A stretch of 51,739 nucleotides of DNA from Ilumatobacteraceae bacterium (GCA_009694465.1 SHUW01000003.1:1-51739), one strand, 5' to 3'. Positions 1 through 51,739 are shown, counted from the stretch's first letter. Notes: generated by a model from the sequence alone, not told the origin. Made by a program: numbers and translations.

Positions 1-487
1 CGTTGTACGAATCTCCCGCTGCAGCAACTCTGTAGTTCAAAGCTTTGAAAGCTTCCACAGCGAGTCGCTTTTGATCGACTTGTCGAAGCTCAAAATCAAC
101 AATGCGATCGTTCTCAACGATCAGCCGGTGACATAGAAGAGTGGGCATTCCCAATTGACGCATAAACGGTAGGCCGAATTGCTCGAACGTATCGGACAAA
201 ATGATGACTTGAGTCCTTTCGCGGAGCGCATCCAAGAAGTCCTTCGCTCCAGGTAGGGGATGAAGGGTGGAGATGACCTGAGCGATGGCACTCATCGTCA
301 AATTGTGTTCCGCAAGAAGTGCCAGACGTTGGCGCATGAGTAAGTCGTAATTGGGTTCATCACGTGTGGTGCGACGCAACTCTTCAATCCCAGTCGCTTC
401 AGCAACTGCAATCCAAATCTCAGGGACTAGAACTCCCTCAAGGTCCAAGGTGACCATTGTTTGTTGAGCATGCTTTGCGATTGCCAT
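1..487 (-). CDS. thrH: ThrH-like phosphoserine phosphatase/homoserine phosphotransferase, HAD family (C-terminus cut by window edge)
   Basis: Own translation of - strand: MAIAKHAQQTMVTLDLEGVLVPEIWIAVAEATGIEELRRTTRDEPNYDLLMRQRL...; matches remembered ThrH signature LDLEGVLVPEIWIA...TTRD. Confidence 0.85.
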   Translation of the reverse strand, partial: MAIAKHAQQTMVTLDLEGVLVPEIWIAVAEATGIEELRRTTRDEPNYDLLMRQRLALLAEHNLTMSAIAQVISTLHPLPGAKDFLDALRERTQVIILSDTFEQFGLPFMRQLGMPTLLCHRLIVENDRIVDFELRQVDQKRLAVEAFKALNYRVAAAGDSYN

Positions 488-534
488 AATCAATTATCTC
501 AGACTCAGCGCCTAAGCGTGGGGTTTATTGGATG

Positions 535-1539
535 TCACAGGCTTATAGCTTCGGCGATTTTGCGCTGGAACCACATCAAACCGATTTCGTGGCGTGGGCT
601 CAGTGGGCCAGCCTCATAAACCCCACTATTGAGATTCCTTTGTACAGCCTCACAAATCAACTGATCCTCGTCTAAGACAACATTGGACAAATCGACCATA
701 CGGGCGATGCTCTCCGCAGATGTATCGACGGAGAAATAATCATAAATGATCATTGTTCGGTCATAACTGAGAGGGATAATTCGCTCAACATTCATTCCAT
801 CGGCGTAAATGTTCAAAGCTAAATTCGGATAGCGAAAGAGCCATGCTCCTCCGGATGCTGACCCTTGGGTCGTATCGCATGTGTGCAAACAGAAACTGGG
901 CTCTGGTATTGAGACCTGGTAAGTAGACATATCCAAAGCCTTAGTCAGAGATGGATGAAGCAGAGGGACGTGGTAGCCCTCAAGGTAATTGTCGACGTAG
1001 GTTTTCCAATTGCAAGAAATTTCGCGCTGTATGCGTTGGGCATAGGTGAAAGATTCAATGGGATATTGGCTGATGCGTTCAGGTAGTCCACCGAGAGATT
1101 CCAGTAATGGAGCAGCATTGGGGTCGAGGCAGACAAACACAAAAGGTCCCCATGCTTCGACGGAAATCTTCTTCAGTTCAAAGTCCTCGGCGCACAATGG
1201 CTCTTCGTTGCCGAAATCCCTCGCAGACTTCAACGACCCATCCCATGCAAAGGCCCAACCGTGATAACGGCAAACGAGATTTCCCAAAGTTCCGTTACCT
1301 GGCCAAGCGATAACACCCGCACGATGGGGACACACATTGTGAAATCCGATGATTTCGCCTTGCGGATTAACCGTCAGCAGAAGGTTCCATCCTGCGAGGT
1401 CGGCAGCGTAATAGTCGCCAGGTTTGGAGAGTTCTGCGGTTGTGCAGAACATGACCCATTCACGCGACCAGACATTGCGACGTTCCTGTTCGTAGCCAAA
1501 AGGATCTCGGTAGTTTTCGGCTCGCAGGGCAATCTTCAT
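535..1539 (-). CDS. Rieske 2Fe-2S aromatic ring-hydroxylating oxygenase alpha subunit
   Basis: CPHRAG...CRYHGW Rieske motif; catalytic domain motif DNYLEGYHVPLLHP. Confidence 0.9.
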   Translation of the reverse strand: MKIALRAENYRDPFGYEQERRNVWSREWVMFCTTAELSKPGDYYAADLAGWNLLLTVNPQGEIIGFHNVCPHRAGVIAWPGNGTLGNLVCRYHGWAFAWDGSLKSARDFGNEEPLCAEDFELKKISVEAWGPFVFVCLDPNAAPLLESLGGLPERISQYPIESFTYAQRIQREISCNWKTYVDNYLEGYHVPLLHPSLTKALDMSTYQVSIPEPSFCLHTCDTTQGSASGGAWLFRYPNLALNIYADGMNVERIIPLSYDRTMIIYDYFSVDTSAESIARMVDLSNVVLDEDQLICEAVQRNLNSGVYEAGPLSPRHEIGLMWFQRKIAEAISL

Positions 1540-2720
1540 AAATCCATATCCTTGGCGATGATGCTTTTCATGACCTCTGTCGTACCACCGTAGATGCTGG
1601 TGACACGGGCATCAGCGTAGGCGCGAGCAATCGGGTATTCGGTCATGTACCCATAACCTCCGAAAAGTTGTAGACACTTATCGGCAACGCGTTTTTGTAG
1701 TTCAGTGCACCAGTACTTAGCCTGCGCTGCTTGGGGTGCCGTCAGTGTTCCTTCATTGAGAGCCAGGATGCATTGATCCACAAAGGCCTGAGCAACATCG
1801 ACTTCAGTGCGCTGTTCGGCCAAGACAAACTTAGTGTTTTGGAACTGTGAAATTGATTTGCCGAAGGCTTTGCGTTCTTTGACATAGTCAACTGTCCAGC
1901 CAACACAGGCGCGGGCCACAGCTACACCACTGATGGCGATTGATAGACGTTCTTGAGCGAGGTTAGAGGTCAGATAATGAAAAGCTCGCCCTTCCTCACC
2001 GAGGAGGTTTGCCACGGGAACATCAACATCGTTGAAGAAAAGTTCCGCTGTATCTTGACTGTGCATACCGATCTTGTCGAGATTGCGACCACGTTCAAAG
2101 CCTGCCATCGAACGTTCAACAACCATCAAAGACATACCAGCATGTCTCTGTGATGGATCAGTTTTCGCGGCGACAATCACTAGGTCAGAATTGATCCCGT
2201 TGGTGATGAACGTTTTGGAACCGTTGAGAATATATCGATCCCCGTCGCGACGAGCAGTAGTAGCAATCCCTGCCAAGTCACTTCCAGTTCCCGGCTCTGT
2301 CATAGCAATTGCGGTGATCAGTTCGCCGCTGGCAATCCCGGGTAACCATCGGGCTTTTTGTTCATCGTTGCAGATATCAGTGAAATAAGGAGTGGTGATG
2401 TCGTTATGTAATGTCAGACCTTGGCCGGCTCCACCTATTCCGGCGTACGCCAATTCCTCCGCAATGACAGAGTTGAAGCGAAAGTCATGACTTCCGCCGC
2501 CACCAAACTCTTGTGGGATCGCCATACCAATAAAGCCGTTGTCTCCAGCCTTCTTATATAAGGATCGCGGAGCGATTCCCTCGGCTTCCCACTTCAGATA
2601 ATCCGGAGTGATTTCTTGGGCGACGAAGCGACGAAAGCTGTCGGCAAATGCGACATGGTCTTCGTTGTATAGGGAGCGTTTCACATCTCCTATTCTGCCC
2701 CTAAGCCCAGCCTCCCGCAT
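1536..2720 (-). CDS. acyl-CoA dehydrogenase (start may be GTG at 2684)
   Basis: AMTEPGTGSDLAGI, QLFGGYGYMTEYPIARAYADARV, IYGGTTEVMKSIIA; ATGA overlap with downstream Rieske gene. Confidence 0.93.
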   Translation of the reverse strand: MREAGLRGRIGDVKRSLYNEDHVAFADSFRRFVAQEITPDYLKWEAEGIAPRSLYKKAGDNGFIGMAIPQEFGGGGSHDFRFNSVIAEELAYAGIGGAGQGLTLHNDITTPYFTDICNDEQKARWLPGIASGELITAIAMTEPGTGSDLAGIATTARRDGDRYILNGSKTFITNGINSDLVIVAAKTDPSQRHAGMSLMVVERSMAGFERGRNLDKIGMHSQDTAELFFNDVDVPVANLLGEEGRAFHYLTSNLAQERLSIAISGVAVARACVGWTVDYVKERKAFGKSISQFQNTKFVLAEQRTEVDVAQAFVDQCILALNEGTLTAPQAAQAKYWCTELQKRVADKCLQLFGGYGYMTEYPIARAYADARVTSIYGGTTEVMKSIIAKDMDL

Positions 2721-3459
2721 AGGCGACGAACTGACCAGTCGTAAATTGACTGCTACCGTCCAGGAAAACCATGCAGAATGCAGCGAATTCGCTCATTGTG
2801 CCTAAGCGCCTCATTGGCACTTGAGCCTCAATCTTGGCTCGAACTTCTGGGTCATCGGCCCCAGAGGCAGCAAGGAAGCCTGGGAAGTCCATGAAATTGG
2901 TACCGACAGCATTGACTTGAACCCCAGTGCGGGCGATCTCATCGGCGACATTCTTGACGAGCATGGAAGCGCCAGCGCGTGCCGCTGAATACAAAGGCGC
3001 TCCTGGGGTCGGGCGAGCAGCGGAGGCACTCGTGATCACGAGGACTTGGCCGGAGCCTTGAGAAATCAGGTTGGGTACCACTGCGCGCATGAAGTTATAC
3101 GGTGCTTCAATACAGCCAACGAGAACAGAGCGGAGTTGTTCTAATTCCGAGTGCACAAAACGTCCAGTGATGATCTCGCCAGAGAACATCACAGCCGAGT
3201 CGATGCGTCCAAATCGCGTCATTGCCGCCTCTACGAGCTTGTCGGAGGCTGTCGGATCTGCGAGGTCACGAACACCGCTGACAACCTCGACGAGGGATCC
3301 TGAAGCGGTGAGTTCGTCAACGAGTTCAGGCTTAGCGCCTCCTAAAACCAAGTTGAATCCGCGTCCAGCCAATTGGCGAGCCAGTTCAGGACCTACATAG
3401 AAGTTGGCGTCGGCGATAACCGCCGTGGGTCGGGAATTTTGATTTGATTTTTCGGACAT
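2701..3459 (-). CDS. SDR family oxidoreductase
   Basis: Rossmann-like SDR fold with YSAARAG; start moved to internal ATG 3459, preceded by TACCCT-N6-ATG. Confidence 0.8.
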   Translation of the reverse strand: MSEKSNQNSRPTAVIADANFYVGPELARQLAGRGFNLVLGGAKPELVDELTASGSLVEVVSGVRDLADPTASDKLVEAAMTRFGRIDSAVMFSGEIITGRFVHSELEQLRSVLVGCIEAPYNFMRAVVPNLISQGSGQVLVITSASAARPTPGAPLYSAARAGASMLVKNVADEIARTGVQVNAVGTNFMDFPGFLAASGADDPEVRAKIEAQVPMRRLGTMSEFAAFCMVFLDGSSQFTTGQFVAYAGGWA

Positions 3460-3498
3460 ATGACGAGGGTAGGTAGTGTCAGGGCTATTGTCAATACC

Positions 3499-5766
3499 AT
3501 GAAGGATTACGAAGGCTTCCAAGGGTCAATCGGGCGAACGTATAAAGATTCCGTTCCCGACTGGCCGCAGCGTCCGCACCCCGGTGAAAGTGCACCCAAT
3601 GTCATCGTGATCCTTTTTGACGACCTCGGGTTCTCTCATTTGGGTTGTTACGGATCCACCATTGATACCCCCAACATTGACCTGCTCGCTGCACAAGGTT
3701 TGCGCTACACAAACTTTCATGTGACTCCTTTGTGCTCGCCGACTCGGGCCGCGCTATTGACTGGACGAAACCACCATGCAGTCGGAATGCGCGGGGTTTC
3801 CAACTTCAGCAGTGGTTTTCCGCACATGCGCGGACAGATTTCAAATCACGCCGCCACGATTGCTGAAGTAGTTCGAGATCAGGGATACGCAACTTTTGCT
3901 CTTGGTAAATGGCATCTTTGTCCCATGGCGGATGCTTCGCCAGCAGGTCCATTTGATCAATGGCCATTGCAACGTGGATTTGATCGCTTTTATGGCTTCC
4001 TCGATGGCGAGACAGATCAGTTCCATCCTGATTTGGTGTACGACAATCATTGGATTGAAGCGCCCGGGCGCCCCGTTGATGGATATCACCTCTCCGAAGA
4101 CTTGGTCGAACACGCGACGCAATTTATGCATGACTCACTCAGTGTTCGCCCAGATCGTCCGTTTTTTATGTACCTTGCATTTGGAGCCACGCACGCTCCA
4201 CACCAAGCCCCCGCTGCATATATGGAGAAGTATCGCGGAGCCTTCGATGAAGGTTGGGACGTGATGCGTGACCGTTGGTTTAAGCGTCAACAAGAACTCG
4301 GTCTACTACCGGCTGGTACTGAATTAGCGCCCCGGAATCCTGGTGTCGAAGCATGGCAAGATCTTTCAGATAATCAACAACGTCTGGCTTGTCGTCTTCA
4401 AGAAGCGTATGCGGCCTTCCTTGATCACACCGATGTGCAAATCGGACGGTTACTTGAATCTCTACATCATTTAGGGGTGGAAGACAACACGATGATTGTT
4501 CTCTTGTCGGATAATGGAGCCTCACAAGAAGGCGGACCTTTCGGCGTTCTACACGAAATGAAATTCTTCAACATGATGATCGAAATGCCGGATGAGGCGA
4601 TTCATCGAATTGAAGAAATTGGTGGACCTCATAGTCACAGCAACTACCCATGGGGTTGGTCGCAGGTGGGCAACACGCCTTTCAAGTTCTATAAGCAAAA
4701 TACGCATGAGGGCGGAATCCATGTGCCTCTTATCGTGAAATGGCCCAAAGGTGTGCAGGACTCTGGCGGCTTGCGAGATCAGTTTCATCATGTCAATGAC
4801 ATTGCTCCGACTATTTATGAGGCGATCGGGATTACTCCGCCCGATGTGTACAGGGGTTTGGAACAAATGCCGATTTCCGGTGTTCCGATGAACTATTCGT
4901 TTGACGAAAAAGATGCCGAGACAACGAAACTGATTCAGTATTACGAAATGGTCGGTCATCGTGGTATCTATTTCGCAGGCTGGAAAGCCGTCACGCGGCA
5001 CACACCAGGTGTCTCATTTGACGACGATGTGTGGGAGTTGTATCACATTGAGCACGATCGCTCGGAGACTGTGAACTTGGCGGAATCTCAACCGGAGCGT
5101 CTACAAGAAATGATTGCCCTCTGGTGGGAGGAAGCGGAAAAGGAGGGTGTCTTGCCTCTCGATGATCGTGGGCTTGAACTGTTCTCGATGAAATTTGCTG
5201 ATCGCACTCCGCATCCTGTGTCCCGCAAATATGTGTATCGTCCACCTATGTCGCCATTGCCGACGCAGGTATCAGCTTCAGTGGGTGGACGGAGTTGGGA
5301 TTTGGACGCCAAGGTACGTCGCCAAGATGGTCAGAACGGCGTGATTTATGCGACGGGTACTGAGAATTCCGGTTTCAGTTTCTTTGTGCACAACGACCAT
5401 TTACTTTTTGATTACAACGTTTTCGGTGAACACCTAGTGGTTGAGTCTCCACAGAAAATTTCGGGTGGTGAAGTGATGTTGAGTCTTAAATTTCGCCGTA
5501 CTGGCAAGGGTGGAGATGTCGCAATATTTGAGAACGGTATTGAATTGGCGAAGATGGATCTGCCCTTTGTGATGAGAACGATTTCAAGCGTCGGAAGTTC
5601 AGTCGGCTACGACCACGGGTCGCCAGTTGCAGCCGAATACAGCGAACGAGTTGACGGTTATCATTTTGAAGGTCGGATTGATTTCGTGGAGATTCATCTG
5701 ATCTCGACTCGCCCCGATGCAGAGACTGATGGCGCTCGTGCCCGAGCCGAAATGGGAAGACAGTAA
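3499..5766 (+). CDS. arylsulfatase (long AtsA-type)
   Basis: C-x-P-x-R formylglycine motif (TPLCSPTRAALLTGRNHH), VILFDDLGF, LSDNGAS; start set at ATG 3499 after TATTGT-N7. Confidence 0.9.
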   Translation: MKDYEGFQGSIGRTYKDSVPDWPQRPHPGESAPNVIVILFDDLGFSHLGCYGSTIDTPNIDLLAAQGLRYTNFHVTPLCSPTRAALLTGRNHHAVGMRGVSNFSSGFPHMRGQISNHAATIAEVVRDQGYATFALGKWHLCPMADASPAGPFDQWPLQRGFDRFYGFLDGETDQFHPDLVYDNHWIEAPGRPVDGYHLSEDLVEHATQFMHDSLSVRPDRPFFMYLAFGATHAPHQAPAAYMEKYRGAFDEGWDVMRDRWFKRQQELGLLPAGTELAPRNPGVEAWQDLSDNQQRLACRLQEAYAAFLDHTDVQIGRLLESLHHLGVEDNTMIVLLSDNGASQEGGPFGVLHEMKFFNMMIEMPDEAIHRIEEIGGPHSHSNYPWGWSQVGNTPFKFYKQNTHEGGIHVPLIVKWPKGVQDSGGLRDQFHHVNDIAPTIYEAIGITPPDVYRGLEQMPISGVPMNYSFDEKDAETTKLIQYYEMVGHRGIYFAGWKAVTRHTPGVSFDDDVWELYHIEHDRSETVNLAESQPERLQEMIALWWEEAEKEGVLPLDDRGLELFSMKFADRTPHPVSRKYVYRPPMSPLPTQVSASVGGRSWDLDAKVRRQDGQNGVIYATGTENSGFSFFVHNDHLLFDYNVFGEHLVVESPQKISGGEVMLSLKFRRTGKGGDVAIFENGIELAKMDLPFVMRTISSVGSSVGYDHGSPVAAEYSERVDGYHFEGRIDFVEIHLISTRPDAETDGARARAEMGRQ

Positions 5767-5772
5767 AGACTT

Positions 5773-6846
5773 TTATTGTGTCTGCAGATTGAATCTCAGG
5801 ATTTCAGTTCTGGCACTTTGCGTGACTGAATAATTGTCTCCACAGGGGATAACGATGCTTGAACCAGAGTTCATGGCATGTGATCCGTTGTCATTCGTAA
5901 TCACTGTCGCAGAACCCTGTAAAACGAAGAGGAATGTGAGCTGTTTTTCAGCGACGAATGTGGATGGCCAAGAAGCCGCCGAATCACCTGTGATGATGCA
6001 GACGTCTGCAAGACCCTGTGTTGCTTGGTGGATTTTGGTATCAGTAATCAGCGCTTGCTTGCCGAAGGGCGTCCACGTGGCCTGAGACGCTACGTGGTGA
6101 ATGAAGGACTGACCAGACCAGGTGCGCTCTGGATTGATGGCTTCAGATGGTAGTTGGGTGAGGGGATCGGCATGGGTGAAGTGTTCGGCAGGGTATCCGA
6201 TCTCTAAAACCTCAAGATTGTCCGAACATTCCAGCACGCGATGGCGAATCGTTGGTGGTTGGATGACACAATCGCCTGCACCGAGTACAAAGGAATCGCC
6301 CTGATCCTCATACAACACACGCACCCAACCGGAGCGGCAGAAAATCAGTTGAAATAGCACCTCATGAAAGTGCACATAGTCAGGCACCGGACCCGCGTTA
6401 TCAATTCTGATGCTGGACGCTATGACAGAGTTGCCTTGTCGATCCGGTATGAGATCGCGATACATCATTCCAGCGCGACCAGTACCCCATAAATCGGTTC
6501 CGTCCTGATGAGTGATGACTAGAGCGGATGCCAAGGGTGGAACGATCATTTCCTCGGACGAGCTCACACATTCAATGATGGTTCCGTTGGGCGCAGTGAG
6601 GGTGCTGTGCAGCAAAGGACTCCCGTGTGGGAGCGAGATTCGTAAGACAGCCAACGGGGTCGAGGCAGGTTGAAGGTGAATCCGCAAGCCGTGGCCGATA
6701 AGGGTGGCGTGAGTCGGACCGTCGGCTGGATGAATTGTCTGCACCCGAAATCCGAGCACCTCAGTATAAAAAGTCAATGTTGGGGCTAAATCGTTACATC
6801 CAATAACGACACCAGCTGAAATAGGTTCAAGGTGCTGGTCAATCAC
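5773..6846 (-). CDS. VOC (glyoxalase-like) domain fused to one canonical and one degenerate cupin domain
   Basis: N-terminal VOC-like IGCNDLAPTLTFYTEVLGF; cupin VHFHEVLFQLIFCRSGWV...GDCVIQPPTIRH; second cupin-like fold lacking His. GTG 6846 preceded by TAAAGT-N6; the ORF track uses TTG 6852. Confidence 0.75.
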   Translation of the reverse strand: MIDQHLEPISAGVVIGCNDLAPTLTFYTEVLGFRVQTIHPADGPTHATLIGHGLRIHLQPASTPLAVLRISLPHGSPLLHSTLTAPNGTIIECVSSSEEMIVPPLASALVITHQDGTDLWGTGRAGMMYRDLIPDRQGNSVIASSIRIDNAGPVPDYVHFHEVLFQLIFCRSGWVRVLYEDQGDSFVLGAGDCVIQPPTIRHRVLECSDNLEVLEIGYPAEHFTHADPLTQLPSEAINPERTWSGQSFIHHVASQATWTPFGKQALITDTKIHQATQGLADVCIITGDSAASWPSTFVAEKQLTFLFVLQGSATVITNDNGSHAMNSGSSIVIPCGDNYSVTQSARTEILRFNLQTQ

Positions 6847-6943
6847 ACCCAAACTTTATACCGACATTCTCATTTCTCGTAGGCGGAGTGGTGATGGTCT
6901 CTCGTGAGTGCGCGATAGTTGTATGTGACAAAGGGGTGGTGAA

Positions 6944-8854
6944 GTGTTTCAGGCAACAGATGCGGAGATAGATGCTGGGTTACGTGAGGCACAACTCATC
7001 GCTGTCTTGCCAACCCTTGCCTACCTCACAGGCGACCTCACTCTGCTGCGTCCAGAACTGATCTCGCAACCGTTATTGGCGGCCCAACCTCAGGGAGGGC
7101 TGACCGCTGAGCAGCAAGAGGGGATTCGGCTTCTCGCGCGTCAAACACTGATCAAGTTCCGTGACTCGGGTGGAGTGAGTCGCCATCAATGTTCACAGTC
7201 AGAAATTCAGGACATCATGTCGTACACGGTCGGTGCTTTCGTAAGTGATGATTATGTTCCGTTGATGTTGGAAGAGTTGTCCGTAGCCGGTGAGGATTTA
7301 CGACAGCCCAAGTGGTCTCGCGAGGAAATTGCCCCTAAGAGGAGTTTTAAGGTTCTCATCGTTGGTGCTGGAATGTCAGGCATACTCGCGGGTTATCGCT
7401 TGAAGCAAGCGGGTATCGACTTTGAGATCTTGGAAAAGAATGCTGATGTTGGTGGAACGTGGTTAGAAAATACATACCCGGGTTGTCGGGTCGATTCGGC
7501 GAATCATGTCTACAGCTATTCGTTCGCTCAGCGATCAGACTGGCCTTTGCATTTTTCAACTCAAGATGTCTTACTCGAGTATTTCCGGGGTTGTGTTGAG
7601 AAGTTTGATCTCGCCACATCGATACAGTTTCAGACTCAGGTCAAGGAAATGGAATGGCTGGAAGCAGAATCTGTGTGGCGCGTCAGCATTCAGCGTGGTC
7701 CTAGCGGTCCGATTGAAGTGCTCTATGCGCAGGCGGTCATTAGCGCAGTAGGACAACTCAATCGACCGAAGATGCCGTCAATCAAAGGTCGTGAAAGTTT
7801 TTCTGGGCAATCTTTTCACTCAGCCAATTGGCCGGACTCTCTTGATCTCACTGGAAAAAGTGTGGCAGTTATCGGCACGGGCGCGAGCGGTGTGCAACTC
7901 ATCCCGGAGGTTGCCAAGGTTGCAAAGACCGTGAGCATCTATCAACGGACACCGCCTTGGCTGACGCCGATTGCGCATTACCACGACAAGATTGGGCCAG
8001 GGCTACAGTGGCTCTTTCAAAACGTTCCTGCCTATGCCCAGTGGTACCGCTTCCTGCTCTTTTGGCGAACCACTGAAGGTGTTTTGGCCTCATGTGTGGT
8101 TGATCCAGATTGGACTGATGGTGAGGCCTCAGTAAGCGCCGCTAACCGGCACTTACGAGATCGATTACTTCTCTACTTTGATGCGGTCTTCGCTGATCGT
8201 CCTGATTTGCATGAGAAAACTGTTCCTAAATACGCCCCGTTTTCCAAACGGGTTGCTCTTGATAATGGTTCCTGGGCTGCCTGTCTACGAAGTGACCATG
8301 TTGAACTCATAACAGATCATATTGATCACATTGGAAGTTCTGGAATAGTTGATGCCGAAGGCACCTTGCGCACAGCCGATGTGATCATTTATGCAACTGG
8401 GTTTGAGGCATCCGATTTTCTTACACCGATGCGCGTCGTCGGTCGAGATGGTGCGGACTTGCACAAGATGTGGAATGGCGAGGCGCGCGCGTATCTCGGC
8501 ATCACCATTCCTCATTTCCCAAACTTTTACTGCATGTATGGTCCAAACACGAATATTGTCGCCAACGGAAGCATCATTTTCTTTTCAGAATGTGAAACTC
8601 ATTATATTTTGGGCTGCATTGAAGAAATGCTCCGTTCGGGGGACAGTGCATGGGATATCAAGGTTGACGTTCATGATCGATTCAATGAGCGTGTTGATCA
8701 CGGCAATAAAAATATGGCCTGGGGCGCGGTCAGTGTCAATAGTTGGTATAAAAATTCGTCTGGAAGAGTCGCTCAAAACTGGCCATTCACAATGCTTGAG
8801 TATTGGCAGTTGACGCGTCGTCCTGAGACGAGTGATTACCTCAGGACACACTGA
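6944..8854 (+). CDS. Baeyer-Villiger-type flavin monooxygenase
   Basis: VGAGMSGILAGYRLKQAG, GGTWLENTYPGCRVD, second Rossmann VIGTGASGVQLIPEVA, GPNTN region; N-terminal extension of about 130 aa. Confidence 0.9.
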   Translation: MFQATDAEIDAGLREAQLIAVLPTLAYLTGDLTLLRPELISQPLLAAQPQGGLTAEQQEGIRLLARQTLIKFRDSGGVSRHQCSQSEIQDIMSYTVGAFVSDDYVPLMLEELSVAGEDLRQPKWSREEIAPKRSFKVLIVGAGMSGILAGYRLKQAGIDFEILEKNADVGGTWLENTYPGCRVDSANHVYSYSFAQRSDWPLHFSTQDVLLEYFRGCVEKFDLATSIQFQTQVKEMEWLEAESVWRVSIQRGPSGPIEVLYAQAVISAVGQLNRPKMPSIKGRESFSGQSFHSANWPDSLDLTGKSVAVIGTGASGVQLIPEVAKVAKTVSIYQRTPPWLTPIAHYHDKIGPGLQWLFQNVPAYAQWYRFLLFWRTTEGVLASCVVDPDWTDGEASVSAANRHLRDRLLLYFDAVFADRPDLHEKTVPKYAPFSKRVALDNGSWAACLRSDHVELITDHIDHIGSSGIVDAEGTLRTADVIIYATGFEASDFLTPMRVVGRDGADLHKMWNGEARAYLGITIPHFPNFYCMYGPNTNIVANGSIIFFSECETHYILGCIEEMLRSGDSAWDIKVDVHDRFNERVDHGNKNMAWGAVSVNSWYKNSSGRVAQNWPFTMLEYWQLTRRPETSDYLRTH

Positions 8855-8858
8855 CGTT

Positions 8859-9668
8859 ATGCCCAGTTTTCTCGTTGGCGATTGCTCTGTGTACTACGAA
8901 GTCTTTGGGAGAGGACAGCGGGTGATCTTCCTCAATGGCTCCGGCTCGAATATTGAAGCAGTTCGTCCTTTGATGGACATCCTCGGGAAATATGGTGAGG
9001 TGGCAATTCACGATCAAAGGGGCTTGGGTAAATCGTCCGTGCCCAATGGCCCCTACACCATGGCTCAATATGCTCAAGATGCATTGGCCCTAGCCGATCA
9101 TCTCGGGTGGGAGACATTCGCCGTCTGTGGAATGAGTTTTGGGGGGATGGTCGCACAGGAGTTAGCCGTCACTGCACCACAGCGAGTTGAACGCCTGGCT
9201 CTGCTGTGTACTAGTGCTGGTGGCGCCGGTGGGAGTTCGTATCCACTTCATGAGTTGGAGAATCTTTCTGCAGATCAACGTCAGGAGATTTATCCACGTC
9301 TGCTGGATGAGAGATTCACAGAAGAGTGGTTTGAGTCCCATCCCAATGATCGGGTGTACAGGAATGTCACTGTGCGAAATTCTGACGATGAATCACGACG
9401 TGGGGAGACTCTGCAGTTGCAGGCGCGCAAAAATCATGATGTCTGGGAGCGTTTGCATCTCATCACATGCGAAACGCTGGTGGCCTCGGGGAAATACGAC
9501 GGCATTGCTGCTTCCAAAAATGGGCGGGCGATAACGAGTCGTATCGCAGGTGCAAAATTTGAGGAGTATGAAGGTGGACACCTTTTTATTGTTCAAGACA
9601 AACGTGTACTTGTGGACCTTATAGAATTCGTTTTTCACCCAGAGCGTGGAGATTCACAACATGAGTGA
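8859..9668 (+). CDS. alpha/beta hydrolase
   Basis: HDQRGLGKS and nucleophile elbow GMSFGG; start at ATG 8859, 4 nt after BVMO stop. Confidence 0.85.
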   Translation: MPSFLVGDCSVYYEVFGRGQRVIFLNGSGSNIEAVRPLMDILGKYGEVAIHDQRGLGKSSVPNGPYTMAQYAQDALALADHLGWETFAVCGMSFGGMVAQELAVTAPQRVERLALLCTSAGGAGGSSYPLHELENLSADQRQEIYPRLLDERFTEEWFESHPNDRVYRNVTVRNSDDESRRGETLQLQARKNHDVWERLHLITCETLVASGKYDGIAASKNGRAITSRIAGAKFEEYEGGHLFIVQDKRVLVDLIEFVFHPERGDSQHE

Positions 9669-10626
9669 GGCAAGGAGAGAAATCGTGACTGGATTGCGTT
9701 TTGATGGCAAGGTCATCGTGGTGACTGGAGCAGGGCGAAATCTCGGCCGGGAATATGCACTCGCATTTGCTGAGCGTGGCGCTTGTGTTGTGGTGAATGA
9801 TCTTGGGGTTGGCATTTCTGACTCGGATGGAGATGCCGCCCAACCGTTGACGAATCCTGCCGATGACGTGGTCGCCGACATTAGATCTGCCGGTGGTCAA
9901 GCGGTCGCTAATTACGATTCAATAGCCACCCCAGAAGGTGGTCGAAACATTGTGGCTTGTGCACTTGATGCGTTCGGTGGTGTTGATGTGATCGTGAACA
10001 ATGCGGGGCAAGTTCGTATGGCGCCGTTTGAGGATTTCCCGGAAGAAAGTATTGACGCGCTGATCAACACCCAACTTCGAGGAACACTTAATGTCAGTCG
10101 TCCTGCGTGGAAGTGGATGAAAGCACATGGCGGAGGTCGCATCGTCAATGTCTCATCAGGAGCAGCCTTTGGCGGGGTACCGAACGGCTCGGTGTATGCG
10201 ATGACGAAGATGGGTGTGATCGGTCTGACTCGCGGCATGGCGAGTGAAGGGGCACCCTTTGGTATTGCTTGCAATGTCGTCGTGCCGTATGCGAAAACTC
10301 GATTGGGCACAAGTTTTGGACCGATTCCATGGTCACCCGAATTGGGAGAGTGGTTGAGTCCATCGTTGGTGGCGCCACTGGTGGTGTGGTTGAGTCACAG
10401 CGAATGCCCTTTGAATGGAGAGACTCTTAGCGTCGGCGCTGGTTGGCAGGCGGGAATGAACATCTCTATGGCGGCTGGCTATTCAGATCGGGACTGCACT
10501 GCTGAGTCAATTCAAGAAAACCTAGAGACGCTAATGGGCGAGCCACACTCGCCAGTCACGGCTTTCTCGTCAAGTGCGATCAAAAATCTGTTGGGTGGAT
10601 TTCGTATTCCAAAGGCGGAGATGTAA
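9661..10626 (+). CDS. SDR, resembling the 3-hydroxyacyl-CoA dehydrogenase domain of MFE-2
   Basis: VTGAGRNLGREYALAFAERGACVVVNDLG, NNAG, YAMTKMGVIGLTR. Confidence 0.85.
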   Translation: MSEARREIVTGLRFDGKVIVVTGAGRNLGREYALAFAERGACVVVNDLGVGISDSDGDAAQPLTNPADDVVADIRSAGGQAVANYDSIATPEGGRNIVACALDAFGGVDVIVNNAGQVRMAPFEDFPEESIDALINTQLRGTLNVSRPAWKWMKAHGGGRIVNVSSGAAFGGVPNGSVYAMTKMGVIGLTRGMASEGAPFGIACNVVVPYAKTRLGTSFGPIPWSPELGEWLSPSLVAPLVVWLSHSECPLNGETLSVGAGWQAGMNISMAAGYSDRDCTAESIQENLETLMGEPHSPVTAFSSSAIKNLLGGFRIPKAEM

Positions 10627-10629
10627 CTC

Positions 10630-11706
10630 ATGGAACAGATGAATGAATTGGGTTTCTATACCCTCCCAGGAGCACCAAAGTCACCGCAGGATCTTCTACA
10701 GGAGGTACGAAAGGGTGAGGAACTTGGTTTGGGATCTTGTTTCATTTCCGAGCGTTTTAACATAAAGGAAGCCGTGACGCTCTCAGGAGCAGTGGGCGCG
10801 GTGTCCACCAATCTCGGCATCGCTACAGCGGCCACTAATCACAACACGCGACATCCGCTCGTGACGGCCTCGTATGCCACCACGATGCACCGTCTGACGG
10901 GCGGAAGGTTTTGCCTCGGCATAGGTCGAGGAATTGCTCCCTTGTTCGCTGCATATGGAATGCCGAAAATTACTACGGCACAAATGGAGGATTTCGCGCA
11001 AGTTATGAAGCGCCTGTTCGCAGGTGAGGTCATCCTGGGTCACGACGGACCCCTAGGAAAGTATCCCGTTCTCGCTTTGGACCCGAGTTTCAGTGAAGAT
11101 ATTCCACTTGGTATTACTGCGTTCGGTCACAACACTCTTGAACTTGCTGGACGGGCATTTGATTGTGTGATTCTGCACACATTTTTCTCCGATGAGACGA
11201 CACGGCGTTGCGTGAAAACGGTCAAGGATGCGGCCGAACGTGCTGGGCGAGATCCGAGCAAGGTGCGCGTGTGGTCCTGCTTTGCCACCATCGGGGATCA
11301 CATCGCTCCTGATCTTCGTCTGAAGAAAACTGTCGGGCGCCTCGCCACCTATCTGCAGGGTTACGGTGATTTGATGGTCTCCACCAACAATTGGGATCCC
11401 CAGGTCTTGCAACGCTTTCGCGATGATGATTTCGTCAAGTCATTTCGAGGAGCTTTAGATGGTGCGGCGAGCACCGAGCAACTTGAGCACATCGCCTCCC
11501 TTATTCCTGATGAATGGTTGGATTCGGCGGCCATGGGTTCGCCAGCACAATGCGTGCAGAGCATTCGCCAGCAGTTTGACTTGGGCGTTGACGGCGTCAT
11601 CCTGCATGGAGCGACCCCCGACGAACTTGAACCAATCATTCTCGAATACCGGCGCACACGACAAGCCGAATTTTTCAAACATTTATCTGCGAACCCAGGA
11701 GGATGA
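10630..11706 (+). CDS. LLM-class (luciferase-like, probably F420-dependent) oxidoreductase
   Basis: GLGSCFISERF, HNTRHPLVTASYATTMHRLTGGRFCLGIGRG. Confidence 0.85.
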   Translation: MEQMNELGFYTLPGAPKSPQDLLQEVRKGEELGLGSCFISERFNIKEAVTLSGAVGAVSTNLGIATAATNHNTRHPLVTASYATTMHRLTGGRFCLGIGRGIAPLFAAYGMPKITTAQMEDFAQVMKRLFAGEVILGHDGPLGKYPVLALDPSFSEDIPLGITAFGHNTLELAGRAFDCVILHTFFSDETTRRCVKTVKDAAERAGRDPSKVRVWSCFATIGDHIAPDLRLKKTVGRLATYLQGYGDLMVSTNNWDPQVLQRFRDDDFVKSFRGALDGAASTEQLEHIASLIPDEWLDSAAMGSPAQCVQSIRQQFDLGVDGVILHGATPDELEPIILEYRRTRQAEFFKHLSANPGG

Positions 11707-11707
11707 T

Positions 11708-12541
11708 GTGCCAACGTGTTCGAACGGCCAAGTGTCGCTGTATTACGAAACCTTTGGGAATGTCTCTCAACCCACTCTTGTGTTGGTGAACGGTTTAAGT
11801 AGCCAGTGCATCAGTTACTCAGAAGAATTTTGCGGACTATTCGTTGATCAGGGCTTTCATGTCATCAGGTTTGATAATCGCGATGTAGGACTTTCCAGCG
11901 ATGGTCCAAAGGGTTATTCATTGTCAGATATGGGAAACGATGTGTTGGCGATCTTGGATGATCTCGACATTGCGTCATCCCACCTTTATGGCATGTCTTT
12001 AGGTGGGATGATCGTGCAAACTTTGGCTATCGATTCGCCTCATCGGGTGAGATCACTGATTTCGGTCATGTCGACCACTGGAGATCGCGATGTCGGTCAG
12101 GCTTCAGCCCAAGCCGCAGCATTATTAATGACTCCTGGATCGACTCAACGAGACGAAGCGGTGGCCAATCATCTCGCTGGTCTGCGGGTTTGGGGGAGTC
12201 CTGAACATTTTGATGAGATGGCAATAACCGAGTTCGCCCATCGGATGTACGAGCGCGCGTGCCGTCCACAGGGTGTCGTTCGGCAGTTTCGTGCATTGCG
12301 GCGTGATGGCAGTCGCTCGGAACGGCTTTCTCAGATCAATACGCCCACTTTGGTGATTCACGGCACTTCAGATACCTTGATTGATATCTCTGGTGGTAGG
12401 CGCACAGCTGAAGTCATCGGTGGAGCCCAATTTCATTCCGTTGAAGGTATGGGTCACGACTGTCCACCTCATTTTTGGGATGAAATTGTTGGCGTAGTGA
12501 CGGCTCACGCACAAAAATCTGACAAAGTAGGACTTATATGA
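11708..12541 (+). CDS. alpha/beta hydrolase
   Basis: FDNRDVGLS, GMSLGGMIVQ; ORF-track N-terminus (11459-11707) rejected, GTG start at 11708 directly after LLM stop. Confidence 0.85.
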   Translation: MPTCSNGQVSLYYETFGNVSQPTLVLVNGLSSQCISYSEEFCGLFVDQGFHVIRFDNRDVGLSSDGPKGYSLSDMGNDVLAILDDLDIASSHLYGMSLGGMIVQTLAIDSPHRVRSLISVMSTTGDRDVGQASAQAAALLMTPGSTQRDEAVANHLAGLRVWGSPEHFDEMAITEFAHRMYERACRPQGVVRQFRALRRDGSRSERLSQINTPTLVIHGTSDTLIDISGGRRTAEVIGGAQFHSVEGMGHDCPPHFWDEIVGVVTAHAQKSDKVGLI

Positions 12542-13761
12542 CTCAATCTCAACCTGTTGCCGATTGGTCGTCCGACTACGACATCTTTGATCCTTCTTAT
12601 GTCAATGACCCGTACAGCATTTGGGCCGTTTTACGTGATGAGTGCCCTATCGCCCATACTGATCGTTGGGGCGGTTCGTGGTTGCCGACGCGCTACGAGG
12701 ATGTCACGGCAATTGCCCGCGACATTGAAAAGTTCCCGTCTGGCTATGGCATCGGGGTTTTACCTGTCGCCCCAGCCTCTGGTGACTCGGAGCAACCGAT
12801 GTTGCTCCCATATGGTGTTCCTCCGATCAGTTCGGATCCACCTCTCCATACCTGGACAAGGCGGTTACTACTGCCTTGGATGAGTCCGCAACGAACCGAG
12901 ACCTATGAAGCAATGACTCGTGATTTGTGCAACCGTCTGATCGATGGCTTTATCGAAAATGGTTCGGCGGATGCGGCCGTTGATTACGCCCAGCAGATTC
13001 CAGTGCGCGTGATTGCGCACATTCTTGGTGTACCTGAATCGATGAGTGAAACATTCACTGGTTGGGTGCGCGATACCTTGGAGTTTGCATACGATGAAGA
13101 ACGCCGGCGCCGAGGTGTTATCGGAATCGTTCAATTCTTTGTAGAAGCCCTCAAAGAGCGCCACGAGAATCCAGGCGACGATCTCATTTCTGAATTGCTT
13201 ATGACCGATGTTGACGGGGAGAAGATTGATGAGGGTGTCATCCTTGGGATGTGCGGATTATTGCTCATTGCTGGAGTCGACACGACTTGGTCCTCTATCG
13301 GTAGTTCCTTGTGGCATATCGCTAGCCACCCTCAGGACCGCCAACGACTCGTCAACGAACCGGACCTGATGCCGACTGCAGTTGAAGAATTACTGCGGGC
13401 GTATTCGCCAGTAACAATGGCCCGACGCCTCGGAGAGGATGCGGAATACAACGGCTGCCCTATGAAAAAGGGTGAACGAATCTTGATGAATTTCCCAGGG
13501 GCCAATCGTGATCCTGAGATTTTTGAGAATCCCGATGAAGTGATTCTGGATCGCCAACACAATCGGCATGTCGCCTTCGGAGCAGGCATTCACCGGTGCG
13601 CTGGCTCAAACTTGGCGCGTATGGAGTTGCGAGTCGCCATCGAGACTTGGATTCAACGAATTCCAGATTTTGAAATCGCTGATGCTGGTGGAGTGACTTG
13701 GGCTGGTGGCCAAGTGCGGGGACCGCGTCTATTGCCCGTACGTTTTCCATCGCAAGGATAA
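12538..13761 (+). CDS. cytochrome P450
   Basis: I-helix AGVDTT, EELLRAYSPV, heme motif FGAGIHRCAGSNLAR. Confidence 0.95.
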   Translation: MTQSQPVADWSSDYDIFDPSYVNDPYSIWAVLRDECPIAHTDRWGGSWLPTRYEDVTAIARDIEKFPSGYGIGVLPVAPASGDSEQPMLLPYGVPPISSDPPLHTWTRRLLLPWMSPQRTETYEAMTRDLCNRLIDGFIENGSADAAVDYAQQIPVRVIAHILGVPESMSETFTGWVRDTLEFAYDEERRRRGVIGIVQFFVEALKERHENPGDDLISELLMTDVDGEKIDEGVILGMCGLLLIAGVDTTWSSIGSSLWHIASHPQDRQRLVNEPDLMPTAVEELLRAYSPVTMARRLGEDAEYNGCPMKKGERILMNFPGANRDPEIFENPDEVILDRQHNRHVAFGAGIHRCAGSNLARMELRVAIETWIQRIPDFEIADAGGVTWAGGQVRGPRLLPVRFPSQG

Positions 13762-15590
13762 TGAAGATGGCGGGTGACTTGACGGAGATCACGGCACCTA
13801 TGCAAGGGACAGTGATACAGATTGCCGCCGAAGGAACGATTGTGGGTCGTGGGCGACCGTTAGCGATTCTTGAGTCGATGAAAATGCAACATGACATCAT
13901 CTCGGATATCGATGGTTGCGTCGAATCAGTAAGCGTTGTACTTGGAGAAACCGTCAAAGCAGGACAGTTGCTGTGTATTTTGAGTGCCGTTCATGCACCT
14001 GTGCAAGCAGATGAGGAAATCACATCGGTGTCTTCAGTGAGACGGGACCTTGAAGAGGTTAATGATCGCCATCAGTTGGGACTCGATGAATCCCGCCGCG
14101 CGCAAAGTGAGCGTCGTCATGGGCAAGGGCGCCAAACTGCGCGTGAAAATCTGGCCTTGCTGGTTGATCCTGGCTCATTCGTGGAATATGGCCCCGTCGT
14201 GATCGCAGCGCAACGGCGGCGTCGTTCAATTGATGACTTGATTGCGCACACTCCTGCCGACGGCCTTGTGGGTGGTCTAGCGAGCATTAACGGAGATTTA
14301 TTTCCTGGCCACGAATCACGGGTGGTTGTGATGTCCTACGACTATGCGGTTCTTGCGGGAACTCAAGGATCACAAAATCATCGCAAAAAAGATCGTCTTT
14401 TTGATGTTGCGGAGCGTTTGCAGTTACCGATTGTGTTCTTTGCCGAGGGTGGAGGAGGGCGACCAGGCGACACAGATGCTCCCGGAGTTTCGGGGCTTGA
14501 CTGTTGGGCCTTCCATGATTTTGCGCGACTATCTGGTTTGGTTCCCTTGGTAGGGATCACCGGCGGTTATTGCTTTGCAGGTAACGCTGCGCTTCTCGGT
14601 TGCTGCGATGTCGTGATTGCCTGCGAAGGGTCAAATATTGCAATGGGCGGTCCAGCCATGATTGAAGGTGGCGGACTTGGAGTTTTCGATCCCAAAGAAA
14701 TCGGTCCTCTTGAGATACAAAGAGCAAATGGAGTAGTGGACATTGTTGTCGGAGATGATGCTGAAGCGGTTGAAGTGGCGAAGAAGTATCTCAGTTATTT
14801 CCAGGGTGCGCTTCGGGAATGGACTGAACCTGATCAAACTTTATTACGCGAAGTGATTCCCGTCCATCGAGTCAAGGCCTACGACGTCCGTGCGGTGATT
14901 AACTTGATGTTTGATGTTGATTCGGTCTTAGAAATTCGTCAAGAATTTGGGTTAGGCATGATCACTTCTTTTGCCCGTGTGCAAGGTCAATCAGTAGGAG
15001 TCATTGCCAACAATCCGAACTTCCTTGCCGGTGCCATTGACAGCGATGGTGCGGATAAAGCAGCCCGCTTTATGCAACTTTGTGACGCTTTTGATATACC
15101 CATCGTGACACTTGTTGACACCCCAGGAATGATGGTTGGACCAGATGTTGAGCGAACGGCCTTGGTTCGTCATTGCAGCCGTTTATTTGTGACTGGCGCC
15201 AATCTCACCGTGCCCGTCATCTCAATCGTTTTGCGCAAAAGTTACGGACTTGGAGCGCAAGCGATGATGGCTGGAAGTACCAAATCACCATTGGCTTGCG
15301 TTGCCTGGCCAACGGGTGAATTCGGAGGAATGGGTCTTGAAGGTGCGGTGCGTCTCGGATACAGAAAAGAACTTGACGGTATCGCTGATCCCGAAGAACG
15401 TGAAGCGACATTTAGGAAAATGGTCGATCGAATGTATGAAAGCGGAAAAGCATTATCAGTTGCCACACATTTTGAAATTGATGATGTGATTGACCCCGCT
15501 GATTCCCGAAAATGGATCAGTGCGGTTTTGTCATCGGTGAAAAGTGCAACACGAACTGGCAAAAAGCGATCAAACATTGACACTTGGTGA
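13761..15590 (+). CDS. biotinyl-carrier domain fused to acyl-CoA carboxyltransferase
   Basis: Biotinylation motif LAILESMKMQH; CT motifs VFFAEGGGGRPGD, MGGPAMIEGGGLG, VTLVDTPGMMVGP; TAATG coupling to P450. Confidence 0.88.
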   Translation: MKMAGDLTEITAPMQGTVIQIAAEGTIVGRGRPLAILESMKMQHDIISDIDGCVESVSVVLGETVKAGQLLCILSAVHAPVQADEEITSVSSVRRDLEEVNDRHQLGLDESRRAQSERRHGQGRQTARENLALLVDPGSFVEYGPVVIAAQRRRRSIDDLIAHTPADGLVGGLASINGDLFPGHESRVVVMSYDYAVLAGTQGSQNHRKKDRLFDVAERLQLPIVFFAEGGGGRPGDTDAPGVSGLDCWAFHDFARLSGLVPLVGITGGYCFAGNAALLGCCDVVIACEGSNIAMGGPAMIEGGGLGVFDPKEIGPLEIQRANGVVDIVVGDDAEAVEVAKKYLSYFQGALREWTEPDQTLLREVIPVHRVKAYDVRAVINLMFDVDSVLEIRQEFGLGMITSFARVQGQSVGVIANNPNFLAGAIDSDGADKAARFMQLCDAFDIPIVTLVDTPGMMVGPDVERTALVRHCSRLFVTGANLTVPVISIVLRKSYGLGAQAMMAGSTKSPLACVAWPTGEFGGMGLEGAVRLGYRKELDGIADPEEREATFRKMVDRMYESGKALSVATHFEIDDVIDPADSRKWISAVLSSVKSATRTGKKRSNIDTW

Positions 15591-15616
15591 CATTGCCGTG
15601 TTTTCTCCGTTGGGAG

Positions 15617-16804
15617 CTATAGGGGTCTCGGTGTGTTGAGAGCAGTCACGTTGTCAAGCAAGATTCGTCTCTGATCTTGAGGTGAAAATGCTTTGAGTTC
15701 CGAAACGTAGTCAAGTGGGTTCGGCATCCCCTCGATATGGGGCCAATCGCTTCCGAAGATGACATGGTCTGTACCCATAATCTCGGCTACTTCCTGAACA
15801 TCATCTTCCCAAAACGGGTTGATCCACCAGTTTTGGCGTAAGGATTCCACGGGGTCCTCTGTGAAGTAGCGCGGCATCTTTTTCGCCGTTGAAGTCAACT
15901 TGGTGCAAGCGTCAGCCAAGAAACTGGAGCCATTTTCAACAGATGCCATGCGGACATTTGGGAAGCGATCAAATAGTTTTTCAAAAATCGAGGAGATGAC
16001 GAAATCTTGCGCAGCCCGCTCAATACTGAAGGCTTTGATACTGGGTTTCCAACCGACGCCGCTGAATTGAGCTGAGAAGGAGTCGTTGGCGTAACCATTA
16101 CTGGAGTTACCACTATCGCCAGCATGGATCACCACTGTGATTCCCGCTTCATTGACCCTCGCCCAAAATGGGTCGTAGATAGTGTCGAAAGGTGTTCTTT
16201 GCCCATGAGCCGTGGTTGGTGCCGCAGCACGCATCACAACGACTCGTGCGCCCTGAGCCAATGCCCAGTCAAGTTCATTGCAGGCCCACTCGGGTGAGGC
16301 CAGCGAGATATAAGGACCAGCGAAGATTCGGTCTTGATAATCAAAACCCCAGTCTTCCGCTAACCAACGATTGAAAGCGGTGAACATAATTCCAACACCC
16401 TCGGGATCATGCTTGAGAATTTCTTCGTAGAGCATGCCCAAAGTCGGGAATAACCAGATCTTGGAAATGCCTTGCTGATCGAGGGTGGCAATGCGGGCAT
16501 CATGATCGCGGTATTCGGGGCGAATGGGTTCACGTTGGGTCAGGAACTCGATGGGATGTTTGCCGTCGGGATTACCACGGAAGTAATCGTGCATCGCTCC
16601 TGCAGGAGAAATCGGGTCAAAAGTCGGATTAGTGACAACACGACTGACCTGACCTCCAATCACTTGGTATTGGCGTCCCTCTATCTGTGCCCACTGCACA
16701 CATCTCGGACCGTTTTTCGGGTCAAGATGGCGGGTGAAGGCATCAATTGCCTCGTAGTAATGGTTATCGCAATCGAAGGGCACAAAATCCAGTTCCGCGG
16801 TCAT
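15617..16804 (-). CDS. amidohydrolase family protein (amidohydrolase_2/ACMSD-like)
   Basis: FDCDNHYYE, VVIHAGDSG, HVIFGSDWPHIEGMPNP. Confidence 0.85.
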   Translation of the reverse strand: MTAELDFVPFDCDNHYYEAIDAFTRHLDPKNGPRCVQWAQIEGRQYQVIGGQVSRVVTNPTFDPISPAGAMHDYFRGNPDGKHPIEFLTQREPIRPEYRDHDARIATLDQQGISKIWLFPTLGMLYEEILKHDPEGVGIMFTAFNRWLAEDWGFDYQDRIFAGPYISLASPEWACNELDWALAQGARVVVMRAAAPTTAHGQRTPFDTIYDPFWARVNEAGITVVIHAGDSGNSSNGYANDSFSAQFSGVGWKPSIKAFSIERAAQDFVISSIFEKLFDRFPNVRMASVENGSSFLADACTKLTSTAKKMPRYFTEDPVESLRQNWWINPFWEDDVQEVAEIMGTDHVIFGSDWPHIEGMPNPLDYVSELKAFSPQDQRRILLDNVTALNTPRPL

Positions 16805-16850
16805 GTCTTTATGGTACGCCAGAACGATCAGATGCGCCTATCGTATGTTC

Positions 16851-18413
16851 ATGGGGAACGCATTTTCCGAGTCTCAGCTGGCGCCCAAACATGTAATTGT
16901 TGTTCTCCTTGACAGCCTTAATCGGCATCTTTTGGGGGCTTACGGAGGATCGGAGTTCACAACCCCCCATTTGGATCGTTTTGCTGACGATGCGCTCGTC
17001 TTTGATCGGCATCACACGGGATCTTTGCCCTGTATGCCGGCACGCCATGATCTGCTTGTTGGAGCCTTGGATTTCCCCTGGCGTCCTTGGGGATCGGTGG
17101 AGATTTGGGAAGACGCGATTACGTATTCGCTGCGCGCTGCGGGCGTAACAACGATGCTTATTTCAGATCATCCGCACCTTTTTGAAGTTGGGGGCGAAAA
17201 TTATCACACGGATTTCACGGCTTGGGAATATGTGCGTGGGCATGAGAACGATCCTTGGAAGACTCGCTCAGATACATCGTGGATCGGTACCCCGGCACTC
17301 CCAGTCAGGGATCCGTGGCGTGGTCACTACAACTATCAGGATTCACGAACTTGGTTTAAAAGTGAAGAGGATTTTCCGGGTCCTCAAACAATGCGCGCTG
17401 CTGTGAATTGGCTGGAAACAAATGCTGGACATCATGAGCGCTCTTTATTGGTCATCGACGAGTTTGATCCCCATGAACCCTTTGACACACCCGAGCCATG
17501 GGCTTCTCAGTATCGCCAAGATCAAAATGATCCTTGGCTGATTTGGCCCCCCTACGTCGTCAACGGTGTCACCGATGGGATTCTGACAGAACAGGAGGGT
17601 CGTGCTTTAAGGTCCGCCTACGGATCCAAATTATCAATGATTGATCATTGGTTTGGGCGTTTACTTGACGCGGTGGATGCCTCACCAGATGCTCACGACA
17701 CAGCAGTCATTGTCTGCACAGATCACGGCCATTACCTTGGTGAAAAAGATGTGTGGGGCAAACCGGGTTACCCGATACATGACACTTTGGGACATATTCC
17801 GTTAATGATTCGGTGGCCAGGAGTTGAAGCGGGTCGTGTGTCGGCGCTGACAACGACAGTGGATATTCACGCCACTTTATGCGACATTTTTTCAGTGGTT
17901 CCTGAGCATCGCACACACGGAGTGTCCCTAGTGCCACTAGTAACTGGGATGGTTTCGAGTGTTCGTGATCATTGTCTATCGGGTTATTGGGGACGCGAAA
18001 TTCAACTCGTGACGCAGACGCACACATACACACGAGGTTCTGTGGGTGAAGGCTTTCCACTTTCAATGTGGTCCAACCGTTGGAGCACCATGCCACTACA
18101 CCTAGCGCCTCAGTTGCGTCTTCCACGTCCTGATCAGCGGGCTTTTCTTGACACAATGCCAGGAACGACGGTCCCTGTCATCCGTCAGCCTTTTGAAATG
18201 GGGGACACGTTGCCTTTTTGGGCTTATGGAGGTTTGAAGAATGAGAACCTCCTCTACGACCGCCAAAGTGATCCTCAACAGTTACAGAATTTGGCAAGCG
18301 CTCAGGGTCAATTGATCTCGCCACTTGAGAGTGAATTACTTGAACACATGAAGCAAGCGCTTGTAGAAATCAATGCGCCGCAAGATCTCATGCAACGCCT
18401 TGGTTTGCTCTAG
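16851..18413 (+). CDS. sulfatase
   Basis: CxPxR motif SLPCMPARHDLL, VIVVLLDSLNR, VCTDHGHYLGEKD; start ATG 16851 after TATCGT-N6. Confidence 0.87.
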   Translation: MGNAFSESQLAPKHVIVVLLDSLNRHLLGAYGGSEFTTPHLDRFADDALVFDRHHTGSLPCMPARHDLLVGALDFPWRPWGSVEIWEDAITYSLRAAGVTTMLISDHPHLFEVGGENYHTDFTAWEYVRGHENDPWKTRSDTSWIGTPALPVRDPWRGHYNYQDSRTWFKSEEDFPGPQTMRAAVNWLETNAGHHERSLLVIDEFDPHEPFDTPEPWASQYRQDQNDPWLIWPPYVVNGVTDGILTEQEGRALRSAYGSKLSMIDHWFGRLLDAVDASPDAHDTAVIVCTDHGHYLGEKDVWGKPGYPIHDTLGHIPLMIRWPGVEAGRVSALTTTVDIHATLCDIFSVVPEHRTHGVSLVPLVTGMVSSVRDHCLSGYWGREIQLVTQTHTYTRGSVGEGFPLSMWSNRWSTMPLHLAPQLRLPRPDQRAFLDTMPGTTVPVIRQPFEMGDTLPFWAYGGLKNENLLYDRQSDPQQLQNLASAQGQLISPLESELLEHMKQALVEINAPQDLMQRLGLL

Positions 18414-20692
18414 AGGCAAATGTCGTAAGGACGAATGGGAACACGTGGTAACTCTCGTCCGGTGGCGTTGCGAATGGCGTTTGCAATCGCAGGAGTGACA
18501 GAGATGCACGGTGGTTCTCCGACGCCCTTGGCTCCGAGTGGTGACTTTGGCTCAAATTCTTCAATCAACACCATCTCCACTAATGGAGCGTCTAGAAAAG
18601 TTGGAAGTAGATAGTCGGTGAAACTTGGATTTCGAACCTTGCCGTCCTTGACAATGATTTCCTCCATCACTGCCAATCCAAGGCCTTGAGCGATGCCCCC
18701 TTCAACTTGGCCTTGCACAGAAATGGGATTGAGTATTCGTCCGACATCTTGCGCAGTCGCAATCTGAACAACTTTCACTAGTCCTAATTCAACATCAACA
18801 TCGACGACGGCACGATGAGCCACAAAAGCAAAAGCTACATGGCAGTTGCCTTGACCATTCTCATCAAGGTCTTCAGTGGGCGGATGGTGATATTCCTCGG
18901 TGCGATCAAGATTGATTCCCTTGCTGGCTTCGCTGACCGCTATTCGACGACCTGAGAGAATGTCCACGATATCGGTTTCCTCAATCCGCACATGATCACG
19001 CGAGAGTTCAAATGTCAGCGCTGCATGATCAAAGAGGTCTTCTAAAACTTTTTCACAAGCAGCCTTGACGGCACCACCACTCATCCAAGTTTGTCGGCTG
19101 GCCGAGGTTGAACCCGCAGAACCTACTTGAGTGTCGATCGTGTCAAGCAAAACCTCATCCACGCCGAGAATTGTGCGTGCAATCTGCTGGGCCAGCATGG
19201 TGAATCCTTGACCCACTTCTGACGTTGCAAATTTCACCGAGACAACTCCGTCAGTCATGCGGCACCGCGCAGTGGAATAGTCATCAAAGCCTTCGCTGTA
19301 CATGAGATTCTTCATGCTGACTCCCCAACCCACACCGCGAACGATGTTTCCTGGTTGCGCAGTGAGTCCTGTACCGCCGGGAATTTGACGGATATCAGCG
19401 TTGGGTAACAACGGTTCTGGCATGGCAATAGCGTCAGTTTCACGAATACATTGCTCGACGGGCGCAACGCTGTCCATGATCTGACCCGTGATCAGTCGAT
19501 CACCGGTCTCCATCACATTTCTCAAACGAATCTCAACGGGGGAGAGACCTAGGGCGACGCCCAATTTCTCCATTTGGCTTTCATGAGCGAAACAGGCCTG
19601 AACGACCCCGAAACCACGCATCGCTCCACAAGGTGGATTATTGGTACGAACCGCCCAGCCTTCAACCGATGCAGTGTCGCATTTGTAGGGGCCTTGGGTG
19701 TGGGTAATGGCATTGATTAAAACTGCGGGAGACGTGCTGCAATAGGCCCCGCCGTCAAACAACATTGTGCTTTCTATCTTGAGTATTTTCCCGTTGCGGT
19801 CGGCGTGATGGCGCATCCAGATGGTGGCAGGGTGACGGTGAACATGACCGTAAAAACTTTCCTCGCGACCATAGGAGATCCTGACTGGGCGCCCACTCTT
19901 GAGAGCTAACAGGCAGGTGTGGACTTGCAAACTGATGTCTTCACGAGCGCCGAAGGCGCCACCAACACCGCCCAAGACCAGCCGAATTTTGTCCTCAGGA
20001 ATATTGAGACAGGCGGCGATTTGTTTTCGATCTTCGTGTAACCATTGCGTGGCGACATAAAGTTCTAGTCCTTCGCCACCTGAATCGGGGATTGCCAAAG
20101 CGCTTTCGAGACCGAGAAAAGCTTGATCTTGCATGCCAATCTCGTATGTTCCTTCAACGATGACGTCACCGACGATTGACTGATCTCCGGTGATGATGCG
20201 CTGATGGCGATAGACATTTCCCTGAGGATGAATCTGCGGCGCAATTCCCGAGACGCAATCTTGTGGATTCGTGACGGGTGTCAAGATTTCGTACACAACT
20301 TTGATCGCTGCCAAAGCTCGCTTGCACGTTTCAGGATGATCTGCCGCTACTGCTGCGATTGGCTCACCGCAATAGCGCACGGTGTCACCGATGGCAGCGA
20401 AGACTGGTTGGTCGCTCATGATTAATCCGTAATAGGGATTTCCGGGCACGTCTTGAGCAGTGACAACACATTCCACACCGTCAATCGCTAAGGCAGCGCT
20501 GTCATCTATCGAAATAATCTTGGCGTAAGGATGCGGACTGCGAAGTGTGGCACCCCACAACATGTTCTCGGACCACATATCGCTTGAAAAAGCAAAGCCG
20601 CCTTGTACTTTTGCGACGCCGTCTGGCCGATGGGCATTTGTACCGAGTGTGCCAGCGCGAGTTGATGTACTCGTTGGGTGAGTCGTTGTCAC
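18410..20692 (-). CDS. xanthine dehydrogenase family, molybdopterin-binding subunit (PucD/XdhA-like)
   Basis: GGVGGAFGAREDIS, RTNNPPCGAMRGFGVVQ, GKARG-like FATSEVGQGFTMLAQQIA, LGAKGVGEPP. Confidence 0.9.
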   Translation of the reverse strand: MTTTHPTSTSTRAGTLGTNAHRPDGVAKVQGGFAFSSDMWSENMLWGATLRSPHPYAKIISIDDSAALAIDGVECVVTAQDVPGNPYYGLIMSDQPVFAAIGDTVRYCGEPIAAVAADHPETCKRALAAIKVVYEILTPVTNPQDCVSGIAPQIHPQGNVYRHQRIITGDQSIVGDVIVEGTYEIGMQDQAFLGLESALAIPDSGGEGLELYVATQWLHEDRKQIAACLNIPEDKIRLVLGGVGGAFGAREDISLQVHTCLLALKSGRPVRISYGREESFYGHVHRHPATIWMRHHADRNGKILKIESTMLFDGGAYCSTSPAVLINAITHTQGPYKCDTASVEGWAVRTNNPPCGAMRGFGVVQACFAHESQMEKLGVALGLSPVEIRLRNVMETGDRLITGQIMDSVAPVEQCIRETDAIAMPEPLLPNADIRQIPGGTGLTAQPGNIVRGVGWGVSMKNLMYSEGFDDYSTARCRMTDGVVSVKFATSEVGQGFTMLAQQIARTILGVDEVLLDTIDTQVGSAGSTSASRQTWMSGGAVKAACEKVLEDLFDHAALTFELSRDHVRIEETDIVDILSGRRIAVSEASKGINLDRTEEYHHPPTEDLDENGQGNCHVAFAFVAHRAVVDVDVELGLVKVVQIATAQDVGRILNPISVQGQVEGGIAQGLGLAVMEEIIVKDGKVRNPSFTDYLLPTFLDAPLVEMVLIEEFEPKSPLGAKGVGEPPCISVTPAIANAIRNATGRELPRVPIRPYDICL

Positions 20693-21183
20693 GATGCGTC
20701 CCGTTGAGAGATGACAATCTTTACGGCTTCAAGGATGCGCCCGTATCCTGTGCAACGACAAATATTGCCAGATAAAGACTCACGAATTTGATCATCGGAG
20801 GGTTCTGGATTGGAGTCAAGCAAGTGGTGCACAGCGACTATGAACCCAGGAGTGCAAAAACCGCATTGCACTCCGCCGGCAGCGAGAAATGCTTGTTGAA
20901 TATCGGTGAGCGAGCCATTCTCTCCTAGACCCTCGACGGTGAGTATTTCCGTGTCGACGGCGGCGGCGGCCATCACCAAGCAGGAACAAACAGCTTGAGA
21001 GTCCATGACAACTGTGCAACTACCGCATTCACCTTGTTCGCAGGCTCCTTTAGCTCCTGGCAATCCAAGACGCTCGCGCAAAACATAGAGCAAACTTTCA
21101 CCGATCCAAGCATCTTTAACCGGATGACTCTGACCGTTAACCTTCAAAGTGTAAATCTCGTTACCTAATTCTTGTGCACTCAT
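20689..21183 (-). CDS. 2Fe-2S subunit of xanthine dehydrogenase family
   Basis: GACEQGECGSCTVVMD and GFCTPGFIVA...GNICRCTGYGRI; start at ATG 21183. Confidence 0.92.
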   Translation of the reverse strand: MSAQELGNEIYTLKVNGQSHPVKDAWIGESLLYVLRERLGLPGAKGACEQGECGSCTVVMDSQAVCSCLVMAAAAVDTEILTVEGLGENGSLTDIQQAFLAAGGVQCGFCTPGFIVAVHHLLDSNPEPSDDQIRESLSGNICRCTGYGRILEAVKIVISQRDAS

Positions 21184-22028
21184 GCTAGGGACCTCACTAA
21201 GAGTCGTTGAGCCAAGATCGCCACACAATGTCGGCGATATGCGGCGGTTGATCTGTGATCATCTATGGGTGTGGCCTCATCCGAGACCCGACGCCCAAAT
21301 TCGACGGCGAGATCAGCATTGATCTGCGCGCCGGCACGCAATGAAGTAGTTTTACGCAACCATTTCTCGGCTTGTGAGCAACGAATGATTGTGGGTCCGA
21401 CGGAGCCCAACGCGATGGAGATCAATCCTTCTTCCGTATCGCGCACTAGGCAAGCTGAGGCGGTGGCGATGACCATGGCATTGCGTGTGCCGACTTTTGC
21501 ATAGCCCTGCCAACCTTGTATGACGGGAACTGTGATGGAGTGCACAAACTCACCAGAGCCAAGAGCGTTCTTCTTGACCCCGAGCATGAACTCTCCCCAG
21601 GCAACATCTCGTGTTCCCTGCGGTCCAATGAGATGAATGACTGCATTAAGAGCTGAAAGGACGGGAAGTGAGTCACCTGCTGGAGAACAGGTTCCGAGAT
21701 TCCCCCCCAAAGTGCCTGCTGCCCGAATCTGCGGAGATCCAACGGTTCGAGCAGCCTGAGCGAGCGCTGGAACAAGTTCGGCAATCTTGCCGGTCTCCAT
21801 CACGGAGTAGGGAACCGCCGAACCAATAGTGACGGTTTGTTGCGTATGTCGATGCGACCACTCATGGAGTTCTTCCACGCGCCGCAGATTGATCACTGTT
21901 TGTGGCTGACGTCCGTGGAGATTGACCTCAACCATAAAGTCTGTTCCTCCAGCAAGCAGGCTCGCATTCGGGTGCTCACTAAGAAGGTCAATCAATTGAT
22001 CGACGCTGGTGGGGCTGAAAACTGGCAC
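21180..22028 (-). CDS. FAD-binding subunit of xanthine dehydrogenase family
   Basis: LLAGGTDFMVEV, AGTLGGNLGTCSPAGDSLPVL; GTG start preceded by TAAACT-N6. Confidence 0.92.
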   Translation of the reverse strand: MPVFSPTSVDQLIDLLSEHPNASLLAGGTDFMVEVNLHGRQPQTVINLRRVEELHEWSHRHTQQTVTIGSAVPYSVMETGKIAELVPALAQAARTVGSPQIRAAGTLGGNLGTCSPAGDSLPVLSALNAVIHLIGPQGTRDVAWGEFMLGVKKNALGSGEFVHSITVPVIQGWQGYAKVGTRNAMVIATASACLVRDTEEGLISIALGSVGPTIIRCSQAEKWLRKTTSLRAGAQINADLAVEFGRRVSDEATPIDDHRSTAAYRRHCVAILAQRLLVRSLA

Positions 22029-22034
22029 TCGCCT

Positions 22035-22051
22035 AGTTTACATTTTGTTAA
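22035..22051 (-). promoter_or_regulatory. Putative operator/promoter: TTAACAAAATGTAAACT (-10 TAAACT), 6 nt before GTG of XDH FAD subunit
   Basis: Exact 17-bp match to 30199-30215; imperfect palindrome TTnACA-N3-TGTnAA. Confidence 0.7.
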
Positions 22052-22452
22052 TCGCCACCACAGTCCAATGATGCTTGAAGTGAGACTTTTTGTTTGAGTT
22101 TGATCACAGAGGCTGTCCCTGCGACGGTCATGAGAAGCAGCACGATACCGTAGGCGATCCATGGAAGCCCTCGACCGGCTGTGAGAAGGTACACATCGGG
22201 TGCTGAAAATGAGAGCATGGTCAGACCTCCCCAGACGATTGATTGGCGAATTTCGTGATACTTCAGGGCGACCGCCATGCGACTAGAGGCCCGCGCAAGA
22301 ATTGGCGAGGAAACGATTTCAATCACCGCAAATATCCAAATATTGATCCCATATTTGGCGAAATAGAGTTCAGCGGTGGCGATCCGCACAAAACTCCACA
22401 GGATGATTAAGCCAAACCAGACTTTTTGCACATAAAACCGCTCTTGAATCAC
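22048..22452 (-). CDS. small multi-pass membrane protein, unknown function
   Basis: Three to four hydrophobic segments; GTG start preceded by TAGCCT-N7. Confidence 0.6.
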   Translation of the reverse strand: MIQERFYVQKVWFGLIILWSFVRIATAELYFAKYGINIWIFAVIEIVSSPILARASSRMAVALKYHEIRQSIVWGGLTMLSFSAPDVYLLTAGRGLPWIAYGIVLLLMTVAGTASVIKLKQKVSLQASLDCGGD

Positions 22453-22487
22453 CCTAAGAAGGCTAAACGGCGTAGGGTATTTTCACA

Positions 22488-23246
22488 GTGTTTAACAAGA
22501 GTCATCCATCACAGGTCACCAACTCAGCCACAGGACCTTCTCCGAAACGGGATTTGTCATTGGCCTTACATGCTTTTACTGCCTCAGGCGTTTTAGTGGG
22601 AATGGCGGCCTTGGTTGCGGTGCTTGATGGATCGGCCCGCTTAGCCATAGTTTGGTTGATTCTCGCCCAACTCATCGATGGCATTGATGGCCCACTTGCC
22701 CGTCGCTTACTGCCTGAGGAGGCGACGACGAAATTCGACGGATACATCCTGGATTTAGTTATTGATTTCGTCACCTGTGTCTTGGTGCCTGCTGCTTTCC
22801 TTTGGCAGTTTGAAATGGTTCCGCACGACAGGGCCGGAATGATTGCGATTGCTGCGATGTTGTTGTTCTCCTGCCTGTGGTTTAGCCGAACTGATCAACA
22901 GGATGATGAGAACTGGTTCCATGGTTATCCGGCCTCGTGGAATATGGTCGTGCCAACGCTGTGGCTGCTCGATACTCCACATGCAGTCAATCTCGTTGTC
23001 GTGGGAGTTCTAGCAATCCTGACGATGACGAATATTCAATTCGCCCACCCAGTGCGAGTCGTGCAGTGGCGAGCATGGAATATGGCATCCATCACTTTTT
23101 GGGTGCTCGGAGTTTTATTTGCAACTATGGCTGCGCCCGACATTCCGGCATTGCTCATTGCCCTGACTGTGCTCGGCCCGCTGATGATCTTTACGGCAAC
23201 GACTGCTCGTGCCGTTCATAATTTGGCAGCGAAAAAATACGCCTGA
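22488..23246 (+). CDS. pcs: phosphatidylcholine synthase (CDP-alcohol phosphatidyltransferase family)
   Basis: DGIDGPLARR...KFDGYILDLVIDFVTCVLVPAAF, WFHGYPASWNMVV, FAHPVRVVQWRAWN, closely matching Pcs signatures. Confidence 0.87.
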   Translation: MFNKSHPSQVTNSATGPSPKRDLSLALHAFTASGVLVGMAALVAVLDGSARLAIVWLILAQLIDGIDGPLARRLLPEEATTKFDGYILDLVIDFVTCVLVPAAFLWQFEMVPHDRAGMIAIAAMLLFSCLWFSRTDQQDDENWFHGYPASWNMVVPTLWLLDTPHAVNLVVVGVLAILTMTNIQFAHPVRVVQWRAWNMASITFWVLGVLFATMAAPDIPALLIALTVLGPLMIFTATTARAVHNLAAKKYA

Positions 23247-23258
23247 CCCTGCAGGACT

Positions 23259-24266
23259 TTAGGCGTGCGGATCCCAATCAGCGAAAGCGTCAATTGTTGC
23301 CGTCACGTCTCCTAGGGGATACAAAATTGGTGTAGTGCATCCGTGGTCTATGTAGTGCTTAACTTTTGCTCTCGCTTCATCTGGCGTTCCGCTCGCAGTC
23401 AACAACTCTACGATTTCGTCGGGGACCAATTTGCTGGCGGCTTCTACCTGCTCGTGAGTTGCAGGCCATGTCAAAACTTCTGCGACTTTATCGAGTAAGG
23501 ATTGTGGAACACCTGAAGCTTTCATGATGTGCGGTTGTTGACCGAGGTATTGAGTGACCATCAGGCGGGCCATGTCAAGTGCGGTCTGGCGATCTTCATG
23601 GACGCTGCAAACAACCAACTGCGGGCGGTCGATGTCATCAAGCGAGCGACCTGCTTTGTGAGCACCGCGTGCCAATGCCTCTAAAGCTTGATCGTTGTAG
23701 TCAGGTGAGACGAGATAATTCAGCACGACACCATCGGCGATTTCGCCAGTAAGTTCCATCATCTGCATACCTGTCGCTCCGATATAGATGGGCACGTCTT
23801 TAGGTCGCCGGTCTTGGTACACATAATCAAGTTCCACACCGTCTAAATGAACATATTCGCCATGAAAAGTGACAGTTTCGTTATGCAACAAGGCACGTAC
23901 TGAATTGACAATCTCACGCATCACTCGCAAGGGCTTACTACGATCAATGCCGACCTTTTGCGCAAGTGGATCCCACCATGCTCCTATGCCAAGGATGACT
24001 CGGCCTGGCGCTAAATCATCCAGGGTGGAAAAAGTTGCCGCTAGTCGGGCTGGGTTTCTACTCCAGCAATCTACGACGCCACTACCGACCTTTATTCGTT
24101 CGGTGACACTGGCAAAGGCTGCCATCGGTACCGTGGCCTCGCGTACTAACCGACTTTCTGCCTGCCACACAGCATCGAAGCCCTTAGTCTCGGCGTATTG
24201 AGCAAACGCCATACCCTCACGAATGGGATGAGCGTCTTGTAAATAGATAGCCACAGATTGTTTCAT
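23259..24266 (-). CDS. LLM-class flavin-dependent oxidoreductase
   Basis: [52 protein letters not shown]; start at ATG 24266. Confidence 0.85.
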
Positions 24267-24303
24267 GTCCCGACCTTTGTTGTGAGAGTTTTTAGATACT
24301 TGC

Positions 24304-25326
24304 TCATAGCAGTGCGAATAATTTTTGCGCTGATTCAGCGGCTTTGGCCCTTGTCTCGTCAAGATCAACTCGCACGGGTCGTCCGTCGGTGAGAAGTTTT
24401 TCCCCGCTGGACGATGTGATCTCGAGGGCGCGAATCCCCGGTGTGAAGGCCGTGTGCCATGGGCTTTCGACACTGTCGTAATTCCATGTCACGGAATCGC
24501 TTTTGCATTCCGGCATGAAGTGATACGAGTTCTCAATCCAATCTTGGGTTGTTTGCGGAGTGATGGTGAGATCGTGGGAGCGACCTGCAACATATGCAAG
24601 GCGCATTTCCTCAAGCATGTCAGCTCCAATTCCATCGGTTCCTAAAATCACTTTGTTTGTTGCACGCGCTGGAAATGCGTACCCGACACCATTATTCATA
24701 TTGCTGCGCGGATTGTGGGCGATTGTTCCCTTGAGTTGTCGATCGAGGTGAACACAGTGCACCAGAAGCCAGTCATCTTTGGCTAAATGTTCCAATCTGC
24801 GCCCTGCATCGTTGTCGTTTGCCCCTTCTGCGACATGTATATGAACGCCAACACCGAGGTCTTGTGCCAGGTCTGCGGATTGTTGTAGCAGTTCATCAGA
24901 ACATGTAAAAGCCGCGTGCACTCCCACCATGCCGTGCCCGCCAGCGCGTATAAAACGCTCATTCTCTTGTAGACCACGTTTGGCTCCGTCAGGACCGTGA
25001 CGATCCGTCACTCCATACGAACACATCACACGAACTCCGACTTCTTGACACGCTTGGGCGATCACATCAAGGCTTCCTTCGATTGCCGATGGGCTTTCGT
25101 GATGATCAATGATTCCTGTCGTGCCGCTCATGAGGGCTTCCATGGCCCCCAACTTGGCAGACCAATAGATCATCTCGAGATCAAGAGCCACATCAAGTCG
25201 CCACCAAACTTGTTGCAAAATACTTAAGAAGTCTGTCGGCGCAACAGGGGGAGCAGGCATTCCGCGGGCCAGGGATGAATACAAATGATGATGCCCGCAG
25301 ATCATCCCAGGCGTCGTAGCAGGCAC
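24304..25326 (-). CDS. SsnA-like amidohydrolase lacking the usual N-terminal segment
   Basis: [63 protein letters not shown] match E. coli SsnA landmarks; GTG start 2 nt after XDH stop. Confidence 0.82.
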
Positions 25327-25328
25327 GG

Positions 25329-27944
25329 TTAATCGTCATCTCCGGTTGCGGGTCGCATCGGTAATTTTGTGCGCCACAGACCGTCGTAATCAAACAATGC
25401 GGCAGCGACTGCGCCTGCGGTGGGCACTAATCCAATTTCACCGACTCCCTTGATGCCATAAGGGGCATTGGGCTCGGGGGATTCAACGAGAATCACTTTG
25501 ACTGGAGGCATATCTTTGGCGCGAATGATGCCAAGACCGCGCAATGTCGTCACGGTGGGGAAGCCGGTGGCAGGATCAGATGGGAAATCCTCGGTCAGGG
25601 CATAACCAAGTCCCATATGGATTGAACCTTCGATCTGTCCTTCGCAAAGAGTGGGATTGACCGCTCGCCCAACATCATGGGCTGCCACAACCTGCGAGAT
25701 TTTTCCTGTCTCTCGATCCATAACAATCAATTGAGACGCGTATCCAAAAGTGGAATGGATGACAGGGTTTTCAACCTCGCCGAGTTTCTGAGTCCAATCA
25801 ATTCGATATTCACCGTAGTGATCCACGCCGATAGCCAGATTCGCGGCACGAGCTGCCTCACAGGCGGCCTTCACCGCACCGGCACCCATCAAAGTGCCAC
25901 GTGAACCCGTCGTCTGACCAAAACCCAATTCACGCGTCGTGTCGACGATGACACGAATCCGTTCAGGGTCAATGCCGAGTTCGTGAACAACAACTTGTAA
26001 CGCCACGGTATTGATACCTTGGCCCATCTCGGTCCAACCGTGTCTCACTTCAACAATTCCATCGCTACGAAAATGAACGACTGCTCCACTCAGTTCTTTA
26101 AATCCGTTACCGAGTCCACTGTTCTTCAATCCAAGTCCCAGACCTACGGCATGTCCAGCGGCGACAGCTTCGTCATAGAAAGGCTTGATTTCATCAAGAC
26201 ACATATCTGCACCGAGACAACCATCGTTCATGATTTGTCCGGGTCCCCAGATTGAACCAGGGTGAATGACATTGCGTTTGCGTATCTCCCAGCCAGAGAT
26301 GCCAACCAGTTGCGCCAGTCGGTCCATGACCCCTTCCATGGCAAACTGTGCCTGATTAGCTCCAAAGCCTCGAAATGCTCCACAAATGGGGTTATTCGTT
26401 CGGGCGGCGATGGCCTCCACATCAATATTGTCCAATGCATAGGGACCACTAGCGTGCCCGGCCATACGCTCCAAGACTTTCATTCCGACGCTGGCGTACG
26501 CACCGCTGTCACCGATTGCGCGAACTTTAAGTGCTGTTAAATGTCCTTCGGCATCGCAGCCAACGGTGTAACGCATCTCAATGGGATGACGCTTTGCGTG
26601 AATCAGCAATGACTCTTCGCGCGACAAAGTGCCTTTGACGGGGACATTGAGGAGCCATGCTGCTAAGGCAGTTTGGGCTTGATTACTCATGTCCTCCTTG
26701 CCACCGAACGCACCACCATTGGACAAAAGTTCCACCGTAATGTGCGAATGATCGATACCTAGAACGCGAGCGATGTCATTGCGGTCATCCCACACTCCTT
26801 GGCCACCTGAGTAGACATGTAGACGACGCTCACCGTCGCTGAGTGAAGGCACAGCAAGGGTGCTTTCAGGTTCCAGAAATGCGTGTTCAATTCTCTGTGT
26901 GCTAAATGACTCATCGACAACGAACTTGCTCGAGGCAAGGGCAGCGTCCACGTTTCCACGTTGATAGGCGCTACGACTCAGCACATTTGACTGAGTTCCC
27001 CAAACCGCTATGTCATCGGACTGAATCGCTATTGCGGCATCTGTGATTGGCGTCAGCGGAGAATAGTCGACATCAACCAACGCCGTTGCCTTGCGCGAGT
27101 TGAGTCGGGTATCAGCCACGACTACTGCCAGAACATCGCCTGCATAACTCGTTCGACCACCGACGGGGATCATGATCGGCCAGTCTTTATAGATCAATCC
27201 CACCTTTAATTCACCAGGTATATCTGCAGCAGTAAAAACCGCTACAACTCCGGGTGAAGAGAGGGCTTGCGTCGTATCAATTCCGTTGATGTCTGCCCGT
27301 GCATGTTTAGTGAGGACTAATGAAGCATGCAACATTCCGGGGACGCGCAGGTCGTCAATGTAACCCCGATCACCGAGAGCTAATTCTCTGGCTTCATATT
27401 TCATTCCCCCTGAGCCGATACCTGTGGGTTGTACTGGACGGAGATTTTTGCCAAGGGCCACAGATTCGATGGCTTCTAGGACCTTGACATATCCAGTGCA
27501 CCGACAGAGATTTGCTCCAAGATGACGCGACATATCTCCCTTTGTGAGAGCCGCTCCCTTTTTGTCTATTTGCCCCTTAGCGCGCATCACGATTCCGGGA
27601 ATACAAAAACCACACTGCAGAGCCCCGCAAGCAGCAAAAGCATTGGCGTAAGAATCTCTTTCTTCAAGAGGTAGACCTTCTAAGGTGACGATGGTCTTTC
27701 CAGCGACTTTGCTCAGTGATTGTTGACAACTGACGATGACTTTTCCGTCAATCAACACCGTGCAACATCCGCATTGGCCAGTTGGCGAACACCCATCTTT
27801 CGCAGAAGTGATATTTAGTTCTTCTCGTAAGGCTGCAAGAAGATGGGGATGAGACGAATCCACCGTGACGTCACGCCCGTTGACTCGAAGGGCCACTCGT
27901 GTGCCTCCTTGGTCATCGGTTTGAACATTGCGTGTTTCTGTCAT
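25329..27944 (-). CDS. xanthine dehydrogenase-type enzyme, 2Fe-2S domain fused to molybdopterin-binding domain (XdhD/selenium-dependent-XDH-like)
   Basis: GCSPTGQCGCCTVLIDG, GFCIPGIVMRAKG, ANLCRCTGYVKV fused to GGAFGGKEDMS, RTNNPICGAFRGFGANQAQFAMEG, YGIKGVGEIG. Confidence 0.88.
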   Translation of the reverse strand: MTETRNVQTDDQGGTRVALRVNGRDVTVDSSHPHLLAALREELNITSAKDGCSPTGQCGCCTVLIDGKVIVSCQQSLSKVAGKTIVTLEGLPLEERDSYANAFAACGALQCGFCIPGIVMRAKGQIDKKGAALTKGDMSRHLGANLCRCTGYVKVLEAIESVALGKNLRPVQPTGIGSGGMKYEARELALGDRGYIDDLRVPGMLHASLVLTKHARADINGIDTTQALSSPGVVAVFTAADIPGELKVGLIYKDWPIMIPVGGRTSYAGDVLAVVVADTRLNSRKATALVDVDYSPLTPITDAAIAIQSDDIAVWGTQSNVLSRSAYQRGNVDAALASSKFVVDESFSTQRIEHAFLEPESTLAVPSLSDGERRLHVYSGGQGVWDDRNDIARVLGIDHSHITVELLSNGGAFGGKEDMSNQAQTALAAWLLNVPVKGTLSREESLLIHAKRHPIEMRYTVGCDAEGHLTALKVRAIGDSGAYASVGMKVLERMAGHASGPYALDNIDVEAIAARTNNPICGAFRGFGANQAQFAMEGVMDRLAQLVGISGWEIRKRNVIHPGSIWGPGQIMNDGCLGADMCLDEIKPFYDEAVAAGHAVGLGLGLKNSGLGNGFKELSGAVVHFRSDGIVEVRHGWTEMGQGINTVALQVVVHELGIDPERIRVIVDTTRELGFGQTTGSRGTLMGAGAVKAACEAARAANLAIGVDHYGEYRIDWTQKLGEVENPVIHSTFGYASQLIVMDRETGKISQVVAAHDVGRAVNPTLCEGQIEGSIHMGLGYALTEDFPSDPATGFPTVTTLRGLGIIRAKDMPPVKVILVESPEPNAPYGIKGVGEIGLVPTAGAVAAALFDYDGLWRTKLPMRPATGDDD

Positions 27945-28903
27945 GGCTTTGGCTGCACAATCGCTCCACGCTGGCTAGTGATGCGTTGATACATGTCTGG
28001 ACGCCGGTATTTGTCAAAATCAAAGAGCGTGTTCTTATAGCGCTGGCACCAATCAAGATCGCAAGACGCCACAATGAGTTCGTCGTCAGTGGTCAGTGTG
28101 CGCGCAATTATTTCTCCACTCGGCGCCACGATAGATGTTTGGCCTAGTGAGTCGACACCTTCTTCAACGCCAGCCTTTGCGACACCGACAACCCATGTTC
28201 CATTTTGGTAAGCCCCTGATTGCATAACTAACGAGTTGTGGAAACCCTGCAGAATATCTTGGCTTGGATCTGGAACATAGTGAATGGGTGTGTTGTATCC
28301 ACAGAGGATCAACTCGACGCCCTGCAAACCCATTTCACGATATGACTCAGGCCAGCGACGGTCGTTGCAAATCATCATGCCAACAAGCCCATTGAAACAA
28401 TGCCAAACTCCGAAGCCTTCTGTTCCTGGTTCAAAGTAGTAACGCTCAGCATGTTGAAATGGGCGATCAGGTTCATGATGGGCGTGACCAGGAATGTGCA
28501 CCTTGCGGTAGTGAGCGACGACTGACCCATCTTTGTCGACTAAAATCTGAGTGTTGTAACGGTGTCTCACACCTGCCTCATCTGGTGTAGTGAGTTCGGC
28601 GTAACCCAGGCAGAAGCCGATTCCGAGTTTCTTGGCTTCGTCAAAAAGTGGCTGAGTTTCAGAACTGGGCATGCTGCTTTCGTACCAATGGTCTGTCTCC
28701 GAAATGTCATCCACAAACCATCGCGGGAAAAAAGTTGTTAATGCAAGTTCAGGAAAAACGACAAGATCACAACCGCGCGATTTAGCTTCACGTAATAGAG
28801 CGATTAAACGCGCTACGACTTCGGTTCGAGAATGATGCTTTTGAATCGGCCCTAATTGTGCTGCACCGACGACAACCGTGCGAGATAGAGAGTTCATCGT
28901 CAA
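27941..28903 (-). CDS. N-carbamoyl-D-amino-acid hydrolase-like nitrilase-superfamily enzyme
   Basis: VFPELALTTFFPRWF, YRKVHIPGH, PFQHAERYYFEPG, MMICNDRRWPESYREMGLQG, SYQNG-like AYQNGTW; matches D-carbamoylase. Confidence 0.85.
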   Translation of the reverse strand: MTMNSLSRTVVVGAAQLGPIQKHHSRTEVVARLIALLREAKSRGCDLVVFPELALTTFFPRWFVDDISETDHWYESSMPSSETQPLFDEAKKLGIGFCLGYAELTTPDEAGVRHRYNTQILVDKDGSVVAHYRKVHIPGHAHHEPDRPFQHAERYYFEPGTEGFGVWHCFNGLVGMMICNDRRWPESYREMGLQGVELILCGYNTPIHYVPDPSQDILQGFHNSLVMQSGAYQNGTWVVGVAKAGVEEGVDSLGQTSIVAPSGEIIARTLTTDDELIVASCDLDWCQRYKNTLFDFDKYRRPDMYQRITSQRGAIVQPKP

Positions 28904-30192
28904 TCTCCTGTTTTCTCGTCAAAATTCATATGCGCTAACTGCCACATCGTGTCTAATAAAATATTCGAGCCATCAATGAGGTCGTCTGGTTCAGTAAATT
29001 CGGCTGGATTGTGGCTGATACCTAAAACCGACGGTGTAAAAATCATTGATGAAGGGCATACCCTCGCCAACATCTGCGCATCGTGACCTGCACCAGATGG
29101 CATTCTCATGACGGAGTGTCCATGGCTCTCGGTGAGACTTTCAATCAAGTCAATAACCCGAGGGTCAAACACGACTGGTTCAAAACGCGCCAATATCCTT
29201 GTCGTGATGCTGACTCCTTCGGAGTGAGCAAGGGCGTTCATGAACTCGGCAACTTCAGACTCCGCTTGTTGCAGAATGAGTTCATCGGTATTTCGAATAT
29301 CGAGTGTGAGGAGAGCTGATTTTGGTACGACATTAATAAGGTTGGGATGTATGTCGATTTTGCCGACGGTGCAGACTTGATGCCCGCCTAACCGCTCGGC
29401 CAATTCACGTAAAAATACGGTGATCTTTGCCGCCACAAATGCTGGATCGTGGCGCAGCGACATGGGGGTGGTCCCTGCATGGTTGCTTTGCCCCTCAATG
29501 AGCACTTCCTGCCATGAAATTCCTTGCACCCCAGTAACTGCTCCGAATCGCACGCCCTGTGCCTCGAGTAGCGGACCTTGCTCAATATGCAGTTCCACGA
29601 AGGCGTGGGGTACGGCTCCTGGGCTTGGGGATGAACCGGCGTATTCAATACGGTTCAATTCGTCGGCCAACAAGGCACCATCAATGGAGACGGTGTTCAG
29701 TGCTTCCTCGAGTGCCATTCCACCTGCAAAAACTAAAGAACCCATCATGTCGGGCTGGAAGCGAGCACCTTCCTCGTTGGTAAAAACGCCGACGCTCAAG
29801 GGTCGGGGTGGCGATAATTGAGCGGCCATAAGGGTTTCAATGACCTCAAGGCCCGCCAGTACACCCAGATTTCCGTCGTAACGGCCTCCAGTGCGCACAG
29901 TATCAATGTGGCTACCAGTCATCACTGGGGCGCCACATCCGACATTCCATGTGCCGACTATATTGCCGATGCCGTCAATGGAAATCTCCAAACCGAGATC
30001 CTTCATCCAGGTCACGATCAGGTCGCGGCCGAGCCGATCTTCATCGGTGAGTGCCAAGCGACAGGACCCGCCACCAGGAATCGGACCGATGTCAGCAAGT
30101 TCTTGCAGCCTGCTGAGGAGGCGAGTTCCAGAGACATGCACGCCCAAGGAGGTGGGTGGTCTTACGCTGAAGGAGTTCTCCGATCCGGACAC
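28900..30192 (-). CDS. M20-family Zn amidohydrolase (N-carbamoyl-L-amino-acid hydrolase / allantoate amidohydrolase type)
   Basis: GSHIDTVRTGGRYDGNLGVLAGLE, NEEGARFQP, ELHIEQGPLLE, HAGTTPMSLRHD, MPSGAGHDAQMLA; GTG start preceded by TAAACT-N6. Confidence 0.88.
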   Translation of the reverse strand: MSGSENSFSVRPPTSLGVHVSGTRLLSRLQELADIGPIPGGGSCRLALTDEDRLGRDLIVTWMKDLGLEISIDGIGNIVGTWNVGCGAPVMTGSHIDTVRTGGRYDGNLGVLAGLEVIETLMAAQLSPPRPLSVGVFTNEEGARFQPDMMGSLVFAGGMALEEALNTVSIDGALLADELNRIEYAGSSPSPGAVPHAFVELHIEQGPLLEAQGVRFGAVTGVQGISWQEVLIEGQSNHAGTTPMSLRHDPAFVAAKITVFLRELAERLGGHQVCTVGKIDIHPNLINVVPKSALLTLDIRNTDELILQQAESEVAEFMNALAHSEGVSITTRILARFEPVVFDPRVIDLIESLTESHGHSVMRMPSGAGHDAQMLARVCPSSMIFTPSVLGISHNPAEFTEPDDLIDGSNILLDTMWQLAHMNFDEKTGD

Positions 30193-30198
30193 AGAGCA

Positions 30199-30215
30199 AG
30201 TTTACATTTTGTTAA
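30199..30215 (-). promoter_or_regulatory. Putative operator/promoter: TTAACAAAATGTAAACT (-10 TAAACT), 6 nt before GTG of M20 amidohydrolase
   Basis: Exact 17-bp match to 22035-22051 with identical spacing to the start codon. Confidence 0.7.
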
Positions 30216-30264
30216 GGACAATGTTGATGTCATCTTCAGGTTCAACCAAAAATCTTGGGTCCTT

Positions 30265-30996
30265 ATGGGCTCTGTAGACCTTTGGCTTTTGTTGGCGGTA
30301 GTTCTCCTTGCGGCGACAGTGCAAAACATTGTTGGCTTTGGCTTCGCCCTCCTGGCGGTGCCGATCATGGCGCTTTTCATCGATACCCACGATGGGGTAG
30401 TGATAGCCACCTTCTTGGGTTTCATCAGTAGTGGCTTTCAAGCCTGGTCCGGGCGCCGAGAGGCTGATTATGCCGTTGTCAGGAAATTGAGTTTTTCATG
30501 CCTCTTGGGAATTCCGCTGGGGCTAGTTGTTTTTAGTTCTGTGGATGTGCAGGTTCTCAAGGTTTTGCTTGGTGTGGGAGTCCTGTGCTCGGTTGTATTT
30601 CTTATTAAAGGTTCGTCATTGCCCAACACTGGAGCGTGGCTGGAGTGGATGGCTGGAATCCTGAGCGGTGCCTTGGCCGCTTCTCTGTCGACTAACGGAC
30701 CACCATTAGTTTTTGCATTGCAAAGCCGAAAGATGCCGATTGCTCGTTTTCGCGCAACCATCAGCATGATTTTCGCCGTCTCAGGTTTCGTCACACTGCT
30801 CTCCTTCGCGCTTTTACGCAAAGTGTCACAAGATCAAATGGGAGCCTCGCTGATTGCAATGCCCGTGTTGCTAGTAGGAATATTTTTGGGAAGGCGATTG
30901 CAGCGCTTAGTGAATGAGGTGGCGTCACGCAAATTTGTACTGACTCTTTTAACTGTGGCTGGCATCTCGGCGCTGATCACTGGACTGAACGGCTAG
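30265..30996 (+). CDS. TSUP-family membrane transporter/permease
   Basis: TSUP-like VQNIVGFGFALLAVPIMALF..., repeated hydrophobic helices; start at ATG 30265, long upstream ORF rejected. Confidence 0.8.
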   Translation: MGSVDLWLLLAVVLLAATVQNIVGFGFALLAVPIMALFIDTHDGVVIATFLGFISSGFQAWSGRREADYAVVRKLSFSCLLGIPLGLVVFSSVDVQVLKVLLGVGVLCSVVFLIKGSSLPNTGAWLEWMAGILSGALAASLSTNGPPLVFALQSRKMPIARFRATISMIFAVSGFVTLLSFALLRKVSQDQMGASLIAMPVLLVGIFLGRRLQRLVNEVASRKFVLTLLTVAGISALITGLNG

Positions 30997-31015
30997 ATAT
31001 ATTTGCCAATGAAAG

Positions 31016-31726
31016 TTAGCCAGCAAAGATCGATGTCCACTGATCTTTATCCATTGGTTTAAGAACAAAATTGTGCTGACGCACTTCGGATAGAGGTTCA
31101 TAGGCATTTTGCGAATAACGATGACCAGGATAAATAACTGTCTGATCGGGGAGACTATTGAGTGTTTGCAAACTGTGATACATCAATTCTGGATCGCTTC
31201 CTGGGAAATCCGTGCGGCCACAACCGTCAAGAAAGAGGGTGTCGCCTGAGATGAGGCACCCGTTCACTAAGAAGCACTGAGAACCTGGTGTATGCCCAGG
31301 AGTGTGGAGCAGAGTGATGTCAAGAGATCCCACGCTCACAACGTCACCCGCCTCGTGACTAATCAGATCGCCTTGACTGACTCCAGTCGTTTTCAGGATC
31401 CACGGCGCTTCTTCCTTGTTGACGTGGATGCCCACGCTTGACCGTTCAAGCAGTTGTGTGATGCCTTCAATCTTGTGGCCCATCATCGAGCCACCAATAT
31501 GGTCAGCATGGAAGTGTGTGGCTAATGCGCCAGTAATTTTCATGCCATCGGCGAGAGCAACATTGACGAGGTCATCGACTGCATAGGCCGGATCAACCAC
31601 AATGCACTCGCCTGTTGTGCGGTCACCGAGGAGATACACGAAATTAGCCATTTGTATGGCAGTGGAATCACCCTTGGCAAAGTCGTATCCGGATAGTAAT
31701 TGTCTGAAGTAAAAACGATCATCCAC
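31016..31726 (-). CDS. MBL-fold metallohydrolase
   Basis: THFHADHIGG, LHTPGHTPGSQCFL, SGDTLFLDGCGRTDFPG, YPGHRY; GTG 31726 preceded by TACTGT-N6, leaving the core fold intact. Confidence 0.88.
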   Translation of the reverse strand: MDDRFYFRQLLSGYDFAKGDSTAIQMANFVYLLGDRTTGECIVVDPAYAVDDLVNVALADGMKITGALATHFHADHIGGSMMGHKIEGITQLLERSSVGIHVNKEEAPWILKTTGVSQGDLISHEAGDVVSVGSLDITLLHTPGHTPGSQCFLVNGCLISGDTLFLDGCGRTDFPGSDPELMYHSLQTLNSLPDQTVIYPGHRYSQNAYEPLSEVRQHNFVLKPMDKDQWTSIFAG

Positions 31727-31775
31727 ATCACCACAGTAGACGGTTGAAGGGGGCTCCTGCTCGTAACATAGGAGC

Positions 31776-33263
31776 ATGTCGACTGACAATCTTGAAACTG
31801 GAGTACTTTCCAAGTTGAGCGTGGGTCAGGTCATACCTTTTGCAGGAAATCGTTGGACGACTGTCTCCTCCTCGTTGGCAGATTCATTCGTGCAGGGTGA
31901 CCGTCTGGTAGTTGTGCAAGAAACCGGCCAACTTCTACACATACCGCAAGCCATCTTTGAACTTGCGGACCGTGCCGTCACACAGGCGAAACTCGCATTT
32001 GCTGCGATGGCCAGCGTTACACCAGCGGAAATTTCTGACTTTTATGAGGCTTTCGCCCACAACCTTGAAGATCCCAAAATATTCGGACGAATTGCAACGG
32101 CTAATCAAAAAGATGTTGAAAGAGCGAAGCGCGAGGGGCGCTCCACGACGCGGCTGCTGATGGACGAGAAAATGCGCACCGAGATGATTGGTTCGTTGCG
32201 TATGTGGAGGGATCTGCGAGACACTCGCGATGTCTTGGCCAACTCGGTTGAACATCCAAGTTGGGAAGTCCAAGAAAGGCGTGCTCCTTTGGGAGTTGTT
32301 GGTTTTGTATTTGAGGGACGACCAAATGTTTTCGCCGACGCGACGGGTGTTTTGCGTTCAGGTAACACTGTCGTGTTTCGAATCGGCAGTGATGCGTTGG
32401 GCACGGCCAGAGAAATTATGGCTTGCGCCCTCTTACCGGCACTGAAGTCAAGCGGGCTTCCTGATGGCGCAGTTCAGTTGATTGACTCGCCTGAAAGATC
32501 ATCTGGATACGCGTTGTTTTCGCATCATGGGCTTGGTCTTGCTGTGGCTCGCGGAAGTGGACAAGCAGTCAGCCAGTTAGGTGCGGTTGCTCGCCAATCT
32601 GGGATACCAGTGAGCCTGCATGGAACTGGTGGAGCGTGGATATTGGTCGCTGACTCTGCCTCACCAGAGCGCGTCACGGCTTGCGTTCGCCATTCACTTG
32701 ACCGCAAGGTATGTAACACTGCCAATGTCATTTGTTTGCCCAGTTCACCAGGCCTCTTAGCCGCAGTGCTACAGGGGATCACTGAGGCATCTGCATCAAG
32801 GTCCACTCAAGCAGTTATCCACTGTGCTTCGGTTGCCGACCAACTTAAAATCAAGCAGAGTTTGAAGCAATCCGATGAAGTTGAGTTGCATGTGCATCAG
32901 GGAGACCACCATTTGGCCGAAGAATGGGAGTGGGATCAGCAACCTGAAGTATCCATCCGCTTCACGGAGTCGCTTAATGAGAGTTGCGAATTGTTCAATA
33001 CCTATAGTCCTCGATTTGTGGTTGGTGTTATCTCTGATGACGAGAGAGATTTTGAGATTGTCTATCGGCTCTGTGAGGCGCCCTTTGTCGGTGATGGATT
33101 CACTAGATGGGTAGACGGTCAATACGCTTTGGCACGTCCTGAACTTGGCCTGTCAAATTGGCAACACGGCCGGTTATTCGCTCGTGGTGGAATATTGTCT
33201 GGCGACGGAGTGTTCTCTGTGCGCTATGTGATGCATCAGACGGATTTGGCGCAGCATCGTTAA
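31776..33263 (+). CDS. glutamate-5-semialdehyde dehydrogenase-like (ProA family) with extra N-terminal region
   Basis: APLGVVGFVFEGRPNVFADATGVLRSGNTVVFRIGSDA, DRKVCNTANVICLP; about 60 aa N-terminal extra segment. Confidence 0.75.
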   Translation: MSTDNLETGVLSKLSVGQVIPFAGNRWTTVSSSLADSFVQGDRLVVVQETGQLLHIPQAIFELADRAVTQAKLAFAAMASVTPAEISDFYEAFAHNLEDPKIFGRIATANQKDVERAKREGRSTTRLLMDEKMRTEMIGSLRMWRDLRDTRDVLANSVEHPSWEVQERRAPLGVVGFVFEGRPNVFADATGVLRSGNTVVFRIGSDALGTAREIMACALLPALKSSGLPDGAVQLIDSPERSSGYALFSHHGLGLAVARGSGQAVSQLGAVARQSGIPVSLHGTGGAWILVADSASPERVTACVRHSLDRKVCNTANVICLPSSPGLLAAVLQGITEASASRSTQAVIHCASVADQLKIKQSLKQSDEVELHVHQGDHHLAEEWEWDQQPEVSIRFTESLNESCELFNTYSPRFVVGVISDDERDFEIVYRLCEAPFVGDGFTRWVDGQYALARPELGLSNWQHGRLFARGGILSGDGVFSVRYVMHQTDLAQHR

Positions 33264-34630
33264 GAAGTCAAACGTGAAAGCAGATTCTCAATTATCTGTG
33301 ACCCACGACCTGTTTTTGCTTCGCGATTGTCGGCGATTGAGGCAAGTTTAGTCATTGTATTTACGGCGAAAAATCTGATGGGTTCAGGCTCCCATTTCCG
33401 CGAGAAGTGATTGACCCACGGAAGAGTGGTGAGATGACTTTGTTGTCCACTGATGAGGTCAGTCAAGGTGCGCGCAGCCAAATTGGCTGTGGCGACACCA
33501 TCACCGACGTATCCGCCAGCGGTAGCAATCCCCGTGGCGCGATCAAAGGTCACCGAACTGTGCCAATCACGCGCCGCTCCTAGTGGGCCACCCCAGTGAT
33601 GTGTAAATTTAGTGCCTTGAAGAATGGGGAATAATTCCAGCAGCGTGTGCTCCAGCATTTCGCGCACCTTTATATTGCGATCGAAGTGCGGACGAATTGC
33701 AGAGCCGAAATGGTATGGAGCACCTCGTCCACCGAATGCGAGTCGACCATCAGCTGTTCTTTGACCGTAGATGATCATATTTCGACCGTCATTAAATGTT
33801 GTGCGGTCTTTCAAACCAATGTCATCCCACAACGTCTGGGTGAGAGGTTCGGTGGCGATCATTAAGGAATACAGTGGCAAGATCTCCCGACTGTGACCTT
33901 TTAATGAAGAAGAGAAGGCCTCTGTTGCCCGAATAATGACCCCAGTATCAATATCGCCTTTACTCGTGTGTACTCGAGTAGGGGAGAGAGAGCGTACTTC
34001 CACTCCCTCATAAATTTCAACATTCCGTTGCCGAAGACTTTGTGCTAATCCATTCACCAACTTTCTTGGATGTAAAACTGCACTGTCCGCATCAAAAACC
34101 GCTGAAAGTGCTCCCTGCATGTTGACAACTGAACGAGTTTCACTGGCCGAGAGAATTCGTAGATGATCGGCATCAATGTTAAATCTGCGAGCCGTATCGA
34201 CCCGAGTGCGTGCTTTTTGTAACTGCGATTGGGAACGACAAACATCGATTGATCCACCTTTGTGGAAATCACAGTTAATGCCAAGTGCGGTGATTTGGTG
34301 ATCAATCTCATCAACGGTGTCATGCATTGCACATTGCATCGCCGTAGCGAGAACGGCACCATGGGACTTCTCCAGCGATTCAAGAGACATCGGTAGCAAC
34401 GATGAGCACCAACCACCGTTTCGACCACTCGCCCCAAATCCCACTGAGTTTTTTTCCAATATGCATATTCTCCACAGTGGAAAACGTTGCTGTAGGTAAT
34501 GAGCCGACCAGAGCCCAGTCAATCCAGCTCCGACGATCACGACATCTGCCGTTGAGGGAATGGAATCCGCCTCATTGCAGGATTGTGCAGAAGAGAAATC
34601 ATCCCATAGGCAACCTGGCAGAGTCATCAT
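33260..34630 (-). CDS. FAD-dependent oxidoreductase, DAO/PuuB-like
   Basis: VVIVGAGLTGLWSAHYLQ, EKNSVGFGASGRNGGWCSS, GGYVGDGVATANLAARTL. Confidence 0.88.
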   Translation of the reverse strand: MMTLPGCLWDDFSSAQSCNEADSIPSTADVVIVGAGLTGLWSAHYLQQRFPLWRICILEKNSVGFGASGRNGGWCSSLLPMSLESLEKSHGAVLATAMQCAMHDTVDEIDHQITALGINCDFHKGGSIDVCRSQSQLQKARTRVDTARRFNIDADHLRILSASETRSVVNMQGALSAVFDADSAVLHPRKLVNGLAQSLRQRNVEIYEGVEVRSLSPTRVHTSKGDIDTGVIIRATEAFSSSLKGHSREILPLYSLMIATEPLTQTLWDDIGLKDRTTFNDGRNMIIYGQRTADGRLAFGGRGAPYHFGSAIRPHFDRNIKVREMLEHTLLELFPILQGTKFTHHWGGPLGAARDWHSSVTFDRATGIATAGGYVGDGVATANLAARTLTDLISGQQSHLTTLPWVNHFSRKWEPEPIRFFAVNTMTKLASIADNREAKTGRGSQIIENLLSRLTS

Positions 34631-34639
34631 CTGCCTACC

Positions 34640-35479
34640 TTAGGCACAAAAGATGATGTTGTCGATCAACCTGATGCCGTCAATAGTGCCCGCAAATAGC
34701 AGTACATCACCCACATGGGCTTCCGAAACACTCTCAAGTGTCTGCGGATCAACGATTGCAATGTAATCAATCTCAATTTCGCCGATACAGGTCTGGCGGG
34801 CGGCCTCAATCAATTCTTGTCTGTCGCGAATTCCAGATTGGAAAAGTGACAGAGAATGAAAAAGCCCCTGCGAGATTAAAACTGCGAGTTGTCTTGACTC
34901 TGCACTCAGGCGAACATTTCGACTTGAGAGCGCCAATCCATCCTCTTCGCGAATTGTCGGTGCCATCATCATTTCAGTTGGTATATCAAGATCGTCAACG
35001 AGTTTTCTTAAGACGGCAAACTGTTGGAAGTCTTTTTGACCAAAGATGGCGATATCTGGAGCTGATGCAGTTAATAGTTTTGTCACCACCGTTGTCACGC
35101 CCGAAAAATGTCCCGGTCGAGAGGCACCTTCAAAGCGTGCGGTTAGCCCCGAAACCTCCACAGATGTCGCAAAAGATTCTGGATACATGCTTTTGCTACT
35201 GGGCATGTACAGAGCACTGACGCCGCTGGAACGACATATAGCGATGTCATCTTCAAGCGTTACGGGGTATGTCTCGAAGTCCTCTTCGTTATTGAATTGC
35301 AACCGGTTCACGAAAATACTCACGATGACAAATTCGCCGTGTTGCTGTGCCATATGAATAAGCGAACGATGTCCCTCATGAAGTGCGCCCATCGTTGGGA
35401 CTAGAGCAACCTTTTGGCCGCCTTGCTTCACCGCGTAAGACAGATCACTTAATTCTCTCGCCGCCTCAACGATTCTCAT
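34640..35479 (-). CDS. panC: pantoate--beta-alanine ligase
   Basis: VPTMGALHEGHRSLI, FVNRLQFNNEEDFETYP, GHFSGVTTVVTKL, FGQKDFQQ, SSRNVRLS. Confidence 0.96.
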   Translation of the reverse strand: MRIVEAARELSDLSYAVKQGGQKVALVPTMGALHEGHRSLIHMAQQHGEFVIVSIFVNRLQFNNEEDFETYPVTLEDDIAICRSSGVSALYMPSSKSMYPESFATSVEVSGLTARFEGASRPGHFSGVTTVVTKLLTASAPDIAIFGQKDFQQFAVLRKLVDDLDIPTEMMMAPTIREEDGLALSSRNVRLSAESRQLAVLISQGLFHSLSLFQSGIRDRQELIEAARQTCIGEIEIDYIAIVDPQTLESVSEAHVGDVLLFAGTIDGIRLIDNIIFCA

Positions 35480-35484
35480 GGAAG

Positions 35485-36312
35485 TCAGTGGAATGTGTGT
35501 TCGTCGTCCGGAAAGATTCCGGACTGCACGTCACGGATGAACGACCGAGTCGCCTCAATAGTAGGTGTACGAATATCTGTGTAGTGCTTTGCAAAGCGAT
35601 ACTTCGAATCACAGAGTCCGAGCACATCGTGAAGCACGAGGACTTGTCCATCACAATGAATTCCAGCACCGATACCAATCGTTGGGATACTCACCTTCTC
35701 GGTAATTTCCTTAGCCAGTTCCATTGGCATACCCTCAAGAACGACGGCACAAGCACCAGCCTGCTCAACGGCATGAGCGTCTTCGAGGATTCGTTCACGT
35801 CCGCCAGCTTCCATGCCTTCAGAGCGACCCTGAATACGAAATCCGCCCATGCGATGAAAACTTTGCGGGGTCAATCCGATGTGTCCGATCACGGGTATGT
35901 CCACGCGAGTAATGGCGGCGATGGTATCTGCCATATGTACGCCACCCTCAAGCTTGACGCATTGTGCACCATTCTTCATCAGTTCAATTGAGGAATGAAC
36001 CGCCTGTTCGGGACTGACCTGATATGAACCGAAAGGTAGATCGCCGACAACGAGTGCCTTGGTGCGAGCACGCGCCACGCAACGAACGTGGTAAGCCATT
36101 TCTTGTAGATCAACCGCGAGCGTATTATCCGTGCCCTGCACGACCATACCTACTGAATCTCCGACGAGAATCATGTCGATTCCCGCAAGATCAACCAGTC
36201 TCGCGAAGGTGAAGTCATAGGCGGTGATCATCGTCATTCGCCGACCTTGTGTTTTCCAACTGGCAAGGTCGGGCACAGTCACTCTTCTACGATCATCATT
36301 TTTCGTTGACAT
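35485..36312 (-). CDS. panB: 3-methyl-2-oxobutanoate hydroxymethyltransferase
   Basis: MITAYDFTFARLVDLAGIDMILVGDSVGMV, VVGDLPFGSYQ, VKLEGG, GHIGLTPQS, GIGAGIHCDGQVLVLHDVLG; start at ATG 36312 with GAGG SD. Confidence 0.96.
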   Translation of the reverse strand: MSTKNDDRRRVTVPDLASWKTQGRRMTMITAYDFTFARLVDLAGIDMILVGDSVGMVVQGTDNTLAVDLQEMAYHVRCVARARTKALVVGDLPFGSYQVSPEQAVHSSIELMKNGAQCVKLEGGVHMADTIAAITRVDIPVIGHIGLTPQSFHRMGGFRIQGRSEGMEAGGRERILEDAHAVEQAGACAVVLEGMPMELAKEITEKVSIPTIGIGAGIHCDGQVLVLHDVLGLCDSKYRFAKHYTDIRTPTIEATRSFIRDVQSGIFPDDEHTFH

Positions 36313-36427
36313 AGGTGGCCTCAAGCAGGGTAAGGGGATTAATAGGGCACAAACCGGGCCAACGCCCAAACGGAAACTAGCGACTTGAACAGCGAGTTTG
36401 GCTAGTGAGGCATTTATTTTTTGTGAT

Positions 36428-37504
36428 TTAGGGCATGTCGCTAAAAGCCGAGGGACATAGTTCTCGATAACAGGGCAGGTTCTTGGTTGAGGTGGCGGTC
36501 AAAATGGCTTCGGTGCAGGCTCGGGAAAAAACTTGGGCTCCAGCGGCCAAGATCGCATTCAGAAAAGCCGGGCGTCCATGGGGATCAATGAAGGCTGGGT
36601 CCCTGGCCTCAAGCGTGAGATCTCCTTGGGCGACGGATAAGCCGAAGATTGTGTCACCATCGTTCATCAGGTGCGCTGGGCGGATAGCGCGAGCAAGACC
36701 GTCATGGGCAACAGAGGCAAATTTCTTGCATTCGGACTTGCTCAGACTTTGATTAGTGGCGACGACACCGATCGTTGTATTCAAACTCGGCGAAGTGGGT
36801 GATTTGTTTCCCTGCTGCAGAGAGGAAAGATAATTGATCAATCGACGACGATCTATGGCGGATGGCTTGTGAAGCCGTCCCTGATTGAGGTCCCATGGCA
36901 ATGCTGTCTCGGGATTAATGACGGAACCGATGGAGTTAACGACCGCCAAAGCTGAGACGATCGCACCATCAGCGAGGGTCATACTGGCCATACCAAGACC
37001 TCCGCGGAGTCCACCAGAACGGGCTCCCATCCCCGCCCCAACTGTGCCCATGAGATCGGTATGACTGCTCGCTCTTTTTGCCGCTCGACGACCAAAAGAT
37101 GCATCAGGACGCATCCTAAAATTACCGCCCCGCCCGAGGTCAAAAATCACGGCGGCGGGAACGATGGGTACGACCCATTGTGGAGATTCACCTACTGGGT
37201 ACCCGACGTACTGATCCTCGAGTTCGTCCATGACACCTTGGGCTGCACCTAGGCCGTAAGCACTTCCTCCCGTGAGGACGATTCCGTGCACCCGTTGCAC
37301 CAAATTCTCTGGTTGTAGGACATCAGTTTCTCGAGTTCCAGGACCGCCACCGCGCACGTCAACTCCAGCGACAGCGCCCTGCCCAGTCAAAACAACCGTA
37401 GTTCCAGTCAAGTAACCATTGCCTGTGCGACTGAAATGCCCCACTTTGATCGCTCCAACATCAGTCAATGAGCCTGAGTAGTGGACGCTTCGTGAGTTTG
37501 CCAT
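36428..37504 (-). CDS. P1/DmpA-family (S58) peptidase
   Basis: SLTDVGAIKVGHFS, VDVRGGGPGTRETD, VLTGGSAYGLGAAQGVM, VGTVGAGMGARSGGLRGGLGMAS; start near ATG 37504 uncertain. Confidence 0.85.
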   Translation of the reverse strand: MANSRSVHYSGSLTDVGAIKVGHFSRTGNGYLTGTTVVLTGQGAVAGVDVRGGGPGTRETDVLQPENLVQRVHGIVLTGGSAYGLGAAQGVMDELEDQYVGYPVGESPQWVVPIVPAAVIFDLGRGGNFRMRPDASFGRRAAKRASSHTDLMGTVGAGMGARSGGLRGGLGMASMTLADGAIVSALAVVNSIGSVINPETALPWDLNQGRLHKPSAIDRRRLINYLSSLQQGNKSPTSPSLNTTIGVVATNQSLSKSECKKFASVAHDGLARAIRPAHLMNDGDTIFGLSVAQGDLTLEARDPAFIDPHGRPAFLNAILAAGAQVFSRACTEAILTATSTKNLPCYRELCPSAFSDMP

Positions 37505-37590
37505 TGTCCTATGTTGGCAGAGTTGTGGGGGATACAACGCAATGTTGTTCTCCTTTCAAGAAATGTCTCGGGTCTAGATATTCTCTAAGA

Positions 37591-38262
37591 GTGATTGATC
37601 AGCCAGCCTTTGAGGCACAACCCTTGGGACGATGGCGTGCATGGCGAAATCGACGCTTCTCCGGTCTCGTGCATTACCTCTGGGAGATGGCTATTGAATC
37701 GGGTGCCATCGGAGGATCAACGAAGAAAGGAAAACTGTTTGGCAGTTTTGGAGAACAGAGCGTGATCTGCTTTCCAGCGAACACGATCTTTAATGAACGG
37801 TTTATTCACATCGGGCGCAACACAATGATTGGTCCAGATTGCACCCTCTCCGCAGGAATGGTTCCTGGTCAACAATGTTTGAGCGATCGAATTGTGACGA
37901 TTGGGAATCGTTGCTTGATCGGAAAAGGTACAGGCATCGTTGGGCACTTCTCCATCGAGATAGGTGATGATGTGTGGACAGGTCACAACGTGTACATCAC
38001 CGACCAAAATCATGGGTATGAGGACATCTCGCGTCCGATATCAGTGCAGACCATGCCGGAGAAGGCAGTGCGTATCGGCAACGGTTCTTGGCTTGGATAT
38101 GGGACTGTCGTTCTGCCGGGTGCTGATATTGGAGAGCATGTCGTCATTGGAGCGAACAGTGTTGTTACTGGAACGATCCCGTCATTCAGCGTGGCTGTTG
38201 GTTCGCCGGCCAAAGTCGTGAGACGCTACGTCAATGGTGCTTGGGAACCTGTGATTTCTTAA
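37591..38262 (+). CDS. hexapeptide-repeat (left-handed beta-helix) acyltransferase
   Basis: RIGNGSWLGYGTVVLPGADIGEHVVIGANSVVTGTIPSFSVAVGSPAKVVRRY; GTG 37591 preceded by TATTCT-N6. Confidence 0.85.
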   Translation: MIDQPAFEAQPLGRWRAWRNRRFSGLVHYLWEMAIESGAIGGSTKKGKLFGSFGEQSVICFPANTIFNERFIHIGRNTMIGPDCTLSAGMVPGQQCLSDRIVTIGNRCLIGKGTGIVGHFSIEIGDDVWTGHNVYITDQNHGYEDISRPISVQTMPEKAVRIGNGSWLGYGTVVLPGADIGEHVVIGANSVVTGTIPSFSVAVGSPAKVVRRYVNGAWEPVIS

Positions 38263-38783
38263 ACCGCAAGGTCCTTTGGTGCGCCGCACGACTTCATACG
38301 ATTTGCTTGAGCGAAATAATCAATCAATGTTGAGGCTGGTGAACCTTCGACCATTGACTCTGCAAAAGGGGCGTTTTCGCCCGTGCGCAATATTGCCGTA
38401 TAGGCGATGCGACCGTTGATCCAATCCTGAAAAATATCTCTCCAAGTATCGACTCGCTTTTGGTCTTGCGGACTGGCTAACTGTTGCGAAGTGACATCAT
38501 CAAGCATTTTCTGAATGATCGCTGTGGCTTCGTCAATAATGTCGGCACGCTCTGACAAAGCGTTGGGACCGACAGTATTAATGCGTCTCAGGTCAACCAA
38601 AGTATCTCGCTGAAGATTTGCTTCTTGGCACAACGCGTTGGCTCGTATTGACCAGGAAGTGTCATCGACCGCAGCGACATTGTCTCTGGAAGGCGGGAAA
38701 AATAGTGCCCAGACCCAAAAGACGGCAATGCCAAGAGAAATAAAAGTCAATAATACTTTGACAGGCTGGCGAGAAAGGCTCAC
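38259..38783 (-). CDS. membrane-anchored/secreted protein of unknown function
   Basis: Single N-terminal TM segment then a soluble region with two Cys; ATGA overlap with DoxX gene. Confidence 0.6.
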   Translation of the reverse strand: MSLSRQPVKVLLTFISLGIAVFWVWALFFPPSRDNVAAVDDTSWSIRANALCQEANLQRDTLVDLRRINTVGPNALSERADIIDEATAIIQKMLDDVTSQQLASPQDQKRVDTWRDIFQDWINGRIAYTAILRTGENAPFAESMVEGSPASTLIDYFAQANRMKSCGAPKDLAV

Positions 38784-39298
38784 GATGTTTTAATGGGGCG
38801 ATAGGAAATAAGCATCTGTAAAATTCCTCCGCCAATTCCAAGGGCAGCGGTGATCACGAGTGAGTTCCAACCCGGTACCGAGAAATCAATGGCATTATCT
38901 AGGGACCAGTCTCCAGCGCCGATGGTGCCAACCGCCAAAGCACCCAGCAAGATTGTGGCGCAATATTCCCAACCTTGATTTGGTTTGAAGATAAAAAAAC
39001 CGACCTTGCCATGTGCCGTATAGATCGCCACGACCATGACTCCAATGACGCCTGCGGCGGCAAGTGGAGTGAGTAATCCGACTGCCAGCATTAGGCCAGC
39101 TCCTATTTCTGTGCTCGCTGCCAAACGTGCCTGCCACTTAGGCCACTTCATGCCCATACTTGCGAACCAGCCAGAGGTTCCAGCAAGGCCACCTGCTCCG
39201 AATACTTTGTTGTAACCGTGGTATGCAAGAAACAATCCCAGACACAAGCGCAAGATAAGCAAACCAAGATTAAGTTGATTGGGTAATGCAATTTCCAT
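38780..39298 (-). CDS. DoxX-family membrane protein
   Basis: LGLLILRLCLGLFLAYHGYNKVFG, four hydrophobic helices; TAATCT-N6-ATG. Confidence 0.83.
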   Translation of the reverse strand: MEIALPNQLNLGLLILRLCLGLFLAYHGYNKVFGAGGLAGTSGWFASMGMKWPKWQARLAASTEIGAGLMLAVGLLTPLAAAGVIGVMVVAIYTAHGKVGFFIFKPNQGWEYCATILLGALAVGTIGAGDWSLDNAIDFSVPGWNSLVITAALGIGGGILQMLISYRPIKTS

Positions 39299-39326
39299 AT
39301 TGCTAGATTACTGCTAGGAATTGATT

Positions 39327-41057
39327 GTGCCCAAGCCTGAGAGACAGATTCATCGATTCCGCAGAGCATTCGTACTGCTCAAGACATTGGTGAGTTTTCA
39401 TCCTGGATTGTTTGCTATTTCGATGGCTGGTGCCTCCGTCTTTGCTGTCTGTACGGTTGCCTCCTCTTGGGCTTTACGGTGGGTGATTGATGAAGTGATT
39501 GTGACGCGCTTTGCGACAGGCGTGATCTCGGTCAAACGAATAGCGGCAACGTTCGGGTTGCTTGTGGGTCTCTCTTTGATTCGTGCCGTGGGTGTGGTCA
39601 TTCGTCGGACATGGGCCGGAAAAGCTCAGTGGCGCACCGCTGAGTCGCTCACAGCGCAAGTCGTGGATGCTTTAGTCGATCAGCCAGTCTCGTGGCATCG
39701 TCAGCAGTCCGCCGGAGATCTGATCACGCGTGCAGGTGTCGATTGTGAAGCTTCCGTGGCAGTGTTGGCCCCTTTGCCCTATGCCAGCAGTGTTCTCTTA
39801 ATGATGGTGATTGCCGCTACGGGTCTCATCTCTACTGATCTCTGGTTGGGCATAGCGGCAACAAGCGTTTTCCCGCTTCTGATTTTACTGAATGTGATGT
39901 ATCAACGTCGCGTGGATCGATGGTTTGATCTTGCTCAAGATGAACTGGGTTCCCTATCGGCAGCAGTTCATGAGAGTTTTGAAGGTGTAACGGTTGTCAA
40001 AGCCTTCGGTGCCGAATTGCAAGAGACGAATCGTCTGGCCACAATTGCATCACGTGTCAAGGTGGCAAGAATTGAAGCCATAAAATTACGCTCGCTGTTT
40101 GAAGCCGGTCTTGACTTTGTTCCCAACCTGACCAACATATGCTTAGTGGTCGGTGGATCCTTCAGAGTCCGATCTGGTGATCTCTCAGTCGGCGAATTGG
40201 CAAGTTGCATTTACATGTTCACTTTGTTGGTTTTCCCATTACGCCTCATCGGCTACGCCTTTTCTGAGATGCCTCGTTCACAATCGGGTTTTGCTCGTCT
40301 GAGAAGTTTGCTGGATCAAGAAATTCTTACGGATCCGCGACGCAAGATCAATGAGAGTGAAGGTGGGTTGACCCTGACCGATGTCAGTGTTGGGCACACG
40401 CTTGACAAGGATGTGTTAGCAGGTGTGAGCGCATCCTTCAAGATTGGTTCAATCACAGCGATAGTGGGTTACACCGGTAGCGGAAAAACCACTTTGTTAC
40501 ATGCAATGGCTGGGCTCATCGAAATATCTAGTGGAGTGATTTCCGGATCGCCAGATGCTACTGCGCTTGTTTTTCAAGAGCCGTTTGTCGTTGGAAGTAG
40601 CGTGTTGGACAATATTACAATGGGTCACGAATATCGAGATGAAAAAGTGACTCGGGCGATAGAAATTGCTGAAGCGCACTTTCTATTTGATCTTCCAAGG
40701 GGCTTGCAAACGATTGTTGGAGAGCGCGGCGTGGGTCTGTCCGGTGGACAACGTCAGCGACTGGCGTTAGCGAGGGCCGTCATTACCTCTCCCAAAGTGC
40801 TGCTACTTGATGACACCACCAGCGCTCTTGATCCATTGACCGAATCGAAAGTGATGGGAAACCTTCGCAGAGAATTAAGTGAAACAACGGTCATAGCTGT
40901 TTCCTCAAGGCCTTCCATCATCGCCTTGTCGGATGAAGTGATTTTTGTTGCTGACGGAGGAATAGTCGATCAACGGCCCCATCAAGAGCTTTTGTTGCTG
41001 AGTGCGTCCTATCGGCAATTAATGCAGGCCTACGAACAGGATAGGGAGGAATCTTGA
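39327..41057 (+). CDS. ABC exporter half-transporter (TMD-NBD)
   Basis: Walker A GYTGSGKTT, signature LSGGQRQRLALARA, Walker B VLLLDDTTSALD (Asp in place of Glu). Confidence 0.92.
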   Translation: MPKPERQIHRFRRAFVLLKTLVSFHPGLFAISMAGASVFAVCTVASSWALRWVIDEVIVTRFATGVISVKRIAATFGLLVGLSLIRAVGVVIRRTWAGKAQWRTAESLTAQVVDALVDQPVSWHRQQSAGDLITRAGVDCEASVAVLAPLPYASSVLLMMVIAATGLISTDLWLGIAATSVFPLLILLNVMYQRRVDRWFDLAQDELGSLSAAVHESFEGVTVVKAFGAELQETNRLATIASRVKVARIEAIKLRSLFEAGLDFVPNLTNICLVVGGSFRVRSGDLSVGELASCIYMFTLLVFPLRLIGYAFSEMPRSQSGFARLRSLLDQEILTDPRRKINESEGGLTLTDVSVGHTLDKDVLAGVSASFKIGSITAIVGYTGSGKTTLLHAMAGLIEISSGVISGSPDATALVFQEPFVVGSSVLDNITMGHEYRDEKVTRAIEIAEAHFLFDLPRGLQTIVGERGVGLSGGQRQRLALARAVITSPKVLLLDDTTSALDPLTESKVMGNLRRELSETTVIAVSSRPSIIALSDEVIFVADGGIVDQRPHQELLLLSASYRQLMQAYEQDREES

Positions 41058-41058
41058 G

Positions 41059-42903
41059 ATGGCAGATGATAATCAATCTCTTGGCGCCTTAGCTGCTGTT
41101 GGACTTGGGGTGCGTGCGGCTCCTACATTGCGCGAGGGCTTTGCGAAAACCATGTTCTTCGCGGCTATCGGAGCAAGCGGTCGAATTGTGGTTCCAGTCA
41201 TTATCCAGCAAGCAATTGACCGCGGAATTCAACACAGTGATTCTGCTGGAATCGTGAGCGTCGACACTTCGTATATTCTGCGGTTAGCGCTCTTTGGTGC
41301 TTTGTGGCTCACCCTTGCAAGTCTTTCACAACGACATGCCGTCGTCCGTCTAGGAGTACGTTCAGAAATTGCGTTGTTTATGTTGCGCGTGAACCTCTTC
41401 GAACATATTCACCGTTTAAGTCTTGAAGACCATGATGATGAAAAGAATGGTTCACTCGTAGCGCGTGTGACATCAGATGTAGAAACCTTGTCGCAATTCT
41501 TTTCTTGGGGTGCTTTGGCATTTTTGTTGGACGGTCTGTTAATGCTCGTGGTTGGCTCTGTGATGCTTTCATATGACTGGATTCTCGGTCTATTAGTGAT
41601 CGCCATATCCGCTCCTTTAATGTTGGTTTTGAAGAGGGGTCAATCTCGTTTGGTCAAGGCCTACGATCTCACTCGCTCGACTAATGCTGATTTACTATCG
41701 TCAACCGCCGAACTGGTGACGGGTGCGGAAACACTGCGGGCCTACGACGCTGGTCGCATCTTTGGCACGCGCAGCAAACTTGGTGCTCGCAGGCGTGCAG
41801 ACACTCAGATGCGGGCCACGATGGTCGGTGCTATTTTGTTCCCTTCCGGTGAGATTTTTGGGGCGTTCGCTGTGTCTGCAGTTGTCATGGTGGGTGTGTT
41901 ACGAGGTCCTACATCAGGTTTGACGACGGGTGCGCTGATCGGATTTGTTTTTCTGACGTATCGCTTTCTTGAACCGATTGCCGAAATTACGGAGGTTCTT
42001 TTCCAAACGCAAACTGCTGTCTCGGGCCTGAAACGCGTATTGGGTGTTTTGGCGATTCCCGTTGGCCCGCCACAAAGTGATTCTCCGTTACCACTACCCG
42101 TTGGTTCACTAGACATTGACATTCGAAATGTTGGTTTTACCTATCAAACACGCGAGGTGGGTGATCGGGGATCCTTCGAGGTCCCAGCCTTAGTAGGTGT
42201 CAACGCCTTGATTGCTTTCGGCAGTCGGGTAGCCGTGGTTGGTGAGACCGGCTCAGGTAAAACGACGCTCGGTCGTCTGCTTGGTCGCTTCAGCGATCCC
42301 ACCATCGGTGGAATTACTTTGGGAGGAGTTGCTCTCACCATGGTGGCCAATGATGAACTACGTAAACGAGTGGTCATCGTCCCTCAAGAGCCCTTCCTTT
42401 TTGATGACACGATCTGCAATAACCTTCGCTTCGTCAGTCCGTCGGTGAGTGATCAGCAACTACGTGATGTTTTTGGGGCGCTCGGACTTGAAGATTGGCT
42501 GACAGGTTTGGAGTATGGCCTGGAGACTGTTGTGGGCCAGCGAGGTGCGCAGCTGTCCTCTGGTGAGCGCCAGTTAATCGCTCTTGTTCGAGCGTCACTG
42601 GTGGACCCAGCCATTCTTGTCCTGGATGAGGCAACTTCATCGGTTGATGCCGTGACGGAATTACGATTGGGCAGAGCCATGGAGAAGATTTCCCAAGGTC
42701 GTACAACGATTTCGATTGCTCATCGCTTGTCAACTGCCAAGCGTGCCGACAGAATCTTGGTACTGAATCAGGGTCGACTCGTTGAAGATGGATCGCACCT
42801 CGATCTTGTCGACGCGGGAGGCACATATGCCTCCATGTATTCGTCTTGGATTACTGCAACGGACACTTCTGGAGACGAGAAAACCTTCCCGGAGATGAGA
42901 TGA
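41059..42903 (+). CDS. ABC exporter half-transporter (TMD-NBD)
   Basis: Walker A GETGSGKTT, LSSGERQLIALVRA, VLDEATSSVD; partner of preceding gene. Confidence 0.93.
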   Translation: MADDNQSLGALAAVGLGVRAAPTLREGFAKTMFFAAIGASGRIVVPVIIQQAIDRGIQHSDSAGIVSVDTSYILRLALFGALWLTLASLSQRHAVVRLGVRSEIALFMLRVNLFEHIHRLSLEDHDDEKNGSLVARVTSDVETLSQFFSWGALAFLLDGLLMLVVGSVMLSYDWILGLLVIAISAPLMLVLKRGQSRLVKAYDLTRSTNADLLSSTAELVTGAETLRAYDAGRIFGTRSKLGARRRADTQMRATMVGAILFPSGEIFGAFAVSAVVMVGVLRGPTSGLTTGALIGFVFLTYRFLEPIAEITEVLFQTQTAVSGLKRVLGVLAIPVGPPQSDSPLPLPVGSLDIDIRNVGFTYQTREVGDRGSFEVPALVGVNALIAFGSRVAVVGETGSGKTTLGRLLGRFSDPTIGGITLGGVALTMVANDELRKRVVIVPQEPFLFDDTICNNLRFVSPSVSDQQLRDVFGALGLEDWLTGLEYGLETVVGQRGAQLSSGERQLIALVRASLVDPAILVLDEATSSVDAVTELRLGRAMEKISQGRTTISIAHRLSTAKRADRILVLNQGRLVEDGSHLDLVDAGGTYASMYSSWITATDTSGDEKTFPEMR

Positions 42904-42910
42904 TGAGAGT

Positions 42911-43597
42911 GTGGAAATTGTCCTCGTTCGTCATGGTCAGCCTGAATGGGTAAAAGACGATCTCAACGTCGATAACCCTCCACTCACAGCGCTCGGTTTT
43001 CGCCAGGCTGAATTAGTGGGTCGGGCTTTAGAAAAACAGCATTTTGATGAGGTCTGGGTGTCACCTCTTCTGCGGGCGCAACAGACAGCGGCCCCGCTCT
43101 TGCAGATGTTGGATCTGCCTCTGGGTGAGGAATCAACAGAGGCTTGGCTTGAAGAGATTCGCAATCCGTTATGGCACGGCACGCCGCGCGAAAAAGCGGA
43201 TGCTGCCTATCAGGAAGAGAGAAATCGACCGGCTGAAAAACGCTGGGATGGATTGCAGGACGGAGAACCCGTTCGGGACTTTGTGCAGCGAATTCATTCT
43301 GGGGCAAATTCATTTTTGTTAGAGCGAGGAATCACGCGCTCAGCTCAGCAATTACCAGTTTGGAATATAGAAAAACCTGATCGAAGCATTCTTCTCATTG
43401 CTCATGCCGGTACCAACAGTGTCTTTATTAATCACATCCTCGGCTTAACACCAACACCTTGGGAATGGGAACGTTTTGTCATCGCTCACGCTTCAATTAA
43501 TCGTTTGTCATCCTATGAAATAGGTGACGGGCACACTTTTGGTCTGACCAAACTGAGTGATGTTGAACATCTACCCGCAGATGAAAGGACTTACTGA
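42911..43597 (+). CDS. histidine phosphatase family protein
   Basis: VLVRHGQPEW, SPLLRAQQTAAPL, LIAHAGTN. Confidence 0.9.
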   Translation: MEIVLVRHGQPEWVKDDLNVDNPPLTALGFRQAELVGRALEKQHFDEVWVSPLLRAQQTAAPLLQMLDLPLGEESTEAWLEEIRNPLWHGTPREKADAAYQEERNRPAEKRWDGLQDGEPVRDFVQRIHSGANSFLLERGITRSAQQLPVWNIEKPDRSILLIAHAGTNSVFINHILGLTPTPWEWERFVIAHASINRLSSYEIGDGHTFGLTKLSDVEHLPADERTY

Positions 43598-44688
43598 TGT
43601 CTGAACGAGATTTAGATCTGAACGCACTCAAGATGTATTCGTTTTTGGTTTTTACTAAATTAGAAGGAGCGGTGACTTCAGGGATGATTCATTTGGGGGA
43701 TCGCCTCGGGCTCTATGGAGCACTAGCGAGTTCACCGTTTGCATTGAGTTGTGCACAATTAGCTGGTAAGACCTCGCTACATCAGAGGTGGGTTCAGGAG
43801 TGGTTACATAATCAGGCCGCCGCACGTCTGATTGAAGTGACAATTGAAGAGAGTGGGAATGAGCTCTATTCTCTGACTCCAGAGGCAGCCGTCGTTTTGG
43901 CCGATGAAAATCATCCAGCGTTTGGCATGGGCATGTTTCACCGCCTGCCGCAGACGATGGAAAGTCTCAGAGCCCTCCCAGAAAGCTTTAGAACTGGATT
44001 GGGTTACGACTACGACAGTCACGGACCAGAAGGAGCAGTCGGAATTGAACGCAGTTTCGAGCCATGGAGTCGCTCTTATTTGTTGCCAGTAGTTTTGCCA
44101 GCTTTGGATGGAGCCGTAGAAGGCCTGATGGCTGGTGCTCAAGTTGCCGATATCGGATGTGGTGCTGGGGGAGCAGCCGTTCGTATAGCGACTGCCTTTC
44201 CGCGCAGCGTTGTGACGGGTTATGACATTTCCAGATTTGCCCTTGATCGCGCTGTTGCCAAGAAAGCCGAACAACAACTCAGCAATGTCTCGTTTGTGGA
44301 TCCACGTTCCACTCCGCTTCCTGAAGATGAGTCTCTAGATCTCATTACGGCCTTCGACTGCATTCACGACATGACTCATCCCCAAGATGTGATGCGAGCG
44401 ATCCGACGATCACTGAAACCTGGCGGGATATGGCTTTTGGTTGATATCAAAGCCCTTGATACATTCGCTGAAAATATGGCAAAGAATCCGATGGCCTCGT
44501 TGATGTACGGAATCAGTGTGATGAGTTGCATGTCCTCGGCCATGTCAGTGGCTGGCGGAGCCGGACTTGGAACATTAGGCCTGCCCGAGTCCAAGGCACG
44601 GGCAATGGCTGAAGACGCTGGTTTTAGTAGGTTTCGTAAGTTGGACATTGAGCATTCGTTGAATGCCTTTTACGAAGTCCGTCCGTAA
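43597..44688 (+). CDS. class I SAM-dependent methyltransferase with N-terminal winged-helix-like region
   Basis: VADIGCGAGGAAVRIA, FDCIHDMTHPQDVMRAIRRSLKPGG. Confidence 0.88.
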   Translation: MSERDLDLNALKMYSFLVFTKLEGAVTSGMIHLGDRLGLYGALASSPFALSCAQLAGKTSLHQRWVQEWLHNQAAARLIEVTIEESGNELYSLTPEAAVVLADENHPAFGMGMFHRLPQTMESLRALPESFRTGLGYDYDSHGPEGAVGIERSFEPWSRSYLLPVVLPALDGAVEGLMAGAQVADIGCGAGGAAVRIATAFPRSVVTGYDISRFALDRAVAKKAEQQLSNVSFVDPRSTPLPEDESLDLITAFDCIHDMTHPQDVMRAIRRSLKPGGIWLLVDIKALDTFAENMAKNPMASLMYGISVMSCMSSAMSVAGGAGLGTLGLPESKARAMAEDAGFSRFRKLDIEHSLNAFYEVRP

Positions 44689-44713
44689 TAAGAAGATTGA
44701 GCAGGGGAGATCA

Positions 44714-45145
44714 ATGGACATTGAAGAGATCAAGCAAGCCACATCGGTACTCAGCGTGTGGGCACACATCGCCACGGTCGGTGCGGATAACGAGCCGGAC
44801 GTCGTTCCTGTGCATCCCTGTTGGGAAGGCGAGATTTTGTGGATCATGGTTGGGCTGAATTCAACAAAGTGTCGCAACGTTTCTGCCAACCCGCGTGTTG
44901 CCTTGCACTGGCAGGTGACGGAAAATGGCGATGGAGTTGAGGTGTGGGGTACCGCGGAAGTGTTATCTGATATTGAGACGAAGCGGAGGTTATGGAACGG
45001 CGTGTTCGATTATGACCTCAATGGGTTTGCGCCTGGGGGTCCCGAGAATAGTCCCGATACGGCATTCATGAAAGTGACGGTCAATCGAGCGATCGCTATG
45101 AAAATGTATGGCGTCGGTGGATTTGAACGGTTTGCGCGTGCATAA
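44714..45145 (+). CDS. pyridoxamine 5'-phosphate oxidase-like family protein
   Basis: LSVWAHIATVGADNEPDVVPVHP...ILWIMVGLNSTKCRNVSANPRVALHWQV; start ATG 44714 with SD-like GGGGAGA. Confidence 0.8.
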   Translation: MDIEEIKQATSVLSVWAHIATVGADNEPDVVPVHPCWEGEILWIMVGLNSTKCRNVSANPRVALHWQVTENGDGVEVWGTAEVLSDIETKRRLWNGVFDYDLNGFAPGGPENSPDTAFMKVTVNRAIAMKMYGVGGFERFARA

Positions 45146-45169
45146 CCTCGATCAGCTGTTGGTGTCGGC

Positions 45170-45961
45170 ATGACCCGCCTCTCAAAATTAAGTAGGTCGA
45201 TCGAGGGCAAGATCGCAATCATCACCGGTGCGGGCAGTGGTATGGGTCGGGCAACAGCCTTGCTGTTCGCCGATGAGGGTGCCAAGGTAGTTGTTGTTGA
45301 CCTGAATGTGGATGCCGTTGACGCAGTCGTGAGTGAGATCACCGCTAGATATGGGGCAGATGCAGCAGTCGCTTTTCCTCTAGACGTATGTCGAACTCAA
45401 GAAGTGACCAAGATGGTTGAATCCGTTGTTGAGAAGTACGGAGGTGTGGACCTTGTGATCAACAATGCTGGCGTCTCCATGGGTAGCGGATCCTTACTCA
45501 ATGAAGATGATTTTGCTGAGGCTTGGGATCGTACGATTGCAGTCAACCTCACGGCGTACATTTACCTTATTCGTGCATGCCTAGTGCACCTCAAGAAATC
45601 CACGGCACCTCGAATTGTCAATATTGCATCAACAGAATCAATAGTCGCCACACCGACTTTGTCGGCTTATTCAGCTTCAAAGTCTGGTGTCACAGGACTC
45701 ACAAGAAGTCTTGCTGTTGAACTTGGACGAGATGGCATCACTGTCAATTGCATATGTCCTGGACCGATTAACACTGGTATGACCCAAGGGATACCCGATG
45801 ACATGAAACAGATTTATGCCAAACGAAGAGTCGCTTTACGCCGTTATGGTGAACCCGAAGAGGTGGCACATATGACCCTCAGTTTGTGTTTGCCTGCTAT
45901 GAGTTTTGTGACTGGAGCCACGATTGTCGTTGACGGGGGAATGACGGTTCGTCACACGTAA
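45170..45961 (+). CDS. SDR family oxidoreductase
   Basis: IITGAGSGMGRATALLFA, NNAGVSMG, YSASKSGVTGLTRSLAVE, C-terminal GATIVVDGGMTV. Confidence 0.92.
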   Translation: MTRLSKLSRSIEGKIAIITGAGSGMGRATALLFADEGAKVVVVDLNVDAVDAVVSEITARYGADAAVAFPLDVCRTQEVTKMVESVVEKYGGVDLVINNAGVSMGSGSLLNEDDFAEAWDRTIAVNLTAYIYLIRACLVHLKKSTAPRIVNIASTESIVATPTLSAYSASKSGVTGLTRSLAVELGRDGITVNCICPGPINTGMTQGIPDDMKQIYAKRRVALRRYGEPEEVAHMTLSLCLPAMSFVTGATIVVDGGMTVRHT

Positions 45962-45968
45962 AAACGTT

Positions 45969-47066
45969 CTAAGGGGCGGGATCAATCATTGACGTCAGCG
46001 AATTTGGCTGATGTGGACCAATAACAAACTGTTCGAGGATGCCGATTCCCGTGTGTTCTCCCATTTTTGCGCGACAAAGTGCCTGAATGTGCAGGTTTCC
46101 TGGGTCACAGGGGTTGGACACGGGGAGATTCCAGCGTTCAAAGCCAACAGCCGCTTCTCCTTTCCAATGACCGTGGCCCCAGTCCTTATTCCCATAGCCG
46201 ATACCAGACATGTGAAATTCGAAAATTGGCGTCAAATCAACTGTGCTGATGGTGTCATCTTGATCAATCAAGTCAATGGAAAATGATTCGGCCCATCGTG
46301 TTCCTGAGCGCAGTTTGCTGCGATAAACAGTTTTTTTCATTACTTTTGCTGGGCTGTCACCATCGGGAATAACAAAGCCGGTCTCATGCCAGCGCTCACC
46401 TGAAGAATATTCGTTCACATCAAAATGAGTCGCAAAGCTGCCAAAATTTATTGGAGCCCATAACCAATAATATTGAGCCTCACCCACTGGTGCACCTGCA
46501 TCAGATGGCGGACCGATCGGACGCACGCCCCAGGAACGATCTCGTGATCCAGCTGTCGTTGCGGGTTCAATCTTATGGATGATCCCATCTAACTCAATCC
46601 AACCCACCCAATGGCCAAACTGCGTCAGACGGGTGTAGTCGAAAACGGTGCGCTGTCCCGCTTTTACTAAGAAGTGTGGCTCTTGAATCGGTCCGCTGCG
46701 TGCAGTGAAAGTCAGATCGCAGCGTAGCGAGTGTTCAGGACTGTCAACAAGAATCTGATGCCGCTTCATAGGCTCCAGAACCTTGACCTCGATAGGTCCG
46801 ACCTTATTGGCCTGCGCTCGATCTTGTGGGGCACGCGCAGACGAATGTAGGGAGATCTGTTCTTTACCGTCGATGATGACAGAGAAAGAAGCATCAGAGA
46901 TATGCCGATTCGGATACAGACCTAGGGCCACGGCAAAAAAGACTGAAGCATCTGCACGATAACCATTAAAGAAATAACGGTCATAGTGGTTCGCGTCGCT
47001 TGAGGCAGTTTCATTGACAGGGGCGCTACTGGCATGAATTGGGAAGTCATCGAAGGACGAAAGCAT
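45969..47066 (-). CDS. uncharacterised beta-rich protein (AttH/hydroxyneurosporene-synthase-like)
   Basis: Pattern of polar beta-strand segments with W-rich motifs (FGHWVGWIELDG, RSWGVRP, WLWAPINFG); TACGGT-N6-ATG. Confidence 0.55.
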   Translation of the reverse strand: MLSSFDDFPIHASSAPVNETASSDANHYDRYFFNGYRADASVFFAVALGLYPNRHISDASFSVIIDGKEQISLHSSARAPQDRAQANKVGPIEVKVLEPMKRHQILVDSPEHSLRCDLTFTARSGPIQEPHFLVKAGQRTVFDYTRLTQFGHWVGWIELDGIIHKIEPATTAGSRDRSWGVRPIGPPSDAGAPVGEAQYYWLWAPINFGSFATHFDVNEYSSGERWHETGFVIPDGDSPAKVMKKTVYRSKLRSGTRWAESFSIDLIDQDDTISTVDLTPIFEFHMSGIGYGNKDWGHGHWKGEAAVGFERWNLPVSNPCDPGNLHIQALCRAKMGEHTGIGILEQFVIGPHQPNSLTSMIDPAP

Positions 47067-47124
47067 GATGTGACCGTAGTCCTAACATGTGGCGTAAGTG
47101 AAGCCCTCCGCATACTGTGGGGGC

Positions 47125-48063
47125 GTGAAAGCTTTTCAAGTGCTTCGAAAGCGTCCTGTGATCAGCCCCGAAGGCTACGTTCGGATCACGAGAACGGCTC
47201 TGTTGCTGCTGTGCATCATCGTTGTTAGTGGAGCCGCCGTGCGGCTCAGTGGCTCGGGTCTTGGATGCTCGGATTGGCCTCGCTGCAACGCCGAGAAATT
47301 TGTGGATGTGTCTACTTTTCATGGTGCCATTGAACAGGTCAACAGGTTGTTCACTGGTCTCGTTGCTGCCGTGGTGATTGTGGCTGTTCTCGCCGCCAGA
47401 TATCGAATTCCATATCGAAGAGATCTTTTGTGGATGGCCTGGGGACTTGTCCTCGGCGTCGCAGGACAGGTCATTCTCGGCGGCATCGTTGTTCTCACTG
47501 ATCTCAATCCGATCGCCAACCTAGGTCATTTTATTCTGTCCATGTTCCTTGTGGCGAACGCTTTTCTGTTGTTGAAACGTTCACAGGAAAACACCGTGAG
47601 TATTGAGCGTCAGATTTCATCTGTTGGTGTATGGGTTGTGCGCTTGGTGTGCGTCTGTGGCGGTATCGCAATTTTTACAGGAACGATTGTGACGGGTTCG
47701 GGTCCCCATGCTGGTGATGAAAAAGCTCGACGCTTAGGGTTTGAGGTTGCTTCAGCAGCCAAGGTGCATGGAACATCTGTGATCATCATGATTGCATTGA
47801 TGTTGGTTTTGGCTGGCTATGTTCGGCGAACACAGGGATTGGTATCAATGAAATCAGCACTGGAGATCATTATTCTTACGTCAATTCTTCAGGCGACGGT
47901 CGGCTATGTCCAATACTTCAACGATATTCCTGCGTTGTTAGTAGGAATACATGTTTTCGGCGCAACCCTGTTTTTTATTTCGTTAGTGAACCTGTGGCTC
48001 ATCGGGCATCAGACGTTTGCTGCCAAACGAGAAATAGTAGAGCGGAAATCAATCATCGTCTGA
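47125..48063 (+). CDS. ctaA: COX15/CtaA family heme A synthase
   Basis: SGAAVRLSGSGLGCSDWPRCN, EQVNRLFTGLVA, IFTGTIVTGSGPHAGD, KVHGTSV; GTG 47125 preceded by TACTGT-N6. Confidence 0.88.
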   Translation: MKAFQVLRKRPVISPEGYVRITRTALLLLCIIVVSGAAVRLSGSGLGCSDWPRCNAEKFVDVSTFHGAIEQVNRLFTGLVAAVVIVAVLAARYRIPYRRDLLWMAWGLVLGVAGQVILGGIVVLTDLNPIANLGHFILSMFLVANAFLLLKRSQENTVSIERQISSVGVWVVRLVCVCGGIAIFTGTIVTGSGPHAGDEKARRLGFEVASAAKVHGTSVIIMIALMLVLAGYVRRTQGLVSMKSALEIIILTSILQATVGYVQYFNDIPALLVGIHVFGATLFFISLVNLWLIGHQTFAAKREIVERKSIIV

Positions 48064-48065
48064 TG
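48007..48065. repeat. 9-bp inverted repeat CATCAGACG / CGTCTGATG bounding the convergent ctaA/NMO overlap
   Basis: Arms 48007-48015 and 48057-48065; each arm contains one gene's TGA stop. Confidence 0.6.
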
Positions 48066-48956
48066 AATGATTTCTTGCACCGGCAAGATTGCGTCAATAC
48101 GCCCCATGACTTGGCCAGTTAAGGCAATTGCCGCCTCCATATCACCGCCAAAGTAAAGTTCCAGGGCACGACTCATCTCCGTTAAGGGAACGTGTTCTTG
48201 CTTTTCTAAAGCACTTGTGCGCTCCGTTCGTATCGCTCGCAAGCCAGGCTTTGAATGACGGTTAAGAAATACAGTGTCCGTCTCTGCACCGTTGAGAATC
48301 GCCTGTTTCCAATTATTATGCACTGGCGATTCAGCAGCAGAAACCATTCGTGTTCCCATTTGCACTCCCTGCGCGCCCAACGCAAAAGCCGCAGCCATGG
48401 AAACTCCGTCACTGATTCCACCTGCGGCGATGATCGGTACGTCGACACGTGAAGCCACGAGTGGCAGAAGGACCATCGTGGAAACATCGCGTGGGTTTTT
48501 GAAACCGCCACCTTCACCGCCTTCAACGACGAGACCATCAACGCCCGCAGCAACTGCTTTGAGGGCTGCCGAAAGCGTGGGGACGACATGAAAGACCGTC
48601 AACCCAGCATCCTTCAACTGCGCCGTATATTGCTTTGGGTCACCAGCTGAAGTTGTCACGAATTTGACGCCTTGTGCGACAACGAAATCGACGATCGACG
48701 GATCGCGAACAAAAAGTTGAGCGATGTTCACCCCGAATGGCTTCTGTGTGAGGGCAGCCATCTTTTCGATTTCCAGCCGAATATTGTCAAGTTCACCAGA
48801 AGAGGTCTCAATGATCCCCAAACCTCCAGCGTTGCTAACGGCGCTCGCTAAGGGGCTTCTCGCTATCCATCCCATTGGGGCTTGGATGATCGGGTAATCG
48901 ATTCCTAAGAGTTCGGTAATACGGTTCTTGATGGGAGCAGGCGCGGAATCGTTCAC
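48009..48956 (-). CDS. nitronate monooxygenase (NPD-like) family
   Basis: IDYPIIQAPMGWIA, VEGGEGGG, VPIIAAGGISDGVSMAAAFALGAQGVQMGTR; start GTG 48956 overlapping EamA stop. Confidence 0.88.
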   Translation of the reverse strand: MNDSAPAPIKNRITELLGIDYPIIQAPMGWIARSPLASAVSNAGGLGIIETSSGELDNIRLEIEKMAALTQKPFGVNIAQLFVRDPSIVDFVVAQGVKFVTTSAGDPKQYTAQLKDAGLTVFHVVPTLSAALKAVAAGVDGLVVEGGEGGGFKNPRDVSTMVLLPLVASRVDVPIIAAGGISDGVSMAAAFALGAQGVQMGTRMVSAAESPVHNNWKQAILNGAETDTVFLNRHSKPGLRAIRTERTSALEKQEHVPLTEMSRALELYFGGDMEAAIALTGQVMGRIDAILPVQEIIHQTMIDFRSTISRLAANV

Positions 48957-49843
48957 GGTCTCACCGTAGTTTGCCGAGGTGTTGACAACCCAACCATGAG
49001 TAAGCCGATGAGCACTAGGGCGGCACCAACCCACGAAGCGAAGGGAAAATCTTCATTTAATATGAGCACAGCAAGAACTGAGGCGACTATTGGTTCGAGA
49101 GTGGTCAACATCACGACTGTCATTGGACTTAAGGACACCAGTGCCTTACCAAAAGCGACGTAAGCACATGTCAAAGTGATGACAGATAGGTAAAGAATCA
49201 CGAGGATTCCTCTAGATGTAATCACCCAAGCAAGTCGGTGGAAGATTAAGAGTGGAGTAGTTAGTAATCCAGCAATGAAGAACATGGCACCAAGACTTGC
49301 TGTGGGATCCGCTTTGCATTTGATAAGAACAGAAGCGCTCTCTGTGTACATGGCATAAGCACAGCCAGCGATGGCAGCACACATAATCCCACCTAGGTCG
49401 TACGACACTGCATTCTCAGAACCCAAAACCAAGACCACGAGACCTGAGAGAGTGAAAGCGGCGGCTACGTACCAGATTGGAGATGGGGCCGGCTGTCCCT
49501 TTAGGTGTGAGAGTAAACGAGAAAATAAAGGACTCACACCGATCGTGATCAGAGCTGCCAAAGCAACTCCCGTGAGGCTGACTGAATAAAAAAAGAGAAG
49601 TTGATATGTAGCCACCGCAATGGCCCCGAGGAGAAGATGACGCAATTGATCCTTGAGAGTCGAAAAATGTCTCCAAGAGATAAGAGTGAGCGCCAAACCT
49701 CCAATGATCAGCCTGAAAATGCCAGCAGAGATGGCATCAATATTTGCTGGTCCTTTGGCTAAAGCGGTACCCGTAGTACCAAATAACGCGCTTGCCAGCA
49801 ATACCAGCGCTACGGGGCGAGTAGGTTTCGGCGTTGGGAGCAC
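48953..49843 (-). CDS. EamA/DMT-family transporter
   Basis: Ten hydrophobic helices, TLEPIVASVLAVLILNEDFPFASWVGAALVLIGL; GTG 49843 preceded by TAAAGT-N7. Confidence 0.88.
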   Translation of the reverse strand: MLPTPKPTRPVALVLLASALFGTTGTALAKGPANIDAISAGIFRLIIGGLALTLISWRHFSTLKDQLRHLLLGAIAVATYQLLFFYSVSLTGVALAALITIGVSPLFSRLLSHLKGQPAPSPIWYVAAAFTLSGLVVLVLGSENAVSYDLGGIMCAAIAGCAYAMYTESASVLIKCKADPTASLGAMFFIAGLLTTPLLIFHRLAWVITSRGILVILYLSVITLTCAYVAFGKALVSLSPMTVVMLTTLEPIVASVLAVLILNEDFPFASWVGAALVLIGLLMVGLSTPRQTTVRP

Positions 49844-49859
49844 TTGGTTTACTTTAGAC

Positions 49860-49873
49860 AGTTCTCGAGAACT
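49860..49873. promoter_or_regulatory. 14-bp perfect palindrome AGTTCTCGAGAACT between divergent eamA and livH -10 elements
   Basis: Reverse complement identical; lies between ACTTTA (eamA -10, 49851-49856) and TAGTCT (livH -10, 49873-49878). Confidence 0.5.
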
Positions 49874-49884
49874 AGTCTGAGCCT

Positions 49885-51294
49885 GTGGCGTTATCTCGTT
49901 GCTCGCCAAGGACAGAGGGTGTAGTGGAAGTATCGACAGGTAAAACCATCGGGAGACGTTGTCTCGTGCTGCTCATCGCACTTGGCTCTGTTTTGGGTTT
50001 CTCGTTTGGTACAGCGAAAGCGGCCGATGATGGTTACAGCATTCGCACCCAAGTTCGAGATCAAGTTCGAACACCTGATGGCAAAGCAGATAACCAACCG
50101 CTGCCAGGAGTCGAGATAACAGTCACCGACGCCAATGGAGAGATCGTTGGGGTTGGACTCACGGATGCTGAAGGAGTCGTAATTGTCTCGGTCCCGTCTC
50201 GGGCGGATTACACCGTAAGTCTCAATGAGGGGACCCTTCCGTCGGGTAAAAAACTTGATACTAAAACGCCTGCGGTGCAGAATATTCTTACTGACTCGTT
50301 CGTGACAAAGACCAAGGTCGTCACCTATTTTACTGGTGAGTCGCAAACTGTTAGCCAATCAGGTTTTGAACGCGTCGCGCAGCGCATATCCGATGGCATC
50401 CGACTCGGGCTCATCTTGGCGATGTGTTCCGTCGGTCTGAGCCTCATTTTTGGGACCACAGGATTAACGAACTTCGCGCATGGCGAAATTGTCACCTTTG
50501 GTGGAATCGCAACGTTTGTATTCAATGTCACTGGACTCACGTTTTTGGGTTCATTAAGTTTCATTCCCGGTATTCATCCAGATGGGACATTCCACATATT
50601 TTGGGCGGCTCCGTTGGGCATCATCTTGGGTGGTGGTTTTGGTTGGGCCCTGAATAACCGAATCTTCGGACCTCTGCGCCGCCGTGGTGTCGGACTAGTG
50701 ACTCAGATGGTTTTGACCGTGGGTTTGTCAATCGCTCTACGCAACTTTTTCCTCTCACGATTTGAAGGGCGCACACGCCCCTTTTCGGATTTCTCGTTAC
50801 AAAGGTCGTGGGATCTCGGACCTATCAACATCACACCCCGTGACTTCGTGGTGTCGATTTTGAGTCTCCTCATTTTGGTCGTTACCGCTCTTGGATTACG
50901 TTTCACTCGACTTGGAAAAGCAACTCGCGCTGTCTCTGATAATCCTGATTTAGCATCAGCGACAGGAATTGATTCCGAAAAAGTCATTCGCTTGGTTTGG
51001 ATTATTGGGGGCGCTTTAGCGGCGACTGGAGGGGTTTTCCGTGGGCTAGATGAGCAAGTAAGTTTTGATATGGGCGGACGCCTGCTCTTTTTATTGTTTG
51101 CCGGCATCACTTTGGGCGGACTCGGAAGTGCCTTCGGCGCATTGGTGGGCGGTTTTGTCGTCGGCGTCATGGTCGAAGTATCAAGTTTGGTTGTACCGAC
51201 AGAGTTGAAGACGGCCCCCGCCTTGCTCGTCCTAATTTTGGTTCTATTGCTCAGGCCACAAGGCATCCTGGGTAGAGCACAGAGGGTTGGTTAG
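49885..51294 (+). CDS. branched-chain amino acid ABC permease (LivH-like) with N-terminal signal and Ig-like/carboxypeptidase-regulatory-like domain
   Basis: LIFGTTGLTNFAHGEIVTFGG, RAVSDNPDLASATGID, GGALAATGGV; N-terminal signal-like LLIALGSVLGFSFGTAKAA then PLPGVEITVTDANGEIVGVGLTDAEGVVIV. Confidence 0.87.
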   Translation: MALSRCSPRTEGVVEVSTGKTIGRRCLVLLIALGSVLGFSFGTAKAADDGYSIRTQVRDQVRTPDGKADNQPLPGVEITVTDANGEIVGVGLTDAEGVVIVSVPSRADYTVSLNEGTLPSGKKLDTKTPAVQNILTDSFVTKTKVVTYFTGESQTVSQSGFERVAQRISDGIRLGLILAMCSVGLSLIFGTTGLTNFAHGEIVTFGGIATFVFNVTGLTFLGSLSFIPGIHPDGTFHIFWAAPLGIILGGGFGWALNNRIFGPLRRRGVGLVTQMVLTVGLSIALRNFFLSRFEGRTRPFSDFSLQRSWDLGPINITPRDFVVSILSLLILVVTALGLRFTRLGKATRAVSDNPDLASATGIDSEKVIRLVWIIGGALAATGGVFRGLDEQVSFDMGGRLLFLLFAGITLGGLGSAFGALVGGFVVGVMVEVSSLVVPTELKTAPALLVLILVLLLRPQGILGRAQRVG

Positions 51295-51296
51295 CC

Positions 51297-51739
51297 ATGG
51301 ATTGGAATCTCATACTTGAAAACAGCCTCAAGGGCTTCATAGGGATCAACGCGGTGTATTTTGCTATCGCCGCTTTGGGGTTGAATGTGCAATTCGGCTA
51401 CACGGGTCTCTTGAACTTCGGTCAGGCGGGTTTCATGGCTTGTGGTGCCTATGGACTCGGTATGACCGCCCACTATTTTGATATCTCGTTCTGGTGGGGC
51501 ATCCCTCTCGGTATTTTGTTTTCAGTCATTTTGGGATTACTCATGGGCATCCCAACTCTTCGTTTGCGTGCCGATTATTTGGCAATCGTCACCATCGCTT
51601 CGGCGGAAATTATTCGCTTAGTCGTGCGTTCAGTTAAGTTCAAAACTTATTTCGGTGGAAGTGATGGCATCAACGGCTTCTCAAGTAGTTTCCGTGCGCT
51701 TGGAAATGACTTCGGCATTCAAGAATCAAATCAATATGG
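51297..51739 (+). CDS. branched-chain amino acid ABC permease (LivM-like), C-terminus cut by window edge
   Basis: Own translation from ATG 51297: MDWNLILENSLKGFIGINAVYFAIAALGLNVQFGYTGLLNFGQAGFMACGAYG... Confidence 0.85.
   Translation, partial: MDWNLILENSLKGFIGINAVYFAIAALGLNVQFGYTGLLNFGQAGFMACGAYGLGMTAHYFDISFWWGIPLGILFSVILGLLMGIPTLRLRADYLAIVTIASAEIIRLVVRSVKFKTYFGGSDGINGFSSSFRALGNDFGIQESNQY

Follow-up and report, generated by a model that had tools for sequence, protein, structure and literature searches.

A 17-bp palindromic element that precedes both xanthine dehydrogenase (XDH) operons of a freshwater actinobacterium (Ilumatobacteraceae) is, as judged from sequence comparison, very probably the operator of a single regulator, most likely a repressor, which would co-regulate purine/ureide-type catabolic operons and whose most likely identity is an HTH_22 protein together with a small Thiamine_BP-like partner. 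The element was followed from the window (the whole analysed stretch of DNA, 51,739 nucleotides) to the draft genome, the genus and the class Acidimicrobiia.

Two operator copies and the operons behind them

The 17-mer TTAACAAAATGTAAACT is found twice on the minus strand of the window, at 22051-22035 and 30215-30199, and in both cases six nucleotides (AGGCGA and TGCTCT, respectively) separate it from a GTG start codon, at 22028 and 30192. These positions and spacings confirm what an earlier note had reported for an identical element before both XDH operons. Copy 1 also includes, as that note had stated, the TAA stop codon of a membrane-protein gene, a 134-aa ORF at 22048-22452. When up to three mismatches were allowed, the window contained only the two copies, against an average of 0.08 in shuffled sequences, and a search of the draft genome (1,482,239 bases, 69% complete) with the same tolerance and with the pattern TTWACANNNTGTWAA returned the same two sites only, the backwards controls giving none. 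The flanks of the two copies share 11 of 60 positions upstream and 14 of 43 downstream; surroundings otherwise so unrelated argue against a recent promoter duplication. The features of the two loci are as follows.

22035..22051, minus strand: operator copy 1, core palindrome TTAACAAAATGTAAA at 22051-22037; kept at orthologous xdhB promoters
22035..22040, minus strand: predicted -10 TAAACT of the leaderless xdhB promoter (TANNNT-N6-GTG; spacer-6 enrichment)
21180..22028, minus strand: xdhB, FAD subunit, GTG start (Pfam FAD_binding_5, CO_deh_flav_C)
20689..21228, minus strand: xdhC, [2Fe-2S] subunit (Pfam Fer2, Fer2_2)
18410..20692, minus strand: xdhA, molybdopterin subunit (NCBIfam pucD above cut-off; Pfam)
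30199..30215, minus strand: operator copy 2, core palindrome at 30215-30201; kept at orthologous M20 promoters
30199..30204, minus strand: predicted -10 TAAACT of the leaderless M20 promoter (TANNNT-N6-GTG; spacer-6 enrichment)
28900..30192, minus strand: M20 amidohydrolase of the allantoate amidohydrolase / carbamoylase type, at the head of operon 2 (Pfam Peptidase_M20; NCBIfam TIGR01879 and NF006771 above cut-off)
27941..28903, minus strand: carbon-nitrogen (CN) hydrolase (Pfam CN_hydrolase)
25329..27944, minus strand: fused FeS-MoCo xanthine-dehydrogenase-like protein (Pfam; NCBIfam TIGR03311)
24304..25326, minus strand: SsnA-like amidohydrolase (Pfam, NCBIfam)
23259..24473, minus strand: LLM (luciferase-like) oxidoreductase (Pfam, NCBIfam)

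Pfam and NCBIfam searches bore out the operon contents described previously, a three-subunit XDH in the first operon and M20, CN-hydrolase, fused XDH, SsnA and LLM genes in the second. As listed, the LLM ORF overlaps SsnA, and its true start probably lies further in. The fused XDH scores 833 bits against NCBIfam TIGR03311 (Se_dep_XDH; cut-off 830.45), an assignment that is borderline because many homologues in the class fall just under the cut-off. The operons and the yge/ygf purine cluster of E. coli (PMC4016543) overlap in gene content. The types in common with that cluster (ygeW-ygeZ, ssnA, xdhABC, ygfK) and with selenium-dependent molybdenum hydroxylase sets are XDH subunits, an M20 hydrolase, SsnA and, in some lineages, a YgfK-like protein. 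In contrast to both, the operons described here display a different regulator and operator, an allantoate/hydantoin-type M20 hydrolase and an LLM oxidoreductase.

The proposal of a leaderless -10 geometry with TAAACT is supported by the window itself, where TANNNT lies at a spacer of exactly 6 before 13 of 78 candidate starts and at no other spacer before more than four. In leaderless genes of Actinobacteria a TANNNT -10 stands some 12 bp upstream of the start codon (PMC3160421), and the geometry observed here is the same, except that the -10 sits within the operator palindrome. The equal 6-nt spacing of the two copies thus reflects a general leaderless rule and adds no evidence for an operator.

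Conservation of the operator within the genus

The genus set comprised 24 genomes, the source genome included; the nearest named relatives are MAGs of acIV, Ilumatobacteraceae and other Acidimicrobiia. The strict pattern TTWACANNNTGTWAA revealed sites in 11 of the 23 other genomes. Since many outer half-sites read TTGACA, it overlooked roughly half of the genus, and the relaxed pattern TTDACANNNTGTHAA, in which the third position is free to vary, was adopted. All 24 genomes contain between one and five TTDACANNNTGTHAA sites, 62 in total, compared with four for the backwards pattern. Inspection of the flanks placed 57 of the 62 matches at three orthologous promoters, those of the M20/carbamoylase operon (20), xdhB (17) and a gene for a PALP-fold (CysK-like) PLP enzyme (20), the remaining five being elsewhere and near control level. 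Sites in the genus are therefore concentrated at particular genes and the element is not generic.

The PALP-fold gene constitutes a third genus-wide target. That no third copy had been seen by eye agrees with the draft genome, which holds none, but does not extend to the genus: in the source genome the PALP gene is present and truncated by the end of contig C10, and its promoter is consequently absent from the assembly, which is the simplest reason for the missing copy.

Conservation and registers across Acidimicrobiia

In 80 fused-XDH loci of Acidimicrobiia (1.28 Mb), TTWACANNNTGTWAA had 19 exact matches and 39 with one mismatch; read backwards, it had 0 and 2, respectively. For TTDACANNNTGTHAA, in a second set of class regions, the numbers were 26 and 15, against 0 and 0. 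In lineages where the genes are dispersed, separate operator copies precede XDH, CN-hydrolase, SsnA, LLM or YgfK genes. The consensus of 123 distinct contexts is TT(G/T/A)ACA-N3-TGT(A/C/T)AA, with positions 1, 5, 11 and 12 invariant, some of this invariance being built in since the sites were chosen at no more than one mismatch. Both half-sites are kept at orthologous promoters, with appreciable drift in the 5' half confined to position 3 (G83/T27/A13 over the 123 sites). Variants such as TTGACANNNTGTTGA and TTGACAGATCGTMAA occur in more distant lineages. An inverted repeat located at promoters of functionally related genes and kept in related species supports, at the sequence level, a shared-regulon operator. 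The earlier suggestion of one operator over two leaderless promoters, co-regulating both operons, is thus supported and extended class-wide through orthologous promoters and target specificity, leaving aside the shared spacing, for the reason given above.

The operator is laid in several registers relative to the start codon and overlaps the predicted core promoter, supplying the -10 or the -35 in several of them. When the gap is 8, the end of the palindrome is the predicted -10, which is kept in 34 of 34 sites among the class contexts; at gaps of 1-3, an inner CAAACT or CAAAAT could serve as -10. Counts for these two registers are not independent evidence, because the -10 is inside the operator. 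It lies outside at gaps of 20-25, where TTGACA could serve as -35 and the -10 sits 6-7 nt before the start codon, and at a gap of 30, where the palindrome is upstream of TATGGT-N6-start and spans roughly -45 to -31 relative to the predicted start. In these registers NANNNT is found at spacer 6-7 in 11 of 14 and six of six sites, respectively. Around 29 sites fall in other registers with no clear -10 at spacer 6-7. In nearly all registers a protein bound to the operator would hinder the polymerase. This is the chief reason for favouring repression, and from it we infer that the site is an operator of repressor type.

HTH_22 proteins as the candidate regulator

The conserved neighbours of fused XDH across loci are mostly enzymes, and one family among them is HTH_22 (PF13309). 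The source genome encodes its HTH_22 protein outside the window (G000:C4:20197-20586; 73.7 bits, cut-off 29.6). Single-copy in the group, HTH_22 is present in all 12 non-genus genomes of the family that carry fused XDH and absent, like fused XDH itself, from one other. Over 149 class genomes, with two split XDH genes scored as present, 39 contain both HTH_22 and fused XDH, 2 HTH_22 only, 15 XDH only and 93 neither (Fisher p 4.5e-21, a value that ignores kinship). The operator was detected in 28 of the 39 XDH-bearing genomes with HTH_22 and in 1 of the 15 without (Fisher p 2.4e-5, again ignoring kinship), indicating that the site tracks the regulator gene and not the enzyme. Both HTH_22-bearing genomes that lack fused XDH have a site near HTH_22: G184 displays tandem operator copies before CN-hydrolase/SsnA/YgfK, and in G168 a copy with one mismatch lies between an amidohydrolase gene and HTH_22. 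At many loci the operator is located in the gap between the target operon and an HTH_22 gene or cassette that diverges from it.

Some genomes depart from this pattern. An exact operator match is absent from 11 of the 39 genomes with both genes, some of which carry variants (G038). In G195, HTH_22 was not found, yet two operator sites are present, one just upstream of xdhB. In the genus of the source genome the HTH_22 cassette shows no linkage to the operons, with no site within the cassette DNA read, and for G050, which has an HTH_22 protein without fused XDH, the stretch read contains neither a site nor a close HTH_22 relative.

The recognition-helix residue that follows SR varies with the 3' half-site, F occurring with TGTTGA and I with TGTHAA. 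This covariation is suggestive; the tree cannot separate one origin from several, and the change may be a single event. An SRFT protein would be expected to favour TTGACANNNTGTTGA and an SRIT protein TTGACANNNTGTAAA. Sequence and predicted-fold searches for solved relatives of the HTH_22 DNA-binding part (model mean pLDDT 80.8) gave nothing significant.

Pseudomonas DauR is an HTH_22 (PF13309) regulator and, in common with E. coli YheO, Campylobacter Cj1387c and the proteins described here, carries a C-terminal HTH_22 DNA-binding domain. YheO, Cj1387c and DauR have an N-terminal PAS_6 (YheO-like) domain, whereas the proteins of Acidimicrobiia display a short, different N-terminus and a Thiamine_BP/MTH1187-like partner or fusion. 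No PAS_6 match was identified by Pfam in the HTH_22 proteins scanned, and the regulator is therefore not classed as of the YheO/DauR type. Cj1387c represses its adjacent gene (PMC4519771); unlike regulators of that type, the proteins described here would control several dispersed operons. A search of the open-access literature for the operator, an HTH_22 regulator of xanthine dehydrogenase or an Ilumatobacter purine regulon found no description.

A small partner protein and a proposed split regulator

In the source genome a 78-aa gene (G000:C4:19964-20200), preceded by TACGAT-N6-GTG, overlaps the start of the HTH_22 gene by ATGA. Its product scores 20.1 bits against Pfam Thiamine_BP (PF01910), under the cut-off of 24.9, and its homologues at L112, L110, L086 and L118 score above the cut-off. 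In most genomes the HTH_22 and Thiamine_BP-like genes lie side by side, and in several lineages they are fused. A search of four XDH-bearing genomes without HTH_22 found no member of the Thiamine_BP family either. Profile matches to the PDB fall in the Thiamine_BP part, not in the DNA-binding part. Matches to the family of the small proteins MTH1187 and TM0486 (PF01910; PDB 1lxn, 1vk8, 1yqh), sub-threshold for the partner in the source genome, cover the partner and, in fused forms, the N-terminal part; these differ from MTH1187 and TM0486 in being joined to a DNA-binding protein by gene overlap or fusion.

We infer that the 78-aa Thiamine_BP/MTH1187-like protein is a sensor subunit; judging by the gene set, its ligand may be a purine, ureide or carbamoyl compound. 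On balance, the data lean towards a class-wide Acidimicrobiia regulon under a split one-component regulator, in which an MTH1187/thiamine-binding-like sensor and an HTH_22 DNA-binding subunit would be encoded by overlapping or fused genes and the operator, laid in several registers, would lend promoters a -10 (TAAACT/CAAACT) or a -35 (TTGACA).

Proposed mechanism and alternative explanations

In the genus the operator overlies the predicted -10 of leaderless promoters (TGTAAACT-N6-GTG), and a protein bound there would thus cover the promoter and exclude RNA polymerase. The HTH_22 protein would bind the operator and block the polymerase, its 78-aa Thiamine_BP-like partner would sense the ligand, and the metabolite would free the operator of the regulator and allow transcription. 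By analogy, this would work like a local catabolic repressor regulon, which is an ordinary kind of control. The same operator and regulon could be governed by a protein that activates, or both activates and represses, and the gap-30 sites, upstream of the -10, do occupy a region where some activators bind. Activation is nonetheless unlikely, as most registers cover the -10 and orthologous promoters differ in register, a pattern more in keeping with steric repression. It is quite improbable that the operator is bound by another regulator, whether one that passed unnoticed or the SufR-like winged-helix protein encoded divergently from PALP. G195 has sites where HTH_22 was not found, and in several genus genomes the SufR-like gene does diverge from an operator-bearing promoter; however, among the loci searched it is found only beside PALP and only in the genus, other genera having other neighbours, and it was set aside as a general regulator. 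Co-occurrence, linkage and covariation all belong to HTH_22.

That the element is a generic promoter motif, a -10 with AT-rich surroundings that is palindromic by accident, has in its favour that part of the palindrome does act as a predicted -10 in the genus. This explanation is highly improbable and refuted in practice by the presence of only two sites in the genome and the clustering of genus sites at three promoters, and other lineages carry the same palindrome upstream of the -10 or supplying the -35. The identical 17-mer occurring twice in one window might also reflect chance, recent promoter duplication or an RNA-level element, which is hardly credible. Chance or duplication of the 17-mer was rejected on the shuffled controls and the dissimilar flanks, and orthologous copies are kept in other genomes. 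An RNA element is opposed by an Rfam search, which matched none, and by the predicted leaderless transcripts, which would exclude the palindrome. An operator for the HTH_22 protein and its partner is thus the preferred explanation; the regulon is new and well supported, and the regulator architecture looks new.

Significance

A large, mostly uncultured actinobacterial class of freshwater, marine and soil habitats gains a predicted regulon with a defined operator, a target list and a specific candidate regulator, for whose test two short proteins and short DNA duplexes (the 17-mer and TTGACAAACTGTAAA) would suffice. For HTH_22 proteins without a PAS_6 sensor the analysis suggests a function, and for the MTH1187-like small proteins, which are widespread, a role in sensing. 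Predicted co-regulation would tie together the fused XDH, M20, CN-hydrolase, SsnA, LLM, YgfK-like and PALP genes, and helps to decide what the pathway degrades.

Candidate regulator cassette and predicted leaderless promoters

The candidate regulator of the conserved palindromic operator, an HTH_22 (PF13309) protein, is encoded outside the window in a two-gene cassette of the same genome (G000), together with its proposed partner:

G000:C4:19964-20200 (L214:5965-6201), 78-aa Thiamine_BP/MTH1187-like gene
G000:C4:20197-20586 (L214:6198-6587), HTH_22 gene

The two genes overlap by ATGA, and the Thiamine_BP/MTH1187-like gene has a promoter-like TACGAT-N6-GTG arrangement. Leaderless promoters look common in the source organism, since 13 of the 78 candidate start codons in the window follow a TANNNT hexamer with a spacer of exactly 6. 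The SsnA-like ORF (window 24304-25326) aligns to its family model only from around position 57 and thus either lacks the usual N-terminus or has a misjudged start.

Operator distribution and arrangement

Across the genus, the regulon has a PALP-fold gene as its third target. In G000 this gene is truncated by the contig end, and its promoter is absent from the assembly:

G000:C10:17973-18719 (L256), PALP gene

In several genus genomes, a SufR-like winged-helix gene (L239:742-1428 and orthologues) lies divergent from the operator-bearing PALP promoter.

HTH_22 was not found in G195, a genome with two operator-like sites (C33:1566 and 2756; L263), one directly upstream of xdhB. G054, which has neither HTH_22 nor the fused xanthine-dehydrogenase-like protein, carries two operator-type palindromes close together at C13:43103 (L220:5104 and 5136), one exact and one with a mismatch. 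A perfect palindrome, TTAACACNGTGTTAA, occurs in conserved surroundings that have no relation to the regulon at G010:C193:9556 and G021:C26:3789 (L031, L033).

In some lineages, double operators are arranged in tandem, 18-23 bp apart (L091:7724-7759, L120:9449-9481 and L261:5168-5205), an arrangement which suggests that binding is cooperative.
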